Shown: one piece after another, positions 1 through 64,000 of the stretch
Position numbering within the stretch: position 1 is the stretch's first letter
Layout: each line of letters starts with the position of its first letter
NCBI RefSeq assembly: GCF_021412625.1
Contig: NZ_JAKCFI010000001.1
Location: 434,001-498,000, forward strand
DNA: 64,000 nt
DNA from: Myxococcus stipitatus
GTDB taxonomy: Bacteria; Myxococcota; Myxococcia; Myxococcales; Myxococcaceae
Direction: 5' to 3'
The notes under the pieces: model-generated
Seen by the model: the letters and a program-made list of their open reading frames with translations, nothing else
What the model was told of the DNA's origin: nothing
Databases searched by the model: none
Program-made: the position numbers and the translations under genes

Positions 1-118
1 GCATCCGGTACAGCATCAGCCCGCGCGGGTGCCAGAACACCATGCCCGGGGCCTCCTCCTGCAGGTGGAAGAGGTCCAGGCGCTGGCCGAGCGCGCGGTG
101 GTCATGTTCGTCGAGCAT
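1..118 (-). CDS. thrS: threonyl-tRNA synthetase, N-terminal fragment
   Basis: Only the first 39 codons lie in the window; the gene continues past base 1. The reading contains [20 protein letters not shown] followed by GMVFWHPRG, which is the opening of the class II catalytic core of ThrRS (motif 1 region), the enzyme that charges tRNA-Thr. The ATG at 118-116 opens directly into this core, so the TGS and editing (N2) domains found at the front of classical ThrRS are absent. GTG codons at 154 and 184 are in frame and could lengthen it slightly, but cannot supply about 240 missing residues. Identification is firm; the exact start is not. Confidence 0.82.
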
Positions 119-378
119 CTTCAGTGTCTCCGTGTCGTGGATGGGTCGAAACACCAGTCCGGACGGAGCACTGAGTGAGTGCACGGCTGCCCCGGCCGGA
201 GTTGGCGGGGCAGGAAGCCGTGCGGTCGTCAGCTCACCTCGCGACGCGCACCGCTCCACACCCGCCGTAGCGAGTCGTGGTGCGGGTGGTCGTGGTGGTG
301 AAGAGGACGAGGCTCACGCGCCATAAGGTGCGCGCGAGCCCCGCCGAAGTCAAGTCGACCTCCGGGACGACGGGCCGC
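119..378. other. intergenic region between thrS and the OPT transporter gene
   Basis: These 260 bases separate the thrS start from the stop of the upstream transporter gene; both genes are on the minus strand, so the thrS promoter should lie here. I see no convincing -35/-10 pair, no sigma-54 motif and no strong hairpin. Short open frames here lack family motifs. Confidence 0.5.
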
Positions 379-2241
379 TCAGGCGAGCAGGGAGGCCAGG
401 CCGATGAGTCCGGCGATGAGGAAGAAGAGCGACTCGCCGGCGATGAGCCCGCCGCCCACCAGGGACATGGTGCTCATGTCCTCCGGCAGGGCCTCGCCCT
501 CGCCCGGGCTGCCCGAGGGCTCCGGCTTCGCGCCGCGCTTGGCGAGCGTGTTGAACACGGAGGCGATGATGCCGCCCCCGCCGAACCACAGCGCCACGGG
601 GAAGGCGACGAAGCCGCCGAAGGAGGACGCGTAGGGACTGGCCAGCACGAGCGAGTCCATGGTCCACCCCAGCGCGAAGCCCGCCTTGGAGGAGCGGATG
701 TAGTGCTGGTAGCCCTGGTGGCGCTGGAGCAGCTTGCGCAGCACCTGGACGACGAAGCCGATGGCGAGGCCGACGAGGAGCGCCTGGACCTTGGCGTCGG
801 AGAGCGAGCCCAGGTCGCGGATGGCGCCCACCAGCTTGTAGGTCATCGCCGAGCCCCACTGGCCGACCTCCGCCTTGGGGTTGTCGAGCTGGTTGATGGT
901 GAGCGCGGGGTAGGCCGTCATGAACACCTTGGCGAGGCCCACGCACAGCAGCGCGCCCATGGTGACGCCCATGACCTGGTAGCGGAACTGGATGTTGCGG
1001 TTGGTGCCCAGGCGCCAGCCGGTGGAGCGGTCCTGCTGCATGTCGCAGCCCACGGAGGTGGAGATGAGCAGGATGGTCGCCGCCATCAGCGCCACCAGCG
1101 GGTTCTTCAGGCCCATCAGCGACATCAACATGATGGAGCTGACGAACGCGCTGGAGATGGGGTTCTGGTCGGTGATGCCGTAGGAGATGCCGTTGATGAG
1201 CACGAACAGCAGCGCCAGGCCCATGCCGAACAGGAGCCAGCCGGCGGGCTGACCCAGCACGAAGGTGCCCACCGCCACCGCCGCCGCGCCCCACAGGACG
1301 ATCCACGCGAGCAGCCGCGGCATGTTGACCTTCTTCCACGCCGGCTCCTCGGCGCCCGCCTCCGCGGCGCGCGCCCTCACGCGGGCCGCGTACTGCACCG
1401 CCAGCATGGACAGGTCCACCACCGCCGCGCCGCAGATCATGGCCAGGCCGATGAGGAAGCCCACCTTGCGGAACGGGTCCTCCGCGCCCAGCCACCCCAG
1501 CTCCCTCAGGGTGGGCAGCGACAGTTTGCCGATGACGGCCATGAGCACGGCGGGGACGGTGATGCGGCTGCCGACGATCATGCCCGCGCCCACCGTGGCC
1601 GCGCTGGTGCCGATGGCCGCGACCACGGCGATCCTCTCCGTGGCCCACGCCGCCAGCGCGCCGAGCGCCGTGCCGCCGCCCAGCTTGGAGATGGAGACCT
1701 TGAGCAGGCGCTTGTCCGTCAGCGCGCGCAGGATGTTGGCGACCGCGTAGCCGGACGGATAGTCGAGCTGGAGCCGGTCCACGAGCAGCGGCGTGTAGAG
1801 CATGCCCACGCCCACCGCGAACATGCCCACGCAGCCCACGAACAGAATCAGATGCCAGGCGGGCGGCAGCTGCATGCCCATCCACACCATCGCCTGGATG
1901 AGCACGGACATGGCGCACAGCGAGGCCACCGACGCGGCCATCGTCTGCATGTAGTTGGCGCCGTGCTTGCCCTCGGAGCCGTAGCCGTACGTCACCGCGC
2001 TGCCCAGGATGCCCGCCAGCACCTGGCCACCGACGAAGAAGCCCACGCTGAAGTTCATGTACGAGGCGGCGATGCCGCCCAGCGGGCCGAGGACCAAGAG
2101 CGCCACCGCGGACAGCAGCAGGTGGTACTTCCAGGTGCCCACCTCCGGCAGCCACCCGAAGCGGGTCTGCACGGCGTTGGATTCGGACGAGGCGGGCGAG
2201 GGGGCGGGCTCCCGGGGGAGCTGTGGAGCGGACTGGGCCAT
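379..2241 (-). CDS. OPT-family oligopeptide transporter
   Basis: A 620-residue, highly hydrophobic protein with roughly 14-16 predicted membrane segments spread over its whole length. The family assignment rests on overall organisation and on conserved-looking stretches such as YMNFSVGFFVGGQ, DYPSGYAVANILRA and STSVGCDMQQD, which are typical of bacterial OPT superfamily members (importers of small peptides or metal chelates, usually proton-coupled). I chose the ATG at 2241 (MAQSAP) because the open frame further upstream overlaps the next gene and has poor composition. A short proline-rich cytoplasmic tail precedes the first helix. The substrate cannot be read from the sequence. Confidence 0.85.
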   Translation of the reverse strand: MAQSAPQLPREPAPSPASSESNAVQTRFGWLPEVGTWKYHLLLSAVALLVLGPLGGIAASYMNFSVGFFVGGQVLAGILGSAVTYGYGSEGKHGANYMQTMAASVASLCAMSVLIQAMVWMGMQLPPAWHLILFVGCVGMFAVGVGMLYTPLLVDRLQLDYPSGYAVANILRALTDKRLLKVSISKLGGGTALGALAAWATERIAVVAAIGTSAATVGAGMIVGSRITVPAVLMAVIGKLSLPTLRELGWLGAEDPFRKVGFLIGLAMICGAAVVDLSMLAVQYAARVRARAAEAGAEEPAWKKVNMPRLLAWIVLWGAAAVAVGTFVLGQPAGWLLFGMGLALLFVLINGISYGITDQNPISSAFVSSIMLMSLMGLKNPLVALMAATILLISTSVGCDMQQDRSTGWRLGTNRNIQFRYQVMGVTMGALLCVGLAKVFMTAYPALTINQLDNPKAEVGQWGSAMTYKLVGAIRDLGSLSDAKVQALLVGLAIGFVVQVLRKLLQRHQGYQHYIRSSKAGFALGWTMDSLVLASPYASSFGGFVAFPVALWFGGGGIIASVFNTLAKRGAKPEPSGSPGEGEALPEDMSTMSLVGGGLIAGESLFFLIAGLIGLASLLA

Positions 2242-2300
2242 GGGCCCCGCAGGGTAGCGGCGTTCCGGGGACCTGTCACAACCCGGGACGTCGGCGGGCG

Positions 2301-3278
2301 CTACTTGCGGGCCGAGAGCCAGGCCCGCGCGCGAGCAACCTGGAATCCATAGAGGACCGCGAGCACCCCGAAGCACAGCGCGCCCACCAGCAGGTAGCGG
2401 CGTACGAGGGCCGCCTCCGTCCAGCGATGGACCTCCACCAGCTTGCTCGCGTCGCTCAGGCCCACGCCCTCCATGCGCCCGAAGGGAATCTCCCCGGCGT
2501 CCCGCTTCGCCGACCACCACGTCGCGAACCCGTCCCACAGGGCCAGGGCGCCCAGGGGGAGCAGGCCCCAGCGCAGGGCCTGTCGCCGCAGGTAGTTGTG
2601 GGGGCCGACGTAGAAGCTCGTCGCCAGCACCGTGCCGAGCACCATCATCCCCGCGTCCCCGCCGAAGGTGACGAGCTGCTCGGCCCGCCACAGCGGCAGC
2701 AGGGTGCACACGAGCTGGAGCGCCAGCAGGCCCGCGCCCCACGCCACCCACGCCCGGCGGCGCTCCTTCCGGCCCCGCCAGACGAACAGCCCGAGCCCGC
2801 ACGCGAGCACCAGCGCGAACAGGTACGAGCGCGTGCCCGCGGTGTAGGTGACCCACAGCGTGGGCAGGGAGGGCAGGCCACACAGCCACGCGGTGAGGGC
2901 GTGCCCCAACTCGTGCAGCGGCATGGTGAACAGCCGGACGATGAAGCGCGCCGAACCCGTCGCCAGCAGGTAGCCGACCCACAGCGCCACGGGCAGCGCC
3001 GCCAGCCGCAGCTTCAGCTCGAGGGCCTCTTCCTCGGCGTCCACGTCCCACGCGGCCGTCTCGGCGGGCAGCACGTCCGGGCGCAGGTCGGGTGGAGGCG
3101 CGAGCCACGCCGGATCGACGGCGGGCGGCGGCTCGGGCTCCCGTCGCGCGCGGGCCTGCTCGGCCAGTCTCGCGGACCGTGCCTCGGCCCGCGCGTAGAT
3201 GATGCCGCACCAGGGACACTCCGGGCCCGCGACACGGGGCGCCTGACAACCAGGGCAGGTGGGGGCGGCGGTGCTCAC
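2301..3278 (-). CDS. zinc-ribbon membrane protein with HELGH motif
   Basis: 325 residues. The N-terminus has a CxxC...CxxC zinc ribbon (Cys 8, 11, 21, 24). A charged, proline-rich linker follows, then about six membrane helices from residue 93 onward. HELGH at 122-126 sits at the end of the first hydrophobic segment, as in M50 (site-2-protease-like) membrane metallopeptidases. I do not see a clear second metal-binding LDG motif, so catalytic activity is uncertain. It lies 59 bases upstream of the OPT gene on the same strand and may be co-transcribed with it. It could also be a non-proteolytic M50-like membrane protein. Confidence 0.7.
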   Translation of the reverse strand: MSTAAPTCPGCQAPRVAGPECPWCGIIYARAEARSARLAEQARARREPEPPPAVDPAWLAPPPDLRPDVLPAETAAWDVDAEEEALELKLRLAALPVALWVGYLLATGSARFIVRLFTMPLHELGHALTAWLCGLPSLPTLWVTYTAGTRSYLFALVLACGLGLFVWRGRKERRRAWVAWGAGLLALQLVCTLLPLWRAEQLVTFGGDAGMMVLGTVLATSFYVGPHNYLRRQALRWGLLPLGALALWDGFATWWSAKRDAGEIPFGRMEGVGLSDASKLVEVHRWTEAALVRRYLLVGALCFGVLAVLYGFQVARARAWLSARK

Positions 3279-3367
3279 GATGACCCGGAGCCTAGCGGGG
3301 GTGGTGCTCCGGTTGGAATCCGGCGGGGCGCTTGACGGGGAGGGGGCGGCTCGGCGAGGAGCGAGGC

Positions 3368-4183
3368 ATGTCCACGCTGGATGCCCGGACGCGCGGGCGC
3401 ACCGCGCCAGGTCGCCTGCGCGCGCTCGATGCCTATCTGTGCCGTCGCGAGCGCGAGCCGCTGTCGCGCGTGGACGGGCCGTGGGTGCGCGCCGTCTTCG
3501 TCGACGTGGGCTTCGGCGAGCACCCGTGGACCACGTTGGAGAGCGCCGAGGCGTTCCGCGCGCTGAACCCGGAGTTGGTAGTCATCGGCGTGGAGCTGGA
3601 CGGAGAGCGCGCCCGGGCCGCCCAGGCGCACGCGGACGCGCGCACGCACTTCCGCGAAGGCGGCTTCGCGCTGCCGCTTTCCGGGGACGAGCCGGCCCGG
3701 CTGGTGCGCGCGATGAACCTGTTGCGCCAGGGGCCTCCCGAGCGCGTGCCCGACGTCCACCACGCGCTCTCGCGCCACCTGCTGCCCTCGGGCCTCGTGG
3801 TGGAAGGAAGCTGCGACCCATCGGGTTCGGTGCTCACCGCGCACCTGCTGCGTCGAGGCATGGACGCGGCGGCGCCCCCGACGCGCGAGGCGCTCCTGTT
3901 CCAGACGGACTTCTCGCGGGGCTTCGCGCCGGTGCTCTTCCGGGACTGGTTGCCGAGGGACCTGCGCCGTCGGGTCCGACCGGGAGAGCCCATCCACGCC
4001 TTCTTCCAGGAGTGGACGGAGGCCTGGCGACAGGCCCGGAATGCGGGGCACTCCGCGCCGCCGGAGGTGTTCCGCGAGTCCGTCCTGCGGCTGGGCGCGC
4101 GAACGGGCGGCGTGGACCTGGACGGGTGGCTCCTCGAGGCGGGCTACCTCGTCTGGCGGCCCGAGGGTGGCGTGCCTCCCTGA
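3368..4183 (+). CDS. class I methyltransferase-like protein
   Basis: 271 residues. The stretch AVFVDVGFGEHPWTT near residue 45 resembles motif I of SAM-dependent class I methyltransferases (beta strand followed by a glycine-rich loop), and VVIGVELDGERA about 35 residues later resembles the acidic motif II. I chose the ATG at 3368 because an AGGA/GAGG-type ribosome binding site lies just ahead and in-frame codons upstream look non-coding. It is divergent from the zinc-ribbon gene. The substrate is unknown; the C-terminal third has no motif I recognise. Confidence 0.65.
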   Translation: MSTLDARTRGRTAPGRLRALDAYLCRREREPLSRVDGPWVRAVFVDVGFGEHPWTTLESAEAFRALNPELVVIGVELDGERARAAQAHADARTHFREGGFALPLSGDEPARLVRAMNLLRQGPPERVPDVHHALSRHLLPSGLVVEGSCDPSGSVLTAHLLRRGMDAAAPPTREALLFQTDFSRGFAPVLFRDWLPRDLRRRVRPGEPIHAFFQEWTEAWRQARNAGHSAPPEVFRESVLRLGARTGGVDLDGWLLEAGYLVWRPEGGVPP

Positions 4184-4459
4184 CGCGCGGGGCCGACCCG
4201 ACGCGCCACCTGTTGGAACACAAAACCGAAGGGCTCGGGCGGGGTGGTCGTGGGGCCACCGAGGAGTTGGATGTGTCGTCGCGGCGGACCCGTCCCGGGT
4301 GGAGTCGCCCCCAGCGGGCAAGGCCATCCGTGGTCCGGAGGACGTCGAAGCGAAGTGGGAGGGGCAAACGGTGGGGGGGGCGGGTATTCTGCTGGCGGTC
4401 CTAGCACCGGGAGCACGCGGTGGCCTCGCGCCAGCGCGCGTGACACACCCCTCGAACGT

Positions 4460-5941
4460 ATGAAACGGCACATCCTCTCACTCCTCACCGCCGGACTGGC
4501 CGCGAGCTCCGCGATGCCGGCGCCGACCCCGGGAACGGGCGTCGCCAATGCCGCTGCCTCGGTCCGCAGGACGCCCCCGCGTCCTCGCCGGTTGGAGGAG
4601 CTGGAGGAACTGGAGACACATCAGGTGGAGTCAGACGACGTGACGTTGGATGAGGCGGCCCGGGCACACGTGGAGGGTCGTCCGTCCGCGCTGCTCTTCT
4701 CCGCCAGCTTCTACGGGACGCTGGCCGCCGCGCGGTGCTTCGGGCGTCATGGCATCGACGTGACGGTGGCGGACCCGGGCCGGCTGGGGCCGGCGAGCTG
4801 GTCGCGGTTCGTGGGGCGGCGCGTGCAGTGCCCGCCGGAGTCGCAGCCCGAGGCCTTCATGGAGTGGCTGCTGGACCTGGGCCGCCGCGAGCCGCTCCGC
4901 CACGTGCTCTACCCGACGAGCGACGAGCTGGCATGGCTGGTGTCCGTGCACGCCGAGGAGCTGTCGCGCTACTTCCACCTCTACGACCCGGGCGTCGCCG
5001 CCGTCTACGGGTTGCTCAACAAGCGCAAGCTCTTCGAGGCGGGGCAGGCGGTGGGCCTGAAGCTGCCGCGCACCTGGTTCCCGGAGTCGGAGGCGGACCT
5101 GGAGGCCATCTCCCGCGAGGCGCGCTTCCCGGTGCTCATCAAGCCGACGACGCAGATCCTCTACTCCACGCACCGCAAGGGCCTGCCGGTGGCGGAGCCC
5201 TCGCAGCTGGTGGAGGAGTACCGCGCGTTCGCGCGCGACGGGTACGCGCCCATGCTGGTGAACTTCGACCCGGCGGTGGCGCGGCCCATGGTGCAGGAGT
5301 TCCACCCGGAGGCGGCGCAGGGCATCTACAGCCTGTCGGGCTTCGTCGACGAGACGGGCGGGTTGTTCGAGGTGCGCGGCGCGATGAAGGTGCTCCAGCG
5401 GCCCCGGCGCCTGGGCGTGGGCGTGTGCTTCGAGTCCGCGCCGGTGCGCGAGGACCTGGCGGAGGGCCTCCAGCGCCTGTGCAAGCGCCTGGGCTACCAC
5501 GGCGTCTTCGAGGTGGAGTTCATCCAGACGAAGGACGAGTTCCTGCTCATCGACTTCAACCCGCGCTACTACGGGCAGATGGGCTTCGACATCGCCCGGG
5601 GGCTGCCGCTGCCGCTGCTGGCCTACCACGCGGCGCTCGGAGACAGGGACGCGCTCCTGCGGGAGGTCGAGGCGGCGCGGGCGTGGCGGGGGCGGGGCGA
5701 GGTGTTCTGCAACCGCATCGCGCTGGAGATGCTGCTCAACCTCCAGCGCCTGTCCGGCGCGCTCCCGGTGGACGAGGCGCGGGAGTGGCGGCGGTGGCTG
5801 GGGCGGAACAAGGACGTCGCGGTGGATCCGCTCATCGACACGGACGACCTGATGCCCACCGCGGTGGAGCTGGCGCAGATCCTCTACGGCTCCGCGCGCC
5901 ACCCGCGCGCCTTCGTGCGGATGATGGTGCTCAACCGCTAG
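4460..5941 (+). CDS. ATP-grasp carboligase-like protein
   Basis: 493 residues. After about 70 poorly ordered residues comes a pre-ATP-grasp Rossmann-like part (RPSALLFSASFYGTLAAAR). This is followed by the segment NKRKLFEAGQAVGLKLPRTW that begins many ATP-grasp domains, a nucleotide-binding lysine strand (FPVLIKPTTQ), and metal-binding residues near the end (VEFIQ...LLIDFNPRYYGQMGFD). Such enzymes join a carboxylate to an amine or thiol using ATP. It resembles the COG3919 group often found in polysaccharide or secondary-metabolite loci. The adjacent convergent genes encode a PLP decarboxylase and a glycosyltransferase, suggesting a shared modification pathway (inference). ATG 4460 is the longest plausible start; MPAPTPG downstream is an alternative. 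Confidence 0.75.
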   Translation: MKRHILSLLTAGLAASSAMPAPTPGTGVANAAASVRRTPPRPRRLEELEELETHQVESDDVTLDEAARAHVEGRPSALLFSASFYGTLAAARCFGRHGIDVTVADPGRLGPASWSRFVGRRVQCPPESQPEAFMEWLLDLGRREPLRHVLYPTSDELAWLVSVHAEELSRYFHLYDPGVAAVYGLLNKRKLFEAGQAVGLKLPRTWFPESEADLEAISREARFPVLIKPTTQILYSTHRKGLPVAEPSQLVEEYRAFARDGYAPMLVNFDPAVARPMVQEFHPEAAQGIYSLSGFVDETGGLFEVRGAMKVLQRPRRLGVGVCFESAPVREDLAEGLQRLCKRLGYHGVFEVEFIQTKDEFLLIDFNPRYYGQMGFDIARGLPLPLLAYHAALGDRDALLREVEAARAWRGRGEVFCNRIALEMLLNLQRLSGALPVDEAREWRRWLGRNKDVAVDPLIDTDDLMPTAVELAQILYGSARHPRAFVRMMVLNR

Positions 5942-5951
5942 GTGGGGGGCG

Positions 5952-5983
5952 CCGCTGGCCGTGCATGCGCGCGCGGCCAGCGG
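5952..5983. terminator. strong hairpin between convergent genes
   Basis: Perfect 10-base arms CCGCTGGCCG and CGGCCAGCGG (5952-5961, 5974-5983) with a 12-base loop fill the 54-base gap between the ATP-grasp gene and the convergent decarboxylase gene. There is no T-run on either side, so it is a candidate bidirectional terminator or mRNA 3' stabiliser rather than a textbook intrinsic terminator. Confidence 0.55.
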
Positions 5984-5995
5984 TGGGAGGCCGGC

Positions 5996-7453
5996 TCACG
6001 CCGCCGCGGGCTCGTCCGTCGTCGAGGAAGCGTCCGGCAACACGTCGAGGGCGACCTGGTCCTCGAACGTCTCCGCGCGGCGCAGGAGGCGCTCCTTGCC
6101 GTCCTCCAGCGCGATGATGGCGGGCTGGGGGTAGGAAAAGGACGTGGCGAACGGCACGAAGTAGGCGCCCGCGTCCATGATGGCGAGCGTGTCACCCACC
6201 TCGAGGTCCGGCAGCCGCTTCGCGTGGTAGAGCGTGTCCCCGGGCGTGCAGATGGGGCCCACCACCGTGTACACGCGCGAGGCGGGCGCGTCCGGCCGGT
6301 CCACGTGGAAGAGCTGGTGGTACTCGTTGCGCACGCACTCGGCATGGTTCACGCCCATGTCGAGCACCGCCCACGTCCGGTCCTCGCCTTCCTTGAGGGT
6401 GTGCACGCGCCCCAGCAAGAGCTGCGTGTCGCCCGTCATGGCCCGGCCCGGCTCCAGGAAGATTCGCGGGCGCTGACGGCCCCGGCGCGCGTAGTGCGAC
6501 TCCACCAGCTCCACCGCGAGCGCCACGTAGCGGGAGATGCCCAGGGCCTGCTCCGGAGCCGGCGCCGGCAGGTCGCGGAAGAAGGTGAGGTTGAGGCGCC
6601 AGTCGCGCTCGTCGATGTGCTCGGCGGACGGCGTGCAAAGGCTGCCGCCCAGGTCCAGCACCTCCAGGTCCAACCCCAGCTCCTGGTGCAGGGTGTCGGT
6701 GAAGGCCAGCACCGACTCGACGAAGCCCGTCAGCTCGCCCTCGGTGCGGATGAGGGCGCCCCGGTGCGCGTGCAGCCCCACCACGTCCAGGTGCGCGGAG
6801 GCCCGCGCCTGGGCGTAGGCACGCAGCGCGGCGCCTCCCGCGATGGGCGTGCCGAACTGCGCGGACCAGCCGCTGTCCGTGCTCACCCGCAGCGCCACGC
6901 GCGGACGCCTGCCCACCTCCGCGGCGATGCGCGAGAAGGTGCCCAGCTCCTCCGCGTGGTTGGCGGCCAGCAACTGGATGCCCCGGGTGATGGCCTCGCG
7001 CACGGAGGCCTCCGACTTCACCGGCCCGTTGTAGACGATGCGCTCGGGCGCGACGCCCAGCTTGAGCGCGAGCCACAGCTCGGAGGCGGAGATGATCTCC
7101 GCGCCCACGCCCAGCCCGTGCAGCACGGACAGCACGCCCGGGATGGGGTTCGTCTTGTACGAGTAGAAGACCTCGCAGCCGCTCACGCGCCCGGGGGGCA
7201 CCGCCGTGAAGCGCTCCACGTTGCGCCGCAGCGCCGCCAGGTGCACCACGTGCAGCGGCGAGCCCCAGCGCCGCGTCAGCTCCTTGAGCGGTACTCCCTC
7301 CAGGCACAGCCCCTGCCCGTGACGGCTCTCCAGCCCCCACCAGGCCGGGGGAATCCCGGTGCGCGCGGGCGCCATGGCCCGTTGGAGCACCGGCCGCAGC
7401 GTCTGCTTCACCTGGCGCTTGGCCGTCCCGAACATCCGGCTCTTCAGGCTCAT
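5996..7453 (-). CDS. fold-type III PLP-dependent amino acid decarboxylase
   Basis: 485 residues. It has the alanine-racemase-like fold of diaminopimelate/ornithine/arginine decarboxylases. Visible features are the PLP lysine in VFYSYKTNP, VVGLHAHRGA where relatives have GLHxHIGS, the phosphate-binding glycine strand (LDLGGSLCTP), EPGRAM, the conserved GPICTPGDTL cysteine motif and the closing MDAGAYFVPFATSF. The substrate could be a free or carrier-bound basic amino acid; the altered HxHxG loop argues against assuming it is LysA. Its ATG (7453) overlaps the stop of the upstream glycosyltransferase as ATGA, so the two are translationally coupled. An N-terminal extension of about 60 residues precedes the barrel. 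Confidence 0.82.
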   Translation of the reverse strand: MSLKSRMFGTAKRQVKQTLRPVLQRAMAPARTGIPPAWWGLESRHGQGLCLEGVPLKELTRRWGSPLHVVHLAALRRNVERFTAVPPGRVSGCEVFYSYKTNPIPGVLSVLHGLGVGAEIISASELWLALKLGVAPERIVYNGPVKSEASVREAITRGIQLLAANHAEELGTFSRIAAEVGRRPRVALRVSTDSGWSAQFGTPIAGGAALRAYAQARASAHLDVVGLHAHRGALIRTEGELTGFVESVLAFTDTLHQELGLDLEVLDLGGSLCTPSAEHIDERDWRLNLTFFRDLPAPAPEQALGISRYVALAVELVESHYARRGRQRPRIFLEPGRAMTGDTQLLLGRVHTLKEGEDRTWAVLDMGVNHAECVRNEYHQLFHVDRPDAPASRVYTVVGPICTPGDTLYHAKRLPDLEVGDTLAIMDAGAYFVPFATSFSYPQPAIIALEDGKERLLRRAETFEDQVALDVLPDASSTTDEPAAA

Positions 7454-8301
7454 GAGACGCGGCCCTGCTTCGGCAACCACAGCGGCAGCCGCTTCGCCAG
7501 GTCGAACGGCAGCGCGCGCATGCACAGCTGCATCAAGCGGTACTCCAGCTCGCCATTCGTCCGGCGGTACTTGCCGTGGATGATTTCGTTCGACTGCATC
7601 ACCAGCGTGCCGTCCTTGCCCAGGTTGTGCATCAGCGACGGGCGGCCGGTGCGGTAGTGCAGGATGGGGCGGTCCACGTAGACGTGGCCGTAGGCGCGGA
7701 TGCCGCGCAGGTAGAAGTCCACGTCCTCGTAGACGGGGATGGTGGCGTCGAAGCCGCCCAGCGGGGCGAAGTGCTCGCGGCGCACCATGCACGCCGAATT
7801 CACATACAGCGTGCCGCGGAACAGGATGTGCGCCACCGTCCACGCGCTGCTGGGCGTGCTGGCGCCCACCTTGGCGGCCCACTGGAAGTACTCGCTCTTG
7901 TCCTTGAGCCAGTCCGCGTCGTCGCCGAAGGGCACCACCCAGCCCACCGCCACGCCCGCGTCCGGCCGCGCGTCCAGCGCGCTCACCATGGCGTGCAGCG
8001 CGCCCTCCGCCAGCATGTCGTCGTCGTCGAGGAAGTGCAGGAAGCGCCCCCGCGCCAGCGTCACGCCGTGGTTGCGCACCAGCGCGGGACGGCCCTTCGA
8101 CGGCGGGTCGTTGACGAAGTATCGCACGCGCTCGTCGTTCAAGCCCTCGACCGCGGCGCGCGCGGTGCCCTCCGGCGTGTCGTCCAGGACGATGACCTCG
8201 ACGCGGACCCCCTCCTGTCGGAGCACCGAACGGATGGCCTCCACGACTTCCTTCTCTCGTCGGTGGGTCGGCATCACCACCGAGACGTCGATTTCGGACA
8301 T
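7450..8301 (-). CDS. family 2 glycosyltransferase
   Basis: 283 residues. A GT-A fold opens with VSVVMPTHRREKEVVEAIRS. It carries the nucleotide-binding VIVLDDTPEG, the metal-binding DxD-type motif (RFLHFLDDDDML), and VYEDVDFYLRG where GT2 enzymes place the catalytic ED. It should transfer a sugar from an NDP-sugar to a lipid, protein or glycan acceptor in the cytoplasm. Its stop overlaps the decarboxylase start by four bases, indicating coupled expression. No membrane segment is evident. Confidence 0.88.
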   Translation of the reverse strand: MSEIDVSVVMPTHRREKEVVEAIRSVLRQEGVRVEVIVLDDTPEGTARAAVEGLNDERVRYFVNDPPSKGRPALVRNHGVTLARGRFLHFLDDDDMLAEGALHAMVSALDARPDAGVAVGWVVPFGDDADWLKDKSEYFQWAAKVGASTPSSAWTVAHILFRGTLYVNSACMVRREHFAPLGGFDATIPVYEDVDFYLRGIRAYGHVYVDRPILHYRTGRPSLMHNLGKDGTLVMQSNEIIHGKYRRTNGELEYRLMQLCMRALPFDLAKRLPLWLPKQGRVS

Positions 8302-8447
8302 GTCAGGCTTATACGCGTTGGCGACGGGGCCTGAGAAGTCACCCTGGCGCCGTCATTCCGTGCGCGCCCGCCTGCCCGGAGACGCAGGAAGTGCGGCGCG
8401 CTTTCTTGGAATGGATGAGCTCGGGAAGACGCGCCCCGTCCTGACGC

Positions 8448-8468
8448 CGCGTCGTCAAGGGCGACGCG
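8448..8468 (-). terminator. hairpin downstream of small gene
   Basis: Perfect 7-base arms CGCGTCG and CGACGCG (8448-8454, 8462-8468) lie just past the stop of the minus-strand small gene at 8479. There is no T-run; this is a probable terminator or 3' structure. Confidence 0.4.
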
Positions 8469-8478
8469 AGGGTGAGGC

Positions 8479-8730
8479 TCAGAAGCTGGCGACCGCGAAG
8501 TCGAAGTCGTCCGCGTCCCACCCGGTGTCTTCCTCGACCTCCGTGAATCGCGACGGCGGTGCGACATGGGTGTCTGGAGCCAGCGCTTTGTCCGACGCGG
8601 GGGCACGCGCGGTGCCGCCCTGGCCGTCCCACTCGCTCCAACCGAAGGCGTACCGGGGGGAGGCCGCCGTCGCCTCCATCTCCAGGTGAGCGAGCCGGTC
8701 CATCCAGGGCTGCAGGCTGTCTCGAGCCAT
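8479..8730 (-). CDS. small acidic protein of unknown function
   Basis: 83 residues, beginning MARDSLQPWMDRLAHLEMEA and ending in an acidic aromatic tail (DTGWDADDFDFAVASF). A GAGAAGG-like ribosome binding site precedes the ATG at a sensible distance, and codon usage matches the neighbours, so I regard it as real. No signal peptide, membrane segment or known motif is visible. It stands alone between the glycosyltransferase and bpt. Confidence 0.55.
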   Translation of the reverse strand: MARDSLQPWMDRLAHLEMEATAASPRYAFGWSEWDGQGGTARAPASDKALAPDTHVAPPSRFTEVEEDTGWDADDFDFAVASF

Positions 8731-8950
8731 CTGCTACCGCCTTCTCGTGGGGGTCGTGAAGGATTGTTTGCAGTCGCCATGCCATGCGCTTTTCAGAGGG
8801 AGTGGACCCAGGTAGCCCTGGGTCCAACGGGCACCTCACCCAGGGGCAGGGAGGAACCGGGGGCGCGGGTGGTCCTCGGGGCGCCATGCATGCGGGCGCC
8901 GCGTCCGACTTGACGCGGGGGCTGGCGCCAGACAGGTACGGAACACACAC

Positions 8951-9715
8951 ATGGCCATCCTGTTGGCGCACGAAGTCGAGGAGCCCCGTCCCTGCAGCTA
9001 CCTGCCCGACCGGCAGGCGTCGCTGGAGAACCTGGTGCTGCGGGACGTGACTCCGGAGGAGTACGAGCACCTGCTCGTGCGGGGCTGGCGCCGGTTCGGG
9101 CCGGTCTACTTCCGGCCCGCCTGCGCTGCGTGCCGGGAGTGTGTGTCGGTGCGGCTGCCGGTGGCGGAGTTCCACCCCAACCGCAGCCAGCGCCGGGCGC
9201 GCGCGGCCTGCGCCGGGCTTCGCGTGGAGGTGGGCGCGCCGCGCGTGGACGAGGAGCGGCTGGCGCTGTACCGGGCGTGGCATGGCGAGCGCGAGACGAC
9301 CCGGGAGTGGAGTCCCTCGCCGCTGACCGTTCGCGACTATTCGCTCCAGTTCTCCTTCCCGCACCCGTCCGCGCGCGAGGTGGCCTGGTACGACGACGCG
9401 GTGGCGGGCGAGCCGCGCCTGGTCGCGCTGGGGCTGTGCGACGAGACGCCGCGCGCCTGGAGCGCCGTGTATTTCTTCTACGACCCCGCGTACGCGCACC
9501 TGTCCCTGGGCACCGCGAGCGTGGTGTTCCAGGTGGAGCTGGCCCGGCAGCGGGGCATCCCCCACGTCTACCTGGGCTACCGCGTCGAGGGCTGCGCGTC
9601 GCTGCGCTACAAGGGAAACTTCCGGCCGCACGAGGTGCTCACGGAGCGCCCCGCGCTGGACGAAGCCCCGGCCTGGGGGCCCGCGTCGCCCGAGCGCTCC
9701 GAGCCGGAGACCTGA
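8951..9715 (+). CDS. bpt: aspartate/glutamate leucyltransferase (N-end rule)
   Basis: 254 residues. It matches the bacterial Bpt/Ate arginyl-tRNA-protein transferase family, which adds leucine from Leu-tRNA to proteins with N-terminal Asp or Glu and marks them for ClpS/ClpAP degradation. Seen in order are the N-terminal PCSYLPDRQASLE, the cysteine-rich FRPACAACRECVSVRLPV, NRSQRRARAA, and the GNAT-like core ending YLGYRVEGCASLRYKGNFRP. Length is normal for the family. The ATG at 8951 starts directly before this conserved region. No obvious strong Shine-Dalgarno lies upstream. Confidence 0.87.
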   Translation: MAILLAHEVEEPRPCSYLPDRQASLENLVLRDVTPEEYEHLLVRGWRRFGPVYFRPACAACRECVSVRLPVAEFHPNRSQRRARAACAGLRVEVGAPRVDEERLALYRAWHGERETTREWSPSPLTVRDYSLQFSFPHPSAREVAWYDDAVAGEPRLVALGLCDETPRAWSAVYFFYDPAYAHLSLGTASVVFQVELARQRGIPHVYLGYRVEGCASLRYKGNFRPHEVLTERPALDEAPAWGPASPERSEPET

Positions 9716-9728
9716 GCCCCCCGGCGCG

Positions 9729-10628
9729 TCACCCCGCGCCGAGCAGCGCCCGGTCGAAGTGCTCGCGCAGGCGCCGCGCGTACTCGTCCGGGGACACGCG
9801 CGAGTACTCGCCGTGCCCGGCGCCCTCGACGACCCAGAGCGCCTTGGGCTCGCAGGCCGCCCTGAAGAGGCTGGCCTGGAGCTTGGCGGGCGCGTCCGGG
9901 TCCACGTCGCCGTTGACGAGCAGCAGCGGGCGCCCCTGGAGCCGACACATGCCGTCGATGGGCCGCACCGCGTCCACGTCCACGCCCGCGCCGCGCAGCG
10001 TCCACAGCACGGGCTCCGCGCTCAGCACGCCCCAGCGGCCATAGCCGGAGTAGATGTCCGCCTCCAGCGCGGGATAGGCGCCCGCCGCGGCCACCGCCCG
10101 CACCCGGGGGTCCTGTTCGGCCACCAGCAGCGACGTGGTGCCGCCCATGGAGAAGCCGAACAGGCCCAGCCGCGTGGCCTCCACGTCCGGACGCGTGGAG
10201 ACGAAGTCCAGCGCGGCCGTCACGTCGCGCCGCTCCCGGTCTCCCCACGTCACCAGGTCGCCGCCGCTCTCGCCGTGTCCGCGCAGGTCGAACAGCAGCA
10301 CGCCATAGCCGGCGCGCGCCAACGCGCGGGCCTCGAAGAGCAGCTGCGCGCGGTTGTCCGCGAAGCCATGCACCAGCACCACCGCCGCCCGGTTGCGCGA
10401 GGGGACGTACCACCCGCGCAGCGTCACGCCATCCGAGCTGCGGAAGCTCACGTCCTCGAGCCCCGCCAGCTCGCCCGTCGCCTCCGGGCGTTGGACCGGG
10501 ACGTGCGGTGGATGCAACAACCCCTGGCCGATGCGGTGGCCTCGCAGCGCGAGACATCCCCCGGAGGTCACCATGCCCAGCAGGGGCAGCAGCAGCGCCA
10601 CGAGGCGCAGACGCGGTCGTGTCTTCAA
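9729..10628 (-). CDS. alpha/beta hydrolase, predicted lipoprotein
   Basis: 299 residues. An N-terminal signal ends in a lipobox-like SGGC at about residue 25, so the protein is probably envelope-anchored. The fold is a serine hydrolase: oxyanion-region VLVHGFADN, nucleophile elbow GLFGFSMGGTTS, acid in LVNGDVDPDAPA and histidine in EGAGHGEY. It resembles the BAAT/YqiA-like 'exported hydrolase' group. Substrate is unknown. It is convergent with bpt, with only 13 bases between the stops. Confidence 0.8.
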   Translation of the reverse strand: MKTRPRLRLVALLLPLLGMVTSGGCLALRGHRIGQGLLHPPHVPVQRPEATGELAGLEDVSFRSSDGVTLRGWYVPSRNRAAVVLVHGFADNRAQLLFEARALARAGYGVLLFDLRGHGESGGDLVTWGDRERRDVTAALDFVSTRPDVEATRLGLFGFSMGGTTSLLVAEQDPRVRAVAAAGAYPALEADIYSGYGRWGVLSAEPVLWTLRGAGVDVDAVRPIDGMCRLQGRPLLLVNGDVDPDAPAKLQASLFRAACEPKALWVVEGAGHGEYSRVSPDEYARRLREHFDRALLGAG

Positions 10629-10807
10629 GGAGGTCCCCCTCGGGGCGACGGCAACGCGGGGAGCGTAGCCGAGAAGTCGCGCCGGGACAGGCCATGGTGG
10701 CGAGCGCGTCGGGCGGGGCCGGCGAAAGAGTGGGGTGGGCGTCGATGCATCCTTGGCGCTCCTGTTTCATTGGGTTACGGTGCCGGATGCCTCGGGGAGT
10801 GGGGCGG

Positions 10808-11962
10808 ATGCTCGTGCCGGTAACGCCAGAAACCACCTCTGACTCCCAGCAGAAGCGCGTGCTGTTCACGCTCGTGTTCCTGGGCTCCGGCGGCATCGAG
10901 CGGTCGGTGTGCAACATCCTGGCGGGCCTGGACCCCCGGCGGTTCGCCACCCGGCTGTTCTTCCACCACCGCCCGCCTCCGGACCGCGAGGAGCGCCTGC
11001 CCGTCAACACCCGCGTCTCGTGGGCGACGGACTCGTACGACTACCACCGGCAGAGCCTGCCGCTCTATCTCTGGCACCTGCTGCGCCACGCGCGCGAGGC
11101 GGACGTCATCGTCGCCGGACAGGAGGGGCGGGCCGCGTTGCTGGCCTGTCTGGCGGGCCGGCTGTTGGGCAAGCCCGTGGTGGGGATGATCCACTTCGAC
11201 TGGGGCGCCTTCCACCGCGAGCAGCCCCGGCGCCAGCTGTGGGGCCTGCGCCTGCTCTACCCGCGCATGCAGCGCATCGTCGCGTGTGGCCAGGACACCG
11301 CGCGCTCCTTCCAGGAGCTGGTGCCCGTGCCGGACGGCAAGCTCCAGGTCATCCCCAACTTCGTGGACGGCGACGCCGTGCGCGCGGCGGGGGAGGCCCC
11401 GCTGCCGGACTGGGCGGCCCCCATCTTCGAGAAGCCCGTCGTCATCGCCGTGGGCCGGCTGGAGCCCCAGAAGGGCTTCGACGTCCTCATCCGCGCCCAT
11501 GCCCTGGCGCGCCAGCGCGGCGTGGACCAGCACCTGCTCATCGTCGGGGTCGGGTCGTTGGAGGCCGAACTGAAGGCCCTGGCGACCTCCCTGGGAGTGG
11601 AGGCGAGCGTCTTCCTGCCGGGGTTCGCGGCCAACCCCCACGCGCTGATGCGGCGGGCGGCGGTCTTCGCGCTGTCGTCCCGCTTCGAGGGCCTGCCCAT
11701 GGTGCTCCTGGAGGCGCTGGCGCTGGGGTGTCCCGTGGTGAGCACGGACTGTCCCTCGGGGCCGGGGGAGCTGTTGGCGCACGGGGAGCACGGCGTCCTG
11801 GTCCCGGTGGAGGACGCGCCGGCGCTGGCGGCGGCCCTGGCGCGTGTCGTGACGGACGCGCCGTGGCGGCGGTCGCTGTCGCTCCGGGCGCGGGCCCGGG
11901 CGGAGGACCTGTCGTCGGAGCGGGCGCTGAGGGCATGGGAGGCGCTCCTGGCGTCGCTCTGA
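10808..11962 (+). CDS. family 4 glycosyltransferase
   Basis: 384 residues with a GT-B fold. The N-terminal half has [20 protein letters not shown], typical of GT4 enzymes. The C-terminal half has [20 protein letters not shown], the nucleotide-sugar-binding [18 protein letters not shown], and CPSGPGELL, including the E-x7-E motif. It should act on a lipid-linked or surface glycan precursor in the cytoplasm. I chose ATG 10808 since a GGAG-rich stretch precedes it and the GT fold starts 20 residues later; ATG 10787 is an alternative. It is divergent from the hydrolase gene. Confidence 0.85.
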
Positions 11963-12057
11963 GGGGGGCGGGGGGCCTGGGGGCCTCCCGCCCGGCCGGG
12001 GGAAGCTCCCGCGCTCCCCGGACGTTGACTCCCGGAGGTCGCCGGGGGTGGCGCGAA

Positions 12058-12075
12058 GGCAAGGAATCCCTTGCC
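12058..12075 (+). promoter_or_regulatory. hairpin in the glnS leader
   Basis: Perfect 7-base arms GGCAAGG and CCTTGCC with a 4-base loop end 35 bases before the glnS ATG. It may be a leader structure affecting glnS mRNA, or the terminator of the preceding glycosyltransferase gene; the sequence alone does not decide. Confidence 0.35.
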
Positions 12076-12110
12076 GGCCCCGGGCGGCTTCACGAGGATT
12101 CGCCCCCATC

Positions 12111-13799
<1,689 letters not shown>

Positions 13800-13808
13800 T
13801 CGCGTGGC

Positions 13809-14201
13809 TCAGGGGGCCGCCTTCCCCGAGGGCGGCACCCGGCACGCGGCATGGCCGAGGATGACGTCCCCGTCGACGGTGCTCGTCGGCGTGGGCGCCC
13901 AGCCGGCCGCGAGCCGGGCGTCGAGCAGCTCATCCGCGCTGGGGCGACGGTCCCACACGGAGACCGAGAGGACTCCGCCCAGTCAGGTGGTGTCGAAGAC
14001 GAGGTAGCACCCGTCTTCCCAGGGCAGCACCACGTCGTGGGTGAACTCGTCCTGGACGACGACCTCCACCACGTCCCGGGGCGGCGTCGCCGCGAAGCCC
14101 CAGCGCACCACGTCCTGGAGCATGTCGAGCGGCGCCAGCGTCCGGGCCAGGGCCTCTCGGCGCGCGGGGGCCAGTCCGGCCCGGTCAATCAGCGGAACCA
14201 T
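13809..14201 (-). pseudogene. small conserved-looking gene interrupted by in-frame TGA
   Basis: A 130-codon frame begins MVPLIDRAGLAPARREALA and runs to a TGA at 13985-13983 (after YLVFDTT). The same frame then continues for 57 more sense codons with equally strong G/C third positions (LGGVLSVSVWDRRPSADELL ... GHAACRVPPSGKAAP) to a final TGA at 13811-13809, just short of the convergent glnS stop. Both halves look coding and form one globular protein. This may be a nonsense mutation (TGC or TGG to TGA), a sequencing error, or a recoded (selenocysteine) codon. If TGA is obeyed, the product is a 72-residue fragment. I do not recognise the family. Confidence 0.6.
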
Positions 14202-14381
14202 GGTCCCAGGCTATCCCCCGCCGGGGCGACGACGGAAGCCGCCGGACGACACCCCTGGAGCCTCCGGGCCGGGGCCGGGCGGCGGGCGGGCGGCTGCCCG
14301 CGTGTTGAAGCCGGGCGCGACAGGCCTGAACTCTTCTGGTGGGGACAGGTCCGTCCCGGGACACAGGAGGCACGTGGGCCC

Positions 14382-15554
14382 ATGGCGTCTCGCGGCACGC
14401 TCCCGCGCTTGTGGCCGCCGCCCACCCGGGCGGACATGGAGGCCGTCCTCCACCTGGAGGACCCCGTCCTGCGCAACCTCCACATCACCCAGACGTACCA
14501 CCAGCTCGAGGTCGCGCTCGCGGACGTGTTCGGTGAGGAGGACGTGAGCTGGTGCGGCTTCGCCACCTGGGCGTCGAAGACGGCCGGAGCCCTCATCCGC
14601 AAGGACGTCCTGCCCGGGCTGCTGGCGCCCCTGCTGGAGCGCGCCGACGCGCTGACGCGTGGCCAGGCGGAGCTGCAGGAGCGGCTGCTCGGCGCCTGGG
14701 GCGCTTCCGTCGTCGTGCCCTCCGTGCTGGCGCGCGCCCTGGATGAGGTCCTGGACGAGGTCTCCCACCACGTGGCGCGCGGCAACCTGCTGGTGTTCGA
14801 GGAGCTGGCGCCGCTGTACATGGACATGCTGGAGCGCTTCTCGGGCCTGGAGAGGCCGGACGCCGCCGCGCTCGACGCGGTGCTCGCGCGGCTGACGCCC
14901 GGGCCCGTGGGCGAGAACGGGCAGGACCTGCTCATCCAGGCGGTGCGGCGCTACCACGAGGCCTGCTTCACGCCCGATGCCCACGCTCGCGCGGAGCTCA
15001 TGTTCCTGGCCAACGTGCTGGTGGCCTACCACGAGCAGGCGCGGCTCCAGGGCCCCATCCTCTCCGCGCTCGAGGCGCCCCTGGAGCGCACGTTCCTCGA
15101 CGGCGTGGTGGTCTTCTCGCGGGCGGACGCGAACGTGCGCGCGCGCGACCTGTCCGAGTGGGGCGTGCGCGAGGCGTTCAGACCCCTGGCCACCCGGCTG
15201 GGGCGGCTGTGGCGCGAGCAGGCGACGCGGATGCTGATGCGGCTGGAGCTGCCGGACGTGACGTTGCGGCTGGGCGAGGACCTCCCCGCGCTCGCCTCGG
15301 ACCGGGACTTCCCTCCGGCGCTGGAGCGGCTGGTCCACCCGGAGCTGGTGGCGTTGATGGCGGCGCTGGACCGGACCCCGGACGACACGGCGGGCAGCGG
15401 CGCGCGGGACTGGGGGCGGCTGTCCGACCGGATGAACCTCATCGTCGACCTGTTCCGCACCCGGCAGCAGGACCGGCTCCTCTACGACCAGCCCTTCACC
15501 TGGCTCCAGGTGGACGCCTTCCACCAGGGACGCGTGCCCCACGGCCGGTTGTGA
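14382..15554 (+). CDS. conserved protein of unknown function
   Basis: 390 residues, apparently soluble and alpha-helical, rich in Leu, Ala and Arg. The segment ending CGFATWASKTAG near residue 65 resembles a conserved stretch in large uncharacterised proteins of actinobacteria and myxobacteria; I know of no established function. An AGGAGG element lies 12 bases before the ATG, a little far but the best site. No signal peptide or membrane helix is visible. It is divergent from the interrupted gene and convergent with the XapX genes, 12 bases away. Confidence 0.75.
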   Translation: MASRGTLPRLWPPPTRADMEAVLHLEDPVLRNLHITQTYHQLEVALADVFGEEDVSWCGFATWASKTAGALIRKDVLPGLLAPLLERADALTRGQAELQERLLGAWGASVVVPSVLARALDEVLDEVSHHVARGNLLVFEELAPLYMDMLERFSGLERPDAAALDAVLARLTPGPVGENGQDLLIQAVRRYHEACFTPDAHARAELMFLANVLVAYHEQARLQGPILSALEAPLERTFLDGVVVFSRADANVRARDLSEWGVREAFRPLATRLGRLWREQATRMLMRLELPDVTLRLGEDLPALASDRDFPPALERLVHPELVALMAALDRTPDDTAGSGARDWGRLSDRMNLIVDLFRTRQQDRLLYDQPFTWLQVDAFHQGRVPHGRL

Positions 15555-15566
15555 GCGCGCGCGGCG

Positions 15567-15725
15567 TCAGCGGAGCAGCGTGTCGCTGACGAGGAAGCCC
15601 ACCGTCATGGCGACCACCAGCAGCGCGCCCTGCAGCTTCGGCGGCGCGGGCAGGGGGATGTCGAGCACGCGGCACCCCGCGCCGATGGCCAGCGCGAGGA
15701 CGAGGCCGAGGAGGGCGAGCGTCAT
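15567..15725 (-). CDS. XapX-domain small membrane protein (second copy)
   Basis: 52 residues with two short hydrophobic segments: MTLALLGLVLALAIGAGCR, then PLPAPPKLQGALLVVAMTVG. This is the compact XapX layout of helix, proline-rich turn and helix. It is a diverged tandem copy of the gene just upstream, with which it shares (L/V)ALAIGAGCR and GALLVVAMT. Its ATG overlaps the upstream stop (ATGA), so it is translationally coupled. Function is unknown for the family. Confidence 0.75.
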   Translation of the reverse strand: MTLALLGLVLALAIGAGCRVLDIPLPAPPKLQGALLVVAMTVGFLVSDTLLR

Positions 15726-15949
15726 GAGCGCGTCTCCCGCGTGTCTCCGGTGGGGCCGCCGCAGTGGATGGTGTTGCGCGCGGGCCGCGAGGCCATCAGC
15801 TTGTCGGTCAGCGTGTAGCCGCTCGTCATCGCGACCACGAGCAGCGCGCCCACCAACACCGGCGGCGCGGGCACGGGCACGCCCAGCCAGCGGCAGCCGG
15901 CGCCAATGGCGAGGGCGAGCAGCACGCCGACACAGAATTTCCAGTTCAC
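15722..15949 (-). CDS. XapX-domain small membrane protein (first copy)
   Basis: 75 residues starting at GTG (15949), which overlaps the stop of the MFS gene as GTGA. The core VLLALAIGAGCRWLGVPVPA followed by PPVLVGALLVVAMTSGYTL is the XapX signature. A hydrophilic tail of about 20 residues (NTIHCGGPTGDTRETRS) ends it, as in several XapX proteins that finish with a Cys/His tail. The chain of overlapping starts and stops (MFS, XapX, XapX) implies a single operon. Confidence 0.78.
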   Translation of the reverse strand: MNWKFCVGVLLALAIGAGCRWLGVPVPAPPVLVGALLVVAMTSGYTLTDKLMASRPARNTIHCGGPTGDTRETRS

Positions 15950-17601
15950 GAATCGTTCTCCGGGGTGAGGGGACGAGGCGGCGTCGGCGCGGCGCCGACG
16001 AAGTGACGGACGAGGGGGGGCTGGTCGCCGCGGTGGAGCGCGGTGAGCCGCTCCTGGAGCGCCTTCTCCTCGTGGGTGACGCGCTCGTGTTGGCGCAGGT
16101 GCTCCAGCCATGAGCCGACGACGAAGTACTCCAGGACGCCGCCGGGGCGGGCCGTGTCCTCCACCACGCCCCACTGCACCGCGCCGTCACGGCGGCGGGA
16201 GCGGCCGAGCCTCGCCAACAGGTCGAGGAACTCCGCGCGCGCCTCCGGGGCGAGCGTGTACTCCACCGTCACCAGCACCGGCCCCCGGTCGTGTCCGACG
16301 TCGTCCGCCACGGCGGGGACGGGCCAGTGTCCGGAAGGCGTGGTGTTCCGCGACAGGGCGGCGCTCACCCGGAAGCGCAGGGAGACGAACCCGCCCACCA
16401 CCACCGCCGCCGCCGCGAGGCTGAGCGCCAGGGGCGTGCCAAAGCGCTGGGCGACCGAGCCCCACAGGAGGCTGCCGCCCGCCATGCCCGCGGAGAAGAC
16501 GACGATGTAGAGCGAGAGCGCTCGGGCACGCACCCACGTCGGCACCGAGACGTGCGCGGCCGTCTGCAGCGAGGACAGGACGGTGATCCACGCCAGGCCG
16601 CTGAGCAGCATGGCCACGCCGATGACACCCACGTGGCGCACGTGGGCCACCGTCATCATCACCGCCGCGTAGAGCAGCGTGGCGCCGAACACCAGCGCGT
16701 CGATGCCCAGGCGGGCGCGCAGCCGGGGGAGCACCACGGCGCCGGACACCGCGCCCGCGCCCACGCAGGTGAGCAGCAGGCCGTAGGTGCCCGCGCCCTG
16801 GCCCAGCTCCTGGCGCACGATGATGGCCAGCTGCGAGTTGAGCGCGCTGGCGAAGGCGTAGAAGCACGCGGCCTTGAGCAGCACCGAGCGCAGGTCGCTG
16901 GCCTGGGACGCGTAGCGAAGCCCCGCGCGCAACGCGACGCCGAAGGGCTCCGAGGGCAGGGTGGACGCGGTCCGTGTCGACCGCCAGCGCCACAGCACGA
17001 GCAGCACGCCCAGGTATGACACCGCGTCCATCGACAGGGCCCAGCCCACGCCGAAGCGCGCGACGACGGCGCCTCCCAGCGCGGGCCCGAGGGCGCGCGC
17101 GATGTTCATGCCGATGGAGCTGAGCGCCACCGCCGGCGCCAGCAGGGGCCGGGGTACCAGGTCCGCGGTGGTGGCCGCCTGGGCGGGCATCGCCATGGCG
17201 GAGCCCATGCCCAGCGCGAACGTGAGCGCCACGAGGCTCCAGGGCTCCAGCGAGCCGTGCAGCGCGAGCGCCGCCGGGGCGATGGCCATCACCAGCATCC
17301 AGCCCTGCACCGCGAGCAGGTAGCGGCGCCGGTCGACGATGTCCGCCAGCGTGCCGGCCACCAGCGCGAACACGACGGTGGGCAGGGTGGTGGCGGACTG
17401 GACGGCCGCGACCATCAGCGGCGAGCCTGTCCGCTCCGACATGAACCACGCCGCCGCGACGTCGTGCACCCACGTGCCGATGTTGCTGGCGAGCACCGCC
17501 AGCCACATGGCGCGGAAGGTGGGGTGGCGCAGCGGCGCCCACGCGCCCACGGGCGGTGCGGCGGGCGCGGAGGTCACCGTAACGCTCGCGTCAGAAGGCA
17601 T
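15946..17601 (-). CDS. MFS transporter with C-terminal monooxygenase-like domain
   Basis: 551 residues. Residues 1-415 form a major facilitator protein with about 12 helices of the MFS_3/EntS type (export of siderophores or drugs), with signatures such as HPTFRAMWLAVLASNIGTW, GTLADIVDRRRYLL and SSLQTAAHVSVPTWVRARAL. Residues from about 430 form a cytoplasmic extension (PVLVTVEYTLAPEARAEFLD ... YFVVGSWLEHLRQHERVT) resembling an antibiotic-biosynthesis-monooxygenase (ABM) ferredoxin-like fold. This layout is known from the 'transmembrane secretion effector' family. The start overlaps the amidohydrolase stop by 11 bases. Confidence 0.85.
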   Translation of the reverse strand: MPSDASVTVTSAPAAPPVGAWAPLRHPTFRAMWLAVLASNIGTWVHDVAAAWFMSERTGSPLMVAAVQSATTLPTVVFALVAGTLADIVDRRRYLLAVQGWMLVMAIAPAALALHGSLEPWSLVALTFALGMGSAMAMPAQAATTADLVPRPLLAPAVALSSIGMNIARALGPALGGAVVARFGVGWALSMDAVSYLGVLLVLWRWRSTRTASTLPSEPFGVALRAGLRYASQASDLRSVLLKAACFYAFASALNSQLAIIVRQELGQGAGTYGLLLTCVGAGAVSGAVVLPRLRARLGIDALVFGATLLYAAVMMTVAHVRHVGVIGVAMLLSGLAWITVLSSLQTAAHVSVPTWVRARALSLYIVVFSAGMAGGSLLWGSVAQRFGTPLALSLAAAAVVVGGFVSLRFRVSAALSRNTTPSGHWPVPAVADDVGHDRGPVLVTVEYTLAPEARAEFLDLLARLGRSRRRDGAVQWGVVEDTARPGGVLEYFVVGSWLEHLRQHERVTHEEKALQERLTALHRGDQPPLVRHFVGAAPTPPRPLTPENDS

Positions 17602-19447
17602 AGCAGAGGCATCCCAGCGCGCCCCAGAAGCCGGCGTCGTCGCCCGCGGGCGTCACGTGGCGCGCGGCGTGCGTGTGTTGGTGTACCGCGCAGGACGTGC
17701 CCGGCGCGTGCGAGTGCCCCGTCGCCGTCAGTCCCGTGCGGGCCTGGGCCAGCGTGCCCCCCTGGTAGCCGCCGAAGCGGTTCACCGGGGACCAGTCCGG
17801 CATGGGCCTGGGCAGCTGGGGGGCCAGTGGGCCGAACTCGCCCGCGCCATGCACCACCCGGCCTCCGACCACCGTCAGCACACTGGTGATGTCCTGGATG
17901 GCGGACTCGGGGACCTGGAAGTAGTCCGCGGACAGCACGGCGAAGTCCGCGAAGTGACCCGGCTTGAGGAGGCCCTTGCGCTCCTGCTCGTGGGAGAACC
18001 ACGCGCTGCCGTGTGTCCACAGCCGCAGCGCCTCCTCGCGGTCGAGCCGGTTGTCGTCGCTGTACATGGCGAGGCCCCCGAGCGTGCGGCCGGTGACGAG
18101 CCAGTACAGGGATACCCAGGGGTTGTAGCTGGCCACGCGCGTGGCGTCCGTGCCGGCGCCCACCGGCACGCCCAGCTCCAGCATCTTGCGCACCGGAGGC
18201 GTGTGGCGCACGGCGTCCTGGCCATAGCGCTCGGCGAAGTACTCGCCTTGGTAGGCCATGCGGTGCTGGACGGCGATGCCGCCGCCGAGGGCGCGCACGC
18301 GCTCGATGTTGCGCTCGGAGATGGTCTCCGCGTGGTCGATGAACCAGTGCAGGCCGTCGAGCGGGATGTCGCGGTCCACCTTCTCGTAGACGTCGAGCAC
18401 GCGGGAGATGCTCTCGTCGTAGGTGGCGTGGATGCGGAAGGGCCAGCGGCGCTCGGCCAGCACGCGGACCACGGCCTCCAGTTCGCCCTCCATGCCCTGG
18501 GGCAGCTCCGGACGGGGCATGCGGAAGTCCTCGAAGTCCGCCGCGGAGAACACCAGCATCTCGCCCGCGCCGTTGTGGCGCATCATGTCGTCGCCCTGGC
18601 GCGGGGTGAGCATCTTCGTCCAGCGCTCGAAGTCGGCGACCTCGCCGCCCTTCTTCTGGGTGAAGAGGTTGTAGGCGATGCGCACGGTCAGCTCGCCGTC
18701 GGCGTGCAGCTTCTGGATGATGCCGTAGTCGTCCGGGTAGTTCTGGAAGCCGCCGCCCGCGTCGATGACGGAGGTGATGCCCAGGCGGTTGAGCTCGCGC
18801 ATGAAGTGGCGCGTGGAGTTGAGCTGGTATTCGGGTGGAAGCCTGGGGCCCATGGCCAGCGTCGCGTAGAGGATGAGCGCGTTGGGGCTGGCCAGCAGCA
18901 GGCCCGTGGGGTTGCCCGCGGCGTCGCGCTGGATGTGGCCACCGGGCGGCTCCGGCGTGTCCTTCGTGTAGCCCACCGCGCGCAGCGCGGCGCGGTTGAG
19001 CAGGGCCCGGTCGTACAGGTGGAGGATGAAGACGGGCGTCTCCGGCGCGGCGGCGTTGAGCTCGTCCAGCGTGGGCAGGCGCTTCTCGGCGAACTGGTGC
19101 TCGCTGAAGCCGCCCACCACGCGCACCCACTGGGGCGCGGGCGTGCGGTCCACCTGGACGCGCAGCATGGCGAGCGCGTCCGCCAGCGAGCGCACGCCGT
19201 CCCAGCGCAGCTCCATGTTGTAGTTGAGGCCGCCGCGGATCAGGTGCGTGTGGCTGTCATTGAGGCCGGGCACCAGCCGCCGCCCGTTCGCGTCGATGAC
19301 GCGCGTGCCTGGCGTCGCGAGCGCGAGGACGGTGGCCTCGTCGCCCACGGCCTTCACCCGTCCGTTCGCGACGGCGATGGCCGTCGCCTGGGGATGGTCC
19401 CTGTCCAGGGTGGTGATGCGCGCGTTGCGGACGATGAGGTCGGCCAT
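17591..19447 (-). CDS. YtcJ-type metal-dependent amidohydrolase
   Basis: 618 residues. The amidohydrolase-3 layout is visible: an N-terminal beta-sandwich strand (ADLIVRNARITTLD), the metal-binding PGLNDSHTHLIRGG near residue 65, later histidines in FRIHATYDESISR and WFIDHAETIS, and the aspartate in VPVGAGTDATRVASYNPW. It probably hydrolyses an amide or formamide bond. The C-terminal 50 residues contain many His and Cys (HQHTHAARHV, LGCLCYAF), an unusual tail. It lies in the MFS/XapX operon and downstream of a YcaC-type hydrolase. Confidence 0.85.
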   Translation of the reverse strand: MADLIVRNARITTLDRDHPQATAIAVANGRVKAVGDEATVLALATPGTRVIDANGRRLVPGLNDSHTHLIRGGLNYNMELRWDGVRSLADALAMLRVQVDRTPAPQWVRVVGGFSEHQFAEKRLPTLDELNAAAPETPVFILHLYDRALLNRAALRAVGYTKDTPEPPGGHIQRDAAGNPTGLLLASPNALILYATLAMGPRLPPEYQLNSTRHFMRELNRLGITSVIDAGGGFQNYPDDYGIIQKLHADGELTVRIAYNLFTQKKGGEVADFERWTKMLTPRQGDDMMRHNGAGEMLVFSAADFEDFRMPRPELPQGMEGELEAVVRVLAERRWPFRIHATYDESISRVLDVYEKVDRDIPLDGLHWFIDHAETISERNIERVRALGGGIAVQHRMAYQGEYFAERYGQDAVRHTPPVRKMLELGVPVGAGTDATRVASYNPWVSLYWLVTGRTLGGLAMYSDDNRLDREEALRLWTHGSAWFSHEQERKGLLKPGHFADFAVLSADYFQVPESAIQDITSVLTVVGGRVVHGAGEFGPLAPQLPRPMPDWSPVNRFGGYQGGTLAQARTGLTATGHSHAPGTSCAVHQHTHAARHVTPAGDDAGFWGALGCLCYAF

Positions 19448-19493
19448 GACGAGGGGACTCCGGGGGCTGGAGAGGGGGCGGACGTGGAGCGGA

Positions 19494-19523
19494 GGATGCG
19501 GCCCAGGGCGCCGGGCCGCATCC
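19494..19523 (-). terminator. 11-bp perfect hairpin downstream of YcaC-type gene
   Basis: Perfect arms GGATGCGGCCC and GGGCCGCATCC (19494-19504, 19513-19523) with an 8-base loop lie between the hydrolase stop (19540) and the amidohydrolase start (19447). A hairpin this strong may partly separate the two transcription units, although no T-run follows. Confidence 0.55.
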
Positions 19524-19539
19524 CCAGGATGGGTGAGGC

Positions 19540-20199
19540 CTAGTGGCCGCCGCCCTCGGAGGCGTTGAACATCGTCTTGGCGTACTGGAGGCCGATGCCA
19601 TAGCCGCCCGCGTGCACGGCCGCGATGCCGGTGGTGAGCGCGTAGGTGGCGCCGCGCGCCCAGTCGCGCTGCAGCTCCAACAGGTACTGCACGCTGGTCA
19701 TCGGCATGGCGCCCGCCTGGACCATCCGCTGCACGGCGCGCTCATGGGCCTCGTCCGACACGTCGCCGCATGCGTCGGTGATGACGTAGACCTGGAAGCC
19801 CTGGTCGATGGCCGACAGCGCCGGGCCGACGATGCAGACGCTCGTCCACAGGCCGGCGATGACCAGCCGGCCCTTGTCGAAGCGGTTGACCTGGTCCGTG
19901 ACGTTCGCGTCCTCCCACGCGTTCATCGTGGTGCGGTCCACCACCCGGGCCTCGGGGAAGACCTCCGTGAGCTCCGGGAACAGCGGGCCGGAGAAGCTCT
20001 TCTCCGCCACGGTGGTCAGCAGCGTGGGGACGCGGAAGCCGGCGGCGGCCTTGGCGATGAGCGCGGTGTTGTTGCGCAGCATCGCGATGTCGATGGAGCG
20101 CGTCGCGAACGCCATCTGCGACTGGTGGTCGATGAGGACGAGCGCGTGGTCGTCCGGGGTCAGCAGGTTCTTGCCGGGGGTCGGCCGGGCGTTGGGCAT
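19540..20199 (-). CDS. YcaC-type isochorismatase-family hydrolase
   Basis: 219 residues. The cysteine hydrolase fold is visible: the aspartate in ALVLIDHQSQMAF near residue 22, the lysine region (TVAEKSFSG) and the nucleophile cysteine in IAGLWTSVCIVGPAL near residue 120. The C-terminal extension with LLELQRDWARG and AAVHAGGYGIG is typical of the YcaC subgroup rather than true isochorismatases. The substrate is probably a small amide. ATG 20199 (MPNARP) gives the usual length; ATG 20232 is an in-frame alternative. Confidence 0.83.
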   Translation of the reverse strand: MPNARPTPGKNLLTPDDHALVLIDHQSQMAFATRSIDIAMLRNNTALIAKAAAGFRVPTLLTTVAEKSFSGPLFPELTEVFPEARVVDRTTMNAWEDANVTDQVNRFDKGRLVIAGLWTSVCIVGPALSAIDQGFQVYVITDACGDVSDEAHERAVQRMVQAGAMPMTSVQYLLELQRDWARGATYALTTGIAAVHAGGYGIGLQYAKTMFNASEGGGH

Positions 20200-20302
20200 G
20201 GGGGACTCTCGGGTGAGGGTGAGGGCCGCCATGGTGGGCGTCGCGCGCGGAGTTGGAAACACCCGGAAGAGCCGTGAACGACTCACCCAATCAGGGGAGG
20301 GC

Positions 20303-20692
20303 TCAGTCCTCGCGGCGCTCGTCGCTCGTGGGGGGAGGCTTGTGCGGTGTGAAGTCGACGACGCGCCTGCCGAACAGCCGGGCATCCAGCGAATAGGCGC
20401 CGGGGCCGAGCAGGGCCAGGGCGCAGGCGGACAGCAGGCGCACGCCCAGCGCCGCCCCGCCTGGCTGACCTCCCATGCCATGGATTGCATGGAATTGGAG
20501 CAGACAGCAGGCGAGCACGGAGATGGGCGTCAGGAATCCCAGACAGATGCCGAGTCCTGGAATGGCCAGCCATGGATGGACGGGCCGCGCGGCCGAGGGG
20601 TCGAGGAAGAACGACCATGCAACGGCGAGGCGCAGCAGGAACAGACCGATTCCCGCGGCACCCGCTGGGAACATCGAGAAGAGGCGTTGCAC
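20303..20692 (-). CDS. DoxX-family membrane protein
   Basis: 129 residues with about four hydrophobic helices. GIGLFLLRLAVAWSFF at the start and LGICLGFLTPISVLACCLL next are typical of the DoxX-like family, small quinone-linked or redox-associated membrane proteins of unclear role. A hydrophilic tail ends DERRED. It is the first gene of the minus-strand run that continues through the YcaC-type hydrolase, with a gap of 103 bases between them. Confidence 0.72.
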   Translation of the reverse strand: MQRLFSMFPAGAAGIGLFLLRLAVAWSFFLDPSAARPVHPWLAIPGLGICLGFLTPISVLACCLLQFHAIHGMGGQPGGAALGVRLLSACALALLGPGAYSLDARLFGRRVVDFTPHKPPPTSDERRED

Positions 20693-20738
20693 GGCGACAG
20701 GCTATCCGTGTCGCGTGGCTGGATGAATCTGCATCCCA

Positions 20739-20754
20739 GGGAGCGGGCGCTCCC
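20739..20754. promoter_or_regulatory. dyad in divergent DoxX/regulator spacer
   Basis: GGGAGCG-GG-CGCTCCC, a perfect 7-2-7 palindrome, lies in the 155-base spacer between the DoxX gene and the divergent response regulator. Its position suits an operator for a dimeric regulator controlling one or both genes; no binding evidence exists. Confidence 0.35.
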
Positions 20755-20847
20755 CATTTCGAGGGAGGACAGCGGCGCGTGTCTCGGGGGTGGGCGGCGC
20801 GCATCGCTTCATGGCGGGTGTGATGACGCGGATGATATCGTCACGAC

Positions 20848-21480
20848 ATGACCGCGATGGATTCGAACATCCGCATCCTGGTGGCCGACGACCATCCCCT
20901 GCTGCGCGAGGGCCTGAGCGGGATGATCGCCGGTCAGCCGGACATGACCCTGGTCGCCGAGGCGGAGAATGGTGAGCAGGCATTGCAAGCCTTCCGGGCG
21001 CACCAGCCCGACATCACGCTGATGGACGTGCAGATGCCGCGCATGGGCGGCATCGACGCCATCTCGGCGATCCGCTCGGAGTTCCCCTCGGCGCGCATCA
21101 TCGTGCTCACGACGTACCGGGGGGATGCCCAGGCGTTGCGCGCCATCAAGGCGGGGGCGTCCGGCTACCTGCTCAAGAGCATGTTGCGCAAGGACCTGGT
21201 GGAGACCATCCGCAGCGTCCACGCGGGGCGCCGCCGCATCTCCGCGGACATCGCGTCGGAGATGGCCGAGCACATGGCGGACGACGAGCTGACGACGCGC
21301 GAGCGCGACGTGCTGTGTCGCGTGGCCGCGGGCAACGCGAACAAGGAGGTCGCCGCGCAGATGGGCATCTCCGAGGAGACGGTCAAGACGCACATGAAGA
21401 ACGTCCTGACCAAGCTGGGCGCGAAGGACCGCACGCACGCGGTGGTGATGGCGCTCAAGCGGGGCATCATCGACATCTGA
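20848..21480 (+). CDS. NarL/FixJ-family response regulator
   Basis: 210 residues. The receiver domain (1-125) has the acidic pair in LVADDHPLL (14-15), phospho-acceptor Asp 60 in ITLMDVQMP and the lysine in YLLKSML. The C-terminal LuxR-type helix-turn-helix (about 145-205) has LTTRERDVLCRVAAGNANKE and ISEETVKTHMKNVLTKLGAK. It should be a phosphorylation-activated DNA-binding regulator. No histidine kinase is adjacent, so it is an orphan here. It is divergent from the DoxX/hydrolase cluster, which it may regulate. An alternative start is ATG 20857. Confidence 0.93.
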   Translation: MTAMDSNIRILVADDHPLLREGLSGMIAGQPDMTLVAEAENGEQALQAFRAHQPDITLMDVQMPRMGGIDAISAIRSEFPSARIIVLTTYRGDAQALRAIKAGASGYLLKSMLRKDLVETIRSVHAGRRRISADIASEMAEHMADDELTTRERDVLCRVAAGNANKEVAAQMGISEETVKTHMKNVLTKLGAKDRTHAVVMALKRGIIDI

Positions 21481-21501
21481 CGCGTCGCCGCGCGCCGGGG
21501 C

Positions 21502-22005
21502 TCAGCGCTGGCTGATGGGCTCCGGGTCGGCGGGTGCCTCGCGTGTCATCTCCACCATGGTGGGGCGCCAGCCGAGCCGGGCGAACATGCGCTGCGCGGG
21601 TTCGTTCCTCGCGGCGGTATGCAGCACGACCCGGGGGACGCCCAGCGCGGTGAGCCGGCGCATCAGCTCCTCGGCGAGCAGGGCGCCCACGCCGCCCTTC
21701 CGGGCCTTCGGCTCCACCCACAGGTCGTGGAAGGCGCCGGCGCTGTCCAACAGGGCGTTCCAGTCCACCGGCTCGACGCGACCATAGGCGTAGCCGACGA
21801 CCTCTCCGTCCAGCTCCGCGACGATGACGACGGCGTCCCTGCGTCGTGCCTCGCGTCCCAGCCAGGTCCGGTAGCCCGCCTCCACGTCATCCGGGAGCAT
21901 GAAGCGTTGGGCGTCGAACTCGTGGTGTTTGTGGGCCAGGGCGGCGCCCATGCGACCCAGGGCGGGCTCGTCGGCGGCGCTCGCGGCGCGAATCTTGAGA
22001 GGCAC
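21502..22005 (-). CDS. GNAT-family N-acetyltransferase
   Basis: 167 residues from a GTG start at 22005. The GNAT fold is visible: an N-terminal IRAASAADEPALGRM strand-helix, the central strand VVIVAELDGEVVGYAYG, the acetyl-CoA pyrophosphate loop in DLWVEPKARKGGVGALLAEEL, and VVLHTAARNEPAQRMFARLGW in the last helix. The substrate (small molecule or protein amine) is unknown. It is convergent with the response regulator gene. Confidence 0.82.
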   Translation of the reverse strand: MPLKIRAASAADEPALGRMGAALAHKHHEFDAQRFMLPDDVEAGYRTWLGREARRRDAVVIVAELDGEVVGYAYGRVEPVDWNALLDSAGAFHDLWVEPKARKGGVGALLAEELMRRLTALGVPRVVLHTAARNEPAQRMFARLGWRPTMVEMTREAPADPEPISQR

Positions 22006-22419
22006 GTGGATGCTCCGGTGAGGGGCCGCGCGGAGGGGCGCGGACGGGGGGCTTTTCTCATACCGCCGGGGGTGCAGGCGCGCCCGGGTTGCGCTCCGAC
22101 GTGTGTCATCCAGAGGGGGCTCCCGGTGTCCATGGGCGGACAGGTGCTCCGAGGTGTCGAGCACGGGACGGTGCGCGTCGAGATACCGGGACATGGTCAT
22201 CCGCGTCACCGCCACCGCCGACATGGGGCACGGGAGGCGCGTCCTGTCCGTGGATGAAGATGGCGCCGGAGGTCGTCGGCGGCTCAGTCGGGTGCGCGCC
22301 CGTCTCGACGCGGTGCGCGTGGGCCTGGGTTGCGCGAGCCTCATGACGTCTGTAGCCTGAGATCACATCCCGCGCGTTCGCGGTCGGTCTCGCCAGCCGG
22401 ACCCAACTCGGCGTCTCAT
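22006..22419. other. intergenic region between GNAT and HEAT-repeat genes
   Basis: About 410 bases between two divergent genes. Open frames exist on both strands but use codons that are rare here (AGA, TCA, CAT) and match nothing I know. Both promoters should be here; I cannot pick convincing core elements. Confidence 0.4.
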
Positions 22420-24192
22420 GTGTCCCTGCAGTCCCGTCTGGTGTGGTCCTCGCGCGAGAGTGTCGCCGCGCAGCTGGTTGCCCTCCTGGAAGAGTCACCC
22501 CGAGAGTCCATCGACCTGAGGTTTCGCTGCATCTCGTTGCTCGGCGTCTTCGGAAGCGATGCGCAGGTTCCGTTGCTGAAGGGGTTCGTCTTCGACCCGA
22601 CCGAGCCCTATCGCATCCGCCTCAACGCGTTGCGCGTGGCGACGAACCTCGGCATGACGCTCACTGGAGAGGAGTTCGTCCGGCTCATGGAGACGCCCGC
22701 CGGTGAGGGCGGCTGGACCCCGAACCTGTTCGGGCTCTTCGACTACGCGAGGCTCGCGTCCTTCGATGAGCCCATCCAGGGCGCGCTGCATCGCCTGTCT
22801 CCCGAGGACCGGAGCAAGCTCCTGCGCTCCCCAGGTTGGGTCCCGCAGCCTCCGGAGCTGGAGGCGTGGCTGTTCGAGCTGTGGTGCCATTCCGACCGTC
22901 ACCTGCTGGTGGCCCCGGACGCGAACGTGCCCGAGGGGGAAGAACTCAACGTCACCGTTGCGGTGTCCCGGCGTGAGCGTCCCGAGGCCTGGCGGCTGCT
23001 CGTTGAATGGAGCGAGGGACTGGGAGAGCGCCAACTGGAGGAACTGCTATCGCGCCTGCATCGTTGGGCTGGGCCGGAAGGGGTGGCGCGGCTCGCGAGC
23101 GCCTCCAGCGCCTTCCACGACTTCGTCGCGAGGCGGCTCTTGCTCCCGCTCGATGCGCTTCTGGCTCACTGGGGGGAGGAGGAGCTGCTGCGTCGCCTGG
23201 ACCGTGTCGTGCAGGCGGAGAACGTCTCGTCCATCGTGCCGCATGGCCTCGTGAGGGGCCCCCGGTTCTTCGATGAGGTCGTGGAGTTGATGGTGTCGTG
23301 GGAGGTCGCCCGACAGCGCGTGCTGTACCGACGCCTCTGTGACTTCGGCATCGCGTCGGAGGTGCGGTTCGACCTGTACCGCCGGCTTCGGAAGGACGCT
23401 CCATCCGCCGCCGCGTGCTGGATGCTCGTCGCATGGCGCTATCCCGACAACAGGGACCTCGTGCTGCGAATCCTCGAGAGGGTCATCACCCGTGCTCCGA
23501 TGCCCGAGGACCGTCCCGTGCTCCTGCTGGCGCTCCGGGAGACGGACGTGGCGGTGCAGCGCGCGGCGCTCTCGGCGTTGCTCGCGTTGGGCGAGAGCGG
23601 GCCGGGGTGGGTGGATCGACTCCAGTCCTTGTCCCACTCCGAGAGCCCGGAGGTCCGTGTCCTCGCGTTCGCGGGGTTGGCCCGACACGGCGCGCGAGAA
23701 GGGTTGGCGGCACTCCGGCGGATGGCCGTCGATGCGCCCGACTGGCACGTGCGGAGTGTCGCCATCGAGTGGCTCGGCGCCCTGGATGCCGAAGACAGCC
23801 GACCCTTGTTCGTGGACGTGCTCACCCAGGTGGTCGCGGGAACAGAAGGGGTCGACTCCGGGGGAACGAAGAATGGGTGGAGCGACACGGCGTTCGGAGC
23901 GCTCTCCCGGAGGGGGCGGGACGAAGACCTCTCCCTCCTGCTGGAGATGCGTCTGCGAGGCATCAGCACCCAGGCCGCCGACAACCACTTCAGGCACCAC
24001 CTGGCCCGCCAGGAAGGGGAGCCCGTCGGTGACTGGCCTCCGCGCAACACGGGCGACAGCTGGTGCGAGGGATGCCTGATGTACGAGCAGCCGGCGCGGA
24101 CACGCCCTAGTCCATCGAGCGGTCGTGACACGCCCGAGGGGCGCACCGGGCTCAACGGGACGCAGGCGCTCGTCCCGACGCGCCCGCGGTGA
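22420..24192 (+). CDS. HEAT-repeat-like protein
   Basis: About 590 residues, alpha-helical. Short repeated helical pairs are visible, for example ESIDLRFRCISLLGVFG near the start and, near residue 370-450, TDVAVQRAALSALLALGESG, SPEVRVLAFAGLARHG and WHVRSVAIEWLGAL, the spacing expected of HEAT/PBS-lyase-type repeats. It is probably a protein-binding scaffold. The start is uncertain: GTG 22420 or GTG 22441 fit the codon usage, and the in-frame TTG at 22330 precedes poor coding sequence. A CxxC (WCEGC) lies near the C-terminus. Confidence 0.7.
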   Translation: MSLQSRLVWSSRESVAAQLVALLEESPRESIDLRFRCISLLGVFGSDAQVPLLKGFVFDPTEPYRIRLNALRVATNLGMTLTGEEFVRLMETPAGEGGWTPNLFGLFDYARLASFDEPIQGALHRLSPEDRSKLLRSPGWVPQPPELEAWLFELWCHSDRHLLVAPDANVPEGEELNVTVAVSRRERPEAWRLLVEWSEGLGERQLEELLSRLHRWAGPEGVARLASASSAFHDFVARRLLLPLDALLAHWGEEELLRRLDRVVQAENVSSIVPHGLVRGPRFFDEVVELMVSWEVARQRVLYRRLCDFGIASEVRFDLYRRLRKDAPSAAACWMLVAWRYPDNRDLVLRILERVITRAPMPEDRPVLLLALRETDVAVQRAALSALLALGESGPGWVDRLQSLSHSESPEVRVLAFAGLARHGAREGLAALRRMAVDAPDWHVRSVAIEWLGALDAEDSRPLFVDVLTQVVAGTEGVDSGGTKNGWSDTAFGALSRRGRDEDLSLLLEMRLRGISTQAADNHFRHHLARQEGEPVGDWPPRNTGDSWCEGCLMYEQPARTRPSPSSGRDTPEGRTGLNGTQALVPTRPR

Positions 24193-24201
24193 GCCGGAGG
24201 T

Positions 24202-24699
24202 TCAGCGGGCGGCCTTGGGCTTCTGGACGTGGCGGCGCGCGCGGAACTCGGAGCGCAGCATGTCCATCATCCCCGCCCCGGCGATCCCCGCGATGGCCAG
24301 TCCGCCGAGCGTCACCGCGTAGCTGGCCACGCCCGCGTTGCCGCACTCGACGCAGGCGACCGCCGGGTCGTCCGGCTCGAAGTGCACCGGCAGCTTCGTC
24401 CCCGTCGCGTACTTGTGGGTCAGCCGCTGGGCCTCGCTCAAGGCCCCCGTGTCGTTGCCACCGAAGGAGATGGTGTCCGCCGTGTAGGGGTGGCCGGACA
24501 CCGCATACGTATAGCGGACCTCCGGATGGAAGCGCGTGTTGCGCCGGCTGTGCATCGTCTCCACCGTCGAGGACACGACCGTGCCCTCGGTGGTGGGCCA
24601 GCGCTGGCTCGCGTGCGCCCGGTACAGCATGCGACCGCCGCCAAAGGCCAGCATCGCGCCGAAGAGCAGCATCAACCCCGCCATCATCGCCTTCATCAT
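24202..24699 (-). CDS. DUF3592 membrane protein
   Basis: 165 residues with an N-terminal helix (GLMLLFGAMLAFGGGRML) and a second helix near residue 130 (YAVTLGGLAIAGIAGAGMM). In between is a beta-rich extracytoplasmic part with WPTTEGTVVSS and FHPEVRYTYAVSGHPYTAD, the pattern of DUF3592 proteins. Function is unknown. It is convergent with the HEAT-repeat gene and divergent from the CysQ-like gene. Confidence 0.75.
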   Translation of the reverse strand: MMKAMMAGLMLLFGAMLAFGGGRMLYRAHASQRWPTTEGTVVSSTVETMHSRRNTRFHPEVRYTYAVSGHPYTADTISFGGNDTGALSEAQRLTHKYATGTKLPVHFEPDDPAVACVECGNAGVASYAVTLGGLAIAGIAGAGMMDMLRSEFRARRHVQKPKAAR

Positions 24700-24772
24700 C
24701 GTCCTTCGTCCTTTTCGTCCCGCGCGGCCCGTGCCGCGTCACGGCGCCCCGGTGGGCATCCGTGGTTCACTT

Positions 24773-24785
24773 CATGCAGTGCATG
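24773..24785. promoter_or_regulatory. CATGCA-G-TGCATG dyad
   Basis: A perfect 13-base palindrome lies 74 bases upstream of the minus-strand DUF3592 start, in the spacer shared with the CysQ-like gene. It is a candidate operator half-way between the two divergent starts. Confidence 0.3.
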
Positions 24786-24828
24786 GGGCGAGCCACCCTG
24801 TTCCCGTCGCGGGCAATGCGTCCCGGCT

Positions 24829-24862
24829 GGGGCATTTCGCCCCGCGTGGGGCAAACCGCCCC
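24829..24862. promoter_or_regulatory. two tandem GGGGC-N5-GCCCC dyads
   Basis: GGGGCATTTCGCCCC (24829-24843) and GGGGCAAACCGCCCC (24848-24862) are near-identical 15-base units, each an inverted repeat with 5-base arms, separated by four bases. They end 69 bases before the CysQ-like start. Paired dyads of this kind suit cooperative binding by a dimeric regulator, or short tandem hairpins. Confidence 0.4.
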
Positions 24863-24931
24863 ATGGTCGCCCGCCGACTGGAGACATGCGGGCTCCCCGT
24901 GGAGAGCTATCGGGGGCAGACTGTCCCTCGC

Positions 24932-25765
24932 ATGGCTTCTTTCGATACCGAACGCGACACCGCTCGCCGCATCGCCCGCGAGGCGGGCAGGCTCCTGCTG
25001 GAGGTCTACGCCACGCCCTTCTTCGTGGAGCACAAGGCGGGAGGCCTGGGGCCCGTCACGGAGGCGGACACCCGCGCCAACGAGCTCATCGTCACGGCCC
25101 TGAAGCGGGCCTTCCCGGGCGACGGCGTCGTCGCCGAGGAGTCGGACAACGGCGCGGACGCCCGCCGCTTCGAGCGGTGCTGGTTCGTGGATCCGCTCGA
25201 CGGCACGCAGGAGTTCGTCAACCGCAACGGCGAGTTCGCCATCCACATCGGTCTGGCCGTCGGCGGGGAGGCGACGCTGGGCGTCGTCTACCGGCCGGTG
25301 GGGGACCGGCTCTACTCGGGCGTGGTGGGGCAGGGCGGCGACGTGGAGGTCGACGGCGAGCGCCGGCCGCTGCGCGTGTCGGACGTGGCGGAGCCCGCGC
25401 GGCTCCGGTTGGTGGTGTCGCGCTCCCACCGCTCGAAGCTGACGCAGCAGGTGGTGGCGCGGCTGGGCATCGAGCGGCAGCAGGAGTCCGGCTCGGTGGG
25501 CATCAAGTGTGGCCTGCTCGCCGAGGCCGCCGCGGACCTCTATCTCCACGTCAGCGACAAGAGCTATCGCTGGGACAACTGCGCGCCAGAGGCCGTGCTG
25601 CGCGCGGCGGGCGGCATCCTCACGGACCTGGGTGGCGCGCCGTACCGCTATGACGGCGTGGAGCTGCAGAACAAGCGCGGACTGCTGGCGTGCAACGCCG
25701 CCGCGTTCCCCCGCGTCCAGCCGGTGGTCGCGGACTTCGCGCGCGAGGCGGGGCTGCTCGGATAG
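24932..25765 (+). CDS. 3'(2'),5'-bisphosphate nucleotidase, CysQ-like
   Basis: 277 residues in the inositol-monophosphatase/CysQ fold. Metal-binding motifs are GDGVVAEESDN, WFVDPLDGTQEFVNRNGEF and YRWDNCAPEAVLRAAGG, in the order and spacing typical of PAP phosphatases, which remove the 3' phosphate from adenosine 3',5'-bisphosphate during sulfur assimilation. An inositol-phosphatase role cannot be excluded. ATG 24932 (MASFDTERD) is the first methionine after non-coding upstream sequence. Confidence 0.85.
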   Translation: MASFDTERDTARRIAREAGRLLLEVYATPFFVEHKAGGLGPVTEADTRANELIVTALKRAFPGDGVVAEESDNGADARRFERCWFVDPLDGTQEFVNRNGEFAIHIGLAVGGEATLGVVYRPVGDRLYSGVVGQGGDVEVDGERRPLRVSDVAEPARLRLVVSRSHRSKLTQQVVARLGIERQQESGSVGIKCGLLAEAAADLYLHVSDKSYRWDNCAPEAVLRAAGGILTDLGGAPYRYDGVELQNKRGLLACNAAAFPRVQPVVADFAREAGLLG

Positions 25766-25768
25766 TCG

Positions 25769-26326
25769 TCAGGTCCGCTCGGAGGCGCGCCGGAGCTCGG
25801 CGAACAGGCGCGCCAGGTCCTCGAGCTGGTAGTGCGCGTTGAGGCCGCTCGGATTGGGCAGCACCCACAGTCGCGTGTCGCCCAACGTCTCGGGTTGGAG
25901 CCCCAGCTCCGCCTTGGGGCGCCCGAAGGCGGTGCGGTAGGCGCCCACGCCCAGCACCGCCAGGAAGCGCGGCCGGTGGCGGCGCACCTTGGCCTCCAGC
26001 GCCTTGCCCCCCTCGCGCAACTCCGAATTCTCCAACTGGTCCGCGGTCGCGGTGGCGCGGTCCACGACGTTGGTGATGCCCAGGCCCCGCTCGAGCAGGA
26101 GGTCCTGTTCGGACGGGCGGAGCTGCCGCGGGGTGAAGCCCGACGCGTGCAGCGTGGGCCAGAAGCGGTTGCCCGGGCGGGCGAAGTGGTGGCGCATCAC
26201 CACCGAATAGAGGCTGGGGTTGATGCCGCAGAAGAGGACGCGCAGCCCGGGGGCGAGGATGTCGGGCATGGAGCGGCCGATGGCGGCGTCGAGCTGCTCG
26301 CGCGTGGGCCCGCGGGATGGAGGCAT
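25769..26326 (-). CDS. mug: G/U mismatch-specific DNA glycosylase
   Basis: 185 residues of the Mug branch of the uracil-DNA glycosylase superfamily, which removes U or ethenocytosine opposite G. The catalytic motif VLFCGINPSLYS is near residue 35, followed by HHFARPGNRFWPTLHASGF, and the closing motif LPNPSGLNAHY is near residue 160. The 20-residue front (MPPSRGPTREQLDAAIGRS) resembles longer actinobacterial and myxobacterial members. The ATG abuts a 16-base palindrome with no spacer, so no normal ribosome binding site is available. The stop is three bases from the convergent CysQ-like stop. Confidence 0.9.
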   Translation of the reverse strand: MPPSRGPTREQLDAAIGRSMPDILAPGLRVLFCGINPSLYSVVMRHHFARPGNRFWPTLHASGFTPRQLRPSEQDLLLERGLGITNVVDRATATADQLENSELREGGKALEAKVRRHRPRFLAVLGVGAYRTAFGRPKAELGLQPETLGDTRLWVLPNPSGLNAHYQLEDLARLFAELRRASERT

Positions 26327-26342
26327 GGGGCGATATCGCCCC
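26327..26342. promoter_or_regulatory. 16-bp perfect palindrome touching the mug start codon
   Basis: GGGGCGATATCGCCCC ends on the minus strand immediately before the mug ATG. In RNA it could fold over the ribosome binding region; in DNA it is a strong dimer-type site. It resembles the GGGGC-N5-GCCCC units at 24829-24862. Confidence 0.45.
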
Positions 26343-26349
26343 GTGCCCC

Positions 26350-26372
26350 GGACGAAGGCAATGACTTCGTCC
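26350..26372. promoter_or_regulatory. second inverted repeat upstream of mug
   Basis: Perfect 8-base arms GGACGAAG and CTTCGTCC with a 7-base centre lie eight bases from the palindrome adjoining mug, on the side away from the gene. The pair could form consecutive hairpins in the mug leader, or paired operator sites in the spacer shared with pfkB. Confidence 0.4.
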
Positions 26373-26497
26373 AGGGCGCCACGCGGGACGCTCGCGCGGC
26401 TGGTGGGAGGCCCCGAGGTGGGGCAGGCTCGGCCCCCCGTTCGCCCGACTCCCGGCGGACGGCCGACCCTTCCACCTCCGTCCGAGGAGCCCCGCCC

Positions 26498-27439
26498 ATG
26501 TCGCGTATCGTGACGCTGACGCTCAACCCGGCCATCGACGTGGCCACGTCGGTGCCGACCGTCACCCCGGAGCACAAGCTGCGCTGTGGCGCCGTGCGCA
26601 GGGACCCCGGGGGCGGCGGCATCAACGTGGCGCGCGTGGTGCGGGAGCTGGGCGGCGAGTCCATCGCCGTCTACACGCGCGGCGGCGCCACGGGGCTGTT
26701 GCTGGAGGAGCTGTTGGAGGAGAAGGGCCTGCTGCGCCGCTCGATTCCCGTGGAGGGCGGGACGCGCGAGAGCTTCACCGTGGCCGAGGGGACGAGCGCG
26801 CGCGAGTACCGCTTCATCCTCCCGGGGCCCGTGCTGTCCGAGAAGGAGTGGCAGCGCTGCCTGGACGCGGTGGCGGACGTGTCCGTGGGCGCCGCCTTCA
26901 TCGTCGCCAGCGGCAGCCTGCCCCAGGGCGTGCCCGACGACTTCTACGCGCGCGTGGCCCGGCTGGCCCGGCGCCTGGGCGTGCGCGCGGTGGTGGACAC
27001 CAGCGGGCCACCGCTGGCGGCGGCGCTGGAGGAGGGGGTGTACCTGGCCAAGCCCAACCGGCGGGAGCTGCGCGAGCTGACGGGGCTCGTGGCGGAGGAC
27101 CTGGCCACCCAGGCCGGCGCCGCGCGCGAGCTGGTGGCCCGGGGGAGCGCGGAGGTGCTGGCGGTGTCCATGGGCGCGGATGGCGCGCTCCTGACGACGC
27201 GGGACGGGCAGCTCCGGGCGACGACGCCCCCCATCGAGACGCACAGCTCCGTGGGGGCGGGGGACAGCTTCCTGGCCGGGCTGACGCTGGCGCTGGCGCG
27301 GGGGCGGCCCCACGACGAGGCCCTGAGGTGGGGCATCGCCTCCGGCACGGCAGCGCTCCTGTCCCAGGGGACGGACCTGTGTCGGCGGGCGGACGTCGAG
27401 CGCTTGTTCACCCAGGTGATACCCCTCCCCCTGACGTGA
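26498..27439 (+). CDS. pfkB: 6-phosphofructokinase 2 / PfkB-type sugar kinase
   Basis: 313 residues of the PfkB ribokinase-like family. It carries LTLNPAIDVATSV, KLRCGAV, the substrate-binding PGGGGINVARVVRELGG, ASGSLPQGVP, LAKPNRRELRELTG and the catalytic-base/anion-hole motif SVGAGDSFLAGL. The pattern is closest in my memory to Escherichia coli PfkB, the minor ATP-dependent phosphofructokinase, though 1-phosphofructokinase or tagatose-6-phosphate kinase activity is possible. A GAGGAG element lies nine bases before the ATG. Divergent from mug. Confidence 0.88.
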   Translation: MSRIVTLTLNPAIDVATSVPTVTPEHKLRCGAVRRDPGGGGINVARVVRELGGESIAVYTRGGATGLLLEELLEEKGLLRRSIPVEGGTRESFTVAEGTSAREYRFILPGPVLSEKEWQRCLDAVADVSVGAAFIVASGSLPQGVPDDFYARVARLARRLGVRAVVDTSGPPLAAALEEGVYLAKPNRRELRELTGLVAEDLATQAGAARELVARGSAEVLAVSMGADGALLTTRDGQLRATTPPIETHSSVGAGDSFLAGLTLALARGRPHDEALRWGIASGTAALLSQGTDLCRRADVERLFTQVIPLPLT

Positions 27440-27552
27440 GGGGCGTCCTCGGGTGACCCGGGGAGGGGGCGCCTCTCTGGCCAGGGGGCGACCGGGGGGC
27501 GGGGGGCACGCCGCCTCTTTCCTCGGGACAAGCAAGGCCGGGAACGGACAGA

Positions 27553-28872
27553 GTGCGCCTCCGCGTGTCCGCAACCACTTCCTCGCCGTCGTCTCCTGCT
27601 CGCCTCGGGCTCTGGCATTGGGTCGCCTTCGTCGTGGGCGTGACGCCCCTGGTGGTCTACGCGTTCTCCCCGCGCGTCGGTGACCTGGACCTCTACTTCA
27701 AGACGGCGAGGGCCTTCCTCGCCGGCGCGACGCCCAACCAGGACTTCCGCTTCGAGTATCCGCCGTACGCGCTGCTGTGGTTCGTCCCGGCCGCGTGGCT
27801 GCGCGCCACGCAGTGGGAGTTCGTGCCCGTCTTCGGGCTCCAGCTGGCGTTCCTGGATGGGTTCATCAAGTGGGTGCTGCTGGTGGAGGGCGCGCGGCGA
27901 TGGGGGCGCACGTGGCGCTCGTTCGTGCCATGCGTGGCGTACTCGCTGACGTCGTGGGCGGCGGCGCTCTACTACCTCAAGCGCTACGACCTCATCCCCG
28001 CGACCCTGACGATGGTCGCGCTGCTGGCGCTCTGCCGCAGGCGCGACACGCTGGCGGGGCTGGCGCTGGCGGTGGGCGTGGTGACGAAGCTGTATCCGGT
28101 GGTGCTGGTGCCCCTGGCGCTGGTGGTCTGCTGGAGGCGCGGCACGTTGACCCGGCTGTGGGTGGGGCTGACGCTGGGCGTGGCGCCGCTGCTGCCGCTG
28201 AGCCTGGTGTGGCCGTGGTGGGGCTTCGCGAGTTTCCATGTCGACCGGGGCCTCCAGGTGGAGTCGCTCGGGGCGTCGCTGTTGTGGGCCGCCCAGCAGC
28301 TGGGGCTCGTCCACGGCGTGACGTGGGTACACGCGCCGGCGGCGTACGAGCTCCATGGCGTGCTGGCGCAGGGCGTGCGGGTGGTGTGCCGGTGGCTGTG
28401 GGTGCTGGGCTCGCTGGGGATGGCCGCGGTGGGGATGTGGTCGGTGCATCGCCGCCAGCCGGAGCAGGTGGAGGACCTGGCGCGGCTGGTGCTCGGGCCG
28501 CTGGTGGTCTTCATCATCCTCAACCCGGTGCTCAGCCCCCAGTTCCTCACCTGGGTGATGGGCGCGGCGGCGCTGGCGCTGTTGTCCGGCTCGCGCACGG
28601 TGCCGGTGCTCATCCTCGCGGCGGCCATCCTCTCCCGCGGCGTCTTCGTGGGCGCGTCGTACCGCACGGGGCTGGGCGGCCCCCAGACGCTGCTGCTGCT
28701 GCTGCGCAATGGCATGCTGTTCGTCGCCGGGTGCCTGCTGCTGCGCGACACCCTGCGCCGAGCGAGCGCGCGCAAGGTGCCGGCGGGCCACCCGCCGCCG
28801 GTGGCCTACCTGCCCCTGCCGATGGAGGCGGCCGGGGCCCCCGACGCCGGTGGCGCGACTCAGCGGCGGTAG
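27553..28872 (+). CDS. GT87-like integral membrane protein
   Basis: 439 residues from a GTG start with about 9-11 membrane helices. An acidic first loop ([20 protein letters not shown]) is followed by [19 protein letters not shown], the arrangement of DUF2029/GT87 polyprenol-phosphate-mannose-dependent mannosyltransferases, in which early aspartates in the periplasmic loop are catalytic. [19 protein letters not shown] and [13 protein letters not shown] are also typical. It probably transfers a sugar from a lipid carrier on the outer face of the inner membrane. It overlaps the convergent amidohydrolase end by 13 bases. Confidence 0.7.
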
Positions 28873-30140
28873 AGCACGCCGCCCTTCATCACCCAGCGCA
28901 CCCGGCGCAGCGCGGTGATGTCGCGCGTCGGGTCGCCCTCGATGGCGGCGAGGTCCGCGAGGAGCCCGGCCTTCACCTGGCCGAGGCGGTCGTCGAGGTG
29001 GAGCATGCGCGCGTTGCCGGAGGTCGCGGCCTGGAGCGCCTGGGCGGGGCTCATGCCGTACTCCACCATCAGCTCCAGCTCGCGCGCGTTGTCCCCGTGC
29101 GCGAAGACGCCCGAGTCACCACCCGCGCACATGGGGACACCCGCGGCGAGGGCGGCGCGGAAGCTGGCGCGCTTCTCCTGGAGGAGCGCGGGCTCCGGGT
29201 CCACGCCCTTCCGGTAGCCCCGGTAGCGGAAGACGGCGTCGCTGGCGGCGAGCGTGGAGCACAGGAAGACGCCCTTCTGGGCCATGAGGCGGAAGACCTC
29301 CGGTGTGCCGCCATCGCCGTGCTCGATGCTCTCCGCCCCCGCGAGCACGGCGCGGCGCATGCCTTCGGGCGTGCTGCTGTGGACGGCTACCGGGCGCCCG
29401 CCGTCGCGGGCGGTGGCGACGATGCGCTGCATCTCCTCGAGGGAGAAGGTGGGCCTCGCCTCGCCGTTGGGTCCCCAGCGGTAGTCGCCATACACCTTGA
29501 TCCAATCCGCGCCTCGGCCCATCTGTCCGCGCACGGCGCGAATCAGCGCGTCGACGCCGTCCGCCTCCTCCGCGCCCTGGGGGACGTGCCATTCGGGCGC
29601 GAAGCCCTTGGGGCCGTAGCTGCCGGTGGCCACCAGCGCGCGTGTCACCACCAGCAGGCGGGGGCCTGGGATGAGGCCCTTCTGGATGGCCTGCTTGAGG
29701 CCGACGTCCGCCTCGGCGGCGCCCTCGGTCCCCAGGTCCCGCGCGGTGGTGAACCCCGCGAGCAGCGTCTGCCGCGCGTGCTGGGTGGCGCGGACGATGC
29801 GCACGGTGAGGGGCTCCTCGAGGACCTGGTCGTTCCAGCTCGCCTCGTCGTATGGGTGGAGCAGCATGTGCGAGTGGCCCTCGATGAGACCGGGCACGAG
29901 CGTGGTGTCGGGCAGGTCGAGCACCTCCGTGCCCTCCGGGGGCTTCACCGTCGCCGCCGGGCCCGCGCTCACGATGCGCTCTCCCGTCACCAGGACCGCC
30001 CAGCCTTCATGCGGCCTGGGGGTGACGCCATCGAAGACCCGTGCGGGGCGCAGCAGGTAGGACCTGGGGGCGGGCGCCGCGGGCTGCTGGGCGCTGGCAA
30101 CCGCGGAGAGGGTGATGAGTGTGAGGAGGAGGGAGCGCAT
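28860..30140 (-). CDS. secreted amidohydrolase-family protein
   Basis: 426 residues with a Sec signal peptide ([19 protein letters not shown]). The metal centre is readable: [10 protein letters not shown] (HxH), a likely carboxylated lysine in WIKVYGDY, histidines in [12 protein letters not shown] and ESIEHGDGG, and the aspartate in [13 protein letters not shown]. This is the prolidase/imidazolonepropionase-like branch of exported amidohydrolases. The likely site is the periplasm and the substrate may be a dipeptide or cyclic amide. No operon partner is evident. Confidence 0.84.
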
Positions 30141-30237
30141 GGGCGGATGGGGAAGGAGGGCAGCCGCGATGATGGCTCACGGGCGGGCGAGCCGTCACTC
30201 CGCCGGTCCGTGGGCGGACGGACGAGGGGTGTCCGCC

Positions 30238-30256
30238 GAGCGACGCTCGGTCGCTC
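30238..30256. promoter_or_regulatory. dyad upstream of small gene at 30299
   Basis: GAGCGAC and GTCGCTC, perfect 7-base arms around GCTCG, lie in the 158-base spacer between the secreted amidohydrolase and the divergent small gene. It overlaps a second shorter dyad. Operator or leader hairpin, undecided. Confidence 0.3.
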
Positions 30257-30298
30257 CGAGGCGCTGCGGGCGGGTGGGGTGGTCGTTAATGAGGGGGC

Positions 30299-30607
30299 AT
30301 GAACCGCAACCCAGGCGTGACGGCGCTGCTCCCCGTGGAGGTCGAGTTCCAGAAGGAGAAGGCGCAGGGGCTGCGGCGCACCGGTGAGAAGCTGGAGCAG
30401 GCGCTCGCGGCGCTGGCGAGCGCGGAGCACGCCCTGGGGCCGGTGGGGGCTCCGGGGCGGGCCGCGCGGTTGCTGCGCTACACCGAGCTGCGCCAGGAGG
30501 CGGAGCGGCAGCGCTGGTACCTGATGGTGCAGCGCGAGGCGTGCGGCATGCGCAACCACACCGAACTGGACCTGTTGTTCCCGATGCCGCCCCGCGTCTG
30601 GGAGTGA
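30299..30607 (+). CDS. small helical protein of unknown function
   Basis: 102 residues, strongly helical and charged (EFQKEKAQGLRRTGEKLEQA, RYTELRQEAERQRWYLMVQR), probably a short coiled coil, ending MPPRVWE. No signal peptide or membrane segment. Codon usage fits the genome and a GAGGGGG stretch directly precedes the ATG. Convergent with the DUF423 gene, seven bases apart. Confidence 0.6.
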   Translation: MNRNPGVTALLPVEVEFQKEKAQGLRRTGEKLEQALAALASAEHALGPVGAPGRAARLLRYTELRQEAERQRWYLMVQREACGMRNHTELDLLFPMPPRVWE

Positions 30608-30614
30608 GCCGGGG

Positions 30615-30989
30615 TCAGGGGGCGGAGCGCCAGGCGGCGATGGCGAGCAGGACCCAGCCGACGAGGAAGCCGGTGCCGCCCAGCGGGGTGATGGCCCCGA
30701 GCGCGCGGACGCCCGAGAGCGCGAGCGCGTAGAGGCTGCCGGAGAAGAGGACGATGCCCACGAGCATGGCCCAGCCGGCTCCGGAGAGGAGGGAGGAGGG
30801 GCGCAGGGTGCCGAAGAGGCCCACGGCCACCAGTCCGAGCGCGTGGTACATGTGGTAGCGCGCGCCGGTCTCGAAGATGACCAGGAGGTCGGGGGAGAGG
30901 CGGGCCTTGAGGCCATGCGCGCCGAATGCGCCCGCCGCCACCGCCAGGAACGCGTTCACCGCACCGAGGACGAGCCACCACCGCATCAT
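30615..30989 (-). CDS. DUF423-family inner membrane protein
   Basis: 124 residues with four membrane helices. The opening GAVNAFLAVAAGAFGAHGLK and the later FETGARYHMYHALGLVAVG and LFSGSLYALALSG are the diagnostic stretches of the YgdD/DUF423 family. Role unknown. The ATG at 30989 is followed directly by a second ATG; an AAAGG element precedes it. Confidence 0.88.
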   Translation of the reverse strand: MMRWWLVLGAVNAFLAVAAGAFGAHGLKARLSPDLLVIFETGARYHMYHALGLVAVGLFGTLRPSSLLSGAGWAMLVGIVLFSGSLYALALSGVRALGAITPLGGTGFLVGWVLLAIAAWRSAP

Positions 30990-31082
30990 CGAGCGCCTTT
31001 CATCGGAAGTCCGACTGATGCACGCTACACCGCCGTTGACGGAGCGTCCCGGCCGACGTGAACTCCGGTCGCTCCCTCCCGA

Positions 31083-31736
31083 ATGACATCCCCCACTTTT
31101 ACTCCTTCCCCCGAGCCGCTTCCCTTCGAGCTGCGTCCGTCCTCCATCCAGGGCACGGGCGCGTTCGCCACCCGCCGCATCCCCAAGGGGGCGCGCATCA
31201 TCGAGTACATCGGTGAGCGCATCACCCAGGAGCAGGCCGACCTCCGTTACGACGACGAGGCGATGGGACGGCACCACACCTTCCTCTTCAACCTGGACAA
31301 CAAGACGGTGCTCGACGCGGGCACCCTGCACAACGAGTCGCGGTACATCAACCACTCGTGTGAGCCCAACTGCGAGGCGCTCATCGAGAAGGGACACATC
31401 TACATCTTCGCCCGCCGCGCCATCGCCGAGGGCGAGGAGCTGGTCTACGACTACGCCTACGAGCGCACGCCGGACATGGGACCGGAGTCGGAGGCCCTGT
31501 ACGTCTGCAAGTGCGGCTCTGCCCGGTGCCGGGGCACCATCCTCGCCCCCGAGAAGAAGGCCCCCGCCCGGAAGAAGAAGGCCCCGGCGAAGAAGAAGTC
31601 CGGCGTGAAGAAGGCGGACGCCAGGGCCGCGAAGAAGACGCGGGGCAAGAAGGGCGCTCCCGAGAAGCGCGCGACGAAGAAGGCCGGGGGGCGGAAGAAG
31701 GCCGCCTCGGGCGGTCGCAAGCGCTCCGGGCGCTGA
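31083..31736 (+). CDS. SET-domain lysine methyltransferase with H1-like tail
   Basis: 217 residues. Residues about 15-140 form a SET domain: GTGAFATRRIPKGARIIEYI, the SAM/active-site RYINHSCEPNCEA and the closing GEELVYDYAYE. A post-SET-like cysteine cluster follows (CKCGSARCRG), as in eukaryotic protein lysine methyltransferases. From about 155 to the end the chain is almost only Lys, Ala, Arg, Gly and Pro (KKAPARKKKAPAKKKSG), like histone H1 or bacterial H1-like nucleoid proteins. This suggests a DNA- or nucleoid-associated methyltransferase, or one carrying its own tail as substrate (inference). No neighbouring gene explains it. Confidence 0.88.
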   Translation: MTSPTFTPSPEPLPFELRPSSIQGTGAFATRRIPKGARIIEYIGERITQEQADLRYDDEAMGRHHTFLFNLDNKTVLDAGTLHNESRYINHSCEPNCEALIEKGHIYIFARRAIAEGEELVYDYAYERTPDMGPESEALYVCKCGSARCRGTILAPEKKAPARKKKAPAKKKSGVKKADARAAKKTRGKKGAPEKRATKKAGGRKKAASGGRKRSGR

Positions 31737-31768
31737 GCCCTCGTATCAGGACGTCCCGTTGCCAGGAC

Positions 31769-31792
31769 CCACGGTTCTCTCTCGAACCGTGG
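31769..31792. terminator. hairpin between convergent SET and lipoprotein genes
   Basis: Perfect 9-base arms CCACGGTTC and GAACCGTGG (31769-31777, 31784-31792), extended by GGAC/GTCC with one bulge, lie between the SET gene stop (31736) and the convergent lipoprotein stop (31843). A bidirectional terminator is the simplest reading, although no T-run is present. Confidence 0.55.
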
Positions 31793-31842
31793 AGTCCGGG
31801 CCCCTCCTCGTGACGGTGTCCGGACCCGGACGTCACGTCGAT

Positions 31843-32145
31843 TCAGTCCTGGCCTGGAGGGCACGCGGGCAACATGGCCGGGACCTTGTAGGGGGGCTGC
31901 TCGCCAATCCAGCGATAGGCCCGTCCACACTCACAAATGCCCTCTCCCTTCCAGGTCTTGTGGGAGGGCTCGTCGTACCCGGTGTCCCGACAGGCCGTCG
32001 TGCAGGGCACCGGGTCGTCCGCCAGGGACATCTCCCGGGTCGAGACACCGGCAGGTGTCCGCGTGAGGTCGGGCTCGGCTCCGCCACAGCCCGCCGTGAA
32101 GCCTGACATGCACAGCCACACGGTGATGCCTGGGTTCAAACGCAT
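31843..32145 (-). CDS. small cysteine-rich lipoprotein
   Basis: 100 residues. A signal peptide ends in the lipobox FTAGC near residue 20, so it is probably anchored in the envelope. The mature part has five or six cysteines (CTTACRDTG, ICECGRAYRW, LPACPPGQD), suggesting disulfides in the periplasm or at the surface. An AAGGAGA ribosome binding site lies just before the ATG. Function unknown. Confidence 0.68.
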   Translation of the reverse strand: MRLNPGITVWLCMSGFTAGCGGAEPDLTRTPAGVSTREMSLADDPVPCTTACRDTGYDEPSHKTWKGEGICECGRAYRWIGEQPPYKVPAMLPACPPGQD

Positions 32146-32308
32146 GGTGTCTCCTTGGGGGCCGCGCTGGCTTGGGTTGACGGAGATTGCTGAGAGTGTG
32201 AGCAGGGTTCCATGGGGCGGCGGTCGACGGGCGAGGTCTGTTCCCGAGACGTGGTGGGGGGCATGCGGCGCTCGAACGGGCCATCGACGTCCGGCGTAGA
32301 GTGACGGC

Positions 32309-33256
32309 ATGAACGACGTCCTCTCCTTCCTGGTGACCGGGGCTGTCGAGCCCCCCGTGCTGGACTCGGTCGATGGGTGGTGGCGCCAGCATCTGGAGCT
32401 GGCTCGGCGCTTCTCCGTCCCCGCCGACCTGGCGCTGGCGGGAGGCTTCCGCGCGGATCGGCTCGGGTTCGCCTTCGCCTCGGGCTATCACGCGGCGCAT
32501 CGCGCCCTGTTCCCCGGGCTCCCCGAGGACCGACCCACCGCGCTCTGCGCCACGGAGTCCACGGGCGCGCACCCCGCGGCCATCCAGACGCGCCTGTCGC
32601 GCGAGGAGGGCCCGTGGACGCTGTCGGGTGAGAAGTCTTTCGTCACGCTGGGGACGAGCGCGGAGCTGCTCCTCGTGGTGGCGACGGAAGGACAGGACGC
32701 GCAGGGGCGCAATCGCTTGCGTCTGGTCGCCGTGGATTCGAAGCGCGCGGGAGTCCACGTTGCGCCGTTGCCGGAGCTGCCCTTCGTGCCCGAGGTTCCT
32801 CACGCGGAGGTGTGGTTCGAGGACGTTCGGGTCGCGCCGGAGGAGGTGCTTCCTGGCGATGGATACGCTCGGTACTTGAAGCCGTTCCGCACCGTGGAGG
32901 ACAGCCATGTCCACCTCGCGGTGCTCGGGTGGCTCCTCCAGGTCGGGCGGCGGAGTGGCTGGCCGGATGCCGTGCGCGAGGAGTTGCTCGCGCTCGCGGT
33001 CATGATGCGGGGCGTCTCGCTCGCGGACCCGGCGGCGGTGGCGACCCACCTCGCGCTCGGAGGGGCGCTCGAGATGACTCGTGGGGCGTTGGAGCGATGC
33101 GAGCCATTGTGGGCTTCCGTCGATGCGGCCACTCGCGAGCGTTGGGAGAGGGACCGACGGCTGTTGGGCGTCGCGGGGAAGGTGCGCGCGAAGCGATTGG
33201 AGGCCGCGAGGGCGCGCCTCTCCGGGGGCTCGTCGGAGGGCTCGTCCTTGGTTTGA
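32309..33256 (+). CDS. short acyl-CoA dehydrogenase-like protein
   Basis: 315 residues, against about 380 for standard acyl-CoA dehydrogenases. The middle beta domain is recognisable: ALCATESTGAHPAA, PWTLSGEKSFVTLG (flavin-binding region) and AEVWFEDVRVAPEEVLPG. The N-terminal helical domain is shortened, and the C-terminal bundle lacks the usual FAD-contacting Arg-Gln helix motif and a clear catalytic base. It may be a degenerate or specialised flavoprotein, as seen in some secondary metabolism pathways. Confidence 0.72.
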   Translation: MNDVLSFLVTGAVEPPVLDSVDGWWRQHLELARRFSVPADLALAGGFRADRLGFAFASGYHAAHRALFPGLPEDRPTALCATESTGAHPAAIQTRLSREEGPWTLSGEKSFVTLGTSAELLLVVATEGQDAQGRNRLRLVAVDSKRAGVHVAPLPELPFVPEVPHAEVWFEDVRVAPEEVLPGDGYARYLKPFRTVEDSHVHLAVLGWLLQVGRRSGWPDAVREELLALAVMMRGVSLADPAAVATHLALGGALEMTRGALERCEPLWASVDAATRERWERDRRLLGVAGKVRAKRLEAARARLSGGSSEGSSLV

Positions 33257-33430
33257 CGCTGGCCCGCCGTCGAGGACGGGCTGCCCCGAGGCTCGTGGAT
33301 TCTCCTCAGGTCGCCTTCAACTCATGTCCCTCGGGAGCGTTCAGGGACACGCGGGCTCCATGTCGTGTCGGGCTCCTCTGGTAGTGCTGGCTCGGGCTCA
33401 TGGGGTCGAGTCCAGAACCGGAGGACAAGG

Positions 33431-34563
33431 ATGCGCGCGAGAGTGGGCGGCTGGCTGGTGCTGGCGCTTGTCTTGACGGGGTGCTCGACCCCACGGCTGG
33501 TGCGTCTGGACACGGGGCACGGTCGTGCGCTCGTGCATGCTCCCTCCAGCGAGGAGGGCGCCGAACTCGTCGAACTGGATGCCGACGAGTTCGAGGCGGC
33601 GGTGGTGGAACTCGCGCGGGACGTGAGGCCATTCGCCAATCCCTTGCGGGAGGCCCGTCAGCGCTTCGGAGTCCCCGAGAGAGGTGGAGTGTATGTGTAT
33701 CAGCCTCGGGGGCCACGGCTCCTGCCTCAGGGCGAGGAGACTGACCCGGATGGGCCGCGCTTGTTGGAGACCTACGCGGACGATGAGCTGACGCGGGCGT
33801 ATGGCCGTTGGTGCGAGCGCAAGCGTCAGCCCGGAGATTGCCTGCGTCTGTTGGCGGAGGGCCCGCTGCTGGCGAGCGATGGGAAGTACTCGCTGGCGAT
33901 GGCCCTCGCCATGGAGTCGGTCTGGGAGGAGACGGCGGAGGCGTTGGAGGACATGGCCGACCCGAGGCGGGGAAAGCGTACGGGGAAGTCCTGGGGGAGA
34001 ACGCGGCGCGCATCTTCGTGATGCTGGCGACGGCGGCCATCGGCAATACGGTGGGGCTCGCGGCGAAGGCGCCGAGTTTGCCGGGCTCGGCGCAGGCGGC
34101 GGTCGCGGTGGAAGCCCAGGCGGGCTACGCGTATGCGGCCATGGGGGGAGTGCGGTCCGTGGCGATGACGGCCGAGGGCTTCACCATCGCGCTGGCGCCC
34201 AATGCGCTCGCCATGGCGAGCCGTGGAACGCAGAGTGGCGGCACGCGAGAGCACCACATCGCGACCGACAAGAACAGCATCTCCGTCGCGCGAGGCGGGC
34301 CCTGGACTCCGCGGTTCAAGAGAATCTTCAAGAAGGCCGGGATGGAGCTGAAGGACCCCGAGAACATCGTGCCCATCCAGGGCCACAAGGGTCCCCATCC
34401 GCAGCGGTATCATGAGCTGGTCTTCCGACGGCTGGACAGCGCGACCGCACGCTGTCGCTCGGTGGAGGAGTGCCGCAAGGCCCTGACGAAGGCTCTCGAG
34501 CGGCTGGCCAAGGAAGCTGTAACGAAAGGGACGGACATCAACAGGTTCCTCACCGAACGGTAG
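33431..34563 (+). pseudogene. SitA-like lipoprotein toxin with AHH domain, frameshifted
   Basis: The first frame (33431-34021) starts with a lipoprotein signal (LALVLTGC) and a conserved-looking domain (VRLDTGHGRALVHA ... GRWCERKRQPGDCLRLLAEG), as in SitA toxins passed between kin by myxobacterial outer-membrane exchange. Near 33960-33975 coding shifts by -1 and continues in the second frame to 34563 with a hydrophobic linker and an AHH-nuclease-like end (REHHIATDKN, PWTPRFKRIFKKAG, GHKGPHPQRYHELV). A one-base deletion, programmed slippage or a sequencing error would all give this. The intact immunity gene follows 18 bases later. An AGGACAAGG site precedes the chosen ATG. Confidence 0.75.
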
Positions 34564-34581
34564 CAGCGATAGAACCGCGCC

Positions 34582-35154
34582 ATGTCGACCCGATTCTTCG
34601 ACCTCGCAGAGAACGTTCAGCCTGGGAGCTGGTCCCTGGGAGACCCCGAGAACGAACGAGGCGAGGAAGTGGAAGATCCTTGGAGCTTCCGCGCGGGGCG
34701 GCCCGTCCAGCGCCAAGACTCCCTCAAGGTGCCGGTCGACGAACCAGGCAAGGCGCTGGATTTCTCGACGGCGGGCGTGGGCGTGACGCCGGTGGTTCAT
34801 GTCAGGGTGGCCGAGATCTTCAAGGAACTGGCCCCGCATGACGTGCAGCTCATCCCCGTGGACATCCAGGGACACCCGGAACAGTTCCTCATCCTCGTGG
34901 CCACGAAGCTCATCCGCTGCATCGACGACGGAGCGTCCAAGGTGCAGCGCTGGGGGCTGGAGGATGGTCTGCCTGAGAAGGTCGGTCAGTATTACGCCGT
35001 CGATGACATGCGCATCGACCCCTCGAAGGTGGGCGACGCCAAGGTCTTCCGCACGGAAGGTTGGGACATCGCCCTCATCGTCTCCCAGGACATCAAGGAG
35101 GCGCTCGAGCGCGCGAAGGTCACCGGCGTGAAGTTCACCCCCGTGTCGAAATGA
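34582..35154 (+). CDS. Imm11-family immunity protein
   Basis: 190 residues. The stretches STRFFDLAENV, EDPWSFRAGRPVQ, DDVQLIPVD-like HDVQLIPVDIQGHPEQFLIL and IRCIDDGASKVQRW match what I know of the Imm11 (DUF1629) proteins abundant in myxobacteria and encoded beside polymorphic toxins. It should neutralise the AHH-type toxin encoded 18 bases upstream, protecting the producer and its kin. It has no signal peptide, so it acts in the cytoplasm where a nuclease toxin would arrive. The frame is intact although the toxin gene is broken. Confidence 0.82.
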   Translation: MSTRFFDLAENVQPGSWSLGDPENERGEEVEDPWSFRAGRPVQRQDSLKVPVDEPGKALDFSTAGVGVTPVVHVRVAEIFKELAPHDVQLIPVDIQGHPEQFLILVATKLIRCIDDGASKVQRWGLEDGLPEKVGQYYAVDDMRIDPSKVGDAKVFRTEGWDIALIVSQDIKEALERAKVTGVKFTPVSK

Positions 35155-35156
35155 AA

Positions 35157-35187
35157 AGGGCCGTGGTCCCGAGCGGACCACGACCCT
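35157..35187 (-). terminator. intrinsic terminator
   Basis: Arms AGGGCCGTGGTCC and GGACCACGACCCT (35157-35169, 35175-35187) pair with one mismatch around a 5-base loop. Read on the minus strand, the stem is followed by TTTT, so it serves as a rho-independent terminator for the gene at 35211-35939; it may also stop the convergent immunity transcript. Confidence 0.8.
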
Positions 35188-35210
35188 GGCACCACGAGGC
35201 GCCGCGGCCT

Positions 35211-35939
35211 TCAGTACCGGCCGCCGCCCACCGCCGAGACGATGGCGGAGAGGATGCGGTTCTCCACGCCCCACACGGCCTTGTTCAGGCCCTTGATGCC
35301 GGCGCCGCGCAGGTAGTCCGTGAAGTCGTGCAGCGCGGTGGAGCGCTGGAGGCCCTCGCCCCCGGCCGCGAAGAGCAGCGGCGTGTTCGGCGCTCCCGTC
35401 AGGCCCAGGTCCGGACAGGCCTCGGAGAGCTTCGCCGGGTCGATGCCCGTCGCCGCGGACAGCATCGCCACCGTGAACTTGTGCACCGGCAGCTCGCGCG
35501 CGTTCGGCACCTTCTTCAGCACCTTGGCCCGCGTCTCCGGGTCCGTGGCCAACTGGTCCAGCGTCACCTTGGACATCGCGATGAGCTGCTCGTTCGTCAC
35601 CTTCTTGCCGTCCAGGATGGCGCGGCCCAGCAGCGACGCGGGCGTGTCACCCTTGATGCTGATGTCGTTGCCCGGCACCTTCTGCATCCGCTCCCAGATG
35701 GCCTGCACCGCCTTGCCCACCTCGGTGTCCGGCCCGCCACGCCACGCGCCCGGCGTGGGCTGCGTCACCGCCGCCTGCGCCGGCGCCAGCTTCGCCTCGA
35801 AGGTGCTCAGCTGCGCGTGCCCCACCGCCGCCGCCTTCGCCGGCGCGGTCGCCTGCTGCGCGGCGTTCCGGGACGGAAGCTCGGCCGTCTGGGGGAGGTT
35901 CGAGGAGACGATGCGGGGGCGGCTGCGGATGGGGTCCAT
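35211..35939 (-). CDS. protein of unknown function
   Basis: 242 residues, soluble. A low-complexity Ala/Pro/Gln front (about 1-70) precedes a helical region with DTEVGKAVQAIWERMQKV, SLLGRAILDGKKVTNEQLIA and PNARELPVHKFTVAMLSAAT. It ends in a Gly-rich VSAVGGGRY. No signal peptide, membrane helix or known motif is visible. An intrinsic terminator follows it. The flexible front and helical body would suit a secreted or effector-like protein, but I have no firm evidence. Confidence 0.65.
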   Translation of the reverse strand: MDPIRSRPRIVSSNLPQTAELPSRNAAQQATAPAKAAAVGHAQLSTFEAKLAPAQAAVTQPTPGAWRGGPDTEVGKAVQAIWERMQKVPGNDISIKGDTPASLLGRAILDGKKVTNEQLIAMSKVTLDQLATDPETRAKVLKKVPNARELPVHKFTVAMLSAATGIDPAKLSEACPDLGLTGAPNTPLLFAAGGEGLQRSTALHDFTDYLRGAGIKGLNKAVWGVENRILSAIVSAVGGGRY

Positions 35940-36060
35940 GCTCAAGGGGCGTCTCCAAGGTCGACGAATCGCGGAATTATCGCAGGAAGCCGGTAAAGGT
36001 TGTGCCTCGGTGGACGCAACGGCCGTGCACTCCTCGCGAGGGCCGCTATGGTGCGCCCCC

Positions 36061-36867
36061 ATGAAGCGTTTCCCCAAAGAGTTCGCCGATCTGCTCACCC
36101 CCAAGGGCCGCCGCATCCTCGACGGCAAGGACACGTCCGTGGCGGGGGTGCTCCTCGACCCTGTTCGACGCTTCGTGTCATTGGCGGGTGTCGTGGACGC
36201 CGCGAAGGCCGCCGCCTGTCGCGACCTCCTCGATGGCGCACTGCGTGAAACGCTGGTGCCCATGGAGGACCCCATCCCGCACGACTCCATCTCCGGGATG
36301 ACGATGAACTACATGGAGCTGCTGCCCAAGACGGTGCGCGTGCGCACGGCGCTGTTGGAGAGCCGCCGCACGCGCTCGTGGAAGGCGGCGGAGCAGGTGG
36401 GGCTCGTCGCGATGATGCACTCGGAGACCTTCGCCGCCTTCGCGGCGGTGGTGAGCGGCCGGACGCTGCGGCGCGGCTGGGGCATCCAGGCGCTGTGCTA
36501 CGGCCCGGGCGACTATTCGGGACCGCACAACGACCACCACCCGGAGGAGGAGGAGGCCCGGGACGGCTACGTGGACATGCACCTGAGCCTCACGATGCCG
36601 GGTGTGGACCACCAGTACCTCGTCTACGAGAAGGACGGGCACCTGACGGAGATGACGAAGGTGAGCACGGTGGGCGGAATCACGGTGTACCGGCTGCCCT
36701 TCTGGCACTACACGACGCCGCTGCTCGCCCGCCGGGGCGCCGAGGCCTCGTCCCGCCGGTGGGTGCTGCTGGGCACGTTCCTGGACGCGGCGCCCAACGC
36801 CCGCCGGGGCACCACGGTCGCCCCTCCCGGGGCGCCCGAGCGTCGCGTGGTGGCGCCGCGCGCGTGA
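36061..36867 (+). CDS. unknown protein, possible 2OG-Fe(II) oxygenase fold
   Basis: 268 residues. The middle holds ALCYGPGDYSGPHNDHHPEE followed about 20 residues later by HLSLTMPGVDHQYLVYEKDG and then GGITVYRLPFWHYTTPL. A YxPGDxxxxHxD-like element and a later His in a beta strand resemble prolyl-hydroxylase-type double-stranded beta helices. The match is weak and the exact HxD...H triad is not certain. ATG 36061 gives the best codon usage. It lies just ahead of the M18 aminopeptidase gene. Confidence 0.6.
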   Translation: MKRFPKEFADLLTPKGRRILDGKDTSVAGVLLDPVRRFVSLAGVVDAAKAAACRDLLDGALRETLVPMEDPIPHDSISGMTMNYMELLPKTVRVRTALLESRRTRSWKAAEQVGLVAMMHSETFAAFAAVVSGRTLRRGWGIQALCYGPGDYSGPHNDHHPEEEEARDGYVDMHLSLTMPGVDHQYLVYEKDGHLTEMTKVSTVGGITVYRLPFWHYTTPLLARRGAEASSRRWVLLGTFLDAAPNARRGTTVAPPGAPERRVVAPRA

Positions 36868-36913
36868 TTCAGGCGTGGCGGCGGGGCCGGTCGGAGTTAG
36901 CTTCGGGGCGCAC

Positions 36914-38224
36914 ATGAGCCCCACCGATACCGATTCCCTGGCCAAGGACCTGCTCGACTTCATCGACGCCTCGCCCACGCCGTACCACGCGGTGCGCGAG
37001 ACGGCCCGTCGTCTGGAGCAGGCGGGCTACCGCGCCCTCGACGAGCGCGAGCCCTGGTCGCTGAAGGCCGGCGACCGCGTCTACGTCACCCGGGGTGACA
37101 CCAGCATCGCCGCCTTCCAGCTGGGCACCGCGCCCGTCGACCGCGCGGGCTTCCGGCTCGTCGGCTCGCACACGGATTCGCCCAACCTGCGCCTCAAGCC
37201 GAACGCGCAGGCGACGAAGAACGGCTACCAGCAGCTCGGCGTCGAAATCTACGGCGGCGTCCTGCTGCACACGTGGACCGACCGCGACCTGTCGCTGGCG
37301 GGCCGCGTGGTGACGCTGAAGGACGGGCGTCCGGTGGGCCACCTGGTGGACTTCCGCCGGCCGCTGTTGCGTGTGCCCAACCTGGCCATCCACCTCAACC
37401 GGGGCGTCAACACCGACGGGCTCAAGCTCAACCCGCAGGACCACATGGTCCCGGTGCTCGGCCTGGAGAGCGCGGGCGCGGTGGACCTGCGCGCCCTGCT
37501 GGTGCAGGAGCTGGCCAGGGGCGGCGTGAAGGCGGAGGCCGGCGACCTGCTCGGCTACGACCTGTGCCTGTACGACCTCCAGCCGTCCACCCGCTCGGGC
37601 GTGCACTCGGAGTTCCTCCACGCGCCGCGCCTGGACAACCTGGCCAGCTGCCACTCGAGCCTGACGGCGCTGCTGGCCTCGTCCGCGCCTCCCGAGGCGA
37701 CCCGCGGCGTGGTGCTGTTCGACCACGAGGAGGTGGGCAGCCGCAGCGCGCAGGGCGCCGCGTCGCCGTTCCTGCGCACCCTGCTGGAGCGCATCACCCT
37801 GTCGCACTCGGACGGGAAGCCGGACGCCTTCCACCGCGCCATCGCCCACTCGTTCCTGGTGAGCGCGGACATGGCGCACGCCGTCCACCCCAACTACGCG
37901 TCGCTGCACGAGCCGAAGCACCAGCCGCAGATGGGCCAGGGGCCGGTCATCAAGTCGAACGTGAACCAGTCCTACGCGACGGATGGCGAGTCGTGGGCCT
38001 TCTTCACCGCGCTGTGCCGCGAGGCCGGCGTCACGCCCCAGCACTTCGTCACCCGCACGGACCTGGGCTGCGGCAGCACCATCGGCCCCATCTCCGCGGG
38101 GCAGCTCGGCATCCGCACCGTGGACGTGGGCAACCCCATGCTGTCCATGCACTCCATCCGGGAGATGGCGTGCGTGACGGACATCGCGTCCATGGTCGCG
38201 GTGCTGCGGCGGCTGTTCGCGTAG
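36914..38224 (+). CDS. apeB: M18-family aspartyl aminopeptidase
   Basis: 436 residues, normal for M18. It has FIDASPTPYHAV at the N-terminus, zinc ligand LVGSHTDSPNLRLKP, GGVLLHTWTDRDL, HAPRLDNLASC, VVLFDHEEVGSRSAQGA and VSADMAHAVHPNY, all signatures of dinuclear-zinc aminopeptidases that release N-terminal Asp or Glu (and related residues). It acts in the cytoplasm, usually as a dodecamer. The ATG is 46 bases past the preceding stop, so the two may be co-transcribed. Confidence 0.93.
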   Translation: MSPTDTDSLAKDLLDFIDASPTPYHAVRETARRLEQAGYRALDEREPWSLKAGDRVYVTRGDTSIAAFQLGTAPVDRAGFRLVGSHTDSPNLRLKPNAQATKNGYQQLGVEIYGGVLLHTWTDRDLSLAGRVVTLKDGRPVGHLVDFRRPLLRVPNLAIHLNRGVNTDGLKLNPQDHMVPVLGLESAGAVDLRALLVQELARGGVKAEAGDLLGYDLCLYDLQPSTRSGVHSEFLHAPRLDNLASCHSSLTALLASSAPPEATRGVVLFDHEEVGSRSAQGAASPFLRTLLERITLSHSDGKPDAFHRAIAHSFLVSADMAHAVHPNYASLHEPKHQPQMGQGPVIKSNVNQSYATDGESWAFFTALCREAGVTPQHFVTRTDLGCGSTIGPISAGQLGIRTVDVGNPMLSMHSIREMACVTDIASMVAVLRRLFA

Positions 38225-38387
38225 CGTGCGCGACGCGACACGCGGGCCGGTGGTAGACCTGTCCCTCGTGACGTGGATTCGCGCAGGCGGTCCCTGGTGG
38301 GGTGAGCCACCGTGGCGCGGGGCCCTGGGCCCCCAGGCGTCGCGGCGCGTGCTCCCCCGGCAAGCGCGGGCCTGGCGGACGAGGACG

Positions 38388-39218
38388 ATGCTCGCCCGGG
38401 CCGCGCGCTGGCTGCGCCACCCCCGGCGGGTGCTGTACGTGGGCCGGCCGGGACACGACCGCTGCATCGTCAGCGAGGACGGCGCGGGACGGCGCTACCT
38501 CCAGTTCGGCTGGGACAGCGCCTACCAGAGCGTGGTGGGGCCGGGCGCGCCGCTGCGCCTGGAGCTGGAGTACCTGCGGCTCATGGTGGCGGGCCTGGCC
38601 TTCGTGCCCGAGCCCCGGCGCATCCTCGTGGTGGGCGTGGGCGGCGGGGCGCTGCCCATGTTCCTGCGGGCGGTGCTGCCGGAGGCGCACGTCGACGCGG
38701 TGGACAACGACGAGGAGGTCCTCGAGGTCGCCCGCGGCTACTTCGGGTTCCGGGAGGACGCGCGCCTGCGCACCCACGTCGCGGACGGGCGCGCGTTCAT
38801 CGAGGCGCCCGGGCCCTCCTACGACGTCGTGTTCCTGGATGCCTTCGGCCCGAAGGGCATGCCCAGCGCCCTGGCCACGCGGGAGTTCCTGCTGGCGGCC
38901 CGGGCGCGGCTGACGCCGCTGGGCGCGGTGGTGGCGAACGTCCACCGCACGCCCAATCCGCTGTACCCGTCGATGCGGGAGACCTGGCGCGCGAGCTTCG
39001 CGCAGCTGCATGGCCTGGACGCGCACACGACGGCCAACCGGGTGTTCGTGGGGCTGCCGTATGCGCGCAAGGTCTCCCGCGCGGAGCTGAAGTCGCGCGC
39101 GGCGCGGCTGGGGCGCGTGGCCCGCTTCGACGTGCGCGCGTTGATGTCCCGCCGCTTCGAGGACCGCTCCGTCCGCAGAGCCGCGGAGGCCCTGGCGCTC
39201 ACGACACTGCGCGGGTGA
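38388..39218 (+). CDS. spermidine-synthase-like aminopropyltransferase
   Basis: 276 residues. The Rossmann core is clear: PRRILVVGVGGGALPMFLRA (motif I), AHVDAVDNDEEVLEVARGYF (acidic motif II), LRTHVADGRAFIEAPG and YDVVFLDAFGPKGMPSALAT (post-motif). This is the polyamine synthase arrangement, though the N-terminal beta domain is short, as in the many spermidine-synthase-like proteins of unknown substrate. ATG 38388 has a GACGAGG site just before it; upstream GTG codons at 38226 or 38268 are possible but less likely. It overlaps the convergent opgH end by 20 bases. Confidence 0.75.
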   Translation: MLARAARWLRHPRRVLYVGRPGHDRCIVSEDGAGRRYLQFGWDSAYQSVVGPGAPLRLELEYLRLMVAGLAFVPEPRRILVVGVGGGALPMFLRAVLPEAHVDAVDNDEEVLEVARGYFGFREDARLRTHVADGRAFIEAPGPSYDVVFLDAFGPKGMPSALATREFLLAARARLTPLGAVVANVHRTPNPLYPSMRETWRASFAQLHGLDAHTTANRVFVGLPYARKVSRAELKSRAARLGRVARFDVRALMSRRFEDRSVRRAAEALALTTLRG

Positions 39219-41223
39219 GGCGCTGCTCGCGCGCCTCGGCCAGCGTGCCGGCGTCCAGCAGGGCCGCGACCTTCTCCTGGGCGGAGAGGGGCTCGGGCTC
39301 GCCTCCCAGGAGCTTGCGGCGCGCGGACTCGAGCGCCGCCGGCGGGGTGTCCAGCGACAGCCCGGGCTGGGACTCCAGCAGCGCCAGGTGCAGCGCGTGC
39401 GCCTTCGCGTCGGTGAGCACCCGCTCCACCGCGTCCGGCACCAGCTCCACCGCGTGCTCCTCGGTGATGCCCTGGGCCCGCTCCAGCACCTCCGGGGGCT
39501 CGGTCTCCTCGGGGATGAGGAAGAGGCCCTTGCGCGCGGCCCAGGTGCCCAGCGAGGCGCGCGCCGTCAGCACCGTGAGCGGCACCGCCAGCAGCAGGCC
39601 GGCCACCACCGGGGCGAGCCACGCGGCCAGCCCCGGCGACACCAGCAGCGCCGCGGCGGTGAGGCCCACGCCCACCGCCATGTGCGCGGCGTGGCGCCGC
39701 AGGCCCTCGCTCCACGGCAGGTCCGCGTCCTCGCGCTGCTGGCTGGACCAGTTCACCCGGTAGCCCAGCAGCGTGCCGAAGACGAAGTGCGACTGGAACA
39801 ACATCATCACCGGCGCCAGCAGCGACGCCAGCACGCTCTCCGCGAGCACGCTGAGCACCAGCTTCACCCGGCCGCCCATCCGCCGCGCCTCGTGCCCGCG
39901 CGCCAGCGCCAGGGTGAGCCCGAGGAGCTTCGGCGTGAACAACATCCCCATGGACACGGTGAACAGCCGCAGCGCCCCGGGGGCGTCGTAGGCCAGCCCG
40001 GGCACCTCGAACAGGTGCGGGTCCAGGAAGAAGCGGTCGTGCAGCGCCGCCGCCAGCCCGGACAGCAGGAACAGGAGCCACAGCGGCGACGCGACGTAGG
40101 ACATCACGCCCATCAGGAAGTGGGCGCGGCTGAGCGGGTGCAGGCCGCCGGCGAACACCAGGCTCAGGTGCTGGAGGTTGCCCTGGCACCAGCGCCGGTC
40201 GCGCTGCGCGTAGGCGAGCAGGTTGGGCGGGGGCTGCTCGTAGCTGCCGCCCAGCTCCGGCATCAGCCACACCGTGTAGCCCGCGCGCCGCATCAGCGCC
40301 GCCTCGACGAAGTCGTGGCTCAGGATGTGGCCACCGAAGGGCTGCTTGCCCGGCAACACCGGCAGCCCGCAGTGGTTGATGAACGCCTCCGTGCGGAGGA
40401 TGGCGTTGTGGCCCCAGTAGTTCGACTCGCCCAGCTGCCACGCCGCCGCGCCCGCGGCGACCACCGGCCCGTAGACGCGGCCGGCGAACTGCTGGAGGCG
40501 GGCGAAGAGCGTGGCGCGCCCCACGCACAGGGGCGGGGCCTGGATGATGCCGGTGCGGGGGTTGAGCTCCATCAGCCGCGCCATCTTCACCAGCGTGCGG
40601 CCGTCCATCAGGCTGTCGGCGTCCAGCACCACCGTGAAGTCGTAGCGCCGGCCCCACCGCTCGCAGAAGTCCCCCAGGTTGCCGGCCTTCTTGCCGGTGT
40701 TGTCCGTGCGCCGCCGGTAGAAGATGCGCCCCTGGCCGCCCACCCGGCGGCACAGGTCCGACCACGCCAGCTCCTCGGCCACCCAGGCCTCGGCGCGCGT
40801 GGAGTCGCTCAGCACGTAGAAGTCGAAGGCGTCCAGGTGCCCGGTGGCGGCCACGGACTCGTAGGTGGCCTGCACGTTGGCGAAGACGGCCGCCGGGTCC
40901 TCGTTGTGGATGGGCATCACCACGGAGGTCCGGCTGTGCAGGGGCACCGCCTCCTCGTCCACGGTGGGGTAGCGCGGCCCGGGCAGCCGCTCGCCGACCA
41001 CGCTCTGGAGGAAGCCCGCCACGGCGGTCCAGAAGGAGAGGGCGATCCACCCGAAGCACAGCGCGAAGAGCACCAGCAGCAGCACCTCCGGCGCCGACGT
41101 GCCCTGCGCGCTCAGCAGGCGGTGCATCTCCAGCGTCCCCGCCACGGTGACCACGGCCGCCAGTCCCAGGACTCCGGCGCGCCGGAGCCCCGCGCTTTCG
41201 GGCGAGAAGGAGTGTGCGTCCAT
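39199..41223 (-). CDS. opgH: glucan biosynthesis glucosyltransferase H
   Basis: 674 residues, shorter than the roughly 850 of enterobacterial OpgH mainly at the N-terminus. A processive GT2 domain (about 95-330) contains SVVMPIHNEDPAAVFANV, the metal-binding FTVVLDADSLMDG, GGHILSHDFVEAALMRRAG and AYAQRDRRWCQGN (Q/RxxRW). Two helices precede it and about six follow. It should extend beta-glucan chains from UDP-glucose through the inner membrane, with OpgG finishing them in the periplasm. It is the last gene of the opgG-small gene-opgH run. Confidence 0.92.
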   Translation of the reverse strand: MDAHSFSPESAGLRRAGVLGLAAVVTVAGTLEMHRLLSAQGTSAPEVLLLVLFALCFGWIALSFWTAVAGFLQSVVGERLPGPRYPTVDEEAVPLHSRTSVVMPIHNEDPAAVFANVQATYESVAATGHLDAFDFYVLSDSTRAEAWVAEELAWSDLCRRVGGQGRIFYRRRTDNTGKKAGNLGDFCERWGRRYDFTVVLDADSLMDGRTLVKMARLMELNPRTGIIQAPPLCVGRATLFARLQQFAGRVYGPVVAAGAAAWQLGESNYWGHNAILRTEAFINHCGLPVLPGKQPFGGHILSHDFVEAALMRRAGYTVWLMPELGGSYEQPPPNLLAYAQRDRRWCQGNLQHLSLVFAGGLHPLSRAHFLMGVMSYVASPLWLLFLLSGLAAALHDRFFLDPHLFEVPGLAYDAPGALRLFTVSMGMLFTPKLLGLTLALARGHEARRMGGRVKLVLSVLAESVLASLLAPVMMLFQSHFVFGTLLGYRVNWSSQQREDADLPWSEGLRRHAAHMAVGVGLTAAALLVSPGLAAWLAPVVAGLLLAVPLTVLTARASLGTWAARKGLFLIPEETEPPEVLERAQGITEEHAVELVPDAVERVLTDAKAHALHLALLESQPGLSLDTPPAALESARRKLLGGEPEPLSAQEKVAALLDAGTLAEAREQRLTRAVS

Positions 41224-41248
41224 GGCGAGGACTCCGCGGGCCCGCGCG

Positions 41249-41743
41249 TCAGCGGGAGATGGAGACGTCCGGCGCCGCGCCGCGGAACCAGCGGCGGAAC
41301 ATCTCGCCGAAGGGCCACAGCGTCAGGTGCTGCTCGGGCATCACCGCCGTCACCTGCGAGGGCGCGGGCACCGGCACCGCGGCGCGCAGCTGACGGATGA
41401 ACTCCTCCGGCGCGGACGGCTGCATCAGCACGCGCGCGCCCCGGCTGGCGCCGTCGCACAGCACGAAGGCCGCGCGGCCCCGGGTCAGCAGGGCGCTGCC
41501 CGCGTGCTCGGTGCCCAGCACGCTCGAGAGCCACGTCTCCACGCGCGCCCGGGCCACGGCCAGGGCGGACTGGGGCTGCGCGCCGTGCGCGGCGTAACCA
41601 TCCATGGCCCACGCGGCGAGCGCCGACAGGTCCGCTTCGGCGGTGAAGCCGAAGCCCCGGAAGAAGGCGTCCAGCGCCACGCGCGACTGCGGGCGGGCCC
41701 AGACGGTGGACGGGACGCAAGGGCAGGAGGTCATCGTCGTCAC
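41249..41743 (-). CDS. small protein encoded between opgG and opgH
   Basis: 164 residues from GTG 41743, which overlaps the opgG stop as GTGA; ATG 41734 is the alternative start. The content is AVWARPQSRV-type front (TVWARPQSRVALDAFFRGFG), a helical AWAMDGYAAHGAQP stretch and a C-terminal GEMFRRWFRG. No signal peptide or membrane helix is visible, so it is probably cytoplasmic. Coupling to opgG and proximity to opgH (25 bases) imply a role in glucan synthesis or its control, possibly by contacting the OpgH cytoplasmic domain (inference). I do not recognise the family. Confidence 0.7.
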   Translation of the reverse strand: MTTMTSCPCVPSTVWARPQSRVALDAFFRGFGFTAEADLSALAAWAMDGYAAHGAQPQSALAVARARVETWLSSVLGTEHAGSALLTRGRAAFVLCDGASRGARVLMQPSAPEEFIRQLRAAVPVPAPSQVTAVMPEQHLTLWPFGEMFRRWFRGAAPDVSISR

Positions 41744-43287
41744 GGAATCCACAGATAGCTCCAGGTCTCGGTGAGGGTCTCCGAACCGCGCTTGAGGAAC
41801 GCGCGCAGCTCGGTGGGGGCGGCGGGGGTGGTGGGAAGCAGCTCGAAGGTGGCGCGCCAGCCGCCGGACGGCTCGTGCCGCGTGACGGTGGGGCGCAGCA
41901 CCTGGCCGGAGGCGGCGGTGATGACGGCCTCCACGGGGCCCTCGCCCTCCTGCGCGGAGGCGGAGAAGTCGAGGATGAAGCGGCGGGCGCCCTGGGTGTC
42001 CCCGGCGGCGACGCGCGTGGCGGTGACGAAGGCGTTCTTCGTCTCGAACGGCGAGCGCGAACCCCAGTGCAGCCGGTACGCGAAGCGCAGCGGCTCGCCC
42101 GGGCCGAAGGGGCGCTCGGGCACCCAGAAGGCGACGATGTTGTCGTTCGTCTCGTCCGGCGTCGGCAGCTCCGCCAGCCGCACCACGCCCGCGCCCCAGT
42201 CGCCCACCGGCTCCACCCACGCGCTGGGGCGGCGCTCGTAGCGGGCCTCGAGGTCCTCGTAGCTGGTGAAGGCCGTGTCGCGCTGGAGCAGGCCGAAGGC
42301 GCGCAGGCCCTCCACGTGGAAGCTGGAGACGTTGACGTGCCCGGGGTTCTGCAGGGGCCGCCAGAGCTGCTCGCCGCCCTTCGTCCACACGAACAGGCCG
42401 TCCGAGTCGTGGACCTCCGGGCGGAAGTCGTCGTAGGCGCCGCGGTCGTTCTCGCCGAAGAGGTACATGCTCGTCAGCGGCGCCACGCCCAGCTGCTCCA
42501 CCGGCTTGCGCGCGAACAGCGTGGCCTCCACGTCCATCACCGTGTTGGCGCCCGGGGTGATGGTGAAGCGGTAGGCGCCGGTGACGCTCTGGCTGTCCAT
42601 CAGCGCGTGGACGACGACGTGCGAGTCGCCCGCCTTCGGACGCTCCAGCCACAGCTCACGGAAGGAGGGGAACTCCTCCGGCCTGGGCCCGGCGGTGTCG
42701 ATGGCGAGCCCGCGCGCCGACAGGCCGTACACGTTGCCCGCGCCCAGCGAGCGGAAGTAGCTGGCGCCCTGGAACACCCCCACCTCGTCGAAGTGGTCCG
42801 CGCGGTTGATGGGGTGGGTGAGGCGCATGCCCGCGAAGCCGTCCGCCTGCTTCAGCGGGCCGGGCTTCACCAGCGGGCCGTAGGTGAAGTAGTCCGGCGA
42901 GAAGCGCACCGTGTGCTCACGGCCGTCCACCACCTCGTGCGCCGCCACCGGGTGCAGGAAGAAGAAGCCGGGGTGGAAGAACTGCGCCTGGAAGGGCAGC
43001 CCCTCCTGACGCCACCACGACTTCTCCGGGCGGAAGCGGATGTCGCGGTACGCGTCGTAGTTGAGCGTCTTGTAGCTCTCCGGCAGCGTCGAGCGCGGCT
43101 CCTGGTAGGGCCGGGCCGCCAGCGCGCGCGCCATGCGCACCACGCTGTCACCGCTGAAGGCCGTCGTCGCCGACGAGGCCGTGGGCGCCGCCGCGCAGGC
43201 CGTCCCCGACAGGGTCGCCAACGCCACTCCCACCCACCGCACGCACCGCGCGCGTGCCTGCTCGAACCCGTTGCCGTGCGACTTCAC
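41740..43287 (-). CDS. opgG: glucan biosynthesis protein G
   Basis: 515 residues, the same length as Escherichia coli OpgG. A signal peptide (about 1-32) is followed by the OpgG/OpgD beta-sandwich: YDAYRDIRFRPEKSWW, AQFFHPGFFFLHPV, GFAGMRLTHPINRADHFDEV, FQGASYFRSLGAGNVYGLSARG and FPSFRELWLERP. The C-terminal Ig-like domain ends WSYLWIP. OpgG acts in the periplasm to branch or release osmoregulated glucans. GTG 43287 is the start; a predicted sigma-54 promoter lies about 110 bases upstream. First gene of the opgG/small/opgH operon. Confidence 0.94.
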   Translation of the reverse strand: MKSHGNGFEQARARCVRWVGVALATLSGTACAAAPTASSATTAFSGDSVVRMARALAARPYQEPRSTLPESYKTLNYDAYRDIRFRPEKSWWRQEGLPFQAQFFHPGFFFLHPVAAHEVVDGREHTVRFSPDYFTYGPLVKPGPLKQADGFAGMRLTHPINRADHFDEVGVFQGASYFRSLGAGNVYGLSARGLAIDTAGPRPEEFPSFRELWLERPKAGDSHVVVHALMDSQSVTGAYRFTITPGANTVMDVEATLFARKPVEQLGVAPLTSMYLFGENDRGAYDDFRPEVHDSDGLFVWTKGGEQLWRPLQNPGHVNVSSFHVEGLRAFGLLQRDTAFTSYEDLEARYERRPSAWVEPVGDWGAGVVRLAELPTPDETNDNIVAFWVPERPFGPGEPLRFAYRLHWGSRSPFETKNAFVTATRVAAGDTQGARRFILDFSASAQEGEGPVEAVITAASGQVLRPTVTRHEPSGGWRATFELLPTTPAAPTELRAFLKRGSETLTETWSYLWIP

Positions 43288-43396
43288 GCCCCGCTGCCTC
43301 CCTGAGTGCCGCGGACCGGGGGGCTGTCGGGCCCTCCCCTCCGCGCTGGTCCACGCCGTCCCCCGTGTCCACCACGGTGCGGCGCGTCAGTCCCAG

Positions 43397-43412
43397 AGCA
43401 ACCCGCGTACCA
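43397..43412 (-). promoter_or_regulatory. sigma-54 (-24/-12) promoter for opgG
   Basis: On the minus strand, TGGTACGCGGGTTGCT fits the sigma-54 consensus TGGYACRN4TTGCW at every defined position: GG at 43411-43410 and GC at 43399-43398, with exact spacing. The predicted start lies near 43386, leaving a leader of about 100 bases before opgG. It implies control by an enhancer-binding protein. Activator not identified. Confidence 0.7.
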
Positions 43413-43563
43413 GCCATGCCCAAGCGGGCAGGCGACGGGAAAATCCCATGGAACTCCAGGGGCTTGGAGGAGGGCGTTTGTTGGGGCTCAATCAAATTAC
43501 GGGCTTGCGCGGGCGCCGCGGGCCGCTGTCTGGGAAAGGCTGGGGATGCGCTGGGGAAATGAA

Positions 43564-43588
43564 GGACAGCCAGGGGCGGGCCCTGTCC
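43564..43588 (-). terminator. hairpin downstream of the histidine kinase
   Basis: GGACAG and CTGTCC enclose an inner GGGC/GCCC pairing about 30 bases after the kinase stop. A partial T-rich stretch (TTCATTT) follows on the minus strand. Probable terminator separating the kinase from the opg operon. Confidence 0.45.
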
Positions 43589-43618
43589 GATTCTTCCACA
43601 GGTGGACAGTGACTCGGA

Positions 43619-45919
43619 TCAGACGCGGGCCAGGCGCTCCTGGACGAGGGTCAGCAATTCGCGACCGGCGAAGGGCTTCTCGATGTGGGGGCTGGGCACG
43701 GATTCCAGGAAGGCGCGGGCGGCGGGGGTCACCGCACCGCCGGTGAGGAAGACGACGCGACGGGCGTGGTCGGGGTGGCGTTGGAGCAGGGTGGCGTAGA
43801 AGTCCATGCCGCTCATGCCGGGCATCATCAGGTCGCAGAAGACGACGTCGTAGTGTTCGCCGGCCTCGATGCGCTCCAGGGCGTCCTGGGCGCGGGTGGC
43901 GAGGGTGACGTCGTGGTGGGGGCGCAGGGTGCGGCCCAGCGCGGTGCAGACCAGGGGCTCGTCGTCCACCACGAGCAGCCGGCCCCGGCGCTCGGCGGCG
44001 GGGGGCTCGGGTTCGGGCGCGGCGGGGAGCGGGTCGGGTTCGGCCCGCGCGCGCTCGGACGGGGGCAGCATCACCTGGAAGCTGGAGCCGCGCCCGGGGG
44101 CGCTGTGCACGAGGATTTCACCGCCCAGCGCGGTGACGAGGTTGTGGCAGATGGACAGCCCCAGGCCGGTGCCCACGCCGGGGGCCTTGGTGGTGAAGAA
44201 CGGGTCGAACAGGCGGGGCAGGTGTTCGGAGGCGATGCCCACGCCGGTGTCCATCACCTCCACGACGACGCGGCCGGTGTCCGTCATGCGCGTGTTGACG
44301 CGAATCTCGTGGCGGTCCGGCGAGCCCTCGGGGATGGCCTGGGCGGCGTTGACCAGCAGGTTGAGGAACACCTGACCCAGGCGCGACTCGTTGGCGCGCA
44401 CCGGGGCCACGTCCTCGAAGGTCTTCACCAGGCGCGCGCGGTGGCGGATCTCCGTCGTCGCCAGGTTCAGCGTGGACTCGAGCACCTGGCGCACGTCCAC
44501 CACCGAGTCCTCGACGGCGTCCACGCGGCTGAAGGTCTTCAGGTCGCGGACGATGGTGCGCACGCGCTCGGCGCCCTGCTGGGCCTCGGCGAGCGCCGCC
44601 TGGGCGTCCGCGAGCGACTCCACCAGGCGCGGGTCCAGCCCCGGCGCGCTGGGCACGGGCAGCGCGGCGAGCTCCTCGCGCGCGAAGGCGAGGTTGGCGG
44701 TGAGGTAGGCCAGGGGGTTGTTGATTTCGTGGGCCACGCCCGCCGCGAGCGTGCCCACGGACGCCATGCGCTCGGCTTGCAGCAGCCGGGCCTGCATCTG
44801 GTGGCGTTCGGTCTGGTCGTGCGCCACGGAGACGATGGAGTCCTCGCCGTCGAAGTGCAGGGGGAAGGTGGTGGATTCGACGTGCAGGAGGGAGCCGTCG
44901 CGGCGCACCATGCGCCGCTGCTGGAGCGCGGCGCGGCCGGTGCGGATGGCCTCGTGCATGCGCGCGTCCGCGGAGTCGAAGTCCTCCGGCGGAATCATCT
45001 CCGAGATGTGCTTGCCCACCAGCTCGCGCACGTCCGTGTAGCCCAGGGCCCGGGCCACCTTGAGGTTGGCGTAGCGCACGCGCGCGTCGCGGCCGAAGAC
45101 GGCGACCAGGTCCGGCAGGCTCTGCATCAGCGTGCGGAAGCTCACCTCGGAGCGGCGCACCTCCTCCTCGGCCTGCTTGAGCGGGGTGATGTCCGGGAAG
45201 AAGGAGATGACGTGGGGCTTGCCGTTGTAGGGGACCAGGCCCATGAACAGCAGCGTGTGGCGCACCTCGCCCGTGCGCGTGTGGTAGCGCGCGTCCACGC
45301 CGCGCACCGAGCCGTGCTGGCGCAGCCGCTCCACCACCTGGGAGCGGTCGAAGGGGCGCTCCCACAGGTGCAGGTCCACCGTGGTGCGCCCCATCATCTC
45401 CTCGCGCGTGTAGCCGAAGGCGCGGAAGTACGCGTCGTTGGCGGCGACGACGCGGCCCTCGTCCAGCGTGGTGATGGACGTGGGCACGGGGCTGACGGAG
45501 AGCATCGTGTCGCGCAGCTCGTCGCCGTAGGTCAGGTTGGCGCGCGACTCGCGGCGGCCGTGGCGTCGCTCGGCCATGTCCAGGCGCAGGGCCAGCTCGC
45601 CCTCGTCGAAGGGCCAGCCGAGCACGTCGTCCGCGCCCGCCTCCAGCACGGGGCCCAGGCCCGTCAGCGCGCCGCGGCGTCCCACCAGGAGCACCACCGC
45701 CGCCGCGCCCTCCGGGAGGCTGCGCAGGGCGCGCGCCAGCGGCGAGCGCCCCGCCGCGTCCCGGGCGTCGACCACCACCAGCGCGCAGGGCCCGGAGCGC
45801 CAGGCGGCGGGAACCTCCGCGTCGCGCGTGACGTGCACGACGGTGTGCCCCCTCGCACCCAGTTGGGCTTCCAGTGGCGCCAGGTCCGCCCCTCCCTGAG
45901 CGACTATCAGGACCCGCAT
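43619..45919 (-). CDS. hybrid histidine kinase with two PAS domains and receiver
   Basis: 766 residues. Residues 1-115 resemble a receiver domain but lack the acidic pair (AQGG) and have W in place of the conserved lysine (LGWPF). PAS 1 spans about 130-260 (VVAANDAYFRAFGYTREEMM) and PAS 2 about 265-385 (VRYANLKVARALGYTDVREL). HisKA has the phospho-acceptor in AGVAHEINNPLAYL; HATPase has LLVNAAQAIPEG, VMDTGVGIA and VGTGLGLSICHNL. A C-terminal true receiver has VVDDEPLVC, the aspartate in VVFCDLMMPG and the lysine in HIEKPF. No transmembrane segment is visible, so it senses cytoplasmic signals. GAGGAAT precedes ATG 45919. It sits upstream of the opg operon, possibly by chance. Confidence 0.92.
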   Translation of the reverse strand: MRVLIVAQGGADLAPLEAQLGARGHTVVHVTRDAEVPAAWRSGPCALVVVDARDAAGRSPLARALRSLPEGAAAVVLLVGRRGALTGLGPVLEAGADDVLGWPFDEGELALRLDMAERRHGRRESRANLTYGDELRDTMLSVSPVPTSITTLDEGRVVAANDAYFRAFGYTREEMMGRTTVDLHLWERPFDRSQVVERLRQHGSVRGVDARYHTRTGEVRHTLLFMGLVPYNGKPHVISFFPDITPLKQAEEEVRRSEVSFRTLMQSLPDLVAVFGRDARVRYANLKVARALGYTDVRELVGKHISEMIPPEDFDSADARMHEAIRTGRAALQQRRMVRRDGSLLHVESTTFPLHFDGEDSIVSVAHDQTERHQMQARLLQAERMASVGTLAAGVAHEINNPLAYLTANLAFAREELAALPVPSAPGLDPRLVESLADAQAALAEAQQGAERVRTIVRDLKTFSRVDAVEDSVVDVRQVLESTLNLATTEIRHRARLVKTFEDVAPVRANESRLGQVFLNLLVNAAQAIPEGSPDRHEIRVNTRMTDTGRVVVEVMDTGVGIASEHLPRLFDPFFTTKAPGVGTGLGLSICHNLVTALGGEILVHSAPGRGSSFQVMLPPSERARAEPDPLPAAPEPEPPAAERRGRLLVVDDEPLVCTALGRTLRPHHDVTLATRAQDALERIEAGEHYDVVFCDLMMPGMSGMDFYATLLQRHPDHARRVVFLTGGAVTPAARAFLESVPSPHIEKPFAGRELLTLVQERLARV

Positions 45920-46068
45920 GGAATTCCTCACATTCAGGATCCATCGTTGCACGAGCCCTGGGGTTGTAAAAAGTGTGGTCCGTCGTTCATTGCCGGGCGG
46001 CGGTGAGACGGGAGCGCGCGGTGGGCTGGTAGAGTGAGGGCCGGACCGTGGATTCGAGGGGGGAGCGC

Positions 46069-46686
46069 ATGGACTGGCGGGGGCTGAGCGAGCGGGGCGT
46101 CGAATCCCGGAGGCCATTGGTGAGAGCGGTGCAGGTCCCCCGGCGCAACTTCGAGGGGTTGTTCGACCATGCCCTGCGGCCCTCGGGGGCGTTCGCCCGG
46201 TCGTTGCGGGACATCGGCTACGACCCGGACGCGCCCCAGGAGTCCTATCCGTTGACGGTCTGGCGGGCGGCGTTGGGGGTGGCGCGGCGCTTCGTGTGCG
46301 CGGGGCAGCCGCCGGAGCTGGCCAACCGGACGCTGGGGCGGCACTACGTCGCGGGCTTCGCGCAGACGCTGGTGGGGCGCATCTTCGCGGCCGCGGCGCC
46401 GCTGCTGGGCACGGAGCGGTGCCTGACGCGGCTGCCCACGTACCTGCGGGCGGGCCGCGAGGACATGCGGATGTCGCTGGAGCCGCTGGGCACGCGGGAC
46501 TGGGCGGTCCGCGTGGTGGATGGGGATCCGCTGCCGGACTTCGTGGCGGGGGTGGTGGAGGCGGTGCTGCGGCGCACGCGGGTGTCGCCCCACGTGGAGG
46601 TGCTGGAGCGCCAGTCGGAGGGCTACGTGTTGCGCGTGCGTTGGGAAGCGGACATGGCGCCCGAGCCGGCGGAGGAGCCGGGCTGA
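46069..46686 (+). CDS. DUF2378-family (TIGR02265) protein
   Basis: 205 residues. The pattern FEGLFDHALRPSGAFARSLR, SYPLTVWRAALGVARRF, LGRHYVAGFAQTLVGRIF and LGTERCLTRLPTYLRAGRED fits the large myxobacterial paralogous family DUF2378. These are small cytoplasmic proteins of unknown function, often associated with signalling genes. ATG 46069 is preceded by GGGGGGAG; GTG 46048 is in frame but less likely. Divergent from the hybrid histidine kinase, with 149 bases between the starts. Confidence 0.82.
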   Translation: MDWRGLSERGVESRRPLVRAVQVPRRNFEGLFDHALRPSGAFARSLRDIGYDPDAPQESYPLTVWRAALGVARRFVCAGQPPELANRTLGRHYVAGFAQTLVGRIFAAAAPLLGTERCLTRLPTYLRAGREDMRMSLEPLGTRDWAVRVVDGDPLPDFVAGVVEAVLRRTRVSPHVEVLERQSEGYVLRVRWEADMAPEPAEEPG

Positions 46687-46696
46687 GCGGCCCGCC

Positions 46697-47527
46697 TCAC
46701 ACGTGGGTCGACTCCGAATCCGACTTCGACTCATCGGCCGCCTTGCGCTTGAGGATGCGCTCCTGGAGGGCGGAGAAGTCCGGCTCGGGGAGCTTGGGGG
46801 TGGCCCTGAGCTTGTAGAGCGCCACCGACGCGGGGTCCCACCAGGAGAGCGCCCCGGTCGTCTCGTCGTAGCAATAGATTTCGACGTCGACCGCGTGGAT
46901 GGCGCGCAGGTAGCCGCGCAGCGCGACGACCTCGATCTTCTCGCAGTTCGCGGACTGGTTGTTGCTGTCGAGCTTGCAGAGGACGATGCCGACCAGGTCG
47001 TTCAACCCGAGCGTGGCGACGACCTCGTTGTGCTCGTTCGTGCCCTTGCCCTTGAGCTGTCCCACGAACCGGAACAGCGGCAGCGTGGGATTGGCGATGA
47101 CGACCTTGCCGTCGTCCTCGCTCTTGTTCGCGTCGACGGTGTTCAGCTTGTGCAGCGTGGCCGTCTCCGCGTTGTAGAGGAAGCCGTAGCGCATCCCCGT
47201 CGCGTGGTAGAGGTACTGGGACACGCCGGGCACGATGAGCGACGTCGAGGCCGCCTGGAACCGGTCCCTGCTCCGGTGGAGCTCCATCTCCCTGTTCACG
47301 TCCGTGAAGGACCAGCGGAAGTCCTCGTGGTCGAACACGCGGGGGATGGTGCGGACGAGCAGTCGCGAGGCCCGGTACGCGTCCAGCACGGACCGCTGCT
47401 CCCGGCCCCGGCCTTCCAGGCCGAGGAAGGCGACCATGCCCTCGTCGAGGATTTCGTCGGAGCACCGGGGGCAGAGGCCCGGCGGATTCGTGGGCTCATC
47501 CAGGTCGCAGCGAGGGCAGATGGGCAT
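46697..47527 (-). CDS. zinc-ribbon protein of unknown function
   Basis: 276 residues. It opens with MPICPRCDLDEPTNPPGLC followed by PRCSDE, a four-cysteine zinc ribbon. The rest is a mixed alpha/beta soluble region with RFVGQLKGKGTNEHNEVVAT and VALRGYLRAIHAVDVEIYCY, and the last 30 residues are charged (KRKAADESKSDSEST). No known catalytic motif. Convergent with the DUF2378 gene, ten bases apart. Confidence 0.68.
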   Translation of the reverse strand: MPICPRCDLDEPTNPPGLCPRCSDEILDEGMVAFLGLEGRGREQRSVLDAYRASRLLVRTIPRVFDHEDFRWSFTDVNREMELHRSRDRFQAASTSLIVPGVSQYLYHATGMRYGFLYNAETATLHKLNTVDANKSEDDGKVVIANPTLPLFRFVGQLKGKGTNEHNEVVATLGLNDLVGIVLCKLDSNNQSANCEKIEVVALRGYLRAIHAVDVEIYCYDETTGALSWWDPASVALYKLRATPKLPEPDFSALQERILKRKAADESKSDSESTHV

Positions 47528-47639
47528 GATCGCGCATCGTAACCCGCGGGGGACCTGGGCACTCGGCACGAGCGCCTCCGGGGAACCCGGTGCGTGGTGC
47601 GCGCCCGGGCCCCCGTACGCTCCTCCGGGTGCGAGATGA

Positions 47640-47675
47640 CCGCGCCGGACCCGACATGAGGTCGGGCCGGCGCGG
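47640..47675 (-). terminator. strong hairpin downstream of astacin gene
   Basis: A 15-pair stem with one bulged A (47640-47655, 47661-47675) and a 5-base loop sits just past the astacin gene stop on the minus strand. Its stability suggests a terminator, although no T-run follows. Confidence 0.65.
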
Positions 47676-47681
47676 GTGACT

Positions 47682-49577
47682 TCACGGGTCGCGGAAGGTC
47701 GTGGTCCCGATGACGCCGTCGAGCGTCATCCCGGTGGGGGCGGAGCGCACGAGGTGGAAGGCGCCGGAGGGGTCTCGGGCGATGAGGTCATCGTCGCCAT
47801 CACCGTCCACGTCCGTGACGAAGAAGCGGTTGGGCTCGTTCCACTGGTTCGCGTCCGAAAGGGGGCTGGCGGCGAGCAGCGTCGTCCCGGTCAGGGTGCC
47901 CGCGACGTGGCTGAGCGCGCCGAAGGCGCCGGCGGCCGTCCTCAGGACGAGGTCGTCGTCGCCGTCCCCGTCGTAGTCCGCGACGTAGAAGCGGTTGCCG
48001 GAGTTCCATCCGTTCGCGTCCGAGTACGCGGTGTTGCCGTAGTTCAACCCCGTCCAGACGAGCTGGCTGCCATTGGAGCGCAGGGCATCGAAGGCGCCCG
48101 CCGCGTTGCGGGTGATGAGGTCGTCCTTGCCGTCGCCGTCGTAGTCGGCCACGAAGAAGCGCAGCCCGCTGTTCCACCCCTGCGCGTCCGTGAGCTGGGT
48201 GGTGGCGATGGCGCCCAGGCTGACGAGCTGGGTGCCGTCGTAGCGGAGCGCCAGGAACACCCCGTTCGGCTGGCGCGCCACGAGGTCGTCCTTGCCGTCG
48301 CCGTCGTAGTCCATCACCCAGAAGCGGTTGCCGGTGCCCCAGCCATTGGCATCCGAGAAGCCCGTGCTCGTCATGAGGGGGCCGACGCCGACGAAGGAGG
48401 TGCCCTCGGAGCGCAGGGCGCTGAAGTCGCCAGCGGCGTTGCGCAGGAGCAGGTCGTCGTCGCCGTCCCCGTCGTAGTCCGCCACGAAGAAGCGGTGCTC
48501 CGTGTTCCAGCCGTGGCGATCCGACAGGCTCGTCGTGATGAGGTCACCGCCCGTCCGGATGGTCAGGTTGCCCGCGTAGGCGATGTAGGCGAAGAACTCG
48601 CCACCCGGGCCGCGGACCACGAGGTCGCCGTCCCCGTCCCCGTCGTAGTCCATGGTGAAGAAGCGGTTGCCCACGGGATAGGCGGGGACCGGGTACAGCT
48701 GTCGGGCGGCGGCGATGTCCCCGGGGCTCAGGCCCTGGCGTTGTCCGATGAGTCCGCCGGGAGGCAGCACCTCGATGGTCGGCAGGCCATTGCGGGAGAA
48801 GGCATAGGGGTCGTAATGCATGATGGAGCCGTAGTCATAGGCGCCCACGTCATCGCCATCCGAGACGTGCTGATCGAAGGCGTACTCCAGCCCCGGCTCC
48901 ACGTTCTCCAGGTGGATTCGCACGAAGCTGTCGCGGTCCTCGCGAGCGTGCTCGTGCCAGAAGCCGATGACGTGGCCAATCTCGTGAATCGTATTGCCCG
49001 TGGCACAGGTCGGCGTCAGGTTGACGAACTGTTGACCGCCCCGCTTGCCGGTGAGGGAGTTGCATCCATCGCTGGTCTGGAACGTGACGAAGTCCGGGAA
49101 GAGCGCCGCGTTGCTGGCGTCCCGTAGGATGAACCGGATGTTGGTCCGCTCCTGCCAGTGGCGGATGGCGGCGTTCACCCGGGCCGGATTCGTCAGCGCC
49201 GCGTCGATGGTGTACGGCACCAGGGAGCCGGGCCAGCGGTATCCGGCGCCGGTGATGGCGACGCCCTGGGAGGACACCTCCGCCGGCTGCCGGGGCAGCT
49301 CGGAGACCGCGCCCAGGATGATGTCTCCCTGGAAGACGGCCAGGCCATCGACCTGCGCGTACTTCAATCGGCTCGGAGCGGCGTTCGTCCCGATGCGCAG
49401 GTAGGTGATTCCCACGGGCGCATCGGCGGGGACCCAACGGCGCTCCTCCGCCGCTTCGGAGCGGACGGGCGGCGCGGTGGTGGGGGCCGAGTCGCCGCAG
49501 CCCGCCAGCATGGCGGTGGTGGCGAGGAACACGCGGAGCGAGACCCGGCCGCGGGTGGGAGTCGAGAGGTCATTCAT
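47682..49577 (-). CDS. astacin-family (M12A) metalloprotease lipoprotein
   Basis: 631 residues. A signal peptide ends in the lipobox MLAGC near residue 26. The catalytic domain (about 90-290) has the astacin zinc motif HEIGHVIGFWHEHAR and the Met-turn SIMHYDPYA. After about residue 300 come six repeats of roughly 56 residues, each with a calcium-binding-like core such as ADYDGDGDDDL, as in FG-GAP/VCBS propeller blades. The product is probably a surface or secreted protease with an adhesive or substrate-binding propeller, in keeping with predatory life. A TGGAGG-type site sits close to the ATG. Confidence 0.9.
   Translation of the reverse strand: MNDLSTPTRGRVSLRVFLATTAMLAGCGDSAPTTAPPVRSEAAEERRWVPADAPVGITYLRIGTNAAPSRLKYAQVDGLAVFQGDIILGAVSELPRQPAEVSSQGVAITGAGYRWPGSLVPYTIDAALTNPARVNAAIRHWQERTNIRFILRDASNAALFPDFVTFQTSDGCNSLTGKRGGQQFVNLTPTCATGNTIHEIGHVIGFWHEHAREDRDSFVRIHLENVEPGLEYAFDQHVSDGDDVGAYDYGSIMHYDPYAFSRNGLPTIEVLPPGGLIGQRQGLSPGDIAAARQLYPVPAYPVGNRFFTMDYDGDGDGDLVVRGPGGEFFAYIAYAGNLTIRTGGDLITTSLSDRHGWNTEHRFFVADYDGDGDDDLLLRNAAGDFSALRSEGTSFVGVGPLMTSTGFSDANGWGTGNRFWVMDYDGDGKDDLVARQPNGVFLALRYDGTQLVSLGAIATTQLTDAQGWNSGLRFFVADYDGDGKDDLITRNAAGAFDALRSNGSQLVWTGLNYGNTAYSDANGWNSGNRFYVADYDGDGDDDLVLRTAAGAFGALSHVAGTLTGTTLLAASPLSDANQWNEPNRFFVTDVDGDGDDDLIARDPSGAFHLVRSAPTGMTLDGVIGTTTFRDP
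47780..48660 (-). repeat. six FG-GAP/VCBS-like coding repeats
   Basis: Six units of about 165-170 bases inside the astacin gene encode NRFxVxDYDGDGxDDL-type blades. Their nucleotide similarity is high enough to allow unequal recombination, so the repeat number may vary between strains. Confidence 0.8.
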
Positions 49578-49867
49578 GGAGGCGTTCCGTTCAGGCGTGT
49601 GGATGGAGTCGGTGACGCGCGGGCGTGGACGCGCGCTCTGCCCGGAGCTGGAGGGCAGGTGTCGTGGGATGAGGACGGCCCTCCGTGACATGCGGGAGAC
49701 CGACAGCGCCCCAGCTCGGACGGGGGAGCCGTCCGGGCGCTGGTCGTTTCGTAGGCTGGGGCGAGTGACCGGAGCGTGACGAGGGACCGGGTGGCCCGAG
49801 GGCCGCACCCGTCGGGGTCGCCAGTCGTCGCCTGGGGAGCGTGTCGGAGGGGGCGTCCTCCAGGCGC

Positions 49868-50866
49868 TCAGTTGAGATAGCGCTTGGGGGGCGGCGGTGT
49901 CCTGGCCGAGCGCGTGGGGCGCACCTGGAGCCACCGGCCGATGACGTCCAGCAGGCCGTCGAACGTGTCGCGCAGGGCCCACGCGCGCTCGTCCGAGTCG
50001 GGCAGGCTCACGCAGCGCTGGAGGCCCTCGCGCAGCGCGAGCCGGGCGCCGGGACAGTCGACGCACGCGGCGATGAGGCGCTCCGCGGTGCGCATGTAGA
50101 GCCGATAGCACCCGTCCACGTCGCCCCGGTTGTAGACGGGGGCGCCGGCGTTGATGGCCTGACCCAGCGCGGTGGCGAGCGCCTCCAGCGCGTCGGACGA
50201 GGCCCCCTCCAGCAGGCTCAGCGGATGCTGGGGCACCTGGCGCACGCGGCCCGCGCGGCGACGCGGGGTCTCCAGCGTGGAGAGGGGCGAGGCGCCATGG
50301 CCCAGGAGGAGGGGCGCGATGTAGCGGGTGGGGATGACGAGCCCCAGCGCGCGACCGTTCGCCAGGGCCGCCGTGGCCACGCCCACCACGTCGCCCCGCT
50401 CGTCCAGCACCGGGCCTCCGGAGGACTCCTCGGGCAGGGTGCGCGTGAGCTCCAGCAGCGTGAGCCAGTCGCCGAGCACCTGCACCGCGCGCACCTGCTG
50501 GCTGCGCACCTCGGGTGCGGGGCCGGCCATGGCGCGCAGCAGGTAGACGGTGTCTCCCTCGCCGGGCAGCGGCGTCCGGGGCAGGAACAACGGCGGGGCG
50601 ATGTCCGGCAGCGGCAGGCGCAGGACGGCCAGGTCCCGCCGCTCGTCCATGGCCGCCACCTGGACGACCTCCGCGCGCACGCCGTCCGCCATCACCGCGT
50701 GGATGACGCGCGCCCCGGCCACCGCGTGCAGGCTCGTGACGAGGTGCCCCCGCGCGGTGGCGACGAAGCCGGAGGCGGTGCGGCCGTCGACCTCCAGCAG
50801 CACCAGGGACGGTGACGCGTGGACCAGCGCCTCACGGGGAGGAGACCTGTCGCTGCCCTCGGCCAT
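49868..50866 (-). CDS. trypsin-like serine protease (S1C-type)
   Basis: 332 residues. The triad is recognisable: His in HLVTSLHAVAGA near residue 47, Asp in DERRDLAVLRLPL near 80, and Ser in PEESSGGPVLDERGD near 145. This is the chymotrypsin-fold HtrA-like domain without an obvious PDZ. No signal peptide or membrane anchor is visible, so it may be cytoplasmic. The C-terminal third (about 215-332) is a helical region with an RLIAACVDCPG segment of unknown role. It is divergent from uvrA. Confidence 0.83.
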   Translation of the reverse strand: MAEGSDRSPPREALVHASPSLVLLEVDGRTASGFVATARGHLVTSLHAVAGARVIHAVMADGVRAEVVQVAAMDERRDLAVLRLPLPDIAPPLFLPRTPLPGEGDTVYLLRAMAGPAPEVRSQQVRAVQVLGDWLTLLELTRTLPEESSGGPVLDERGDVVGVATAALANGRALGLVIPTRYIAPLLLGHGASPLSTLETPRRRAGRVRQVPQHPLSLLEGASSDALEALATALGQAINAGAPVYNRGDVDGCYRLYMRTAERLIAACVDCPGARLALREGLQRCVSLPDSDERAWALRDTFDGLLDVIGRWLQVRPTRSARTPPPPKRYLN

Positions 50867-51049
50867 GGCTGCCCTCCTGCTTCGCCTGGGGGTGCTCCGA
50901 CGCCTGGGACGGGCACCCGCGGCGAGCGCCCACGCGCTGGCGTTGTATCAAGCCGCCCCCAAGTCCCCCAACCCGGTGGGGGGCCGCATGCCCTCCCGGT
51001 CCACTTGGCGGTGGCATTGGAGTGTCAGGTCGTTAAACCTCCGACCCGA

Positions 51050-54000
51050 ATGCACAAGACCCACCTCGTCGGCGCGCGCACCCACAACCTGAAGGACCTC
51101 TCCGTCGACTTGTCGGAAGGGGAGCTCGTCGTCGTGACCGGGGTGTCCGGCGCCGGCAAATCCAGCCTGGCGCTCGACACCCTGTATGCCGAGGGCCAGC
51201 GGCGCTTCGTGGAGAGCTTCAGCCCGTACGCCCGGCAGTTCCTCGAGCGGCTGGAGCGCCCGCCCATGGACTCGCTGGAGCCGGTGGCCGCGGGCGTGGC
51301 GGTGGACCGCCGCGCGCCGGTGAAGAGCTCGCGCTCGACGGTGGCGACGCTGGCGGACGCGGAGCCCTACCTGTCCGCGCTCTTCACGCGCGAGGCGATG
51401 CCGGTGTGCTCGAAGTGCGGGGTCGAGGCGGTGCACACCGACGCGCGCGTGGCGGCCCGGGGGCTCCTGGCCGCGACGCCGGACGTGACGGCGCTCATCG
51501 CCTTCCCGGTGCGCATCCCCGACACGGCGTCGTTCCTGGACAACCGCGCGAGGCTGCTCAAGGACGGCTACCACCGGCTGGTGGTGGGCGGCGAGGTGAA
51601 GGAGCTGGAGTCGCTGCGGCCCTCGGAGGCGACGGACGCCGCGGGGGTGGCGCGGGTGCTGGTGGACCGCGTGAAGCTGACGGACGCGCACCTGTCGCGC
51701 GTGACGCAGGCGGTGGAGGACGCGTGGGCGCGCGCCGAGGGTGACGCGGTGGTGCTGGTGGAGGGCCAGGAGCCGCGGCGGCTGCGTCGGGGCCTGGTGT
51801 GTCCGACGTGCGCGCGGGAGTTCGAGCCCGCGCGTCCGGGCCTGTTCAGCTACCAGTCGCCGGTGGGCGCGTGCGCGGCGTGCCGGGGCTTCGGGCGCAC
51901 CATCGGCATCGACTGGGACAAGGTGATTCCCAACCCCGCGCTGAGCCTGGCGGACGGGGCCATCCGGCCCTGGTCGGGCAAGTCGTCCGAGTGGGAGCGG
52001 ACCATGCTCCAGCGGTGGTGCCGCTCGAAGGGCATCCCCCTGGACGCGCCCTGGGGAGCGCTGACGCCCGCGCAGCGCGAGTCGGTGCTGGAGGGCGCCG
52101 GGGACTACGACGAGGGGCGCGCCTATCCGGGCGTGCGGGCGTGGTTCCGGTGGATGGAGTCGCGCACGTACAAGATGCACGTGCGCGTGCTGCTGGCGCG
52201 CTACCGCGCCTACACGCTGTGCCAGAGCTGCGGCGGCGCGCGGCTCAACGAGCAGGCGCGGGCGTACCGCGTGGGCGGGCTGGACCTGCCCGCGTGGCAT
52301 GGCCTGGAGCTGAGCGAGGCGGTGAAGCGGCTGGAGTCGCTGCGCACGTCGACGGGGCAGGGCGAGCTGGCGCGGCGCGAGCTGTCGAACCGGCTGGGCT
52401 ATCTGCTGCGCGTGGGCCTGGGCTACCTCACGCTGGACCGGCAGGCGCGCACGCTGTCCGGGGGCGAGGCGCAGCGCGTGTCGCTCACCGCGGCGCTGGG
52501 CACGTCGCTGACCGGGTCGCTCTTCGTGCTGGACGAGCCCACCGTGGGGCTGCACCCCGGCGACGTGCCGCCCCTGACGGAGGCCATCGCGGAGCTGGCC
52601 GAGCGCGGCAACATCGCCATGGTCATCGAGCACGACCCGCGGGTCATCCGCTCCGCGCACCGCGTGTTGGAGCTGGGCCCCGGCGCGGGGCGGGCCGGCG
52701 GGACGCTGTGCTTCGACGGGACACCGGAGGCGTTGGCGAAGCGCGGGGACCTGCCCACCGGGCGGCTGCTGGCGGGGGGCGACGTGGTGAAGCGCGCGCC
52801 GCGTGAGCGCACCGGCTCCCTGAAGGTCGTGGGCGCTCGCGAGCACAACCTGAAGTCGCTGACGGTGAGCGTGCCGCTGGGCGTGCTGTGCACCGTGACG
52901 GGGCCGAGCGGCTCCGGCAAGAGCACGCTGGTGGACGAGGTGCTCTACCGGCACCTGGCGCGCCGGCTGGGCGTGAAGGACGTGGAGGCCCCGGGCGCGG
53001 TGGACGCGCTGGAGGGCGCGGAGGCGGTGGAGGCCGTCACCTTCGTGGACCAGTCCCCGCTGGGGCGCACCTCGCGCGGCAACGCGGCGACGTACACCAA
53101 GGCGTGGGACCGGCTGCGCGAGCGCTTCGCCGCGGAGCCGGACGCGCAGGTGCGCGGCCTGACGCCGGCCCACTTCTCCTTCAACGTGGACAAGGGCCGC
53201 TGCGAGGCGTGCGCGGGCGAGGGCTACGAGACGGTGGAGATGCAGTTCCTCGCCGACGTGGCGCTGCTGTGCGCGGTGTGCCGGGGCCGGCGCTTCAAGG
53301 AAGAGGTGCTCGCCGTCCGCCACCAGGGCTTCAGCGTCGCGCAGGTGCTGGAGATGACGGTGGACGAGGTGCTCCAGCACTTCGGGAGCGACGCGGCCCT
53401 CCGGCGCGCCCTCGGGCCCGTGGCGCGCCTGGGCCTGGGGTACCTGCCCCTGGGCCAGCCGCTGTCCACCCTCTCCGGCGGCGAGGCGCAGCGGTTGAAG
53501 CTGGCGCGCGCGCTGGCGAGCGAGGCGCGGGGCACGCTGTTCCTCATCGACGAGCCCAGCGCGGGACTGCACGCGGAGGACGTGCGCCACGTCATCGCCG
53601 CGCTGCACACGCTGGTGGACATGGGCGGCAGCGTCATCGTCGTGGACCACGACGTCGCGGTGATGAAGGCCTCCGACTGGCTCATCGACCTGGGCCCGGT
53701 GGGAGGCCGCGACGGAGGCCGCCTGGTGGCCGAGGGCACACCCGACGCGGTGGCCCGAGGCGAGGGCGCCACGGCCGAGGCCCTGCGGGGCGAGCGCGGG
53801 CCGCTGGGCCGCAAGGCGAAGCCGCGCAAGTCCGGCAAGGACGCCGCGCCCTCCATCGAGGTGGAGCACGCGCGCGAGCACAACCTCCAGGATGTCTCCT
53901 GCCGGATTCCCCTGGGGAAGATGACCGTCGTCACCGGCCCGAGCGGATCGGGCAAGAGCTCGCTGGCGTTCGACGTGGTGTTCGCGGAGGGCCAGCGGCG

Positions 54001-56362
54001 CTTCCTGGAGACGCTCAGCCCGTACGCGCGGCAGTTCCTGCCCACCATGCCCCGGCCGGACGTGGAGCGCGTCAGCTCCATCCCCCCGTCCGTGGCCCTG
54101 GAGCAGCGCACCTCGCGCGCGGGCGCCACGAGCACCGTGGCCACCGTCACCGAGGTCGCCCACTACCTGCGCCTGCTGTACGCGAAGCTGGGCGAGCCGC
54201 ACTGCCCCCGGGACGACACGCCCATCACCGCGACGACGCCGGAGGTGCTGTACGCCCAGCTCACCGCGATGAAGGGCGAGGGGACGGTGTTGGCGCCCGC
54301 GGTGCGCGCGCGCAAGGGCACCTACCTGGACGTCTTCGCCGCGGCGGCCCGCGCGGGGCTGACGGCGGCCATCGTCGACGGACACGTGGCGTCCACGGAC
54401 GACCCGCCCCGGCTGGCGAAGACGCGCGAGCACGACATCGACCTCGTCATGTACGAGGGCCGGCTGGCGAAGCTGCCGCGCGACGTGTTCGACAAGGCGC
54501 TGGGGTGGGGACAGGGCGCGCTGAAGGTCCGCGACGCGCGGGGCGAGACGCTCCTGTCCACCGAGCGCACGTGCCCCAGGTGCGGCACTGCCGTGCCGGA
54601 GCTGGACCCGCGCTGGTTCTCCTTCAACACGAAGCAGGGGGCGTGCGAGTCGTGCGAGGGCACGGGCGTGCAGGGCGGCCCCACGGCGATGGCCGAGGGC
54701 GAGACGGCCGCGTGCCGCGTGTGCGGTGGCAGCCGGCTGGCGCCGGTGCCCCGGGGCGTGCGGCTGGAGGGCGCGCGCTACCACGAGGTGGTGCGGCAGT
54801 CCGTCGCGGCGGCGCTCGCGCGCGTGCGCGGGTGGAAGTTCAAGGGAGACCGGGCGCTGCTGGGCGAGCCGTCGCGGCAGGAGCTGCTGCGGCGCATGGA
54901 GTTCCTGGAGCGCGTGGGCCTGGGCTACCTGTCGCTGGACCGCAACGCCGCCACGCTGTCGGGCGGGGAGATGCAGCGACTGAGGTTGTCGGCGCAGCTG
55001 GGCGCGGGGCTCACCGGCGCCATGTACGTGCTGGACGAGCCGACCATCGGCCTGCACCCGCGCGACACCCACCGGCTGCTGGAGAACCTGCGCGCGCTGG
55101 TGGCCACGGGCTCCACGGTGCTGGTGGTGGAGCACGACTCGGACACCATCCGCGCCGCGGACCACCTGCTGGACCTGGGCCCCACGGGCGGGCGCGGCGG
55201 TGGCCGCATCCTCGCGGAGGGGCCGCCGGACGTGGTGCTCCAGAGCGACTCACCCACGGCCGCCGCCCTGCGCGCCGCGCAGGTGCGCGCTCCCTCCGGC
55301 CGGGGCGAGCCGAAGGAGTGGCTGGAGCTGAGGGGCGCGCGCGCCAACAACCTGAAGCGGGTGGACCTGCGGCTGCCCCTGGGCCGGCTCAACGTCGTCA
55401 GCGGCGTGTCCGGCTCCGGCAAGAGCACGCTGGTGCGGCAGGTGCTGTACCCGGCCCTGCGCGAGGCGCTGGAGCGCGTGTCCGTGAAGCCCGGGCCTTT
55501 CGATTCGCTGCGCGGAGTCGAGCCCGTGAAGCGGGTGCTGTCGGTGGACCAGTCGCCCATCGGCCGCACGCCGCGCTCGGTGCCCGCGACGTTCCTGGGC
55601 ATCTGGGACGAGCTGCGCCGCGCCTTCGCCGCGACGCCCGAGGCGAAGATTCGCGGCTTCTCCGCCGCGCGCTTCTCCTTCAACACGGCCAGCGGCGGCC
55701 GGTGCACGACGTGCGAGGGGCAGGGCGCCATCTCCCACGAGATGTCCTTCCTGCCGGACGTCGTCACGCCCTGCGAGGCGTGCGGCGGCGCGCGCTTCGA
55801 CGCGGCCACGCTGGAGGTGCGCTACCACGGGCTGTCCATTGGCGACGTGCTGCGGCTGTCCGCGGACGAGGCCAAGGACGTCTTCAAGGCCCTGCCCAAG
55901 GTGGCCGCGCCGCTGGAGTGCCTGTCCGACCTGGGCGTGGGCTACCTCCAGCTGGGGCAGGGCTCCAACACGCTCTCCGGCGGCGAGGCGCAGCGCCTGA
56001 AGCTGGCGTCGGAGCTGACGGCGTCCTCGCGGCACGTGCCCACGCTGTACGTGCTCGACGAGCCCACCACGGGCCTGCACCTGGGGGACGTGGAGAAGCT
56101 CATCACCTTCATGGGCCGGTTGGTGGACCGGGGCGACACGCTCGTCGTCATCGAGCACCACCCCTCCGTCATCGGCGCGGCGGACCATGTCGTGGAGCTG
56201 GGCCCGGAGGGCGGCGAGGACGGAGGCGCCATCGTCGGCGAGGGCACGCCCCGGGACGTGGCGAAGCTGAAGACGGCCACCGGCCGCGTGCTCAAGTCCT
56301 ACTTCTCCGGCGAGGAGTCCCGGGGGCCCCGGCGGGGCGCGGGCGGCGCGAGGCTCGGCTAG
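51050..56362 (+). CDS. uvrA: double-length UvrA, excinuclease ABC subunit A
   Basis: 1,770 residues, nearly twice the usual 940 or so. Two UvrA-like halves are joined by a basic linker near 915-935. Four Walker A motifs (GVSGAGKS near 31, GPSGSGKS near 618 and 963, GVSGSGKS near 1452) are each followed by an LSGGE signature. Both halves keep the FVESFSPYARQF / FLETLSPYARQF insert and the CEACAGEGYETVEMQFLADV-type zinc module. UvrA normally dimerises to find bulky DNA lesions and load UvrB, so this chain may act as a covalent dimer. Start ATG 51050 matches the usual MxxTHLVGARTHNLK opening. I do not see an obvious LexA box. Whether a second single-length uvrA exists elsewhere is unknown. Confidence 0.95.
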   Translation: MHKTHLVGARTHNLKDLSVDLSEGELVVVTGVSGAGKSSLALDTLYAEGQRRFVESFSPYARQFLERLERPPMDSLEPVAAGVAVDRRAPVKSSRSTVATLADAEPYLSALFTREAMPVCSKCGVEAVHTDARVAARGLLAATPDVTALIAFPVRIPDTASFLDNRARLLKDGYHRLVVGGEVKELESLRPSEATDAAGVARVLVDRVKLTDAHLSRVTQAVEDAWARAEGDAVVLVEGQEPRRLRRGLVCPTCAREFEPARPGLFSYQSPVGACAACRGFGRTIGIDWDKVIPNPALSLADGAIRPWSGKSSEWERTMLQRWCRSKGIPLDAPWGALTPAQRESVLEGAGDYDEGRAYPGVRAWFRWMESRTYKMHVRVLLARYRAYTLCQSCGGARLNEQARAYRVGGLDLPAWHGLELSEAVKRLESLRTSTGQGELARRELSNRLGYLLRVGLGYLTLDRQARTLSGGEAQRVSLTAALGTSLTGSLFVLDEPTVGLHPGDVPPLTEAIAELAERGNIAMVIEHDPRVIRSAHRVLELGPGAGRAGGTLCFDGTPEALAKRGDLPTGRLLAGGDVVKRAPRERTGSLKVVGAREHNLKSLTVSVPLGVLCTVTGPSGSGKSTLVDEVLYRHLARRLGVKDVEAPGAVDALEGAEAVEAVTFVDQSPLGRTSRGNAATYTKAWDRLRERFAAEPDAQVRGLTPAHFSFNVDKGRCEACAGEGYETVEMQFLADVALLCAVCRGRRFKEEVLAVRHQGFSVAQVLEMTVDEVLQHFGSDAALRRALGPVARLGLGYLPLGQPLSTLSGGEAQRLKLARALASEARGTLFLIDEPSAGLHAEDVRHVIAALHTLVDMGGSVIVVDHDVAVMKASDWLIDLGPVGGRDGGRLVAEGTPDAVARGEGATAEALRGERGPLGRKAKPRKSGKDAAPSIEVEHAREHNLQDVSCRIPLGKMTVVTGPSGSGKSSLAFDVVFAEGQRRFLETLSPYARQFLPTMPRPDVERVSSIPPSVALEQRTSRAGATSTVATVTEVAHYLRLLYAKLGEPHCPRDDTPITATTPEVLYAQLTAMKGEGTVLAPAVRARKGTYLDVFAAAARAGLTAAIVDGHVASTDDPPRLAKTREHDIDLVMYEGRLAKLPRDVFDKALGWGQGALKVRDARGETLLSTERTCPRCGTAVPELDPRWFSFNTKQGACESCEGTGVQGGPTAMAEGETAACRVCGGSRLAPVPRGVRLEGARYHEVVRQSVAAALARVRGWKFKGDRALLGEPSRQELLRRMEFLERVGLGYLSLDRNAATLSGGEMQRLRLSAQLGAGLTGAMYVLDEPTIGLHPRDTHRLLENLRALVATGSTVLVVEHDSDTIRAADHLLDLGPTGGRGGGRILAEGPPDVVLQSDSPTAAALRAAQVRAPSGRGEPKEWLELRGARANNLKRVDLRLPLGRLNVVSGVSGSGKSTLVRQVLYPALREALERVSVKPGPFDSLRGVEPVKRVLSVDQSPIGRTPRSVPATFLGIWDELRRAFAATPEAKIRGFSAARFSFNTASGGRCTTCEGQGAISHEMSFLPDVVTPCEACGGARFDAATLEVRYHGLSIGDVLRLSADEAKDVFKALPKVAAPLECLSDLGVGYLQLGQGSNTLSGGEAQRLKLASELTASSRHVPTLYVLDEPTTGLHLGDVEKLITFMGRLVDRGDTLVVIEHHPSVIGAADHVVELGPEGGEDGGAIVGEGTPRDVAKLKTATGRVLKSYFSGEESRGPRRGAGGARLG

Positions 56363-56434
56363 GTCGGGGCTGCTGTCGGGGGGATGACAGAAGGCCGTGA
56401 AATGCGCGCGGCCCTTCGGCATCCTTGCGCCGCC

Positions 56435-57034
56435 ATGAAGACCTTTTCCGTCATGACAGTCGTCGCGGCGCTCGCCGTCACCCCGGCCCTGGCCAACGGG
56501 CCGACGGCGAAGCCCCCGGCGTCCTCCACCGAGAAGTCCCAGCCCCCGAGCGAGAAGAAGCCCATGTCCTTCCATGACCTCACCGCCAACCGCCTCGACG
56601 GCAAGCCCGAGAAGCTCTCCGACTTCCAGGGCAAGGTCGTCCTCGTCGTCAACACCGCGTCCGAGTGTGGCTACACGCCGCAGTACGCGGGCCTGGAGAA
56701 GCTGTACCAGGACTACAAGGACAAGGGCGTCGTCGTGGTGGGCTTCCCGTCCAACGACTTCGGCGGCCAGGAGCCGGGCAGCTCCGAGCAGATCAAGCAG
56801 TTCTGCGAGCTGCGCTACAAGGTCACCTTCCCGATGTTCGAGAAGGTGAAGACGAAGGGCGAGGGCCAGTCCCCCGTCTACGCGTTCCTCTCCAAGAACC
56901 ACGACGCGCCCAAGTGGAACTTCCACAAGTACGTGGTGGGCAAGGACGGCCAGGTGCGCGCGGGCTTCCCCAGCAAGGTGACGCCGGAGAGCGACGAGCT
57001 GCGCAAGGCCATCGACGCGGCGCTCGCGCAGTAG
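56435..57034 (+). CDS. periplasmic glutathione peroxidase family protein
   Basis: 199 residues. A signal peptide (MKTFSVMTVVAALAVTPALA) and a Lys/Pro/Ser linker precede the thioredoxin-fold domain. The catalytic cysteine is in NTASECGYTPQYAGLEKLY (a Cys rather than Sec enzyme); FPSNDFGGQEPGSSEQI and KWNFHKYVVGKDG supply the other tetrad residues. It should reduce peroxides outside the cytoplasm, probably with thioredoxin-like donors. ATG 56402 is an in-frame alternative, but 56435 gives the natural signal peptide. It lies 72 bases after uvrA. Confidence 0.9.
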   Translation: MKTFSVMTVVAALAVTPALANGPTAKPPASSTEKSQPPSEKKPMSFHDLTANRLDGKPEKLSDFQGKVVLVVNTASECGYTPQYAGLEKLYQDYKDKGVVVVGFPSNDFGGQEPGSSEQIKQFCELRYKVTFPMFEKVKTKGEGQSPVYAFLSKNHDAPKWNFHKYVVGKDGQVRAGFPSKVTPESDELRKAIDAALAQ

Positions 57035-57234
57035 CCACGCGCGGGACGTCGGAGCGCTCCTCGGGCCGGGCGACCTTCCGGTCCGGGGCTCCGCCGCCCG
57101 GTGGCCCACGGGGTTTCGCGAGGGCCGACGCTCCTCCCTCCGGCTTCCCTGCGTGCGGACGCGCCGCGGGCCATGGCGTGAGCGACGCCGGGCGCCCACC
57201 GTGAACGACGGACCCTGGCCCTGGAGGGAGCCAC

Positions 57235-58221
57235 ATGGCCGTCGCGTCGACGCCGACGATGGAGACCCGGGAGGAGGCCTGGCCGGCGCTTCCCTTCTCG
57301 GAGTGGAAGGACACCCTCGCCACGCTGCACCGCTACACGCAGGTGCTCGGCAAGGTGCGGCTGGCGCTGACGCCTCCGGAGAACCACTGGTGGAACGTCT
57401 CGTTCCGGGTGACGCCCCGGGGGCTGACGACCCGGATGATTCCGTACGCGCGGGGCGCCTTCCAGGTGGACTTCGACTTCCTCTCCAGCGAGCTGCGCTT
57501 CGAGACGAGCCAGGGGGCGGTGCGGGTGATGGAGCTGGAGGCCCGCCCGGTGGCGGAGTTCTACCGGGACGTCATGGCGATGCTGCGCTCGCTCGGCATC
57601 GACGTGCGCATCTGGGACCACCCGGTGGAGATTCCCGATGACACCACGCCGTTCAGCGAGGACCGCGTCCACTCCGCCTACGTCCCCGAACAGGCGCGAC
57701 GCTGGTGGCGGGCCCTGCTCCAGGCGCAGGTCATCCTCGAGGAGTTCCGCGCGCGCTTCACCGGCAAGTGCAGCCCGGTGCAGTTCTTCTGGGGGAGCTT
57801 CGACCTGGCGGTGACGCGCTTCGGAGGGCGCCCCGCCCCGGAGCGGCCGGGCGCGGACGCGGTGACGCTGGAGGCGTACTGCGAGGAGGTGTGCAGCGCG
57901 GGCTTCTGGCCCGGCACCCAGGCGCTGGGGGACGCCGCCTTCTACTGCTACGCCGCGCCGGAGCCCGAGGGATTCTCGGCGGCTCGCGTGCACCCCTCGG
58001 CGGCGCGCTACGACGCGGCCTTCAAGGAGTTCCTCCTGCCGTACGAGGCGGTGCGCCAGGCGGACGAACCGCGCGCCTTCCTGCTCGACTTCCTCCAGAG
58101 CACCTACGAGGCCTGCGCGGACCGGGCGGATTGGGACCGCGAGGGGCTGGAGCGGCCGCTCATCCTGCCCGAGAGCCTGAAGGCCACCCGAGCCACGGAG
58201 GGCGCCACCGCCAGGGAGTAG
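57235..58221 (+). CDS. DUF5996-family protein
   Basis: 328 residues, soluble. It shows the typical WPALPFSEWKDTLATLHRY, PPENHWWNVSFRVTPRGLTT, KCSPVQFFWGSFDLAVTRF and EVCSAGFWPG stretches of DUF5996, a family of unknown function found widely in actinobacteria and myxobacteria. A TGGAGGGAG site lies just before the ATG. No operon partner is evident; convergent with the lipoprotein gene at 58343. Confidence 0.85.
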   Translation: MAVASTPTMETREEAWPALPFSEWKDTLATLHRYTQVLGKVRLALTPPENHWWNVSFRVTPRGLTTRMIPYARGAFQVDFDFLSSELRFETSQGAVRVMELEARPVAEFYRDVMAMLRSLGIDVRIWDHPVEIPDDTTPFSEDRVHSAYVPEQARRWWRALLQAQVILEEFRARFTGKCSPVQFFWGSFDLAVTRFGGRPAPERPGADAVTLEAYCEEVCSAGFWPGTQALGDAAFYCYAAPEPEGFSAARVHPSAARYDAAFKEFLLPYEAVRQADEPRAFLLDFLQSTYEACADRADWDREGLERPLILPESLKATRATEGATARE

Positions 58222-58342
58222 GCCGGTGTCGGGTTGGGGGCACGCCCCCGCCCGGCCGGGCTCTCGCCCTCGCCGCGACGCCGGCATGGCGAACCCGCCG
58301 GGGCGGGCCCGAGTGGGCTCGGAGGGAGTCCGGCGCCCGGGC

Positions 58343-59476
58343 TCACTCCCGTCGTCGGACCCGGGGGAGCAGCGCCAGGGCGCCCGCCACGCCGAGGACG
58401 CCGAGCAGCGTCAGCCCGAGCAGCCACAGGAAGACGCGGTCCACCAGCGTCGTGAGTCGCTCGAACGCGTGGTCCACGAGCCCATGGCCCAGCTGCTCCG
58501 TCTGGCGCAGGGCCTCGACGCGCTCCGTGTGCAGCGTGGCCAGCACGGCCCGGCGTTCGCCGCGCAGGTCCTCGACGAGGGCCCGCCGCTCGTCCTCGAC
58601 GAAACGTTGGACGGCCTGGCGCTCCCCGGCGAGCGCGTTCAGGACGGCCTGCCGCTCTCGCGCGAGCAGCGCGGGTGTTCCCGAGGCCAGCGTGCCCAGC
58701 GCATCGAGCGTCGCCACGATGCGGGCCAGCTCCTCCATCGCCTCGCGGGCGGGCAGGGCCTTCAGGGCCTCCTGGGCCATCGACTCCACCTGCCAGCGCG
58801 CCTGGCGCGGCAGCGAGGCCGCGTACAGGTCGACCCGCGCGGTGAGGTCGCGCACGTTCTCCACCAGCACCGAGGCGCCGCGCAGGGCCCCCAGCCCCGA
58901 CTGCGCCGTCAGGTCCGCGAGCAGCGGGACGGTGGATTCGCGCGCGACGAGCGAGCCGACCAGGGGATGCGCTCCGGCCCACGCGTGCACCCGCTCCCAG
59001 GCGCCCGTCACGTCGTCCTGGCCGGACAGCTCGCGCCACAGGGCCTCGATTTCAGCCTCCTGCTGGCGCAGCAGCAATTCGGCCGCCGCGCTCACCTCCG
59101 GGGTCGCTCCCGCCTTCCGGGCCCAGTCGGGGAGGGCGAGCTCGAGCTGGGCGAGGAGCGCCCACGCATCCACCACCGCCGCCACCGGGTCGGGTTGGAG
59201 CAGCGCGCCCTGCATCGCCGGGACGGCGTTGAGTTTGAACGTGGTCATCGCCTCGCGCACGGACGGCGTGTCCGCCTTCGCGGCGATGTCGTCCGCGGAG
59301 ACCTCCAGGAGGCCGGAGAAGCGGCGCGCCATGTCGCGCACACGGGTACGCAGGGCGGCGACGGACAGGTCCGAGCGCCCCACGCGCCGTGTCAGCTCCG
59401 TGCGCGGCTCGGTCGTCGCGCAGCCACCGAGCCACGTGAGCAGCAGCGCGAGGGCGGCGAGGCGGGGGCGGGACAT
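58343..59476 (-). CDS. coiled-coil lipoprotein with C-terminal membrane helix
   Basis: 377 residues. The signal ends in a lipobox (WLGGC, residue 19). The body is helical; from about 265 to 340 a charged repeat (RERQAVLNALAGERQAVQRF, ERRAVLATLHTERVEALRQ) looks like a continuous coiled coil. A C-terminal hydrophobic helix (LWLLGLTLLGVLGVAGALAL) and basic end follow. N-terminal lipid plus a C-terminal transmembrane helix would allow it to bridge the two membranes. It follows the DUF4136 lipoprotein gene on the same strand. Confidence 0.72.
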   Translation of the reverse strand: MSRPRLAALALLLTWLGGCATTEPRTELTRRVGRSDLSVAALRTRVRDMARRFSGLLEVSADDIAAKADTPSVREAMTTFKLNAVPAMQGALLQPDPVAAVVDAWALLAQLELALPDWARKAGATPEVSAAAELLLRQQEAEIEALWRELSGQDDVTGAWERVHAWAGAHPLVGSLVARESTVPLLADLTAQSGLGALRGASVLVENVRDLTARVDLYAASLPRQARWQVESMAQEALKALPAREAMEELARIVATLDALGTLASGTPALLARERQAVLNALAGERQAVQRFVEDERRALVEDLRGERRAVLATLHTERVEALRQTEQLGHGLVDHAFERLTTLVDRVFLWLLGLTLLGVLGVAGALALLPRVRRRE

Positions 59477-59531
59477 GGGGCCCGACCAAGCTGCTCACGT
59501 CCGCTTCCGCGGCCGAGCGTCCCCAGGGGCC

Positions 59532-59545
59532 GGAAGACGTCTTCC
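59532..59545. promoter_or_regulatory. 14-bp perfect palindrome GGAAGACGTCTTCC
   Basis: Lies in the 92-base gap between the DUF4136 gene and the downstream lipoprotein gene. It could be an operator for an internal promoter, or a short hairpin between the two cistrons. Confidence 0.35.
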
Positions 59546-59568
59546 AAGGAACGCTCCGTCGCCGCGGC

Positions 59569-60156
59569 TCACTTCTTCTTCGGCTTGGGCGGGAAGTCCG
59601 CCAGCATCTTCGAGACGGCCTTGGAGATCCTCTTCTGCTGATCCTCGGGGCTCGCGTTCTCCTTGAGCTCCGACTTCGCCCTGCCGCGCCAGACGAGCTT
59701 CTTCGAGGACGCGTCCACGATGTCGAGCAGCAGCGTGCCCTCCTCGTACTCGCGCACGTACGTCTCCGGCACCGTCATCCCGACCGGCCCCGCGAAGAAC
59801 GGGTCCCACGCCGGGTCGTACGGATAGCCGTAGTAGTTGTTGACGGTGTCCGCCTCGAGCTTCTGGTTGATGGCGCCGTGCCAGCCGACGAGGAAGTCCG
59901 GGTTCGATTCCGGCGACACCTTCTGGTAGCCGCGCGACTGGAGGGCCTGGTCGGTGGCCTTCTGGACCTCCGCGCCGATGATGGGGTTGTAGACGTTCTT
60001 GTCTCCCCCGGTAGGCGGCGGCAGCCAGGCGTAGGTCTTGAAACTGTCGAGCTGCTGGACGGCGCCCGGGTCGTAGTTGGTCTTCACGTCGATGGTCGAA
60101 CAGGCCGCGAACATCGACGCGAGCAGCAGGGGAGCGAGTCGGGACAGCAGCCGCAT
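59569..60156 (-). CDS. DUF4136 lipoprotein
   Basis: 195 residues. The lipobox FAACS lies near residue 18 (ASMFAAC). The mature part has STIDVKTNYDPGAVQQLDSF, KTYAWLPPP and VREYEEGTLLLDIVDASSKK, followed by LVWRGRAKSELK, the pattern of DUF4136 outer-membrane lipoproteins of unknown function. A GGAGG-type site is present before the ATG. It lies downstream of the sigma/anti-sigma/periplasmic protein genes on the same strand. Confidence 0.87.
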   Translation of the reverse strand: MRLLSRLAPLLLASMFAACSTIDVKTNYDPGAVQQLDSFKTYAWLPPPTGGDKNVYNPIIGAEVQKATDQALQSRGYQKVSPESNPDFLVGWHGAINQKLEADTVNNYYGYPYDPAWDPFFAGPVGMTVPETYVREYEEGTLLLDIVDASSKKLVWRGRAKSELKENASPEDQQKRISKAVSKMLADFPPKPKKK

Positions 60157-60305
60157 GGAAGCCTCCTCGGTGACGGCGCGCCGCGCGCCGTGGGCCTCCA
60201 GAGGGTAGTCACGCGCCCGCGCCGCTCCCTCGCGCGCGTCCATGCCCGCATCCGACCCGGGTCGCACCCAAGTGATCCGGGCGCGACGTCCGGACGTGCG
60301 CGGCT

Positions 60306-60812
60306 TCAGTCCTCCGGCGACGCGTCCGCAGGGCCGCCGCGCCACGCGCGCTTCAGCTTCCCCTCGGAGCGGGCCAGGGCGAGGGCGAGCTTCGCGCGCT
60401 TCTCGACGGGCAGGTCCTTGGCGAGCGCCTGGTACATCTCCCGGTCCAACGCGGCGATGCGCTCGCGGGCCTCGAACGCGCGCTGCGCGGCGCCGTCCAC
60501 CTGGGCCAGGACCGAGGTGTCCCCCCGCGACGCCTGGTGGAGGATGCGCGCGGCGTCGCGCACCTGCTCGCGCAGGGGGCGCCGCTTCTCGTCGAACCGG
60601 CGCAGGGTCTCCTCCATCTTCAGCGCCTGGGCGTTGTCCAGCTCCAGCGCGTCGGACAGCTGCAGCACCTGGCGCAGCCGCAGCCGCTTCTCGGCGCGCT
60701 CGAAGCGCTCGGCGGCGCGCTCCTCCCGCCCCGGCTTGTCGGGGCCCTGGGCCAGCGCCAGCCAGGGCGTCAGTGCCAGCGCCAGCGCCACGCCTCGCAT
60801 CCTCGTCGTCAT
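60306..60812 (-). CDS. CpxP/Spy-like periplasmic protein
   Basis: 168 residues. A signal peptide (MRGVALALALTPWLALAQG) leads to a charged helical body with RAEKRLRLRQVLQLSDALEL and EETLRRFDEKRRPLREQVRD, resembling the helical-hairpin Spy/CpxP/zinc-resistance family that binds unfolded proteins or metals. A GTG at 60818 in frame overlaps the anti-sigma stop (GTGA), so the true start may be six bases earlier and translation is coupled. Follows the sigma/anti-sigma pair, so it probably serves its regulon. Confidence 0.72.
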   Translation of the reverse strand: MTTRMRGVALALALTPWLALAQGPDKPGREERAAERFERAEKRLRLRQVLQLSDALELDNAQALKMEETLRRFDEKRRPLREQVRDAARILHQASRGDTSVLAQVDGAAQRAFEARERIAALDREMYQALAKDLPVEKRAKLALALARSEGKLKRAWRGGPADASPED

Positions 60813-60814
60813 CG

Positions 60815-61360
60815 TCACAGCATCTCTCCCTGCTCGAAGTCGTCGTCCCACGCGTCCAGGTCGTCGAGCATCGCGTCGTCCTCGGACGCGGCCACGTCGG
60901 TGGCCTCCAGCGGCTCCAGCCCCGCCCACTCCTCGAAATCCGCCAGCGTCTGGCGCGTCTCGGTCGCGACGCCGTCCTCCACGGCCGCCGCGCGAGGCGG
61001 AGCGGCGTCCGGCGTCTCCGCCGTCCACCGCGTGGACCGCCACGGGCCCAGCACCATCACCGCGGCGACCGCCGCCACCGCCGCCACGGAGCCCAGCGTC
61101 CGCCACCGCAGCGACTGGCGCGTCTGCTCGCGATGCCACGCGGCCAGGGTGCGCCGGGGCAGGGCCTCCTGGAGGGTCCGCTCCGTCGCGGAAGGCGGTG
61201 GCAGGGCCGCCAGCGACAACACCTCCCTCGTCGCCTCGAACGCCTCGCGGCAGCCCGGGCACGACGCCAGGTGCTCGAGCAGCCGCACCGTCTCCGCCGC
61301 ATCGAGCGCGCCCGCGGCATGCAGGTCCAGCCGCTCTTCCTGGTCAGCGCACGCAGCCAT
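60815..61360 (-). CDS. zinc-finger anti-sigma factor
   Basis: 181 residues. The N-terminal ZAS domain has the HxxxCxxC motif in LLEHLASCPGCREAFEA. A single membrane helix (LGSVAAVAAVAAVMVLG) is near residue 95, and an acidic C-terminal tail ends DDFEQGEML. The layout (cytoplasmic sigma-binding, one helix, extracytoplasmic tail) fits an anti-sigma factor for the ECF sigma encoded directly upstream. The ATG overlaps the sigma stop by one base (TGATG). Confidence 0.85.
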   Translation of the reverse strand: MAACADQEERLDLHAAGALDAAETVRLLEHLASCPGCREAFEATREVLSLAALPPPSATERTLQEALPRRTLAAWHREQTRQSLRWRTLGSVAAVAAVAAVMVLGPWRSTRWTAETPDAAPPRAAAVEDGVATETRQTLADFEEWAGLEPLEATDVAASEDDAMLDDLDAWDDDFEQGEML

Positions 61361-61995
61361 CAGCCCTTCTCCTCGGGTCCATCCACGCTCGCCTTGAGGC
61401 GCTTCACCGCGTGATGGAACTGCACCTTCGCATTGTTCTCGGTGATGCCCAGCGTCTGCGCGATGTCCTTGAACGGCAGCCCGCCGTCGATCCGCAGCGT
61501 CAGCACCTCGCGCTGCCGCCTCGGCAGGGCCAGCACCGCCGCGCGCACGCGCCGCTCCCGCTCCGCCCGCTCCAGCGACTCCTGCGCCGACTCCCCGGGC
61601 GCCTGCGCCACGTCGTCCGCCACGGCCTCCACCAGCACCGGGCGCCAGCGCTGGCCCTGACGGGCATGGTTCCTGGCCAGGTTCAGCGCGATGCGCACCA
61701 GCCACGACCGGAACGGCGCGGGCCCCAGCCGCGTGAAGCGGCCGAACACCCGCTGCGAGGCCTCCAGCGCGCGCAGGAAGGCCCCCTGGACCAGATCCGC
61801 CGCGTCCTCCGGCCGGGATACGTACCGGCGCACCAGGGAGAAGACGAGCGCCTGGTGCCGCGTCACCAGCACCTCGAAGGCCGTCTCCTCTCCGTCCAGG
61901 AAGGCACGGCAGAGCACCTCGTCCGGCGCCTGTTCGAGGGCCATCCGACGAGAGGGCATCGCCACCACCCGGCCGCCTGTCTCCCTGATGCTCAC
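61360..61995 (-). CDS. ECF-type sigma-70 family sigma factor
   Basis: 211 residues. Region 2 spans about 25-95 (VTRHQALVFSLVRRYVSRPE, DAADLVQGAFLRALEA); region 4 spans about 145-205 (ALPRRQREVLTLRIDGGLPF, KDIAQTLGITENNAKVQFHH). No region 1.1 or 3, as expected for the extracytoplasmic-function group. It starts at GTG 61995; ATG 61959 and 61944 are possible alternatives. With its anti-sigma partner and the CpxP-like, DUF4136 and lipoprotein genes, it looks like an envelope-stress unit. An autoregulatory promoter was not identified. Confidence 0.92.
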   Translation of the reverse strand: MSIRETGGRVVAMPSRRMALEQAPDEVLCRAFLDGEETAFEVLVTRHQALVFSLVRRYVSRPEDAADLVQGAFLRALEASQRVFGRFTRLGPAPFRSWLVRIALNLARNHARQGQRWRPVLVEAVADDVAQAPGESAQESLERAERERRVRAAVLALPRRQREVLTLRIDGGLPFKDIAQTLGITENNAKVQFHHAVKRLKASVDGPEEKG

Positions 61996-62064
61996 GAACC
62001 CTTCAACCCCCGACCCGGCGAAAGGTTATTCGCGCCCCGTCGCCCGTCGCATTTTCCCGGGGTG

Positions 62065-62080
62065 TGCTGGAAATCCAGCA
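62065..62080. promoter_or_regulatory. dyad between divergent sigma factor and regulator-like gene
   Basis: TGCTGGA-AA-TCCAGCA, a perfect 7-2-7 palindrome, lies 69 bases upstream of the sigma factor and 90 bases upstream of the divergent gene at 62171. It is a candidate operator. Confidence 0.4.
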
Positions 62081-62170
62081 TCTTGCGTGGCCGCTCGGGG
62101 GAGGGTGGGTTGCTCGGGGTGGATCCGGGCTGTCACAATGCGTGGGGTTGGTGCCACCCACGGACCGGTC

Positions 62171-62749
62171 ATGATGACGGAAGAATCGGGCTCTCGCATC
62201 AAGGGGGGCTTCCTCATCTCCCGCCTGAACATGCTGCGCCAGCAGGGTGGCCAGGGGTGTGTGGACGAGGTGCTGGGGCGGCTGCCCCTGGCGGATCAGG
62301 CGTTGCTGCGCGAGATGTTGCTGCCGGTGGCCTGGTATCCGCTGGAGCTGAACCTGCGGTTGGACACGGCCATCGCGGAGGTGCTGTCTCCGGAGGACGA
62401 GCCGAGGGCCTTCCTGGACATGGGGCGCGCTTCGGCGGACGAGGCGCTGCGCGGCGCGCAACACGGCTTCGTCCGGCCGGGAGACCCGCACTTCCTGCTG
62501 AGCCAGGCGGCGCGCATCTACCGCTACTACTACGCCGTGGGCTCGCGCACCTACGAGCGCACCGGGGAGCGGTCCGCGGTGCTGCGCACCTTCGGCGCGG
62601 AGAACGTCACGGAGGCGGACTGCTACACCATCATCGGCTGGCACCAGCGCGCCATCGAGCTGTGTGGTGGGGCGGACGTCCGCGTCAGCCACCCCCTGTG
62701 CCGCGCCCGGGGCGCGCCTCACTGCGAATACCACTGCGCCTGGGATTGA
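62171..62749 (+). CDS. DUF2378-like or V4R-like small regulator protein
   Basis: 192 residues, soluble. It opens GSRIKGGFLISRLNMLRQQG, followed by the helix-strand pattern GRLPLADQALLREMLLPVAW, YRYYYAVGSRTYERTG, and a C-terminal Cys/His-rich end (LCRARGAPHCEYHCAW). The layout recalls heme-NO-binding/V4R-type and DUF2378-type myxobacterial proteins, but the assignment is uncertain. The cysteine cluster may bind metal. Divergent from the ECF sigma operon. Confidence 0.55.
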   Translation: MMTEESGSRIKGGFLISRLNMLRQQGGQGCVDEVLGRLPLADQALLREMLLPVAWYPLELNLRLDTAIAEVLSPEDEPRAFLDMGRASADEALRGAQHGFVRPGDPHFLLSQAARIYRYYYAVGSRTYERTGERSAVLRTFGAENVTEADCYTIIGWHQRAIELCGGADVRVSHPLCRARGAPHCEYHCAWD

Positions 62750-62762
62750 GCGGCGCGGTGGC

Positions 62763-63245
62763 TCAGGCCGCCGTCCCGTAGGCGGACGCGTCCGTCAGCG
62801 GGTGCGCCTCGAGGAAGCGCAGCACGTCGTCGAGGTGGCGGTAGACGCGCACCTCGTGGCGGATGATGTCCTCGATGCGACCCTCGGGGTCGATGATGAA
62901 GGTGACGCGCCGGTCCACCCGCACCACGGGCCAGAGCACGTCATAGGCGCGGCTGATGGTCCGGTCCGGGTCCCCGAGCAGGGAGAAGTGGATGTCCTCC
63001 TTCCGCGCGAACTCGCACTGCGTGCGCTGCGTGTCCACGGACACGCCCACCAGCTCCGCGCCCAGCTCGCGGATGCGCTCGTGGTTGTCCCGGAACGCCC
63101 GGTTCTCGATGGTGCAGCCGAGCGTGAAGGCCTTGGGGAAGAAGAAGAGGACGACGCGGCGGCCGCGCAGGGCGGACAGGCTCACGGGGGCGCCGAGACA
63201 GTCCGTGGCGAGGAAGTCTGGCGCGAGGTCTCCGATGGCGAGCAT
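62763..63245 (-). CDS. PrxQ/BCP-type peroxiredoxin
   Basis: 160 residues. Thioredoxin-fold peroxiredoxin with LAIGDLAPDFLATDCLG at the start and the peroxidatic cysteine in FFFPKAFTLGCTIENRAFRD. The usual resolving cysteine five residues on is replaced (TIENR), and a cysteine about 33 residues later (RTQCEFARK) could serve instead. It should reduce hydroperoxides in the cytoplasm. The ATG at 63245 fits the family. Convergent with the gene at 62171. Confidence 0.9.
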   Translation of the reverse strand: MLAIGDLAPDFLATDCLGAPVSLSALRGRRVVLFFFPKAFTLGCTIENRAFRDNHERIRELGAELVGVSVDTQRTQCEFARKEDIHFSLLGDPDRTISRAYDVLWPVVRVDRRVTFIIDPEGRIEDIIRHEVRVYRHLDDVLRFLEAHPLTDASAYGTAA

Positions 63246-63556
63246 CCGGGCGGCTTCCTTCCTGTGGCCCACGAGGGGACCCACCGCTAGCACGTTTCCG
63301 GCGCGGCCCCGGAGGAACCCTTCCTCGAGGCGCCGCGCCGTTCGCCGGAGGACGGCGGGAGGGCTTTCCCGCCGCCTCCGCTGGCGCACGTACTGCTTCG
63401 CATTGTTCAGGGCCAGGGGGTGTTAAGAATTGTTGAGGCGCCTGGAGGCTCCTCGTACACCCTCCGGGCGCGGAGGGCCTCCCCAGGTCGGGTGAGGCGG
63501 GCCGCTCCGGGTGCATGCGAGCTGACCGGACGGGGGCGGGGTGATATCCGCCGCGC
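63246..63556. other. divergent promoter region of prxQ and the YcaO gene
   Basis: 311 bases containing an AT-rich island (TTAAGAATTGTTGA near 63422-63436) unusual for this GC-rich window, and an adjacent imperfect hairpin. Both promoters should be here. I see no precursor-peptide-like small gene. Confidence 0.45.
63435..63454. promoter_or_regulatory. imperfect hairpin beside AT-rich island
   Basis: GAGGCGCCT and AGGCTCCTC pair with one mismatch around a two-base centre. Together with the AT-rich stretch just before it, it is a candidate regulatory site for the divergent prxQ and YcaO genes. Confidence 0.3.
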
Positions 63557-64000
63557 GTGGCTCGACAACGAAGCTCCTCCTCCTCGCGACCGCCCCGGGG
63601 CGTCGCGTTCTCCCCGGCGCTCCAGGCCCGGCTCGCCCGGGCGATGGGCGTCACCCGCGTGGCCCGCGTCACCGGACTGGACCGGACCGGCGTCGAGGTG
63701 GCGTGCGCCGTGCGGCCGGGCGGGCACGTCCTCCAGGTCTGCAACGGCAAGGGGCTCACGGCGGAGGCCGCGACGTGGGGCGCGCTGCTGGAGACGGCCG
63801 AGCTGTGGTCGGCGGAGACGGTGTCGCCGGGGGCCCTGCGGTGGGGCTCTCGCGCGGAGCTGGTGGGGCTGGGGGAGGACTGCTGGGGCGCGGAGTCGCT
63901 CGGGTCCGCGGGGGCGCTGGTGGAGCCCCGCCTGTGGAGCGACGACGTGCGATGCGCGTGGCGTCGGGCCACGGAGCTGGGCATGGGGCGGCCCGTGTGG
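63557..64000 (+). CDS. YcaO-domain protein, N-terminal part
   Basis: 148 codons are present and the frame is open at the window end. It begins at GTG 63557. The segment GVTRVARVTGLDRTGVEVAC, then NGKGLTAEAATWGALLETAE, is the characteristic N-terminal YcaO element that precedes the ATP-binding region. YcaO enzymes activate peptide amides with ATP, forming azolines, thioamides or amidines in RiPPs or modifying ribosomal and other proteins. A serine-rich tail (QRSSSSSRPPR) starts the protein. The role cannot be fixed without the downstream genes. Confidence 0.8.
   Translation, partial: MARQRSSSSSRPPRGVAFSPALQARLARAMGVTRVARVTGLDRTGVEVACAVRPGGHVLQVCNGKGLTAEAATWGALLETAELWSAETVSPGALRWGSRAELVGLGEDCWGAESLGSAGALVEPRLWSDDVRCAWRRATELGMGRPVW

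Follow-up and report, generated by a model that had tools for sequence, protein, structure and literature searches.

The question raised by this locus is what a eukaryote-like SET methyltransferase with a strongly basic tail might do inside a soil bacterium. The 64,000-nucleotide stretch of Myxococcus stipitatus DNA analysed here (the window; host genome size 10.1 Mb) contains, at 31083..31736 of the forward strand (as for all features below unless stated), an open reading frame encoding a 217-aa protein, which the ORF, Pfam and its orthologues identify as a predicted SET/post-SET protein-lysine methyltransferase with a basic C-terminal arm. The frame is a real gene, with an ATG start and GC3 of 0.92 versus GC2 of 0.51, and in each of the 26 further congeneric genomes examined the match to the protein begins at residue 1. 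Among named relatives Myxococcus dinghuensis is the closest: its protein is 91% identical in the core (140 of 154 residues) and shares 46 of the 63 tail residues. A DUF423 gene (30615..30989, reverse strand; PF04241, 1.6e-29) lies divergently across a 93-bp gap, any functional link between the two being only putative. The same divergent pairing of neighbours is kept in 18 of 20 Myxococcaceae loci, all but L076 and L077. A small ORF of 102 aa without a Pfam match (30299-30607) is found near both genes in 13 of these 20, whereas in L069-L079 and L081 little of the wider neighbourhood survives. The same genome encodes a second SET-domain protein (L002, G000:C2:263025-263333; 57.5 bits), whose ORF contains neither the post-SET cysteines nor a basic arm.

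The SET domain comprises residues 24-124 (31152..31454) and scores 88.8 bits against a curated cut-off of 22.4 for PF00856 (3.6e-25) in a Pfam search of the window protein. Both catalytic motifs, NHxxxPN and ELxYDY, are intact (NHSCEPN and ELVYDY). The first is part of NHSCEPNC, residues 90-97 (31350..31373), and YDYAYE, residues 122-127 (31446..31463), closes the domain, which is followed by the post-SET cysteines C142-x-C144-x4-C149 (31506..31529). Residues N90, H91, C93, P95, N96, C97, Y122, D123, Y124, C142, C144 and C149 are invariant among 23 aligned members, namely the window protein and 22 loci from named records. The loci behind this alignment were found by peptide patterns covering residues 55-70 and then confirmed by tblastn, so the catalytic residues played no part in their selection; a second residue count, over 78 members, is partly circular, since its rows were chosen with the motif pattern. 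The active site and the CxC...C cluster named in the preliminary description are thus both present, and the unrelated, non-catalytic SET subgroup that it had set out as the contrary outcome did not appear. We take C93 of NHSCEPNC to be the expected fourth zinc ligand of the post-SET site, Y124 to occupy the catalytic tyrosine position and Y122 the Phe/Tyr switch position. In SET biochemistry, a tyrosine at the switch position predicts mono- or dimethylation. With CxCxxxxC after the SET domain and the cysteine in NHSC, the protein is, by its sequence, of the post-SET class, and zinc binding is predicted.

A family signature, RYDDEAMGRHHTFLF, is found at residues 55-69 (31245..31289). In alignments of the relatives, the stretch RYDDxxMxRHHTFLF separates the family from the eukaryotic chains shown, and its conservation in the locus alignments is partly circular because the peptide search used that stretch. 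Of 78 rows, many drawn from profile searches, 77 have H65, a residue within this stretch. Among solved structures, KMT2A was matched by phmmer at 2e-22, and the relatives are ordered with KMT2A-D and yeast SET1 first, followed by EZH1/2, ASH1L, NSD and SETD2. An AlphaFold model with a mean pLDDT of 59.7, in which the post-SET region and the tail have low confidence, is good enough for fold recognition only; Foldseek against the PDB placed the MLL1 SET domain first (E 1.7e-13), with a TM-score of 0.48 normalized by query length and 0.68 by target length. The term eukaryote-like, given earlier to this SET domain, is apt in that KMT2/SET1 proteins are the closest in both sequence and fold among solved structures.

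Residues 155-217 (31545..31733) form the Lys/Arg/Ala-rich arm, predicted to be disordered from its composition and low pLDDT. Its 63 residues (K20, R8 and A14 against D1 and E2) carry a net charge of +25, in agreement with the Lys/Ala/Arg tail of about 60 residues first noted. Over the last 60 residues the window protein reaches +26, against +12 for the next best and a median of 0 among 288 gene calls of the same genome, in an approximate background of crude, mechanical, GC3-based calls of at least 100 aa over 464 kb (the window plus 20 stretches of 20 kb). It is the only one of the 288 at +16 or above, and the charge of the arm is far from chance. When the arm was compared with Pfam, no H1, Hc1 or Hc2 match was obtained, only SET and PRDM2_PR at E up to 1, and a BLAST search for tail homologues in its own genome returned nothing except itself below E 1. 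The name 'histone-H1-like' therefore suits the tail in composition but, as far as the sequence indicates, not in homology.

The charge of the arm recurs across relatives. Five groups supplied the 102 distinct relatives that were read, and 99 of these have a C-terminal tail of net charge at least +4; the 102 were selected by a sequence pattern from at most the 30 best matches of each genome search, and most second Gemmatimonadota paralogs, which are weaker matches, lie outside the set. All 50 tails from the Myxococcaceae, taken broadly so as to include Archangium and Hyalangium, carry +11 to +27 within 23-81 aa. Tails of at least +4 are likewise found in 30 of 31 Gemmatimonadota proteins, 17 of 19 from the Zixibacteria phylum, one Planctomycetota MAG and one Sorangium MAG. 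Tail length across all groups varies from 3 to 128 aa, with 12-18 aa in some members. Three proteins of the 102 fall below +4 (L201, L133 and L241). Thirteen further members, missed by the pattern, were inspected, and ten have tails of at least +6, the others being L220, L244 and L249. The basic C-terminal tail is absent from L133 and L241, whose N-terminal arm is at most weak, and the tail of L249 reaches +2 only. Two Gemmatimonadota proteins, L201 and L220, which the tree pairs as sisters with support 99, have no basic C-terminal tail, their last residues being APLATGG and APKTTGE respectively. Provided that translation begins at the in-frame Met, each has instead a Lys/Arg-rich N-terminal arm of some 45 residues; the N-terminus of L244 is also basic. 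Most members thus retain the charge, whereas the sequence of the arm, its length and even the terminus that bears it vary. Many Myxococcus and Corallococcus tails begin with PAR(K/R)K, and clear repeats are seen in some Corallococcus tails (KSKAASKSKAAS).

As a control, the last 20 residues of 28 neighbouring ORFs in Gemmatimonadota carry charges of -2 to +5. In the own genome, 27 of 288 such stretches reach +4, so that, taken by itself, this threshold is lenient for short tails; the case for the arm draws its strength from consistency across members. No arm was present in any of the five Burkholderiales/Xanthomonas relatives read (of 45 records), which end 2-7 aa past the post-SET region. The existence of armless related SET proteins means that the arm is dispensable for SET function in general.

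The gene is found in all 27 examined genomes of the window's genus, and Myxococcus xanthus strain AM003 (L109) carries an orthologue. A search at the level of the order matched 65 of 145 genomes at E<=1e-15, 64 of them strongly (at least 209.8 bits) and one weakly (60.3 bits). At the level of the phylum, a profile search matched 86 of 195 genomes at 1e-6, with a gap in score between 223 and 54 bits, and we take the matches from 54 bits down to be other SET proteins. Thirty-four loci were confirmed in named records: 23 of the Myxococcaceae/Archangiaceae type and 11, at 51-63% identity, from MAGs labelled Gemmatimonadota, Zixibacteria, Planctomycetota, Sorangium and Myxococcales. Counted among the 23 is a record titled Comamonas sp. 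KCTC 72670 (L108, BNCN01000014.1), which contains a Myxococcus-type orthologue (79% identical) and whose title is probably wrong. A wider profile (A2, at 1e-25) found members in 94 of the 249 Gemmatimonadota genomes searched, which were sampled evenly from a larger group; for the Zixibacteria phylum the count was 28 of 132. Two SET members per genome are common among the Gemmatimonadota; L193 and L194 are examples of a divergent second SET/post-SET paralog with a weaker basic tail. In L246 and L248, from the Zixibacteria phylum, a tandem duplication has placed two SET/post-SET units in a single reading frame. Another 45 records, none reaching 60% identity, are remoter relatives on plasmids from Burkholderiales and a single Xanthomonas; an H-NS family gene lies near the plasmid SET gene of Burkholderia savannae (L253) and a DNA methyltransferase gene near that of Caballeronia grimmiae (L255). 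The SET protein gave no match in phage records and no confirmed relative in viral contigs, the latter searched with two peptide patterns only, and a phage or mobile origin was rejected on these grounds. A role as a defence system was also rejected, PADLOC giving no match.

The phylogenetic tree (85 rows, 149 columns, SH-aLRT support only, five plasmid rows left out) was rooted on three eukaryotic rows, whose position has a support of 35, with few columns and long branches. One set with support 92 unites 16 Myxococcaceae rows with 32 from Gemmatimonadota; within it, 15 of the Myxococcaceae rows group together (support 90), and L076 lies among the Gemmatimonadota rows instead. Exchange between Myxococcota and Gemmatimonadota is possible. 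Horizontal transfer from eukaryotes, an origin first put forward for testing, found no support in its recent form: as the near origin of the gene it was discarded, since the closest relatives found are other bacteria, 51-63% identical outside the family, and the gene keeps a conserved place within Myxococcaceae. Judged by these comparisons, the family is bacterial and not a recent eukaryotic import.

Lys-rich segments are not restricted to the SET protein. A Lys-repeat DNA pattern matched the own genome 25 times (11 forward, 14 reverse), against 15 for the reversed-pattern control. The proteins under the matches include TfoX_N, DUF1801, an AhpC/TSA peroxiredoxin, an EF-hand protein and two unidentified ones, and we read two others as DNA topoisomerase I (TopA) and ribosomal protein S21; the Lys/Ala-rich tails or heads are those of own-genome loci L167, L169, L170, L172, L174, L176 and L183. 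A Lys-rich tail is odd on an AhpC/TSA peroxiredoxin. These segments are thus an add-on that occurs on several proteins of this organism, including but not confined to nucleic-acid proteins, and their presence on the peroxiredoxin and the DUF1801 protein makes such a tail no proof of a nucleic-acid role.

The EF-hand protein (L160, G000:C1:385694 region) has a Lys/Ala/Arg-rich, HC2-like N-terminal half (39.1 bits against a cut-off of 40) and could possibly be a calcium-responsive nucleoid protein. Across the order, matches to its EF-hand part were obtained in 53 of 145 genomes, of which 37 belong to the 64 that have a strong SET orthologue and 16 do not. It is absent from groups g3, g6 and g7, all of which have the SET enzyme, and as an obligate substrate or partner it was rejected, since 27 of the 64 strong-SET genomes gave no match. 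The gene neighbourhood was also rejected as a guide to the substrate: of four window genes compared with the 11 loci from other groups, SET alone gave a match, the DUF423 gene, the 102-aa ORF and an acyl-CoA dehydrogenase-like gene being unmatched there, and the ORFs at eight of these 11 loci, compared by eye without a family search, have no common theme.

We consider the chances slightly better than even (about 0.55) that this protein is an intracellular, SAM-dependent protein-lysine mono- or dimethyltransferase whose disordered basic arm tethers it to DNA or RNA. The SET domain and a zinc-bound post-SET loop would form the channel for SAM and lysine, the intact residues point to SAM-dependent lysine methylation, and the tyrosine at the switch position, by comparison with known families, would give mono- or dimethylation. 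The arm would bind polyanions without sequence preference and keep the enzyme at the nucleoid or at ribosomes, where it would methylate the lysines of adjacent basic, nucleic-acid-bound proteins. We infer zinc binding, activity, degree of methylation and binding of DNA or RNA by the arm from such known families. The substrates are a guess, most likely basic nucleoid or ribosomal proteins, with nucleoid neighbours placed first and the arm itself and ribosomal proteins next. This reading is supported by the invariant catalytic residues and cysteines, by the nearest solved relatives being histone methylases and by the conserved charge of the arm, together with the N-terminal arm that takes the place of the tail in L201 and L220, the armless ends of the five Burkholderiales/Xanthomonas relatives, the Lys-rich tails of the proteins read as TopA and S21, and the published precedents of HupB, of Lys-rich low-complexity regions and of cpnSET given below. 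Against it count the low confidence of the predicted model, the three members without a strong basic tail (L133, L241 and L249), the fact that no neighbour tested is common to other phyla, and the report, in a passage of PMC2904774, that the Chlamydia trachomatis enzyme NUE did not methylate the H1-like protein Hc1.

The same passage (PMC2904774) states that NUE automethylates, on lysines outside the SET domain, and that mutants in these are less active, which is a precedent for the arm being mainly the enzyme's own substrate, with automethylation toggling activity or binding. The arm adjoins the post-SET region, is rich in lysine and starts with PAR(K/R)K in many Myxococcus and Corallococcus proteins, all as such a role would have it; yet no arm lysine motif is common across phyla, the arm is as short as 12-18 aa in some members and N-terminal in L201 and L220, and what is conserved is charge and not a target site, so that we find this reading rather unlikely. 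The polyanion could instead be ribosomal RNA, in which case ribosomal proteins or translation factors would be methylated. Ribosomal and RNA-binding proteins are also among those that carry Lys-rich low-complexity segments (PMC6821194, in part), the protein read as S21 in the same genome has a Lys-rich tail, and the arm has a weak match, of 21.1 bits with the cut-off at 1783, to the terminal part of a ValRS model. This idea is nevertheless doubtful, as no translation gene was seen to be kept beside the SET gene at the loci examined and histone methylases are the nearest solved relatives.

Myxobacteria are predators, and the protein might in principle be secreted to methylate histones in eukaryotic prey or hosts, with the arm as a nuclear localisation signal; NUE, BaSET and BtSET are reported, in a section of PMC10117894, as effectors that act on host histones. 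We regard such a role as very unlikely: no export signal is evident by eye in the first residues, the gene is present throughout the examined genus as well as in part of the Gemmatimonadota and Zixibacteria-phylum genomes, and the LegAS4/AnkI effector model NF043024 scores only 40.9 bits against a cut-off of 550. Neither the Gemmatimonadota nor the Zixibacteria phylum is known to be host-associated. That the tail is a functionless, neutral low-complexity expansion arising from AAG-repeat slippage would fit the Corallococcus repeats and the spread of 23-81 aa in Myxococcaceae, but it is scarcely credible given that 50 of 50 Myxococcaceae tails stay within +11 to +27, that positive charge is the rule elsewhere and that two members without a C-terminal tail carry a basic arm at the opposite terminus.

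If the enzyme is indeed tethered through its arm, the family may tentatively be seen as part of an endogenous chromatin-modifying system of several free-living bacterial phyla, in which methyl-lysine marks on the nucleoid would regulate compaction or transcription independently of any host, and the SET/post-SET enzyme would be held on the nucleoid by a charge-conserved, position-independent arm. Neither the myxobacteria nor the other groups in which the family was found are known as pathogens. Its members are chromosomal, and most of them have an arm of a predicted nucleic-acid-binding type. The arm-bearing family, its spread and its movable arm were not found in print in the open-access literature searched; what is new here is a basic arm, kept by its charge, that is found twice at the opposite end of the protein. 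The effects of protein modification on bacterial DNA processes and the modulation of chromatin proteins are posed as an open question in part of a published text (PMC10117894), and, according to a passage of PMC3980110, lists of bacterial SET proteins go back to at least 2007 and a bacterial origin has been argued for these proteins. Bacterial SET enzymes are known (cpnSET, NUE and BaSET), and those covered in the cited literature are mostly effectors against host histones. Because a Myxococcus xanthus strain carries the gene, methylation of a bacterial 'chromatin' can be tested in an easily handled species.

Compared with known systems, the protein has in common with KMT2A-D and SET1 (COMPASS), its best matches among solved structures, the SET core, the N, H and Y residues, the switch tyrosine and the post-SET CxC...C. 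These are eukaryotic proteins that, in the chains shown, have other residues at the RYDDxxMxRHHTFLF stretch and no basic arm, the matches stopping at the post-SET region. KMT2/SET1 enzymes depend on partners. The archaeal SET enzyme Go1-SET, likened here by description only, reportedly acts on the DNA-associated chromatin protein MC1-alpha. cpnSET and NUE (CT737) are bacterial SET enzymes likened to the family through their published description and not by sequence; cpnSET is described as methylating Hc1 in a passage of PMC3980110, NUE differs in being a secreted effector of an intracellular parasite, and results on Hc1 methylation are called discordant in part of PMC6426960. The Burkholderiales/Xanthomonas proteins share SET and post-SET regions, with cores 36-43% identical among the 20 records listed, and differ in the YDY ending, which is IDY or LDY in four and YNY in one. 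BtSET of Burkholderia, a reported histone H3K4 methylase (PMC10117894, in part), is likened to these records by description and may not be among the 20. Relatives carry the PGAP name 'SET domain-containing protein-lysine N-methyltransferase'. Mycobacterial HupB and Streptomyces TopA, different proteins without a SET domain, share the Lys-rich C-terminal tail. Passages of the respective papers report that this tail is required for nucleoid association in HupB (PMC5676037), that the lysine repeats of TopA confer processivity (PMC7398561) and that Lys-rich low-complexity regions are enriched in DNA-binding proteins (PMC6821194).
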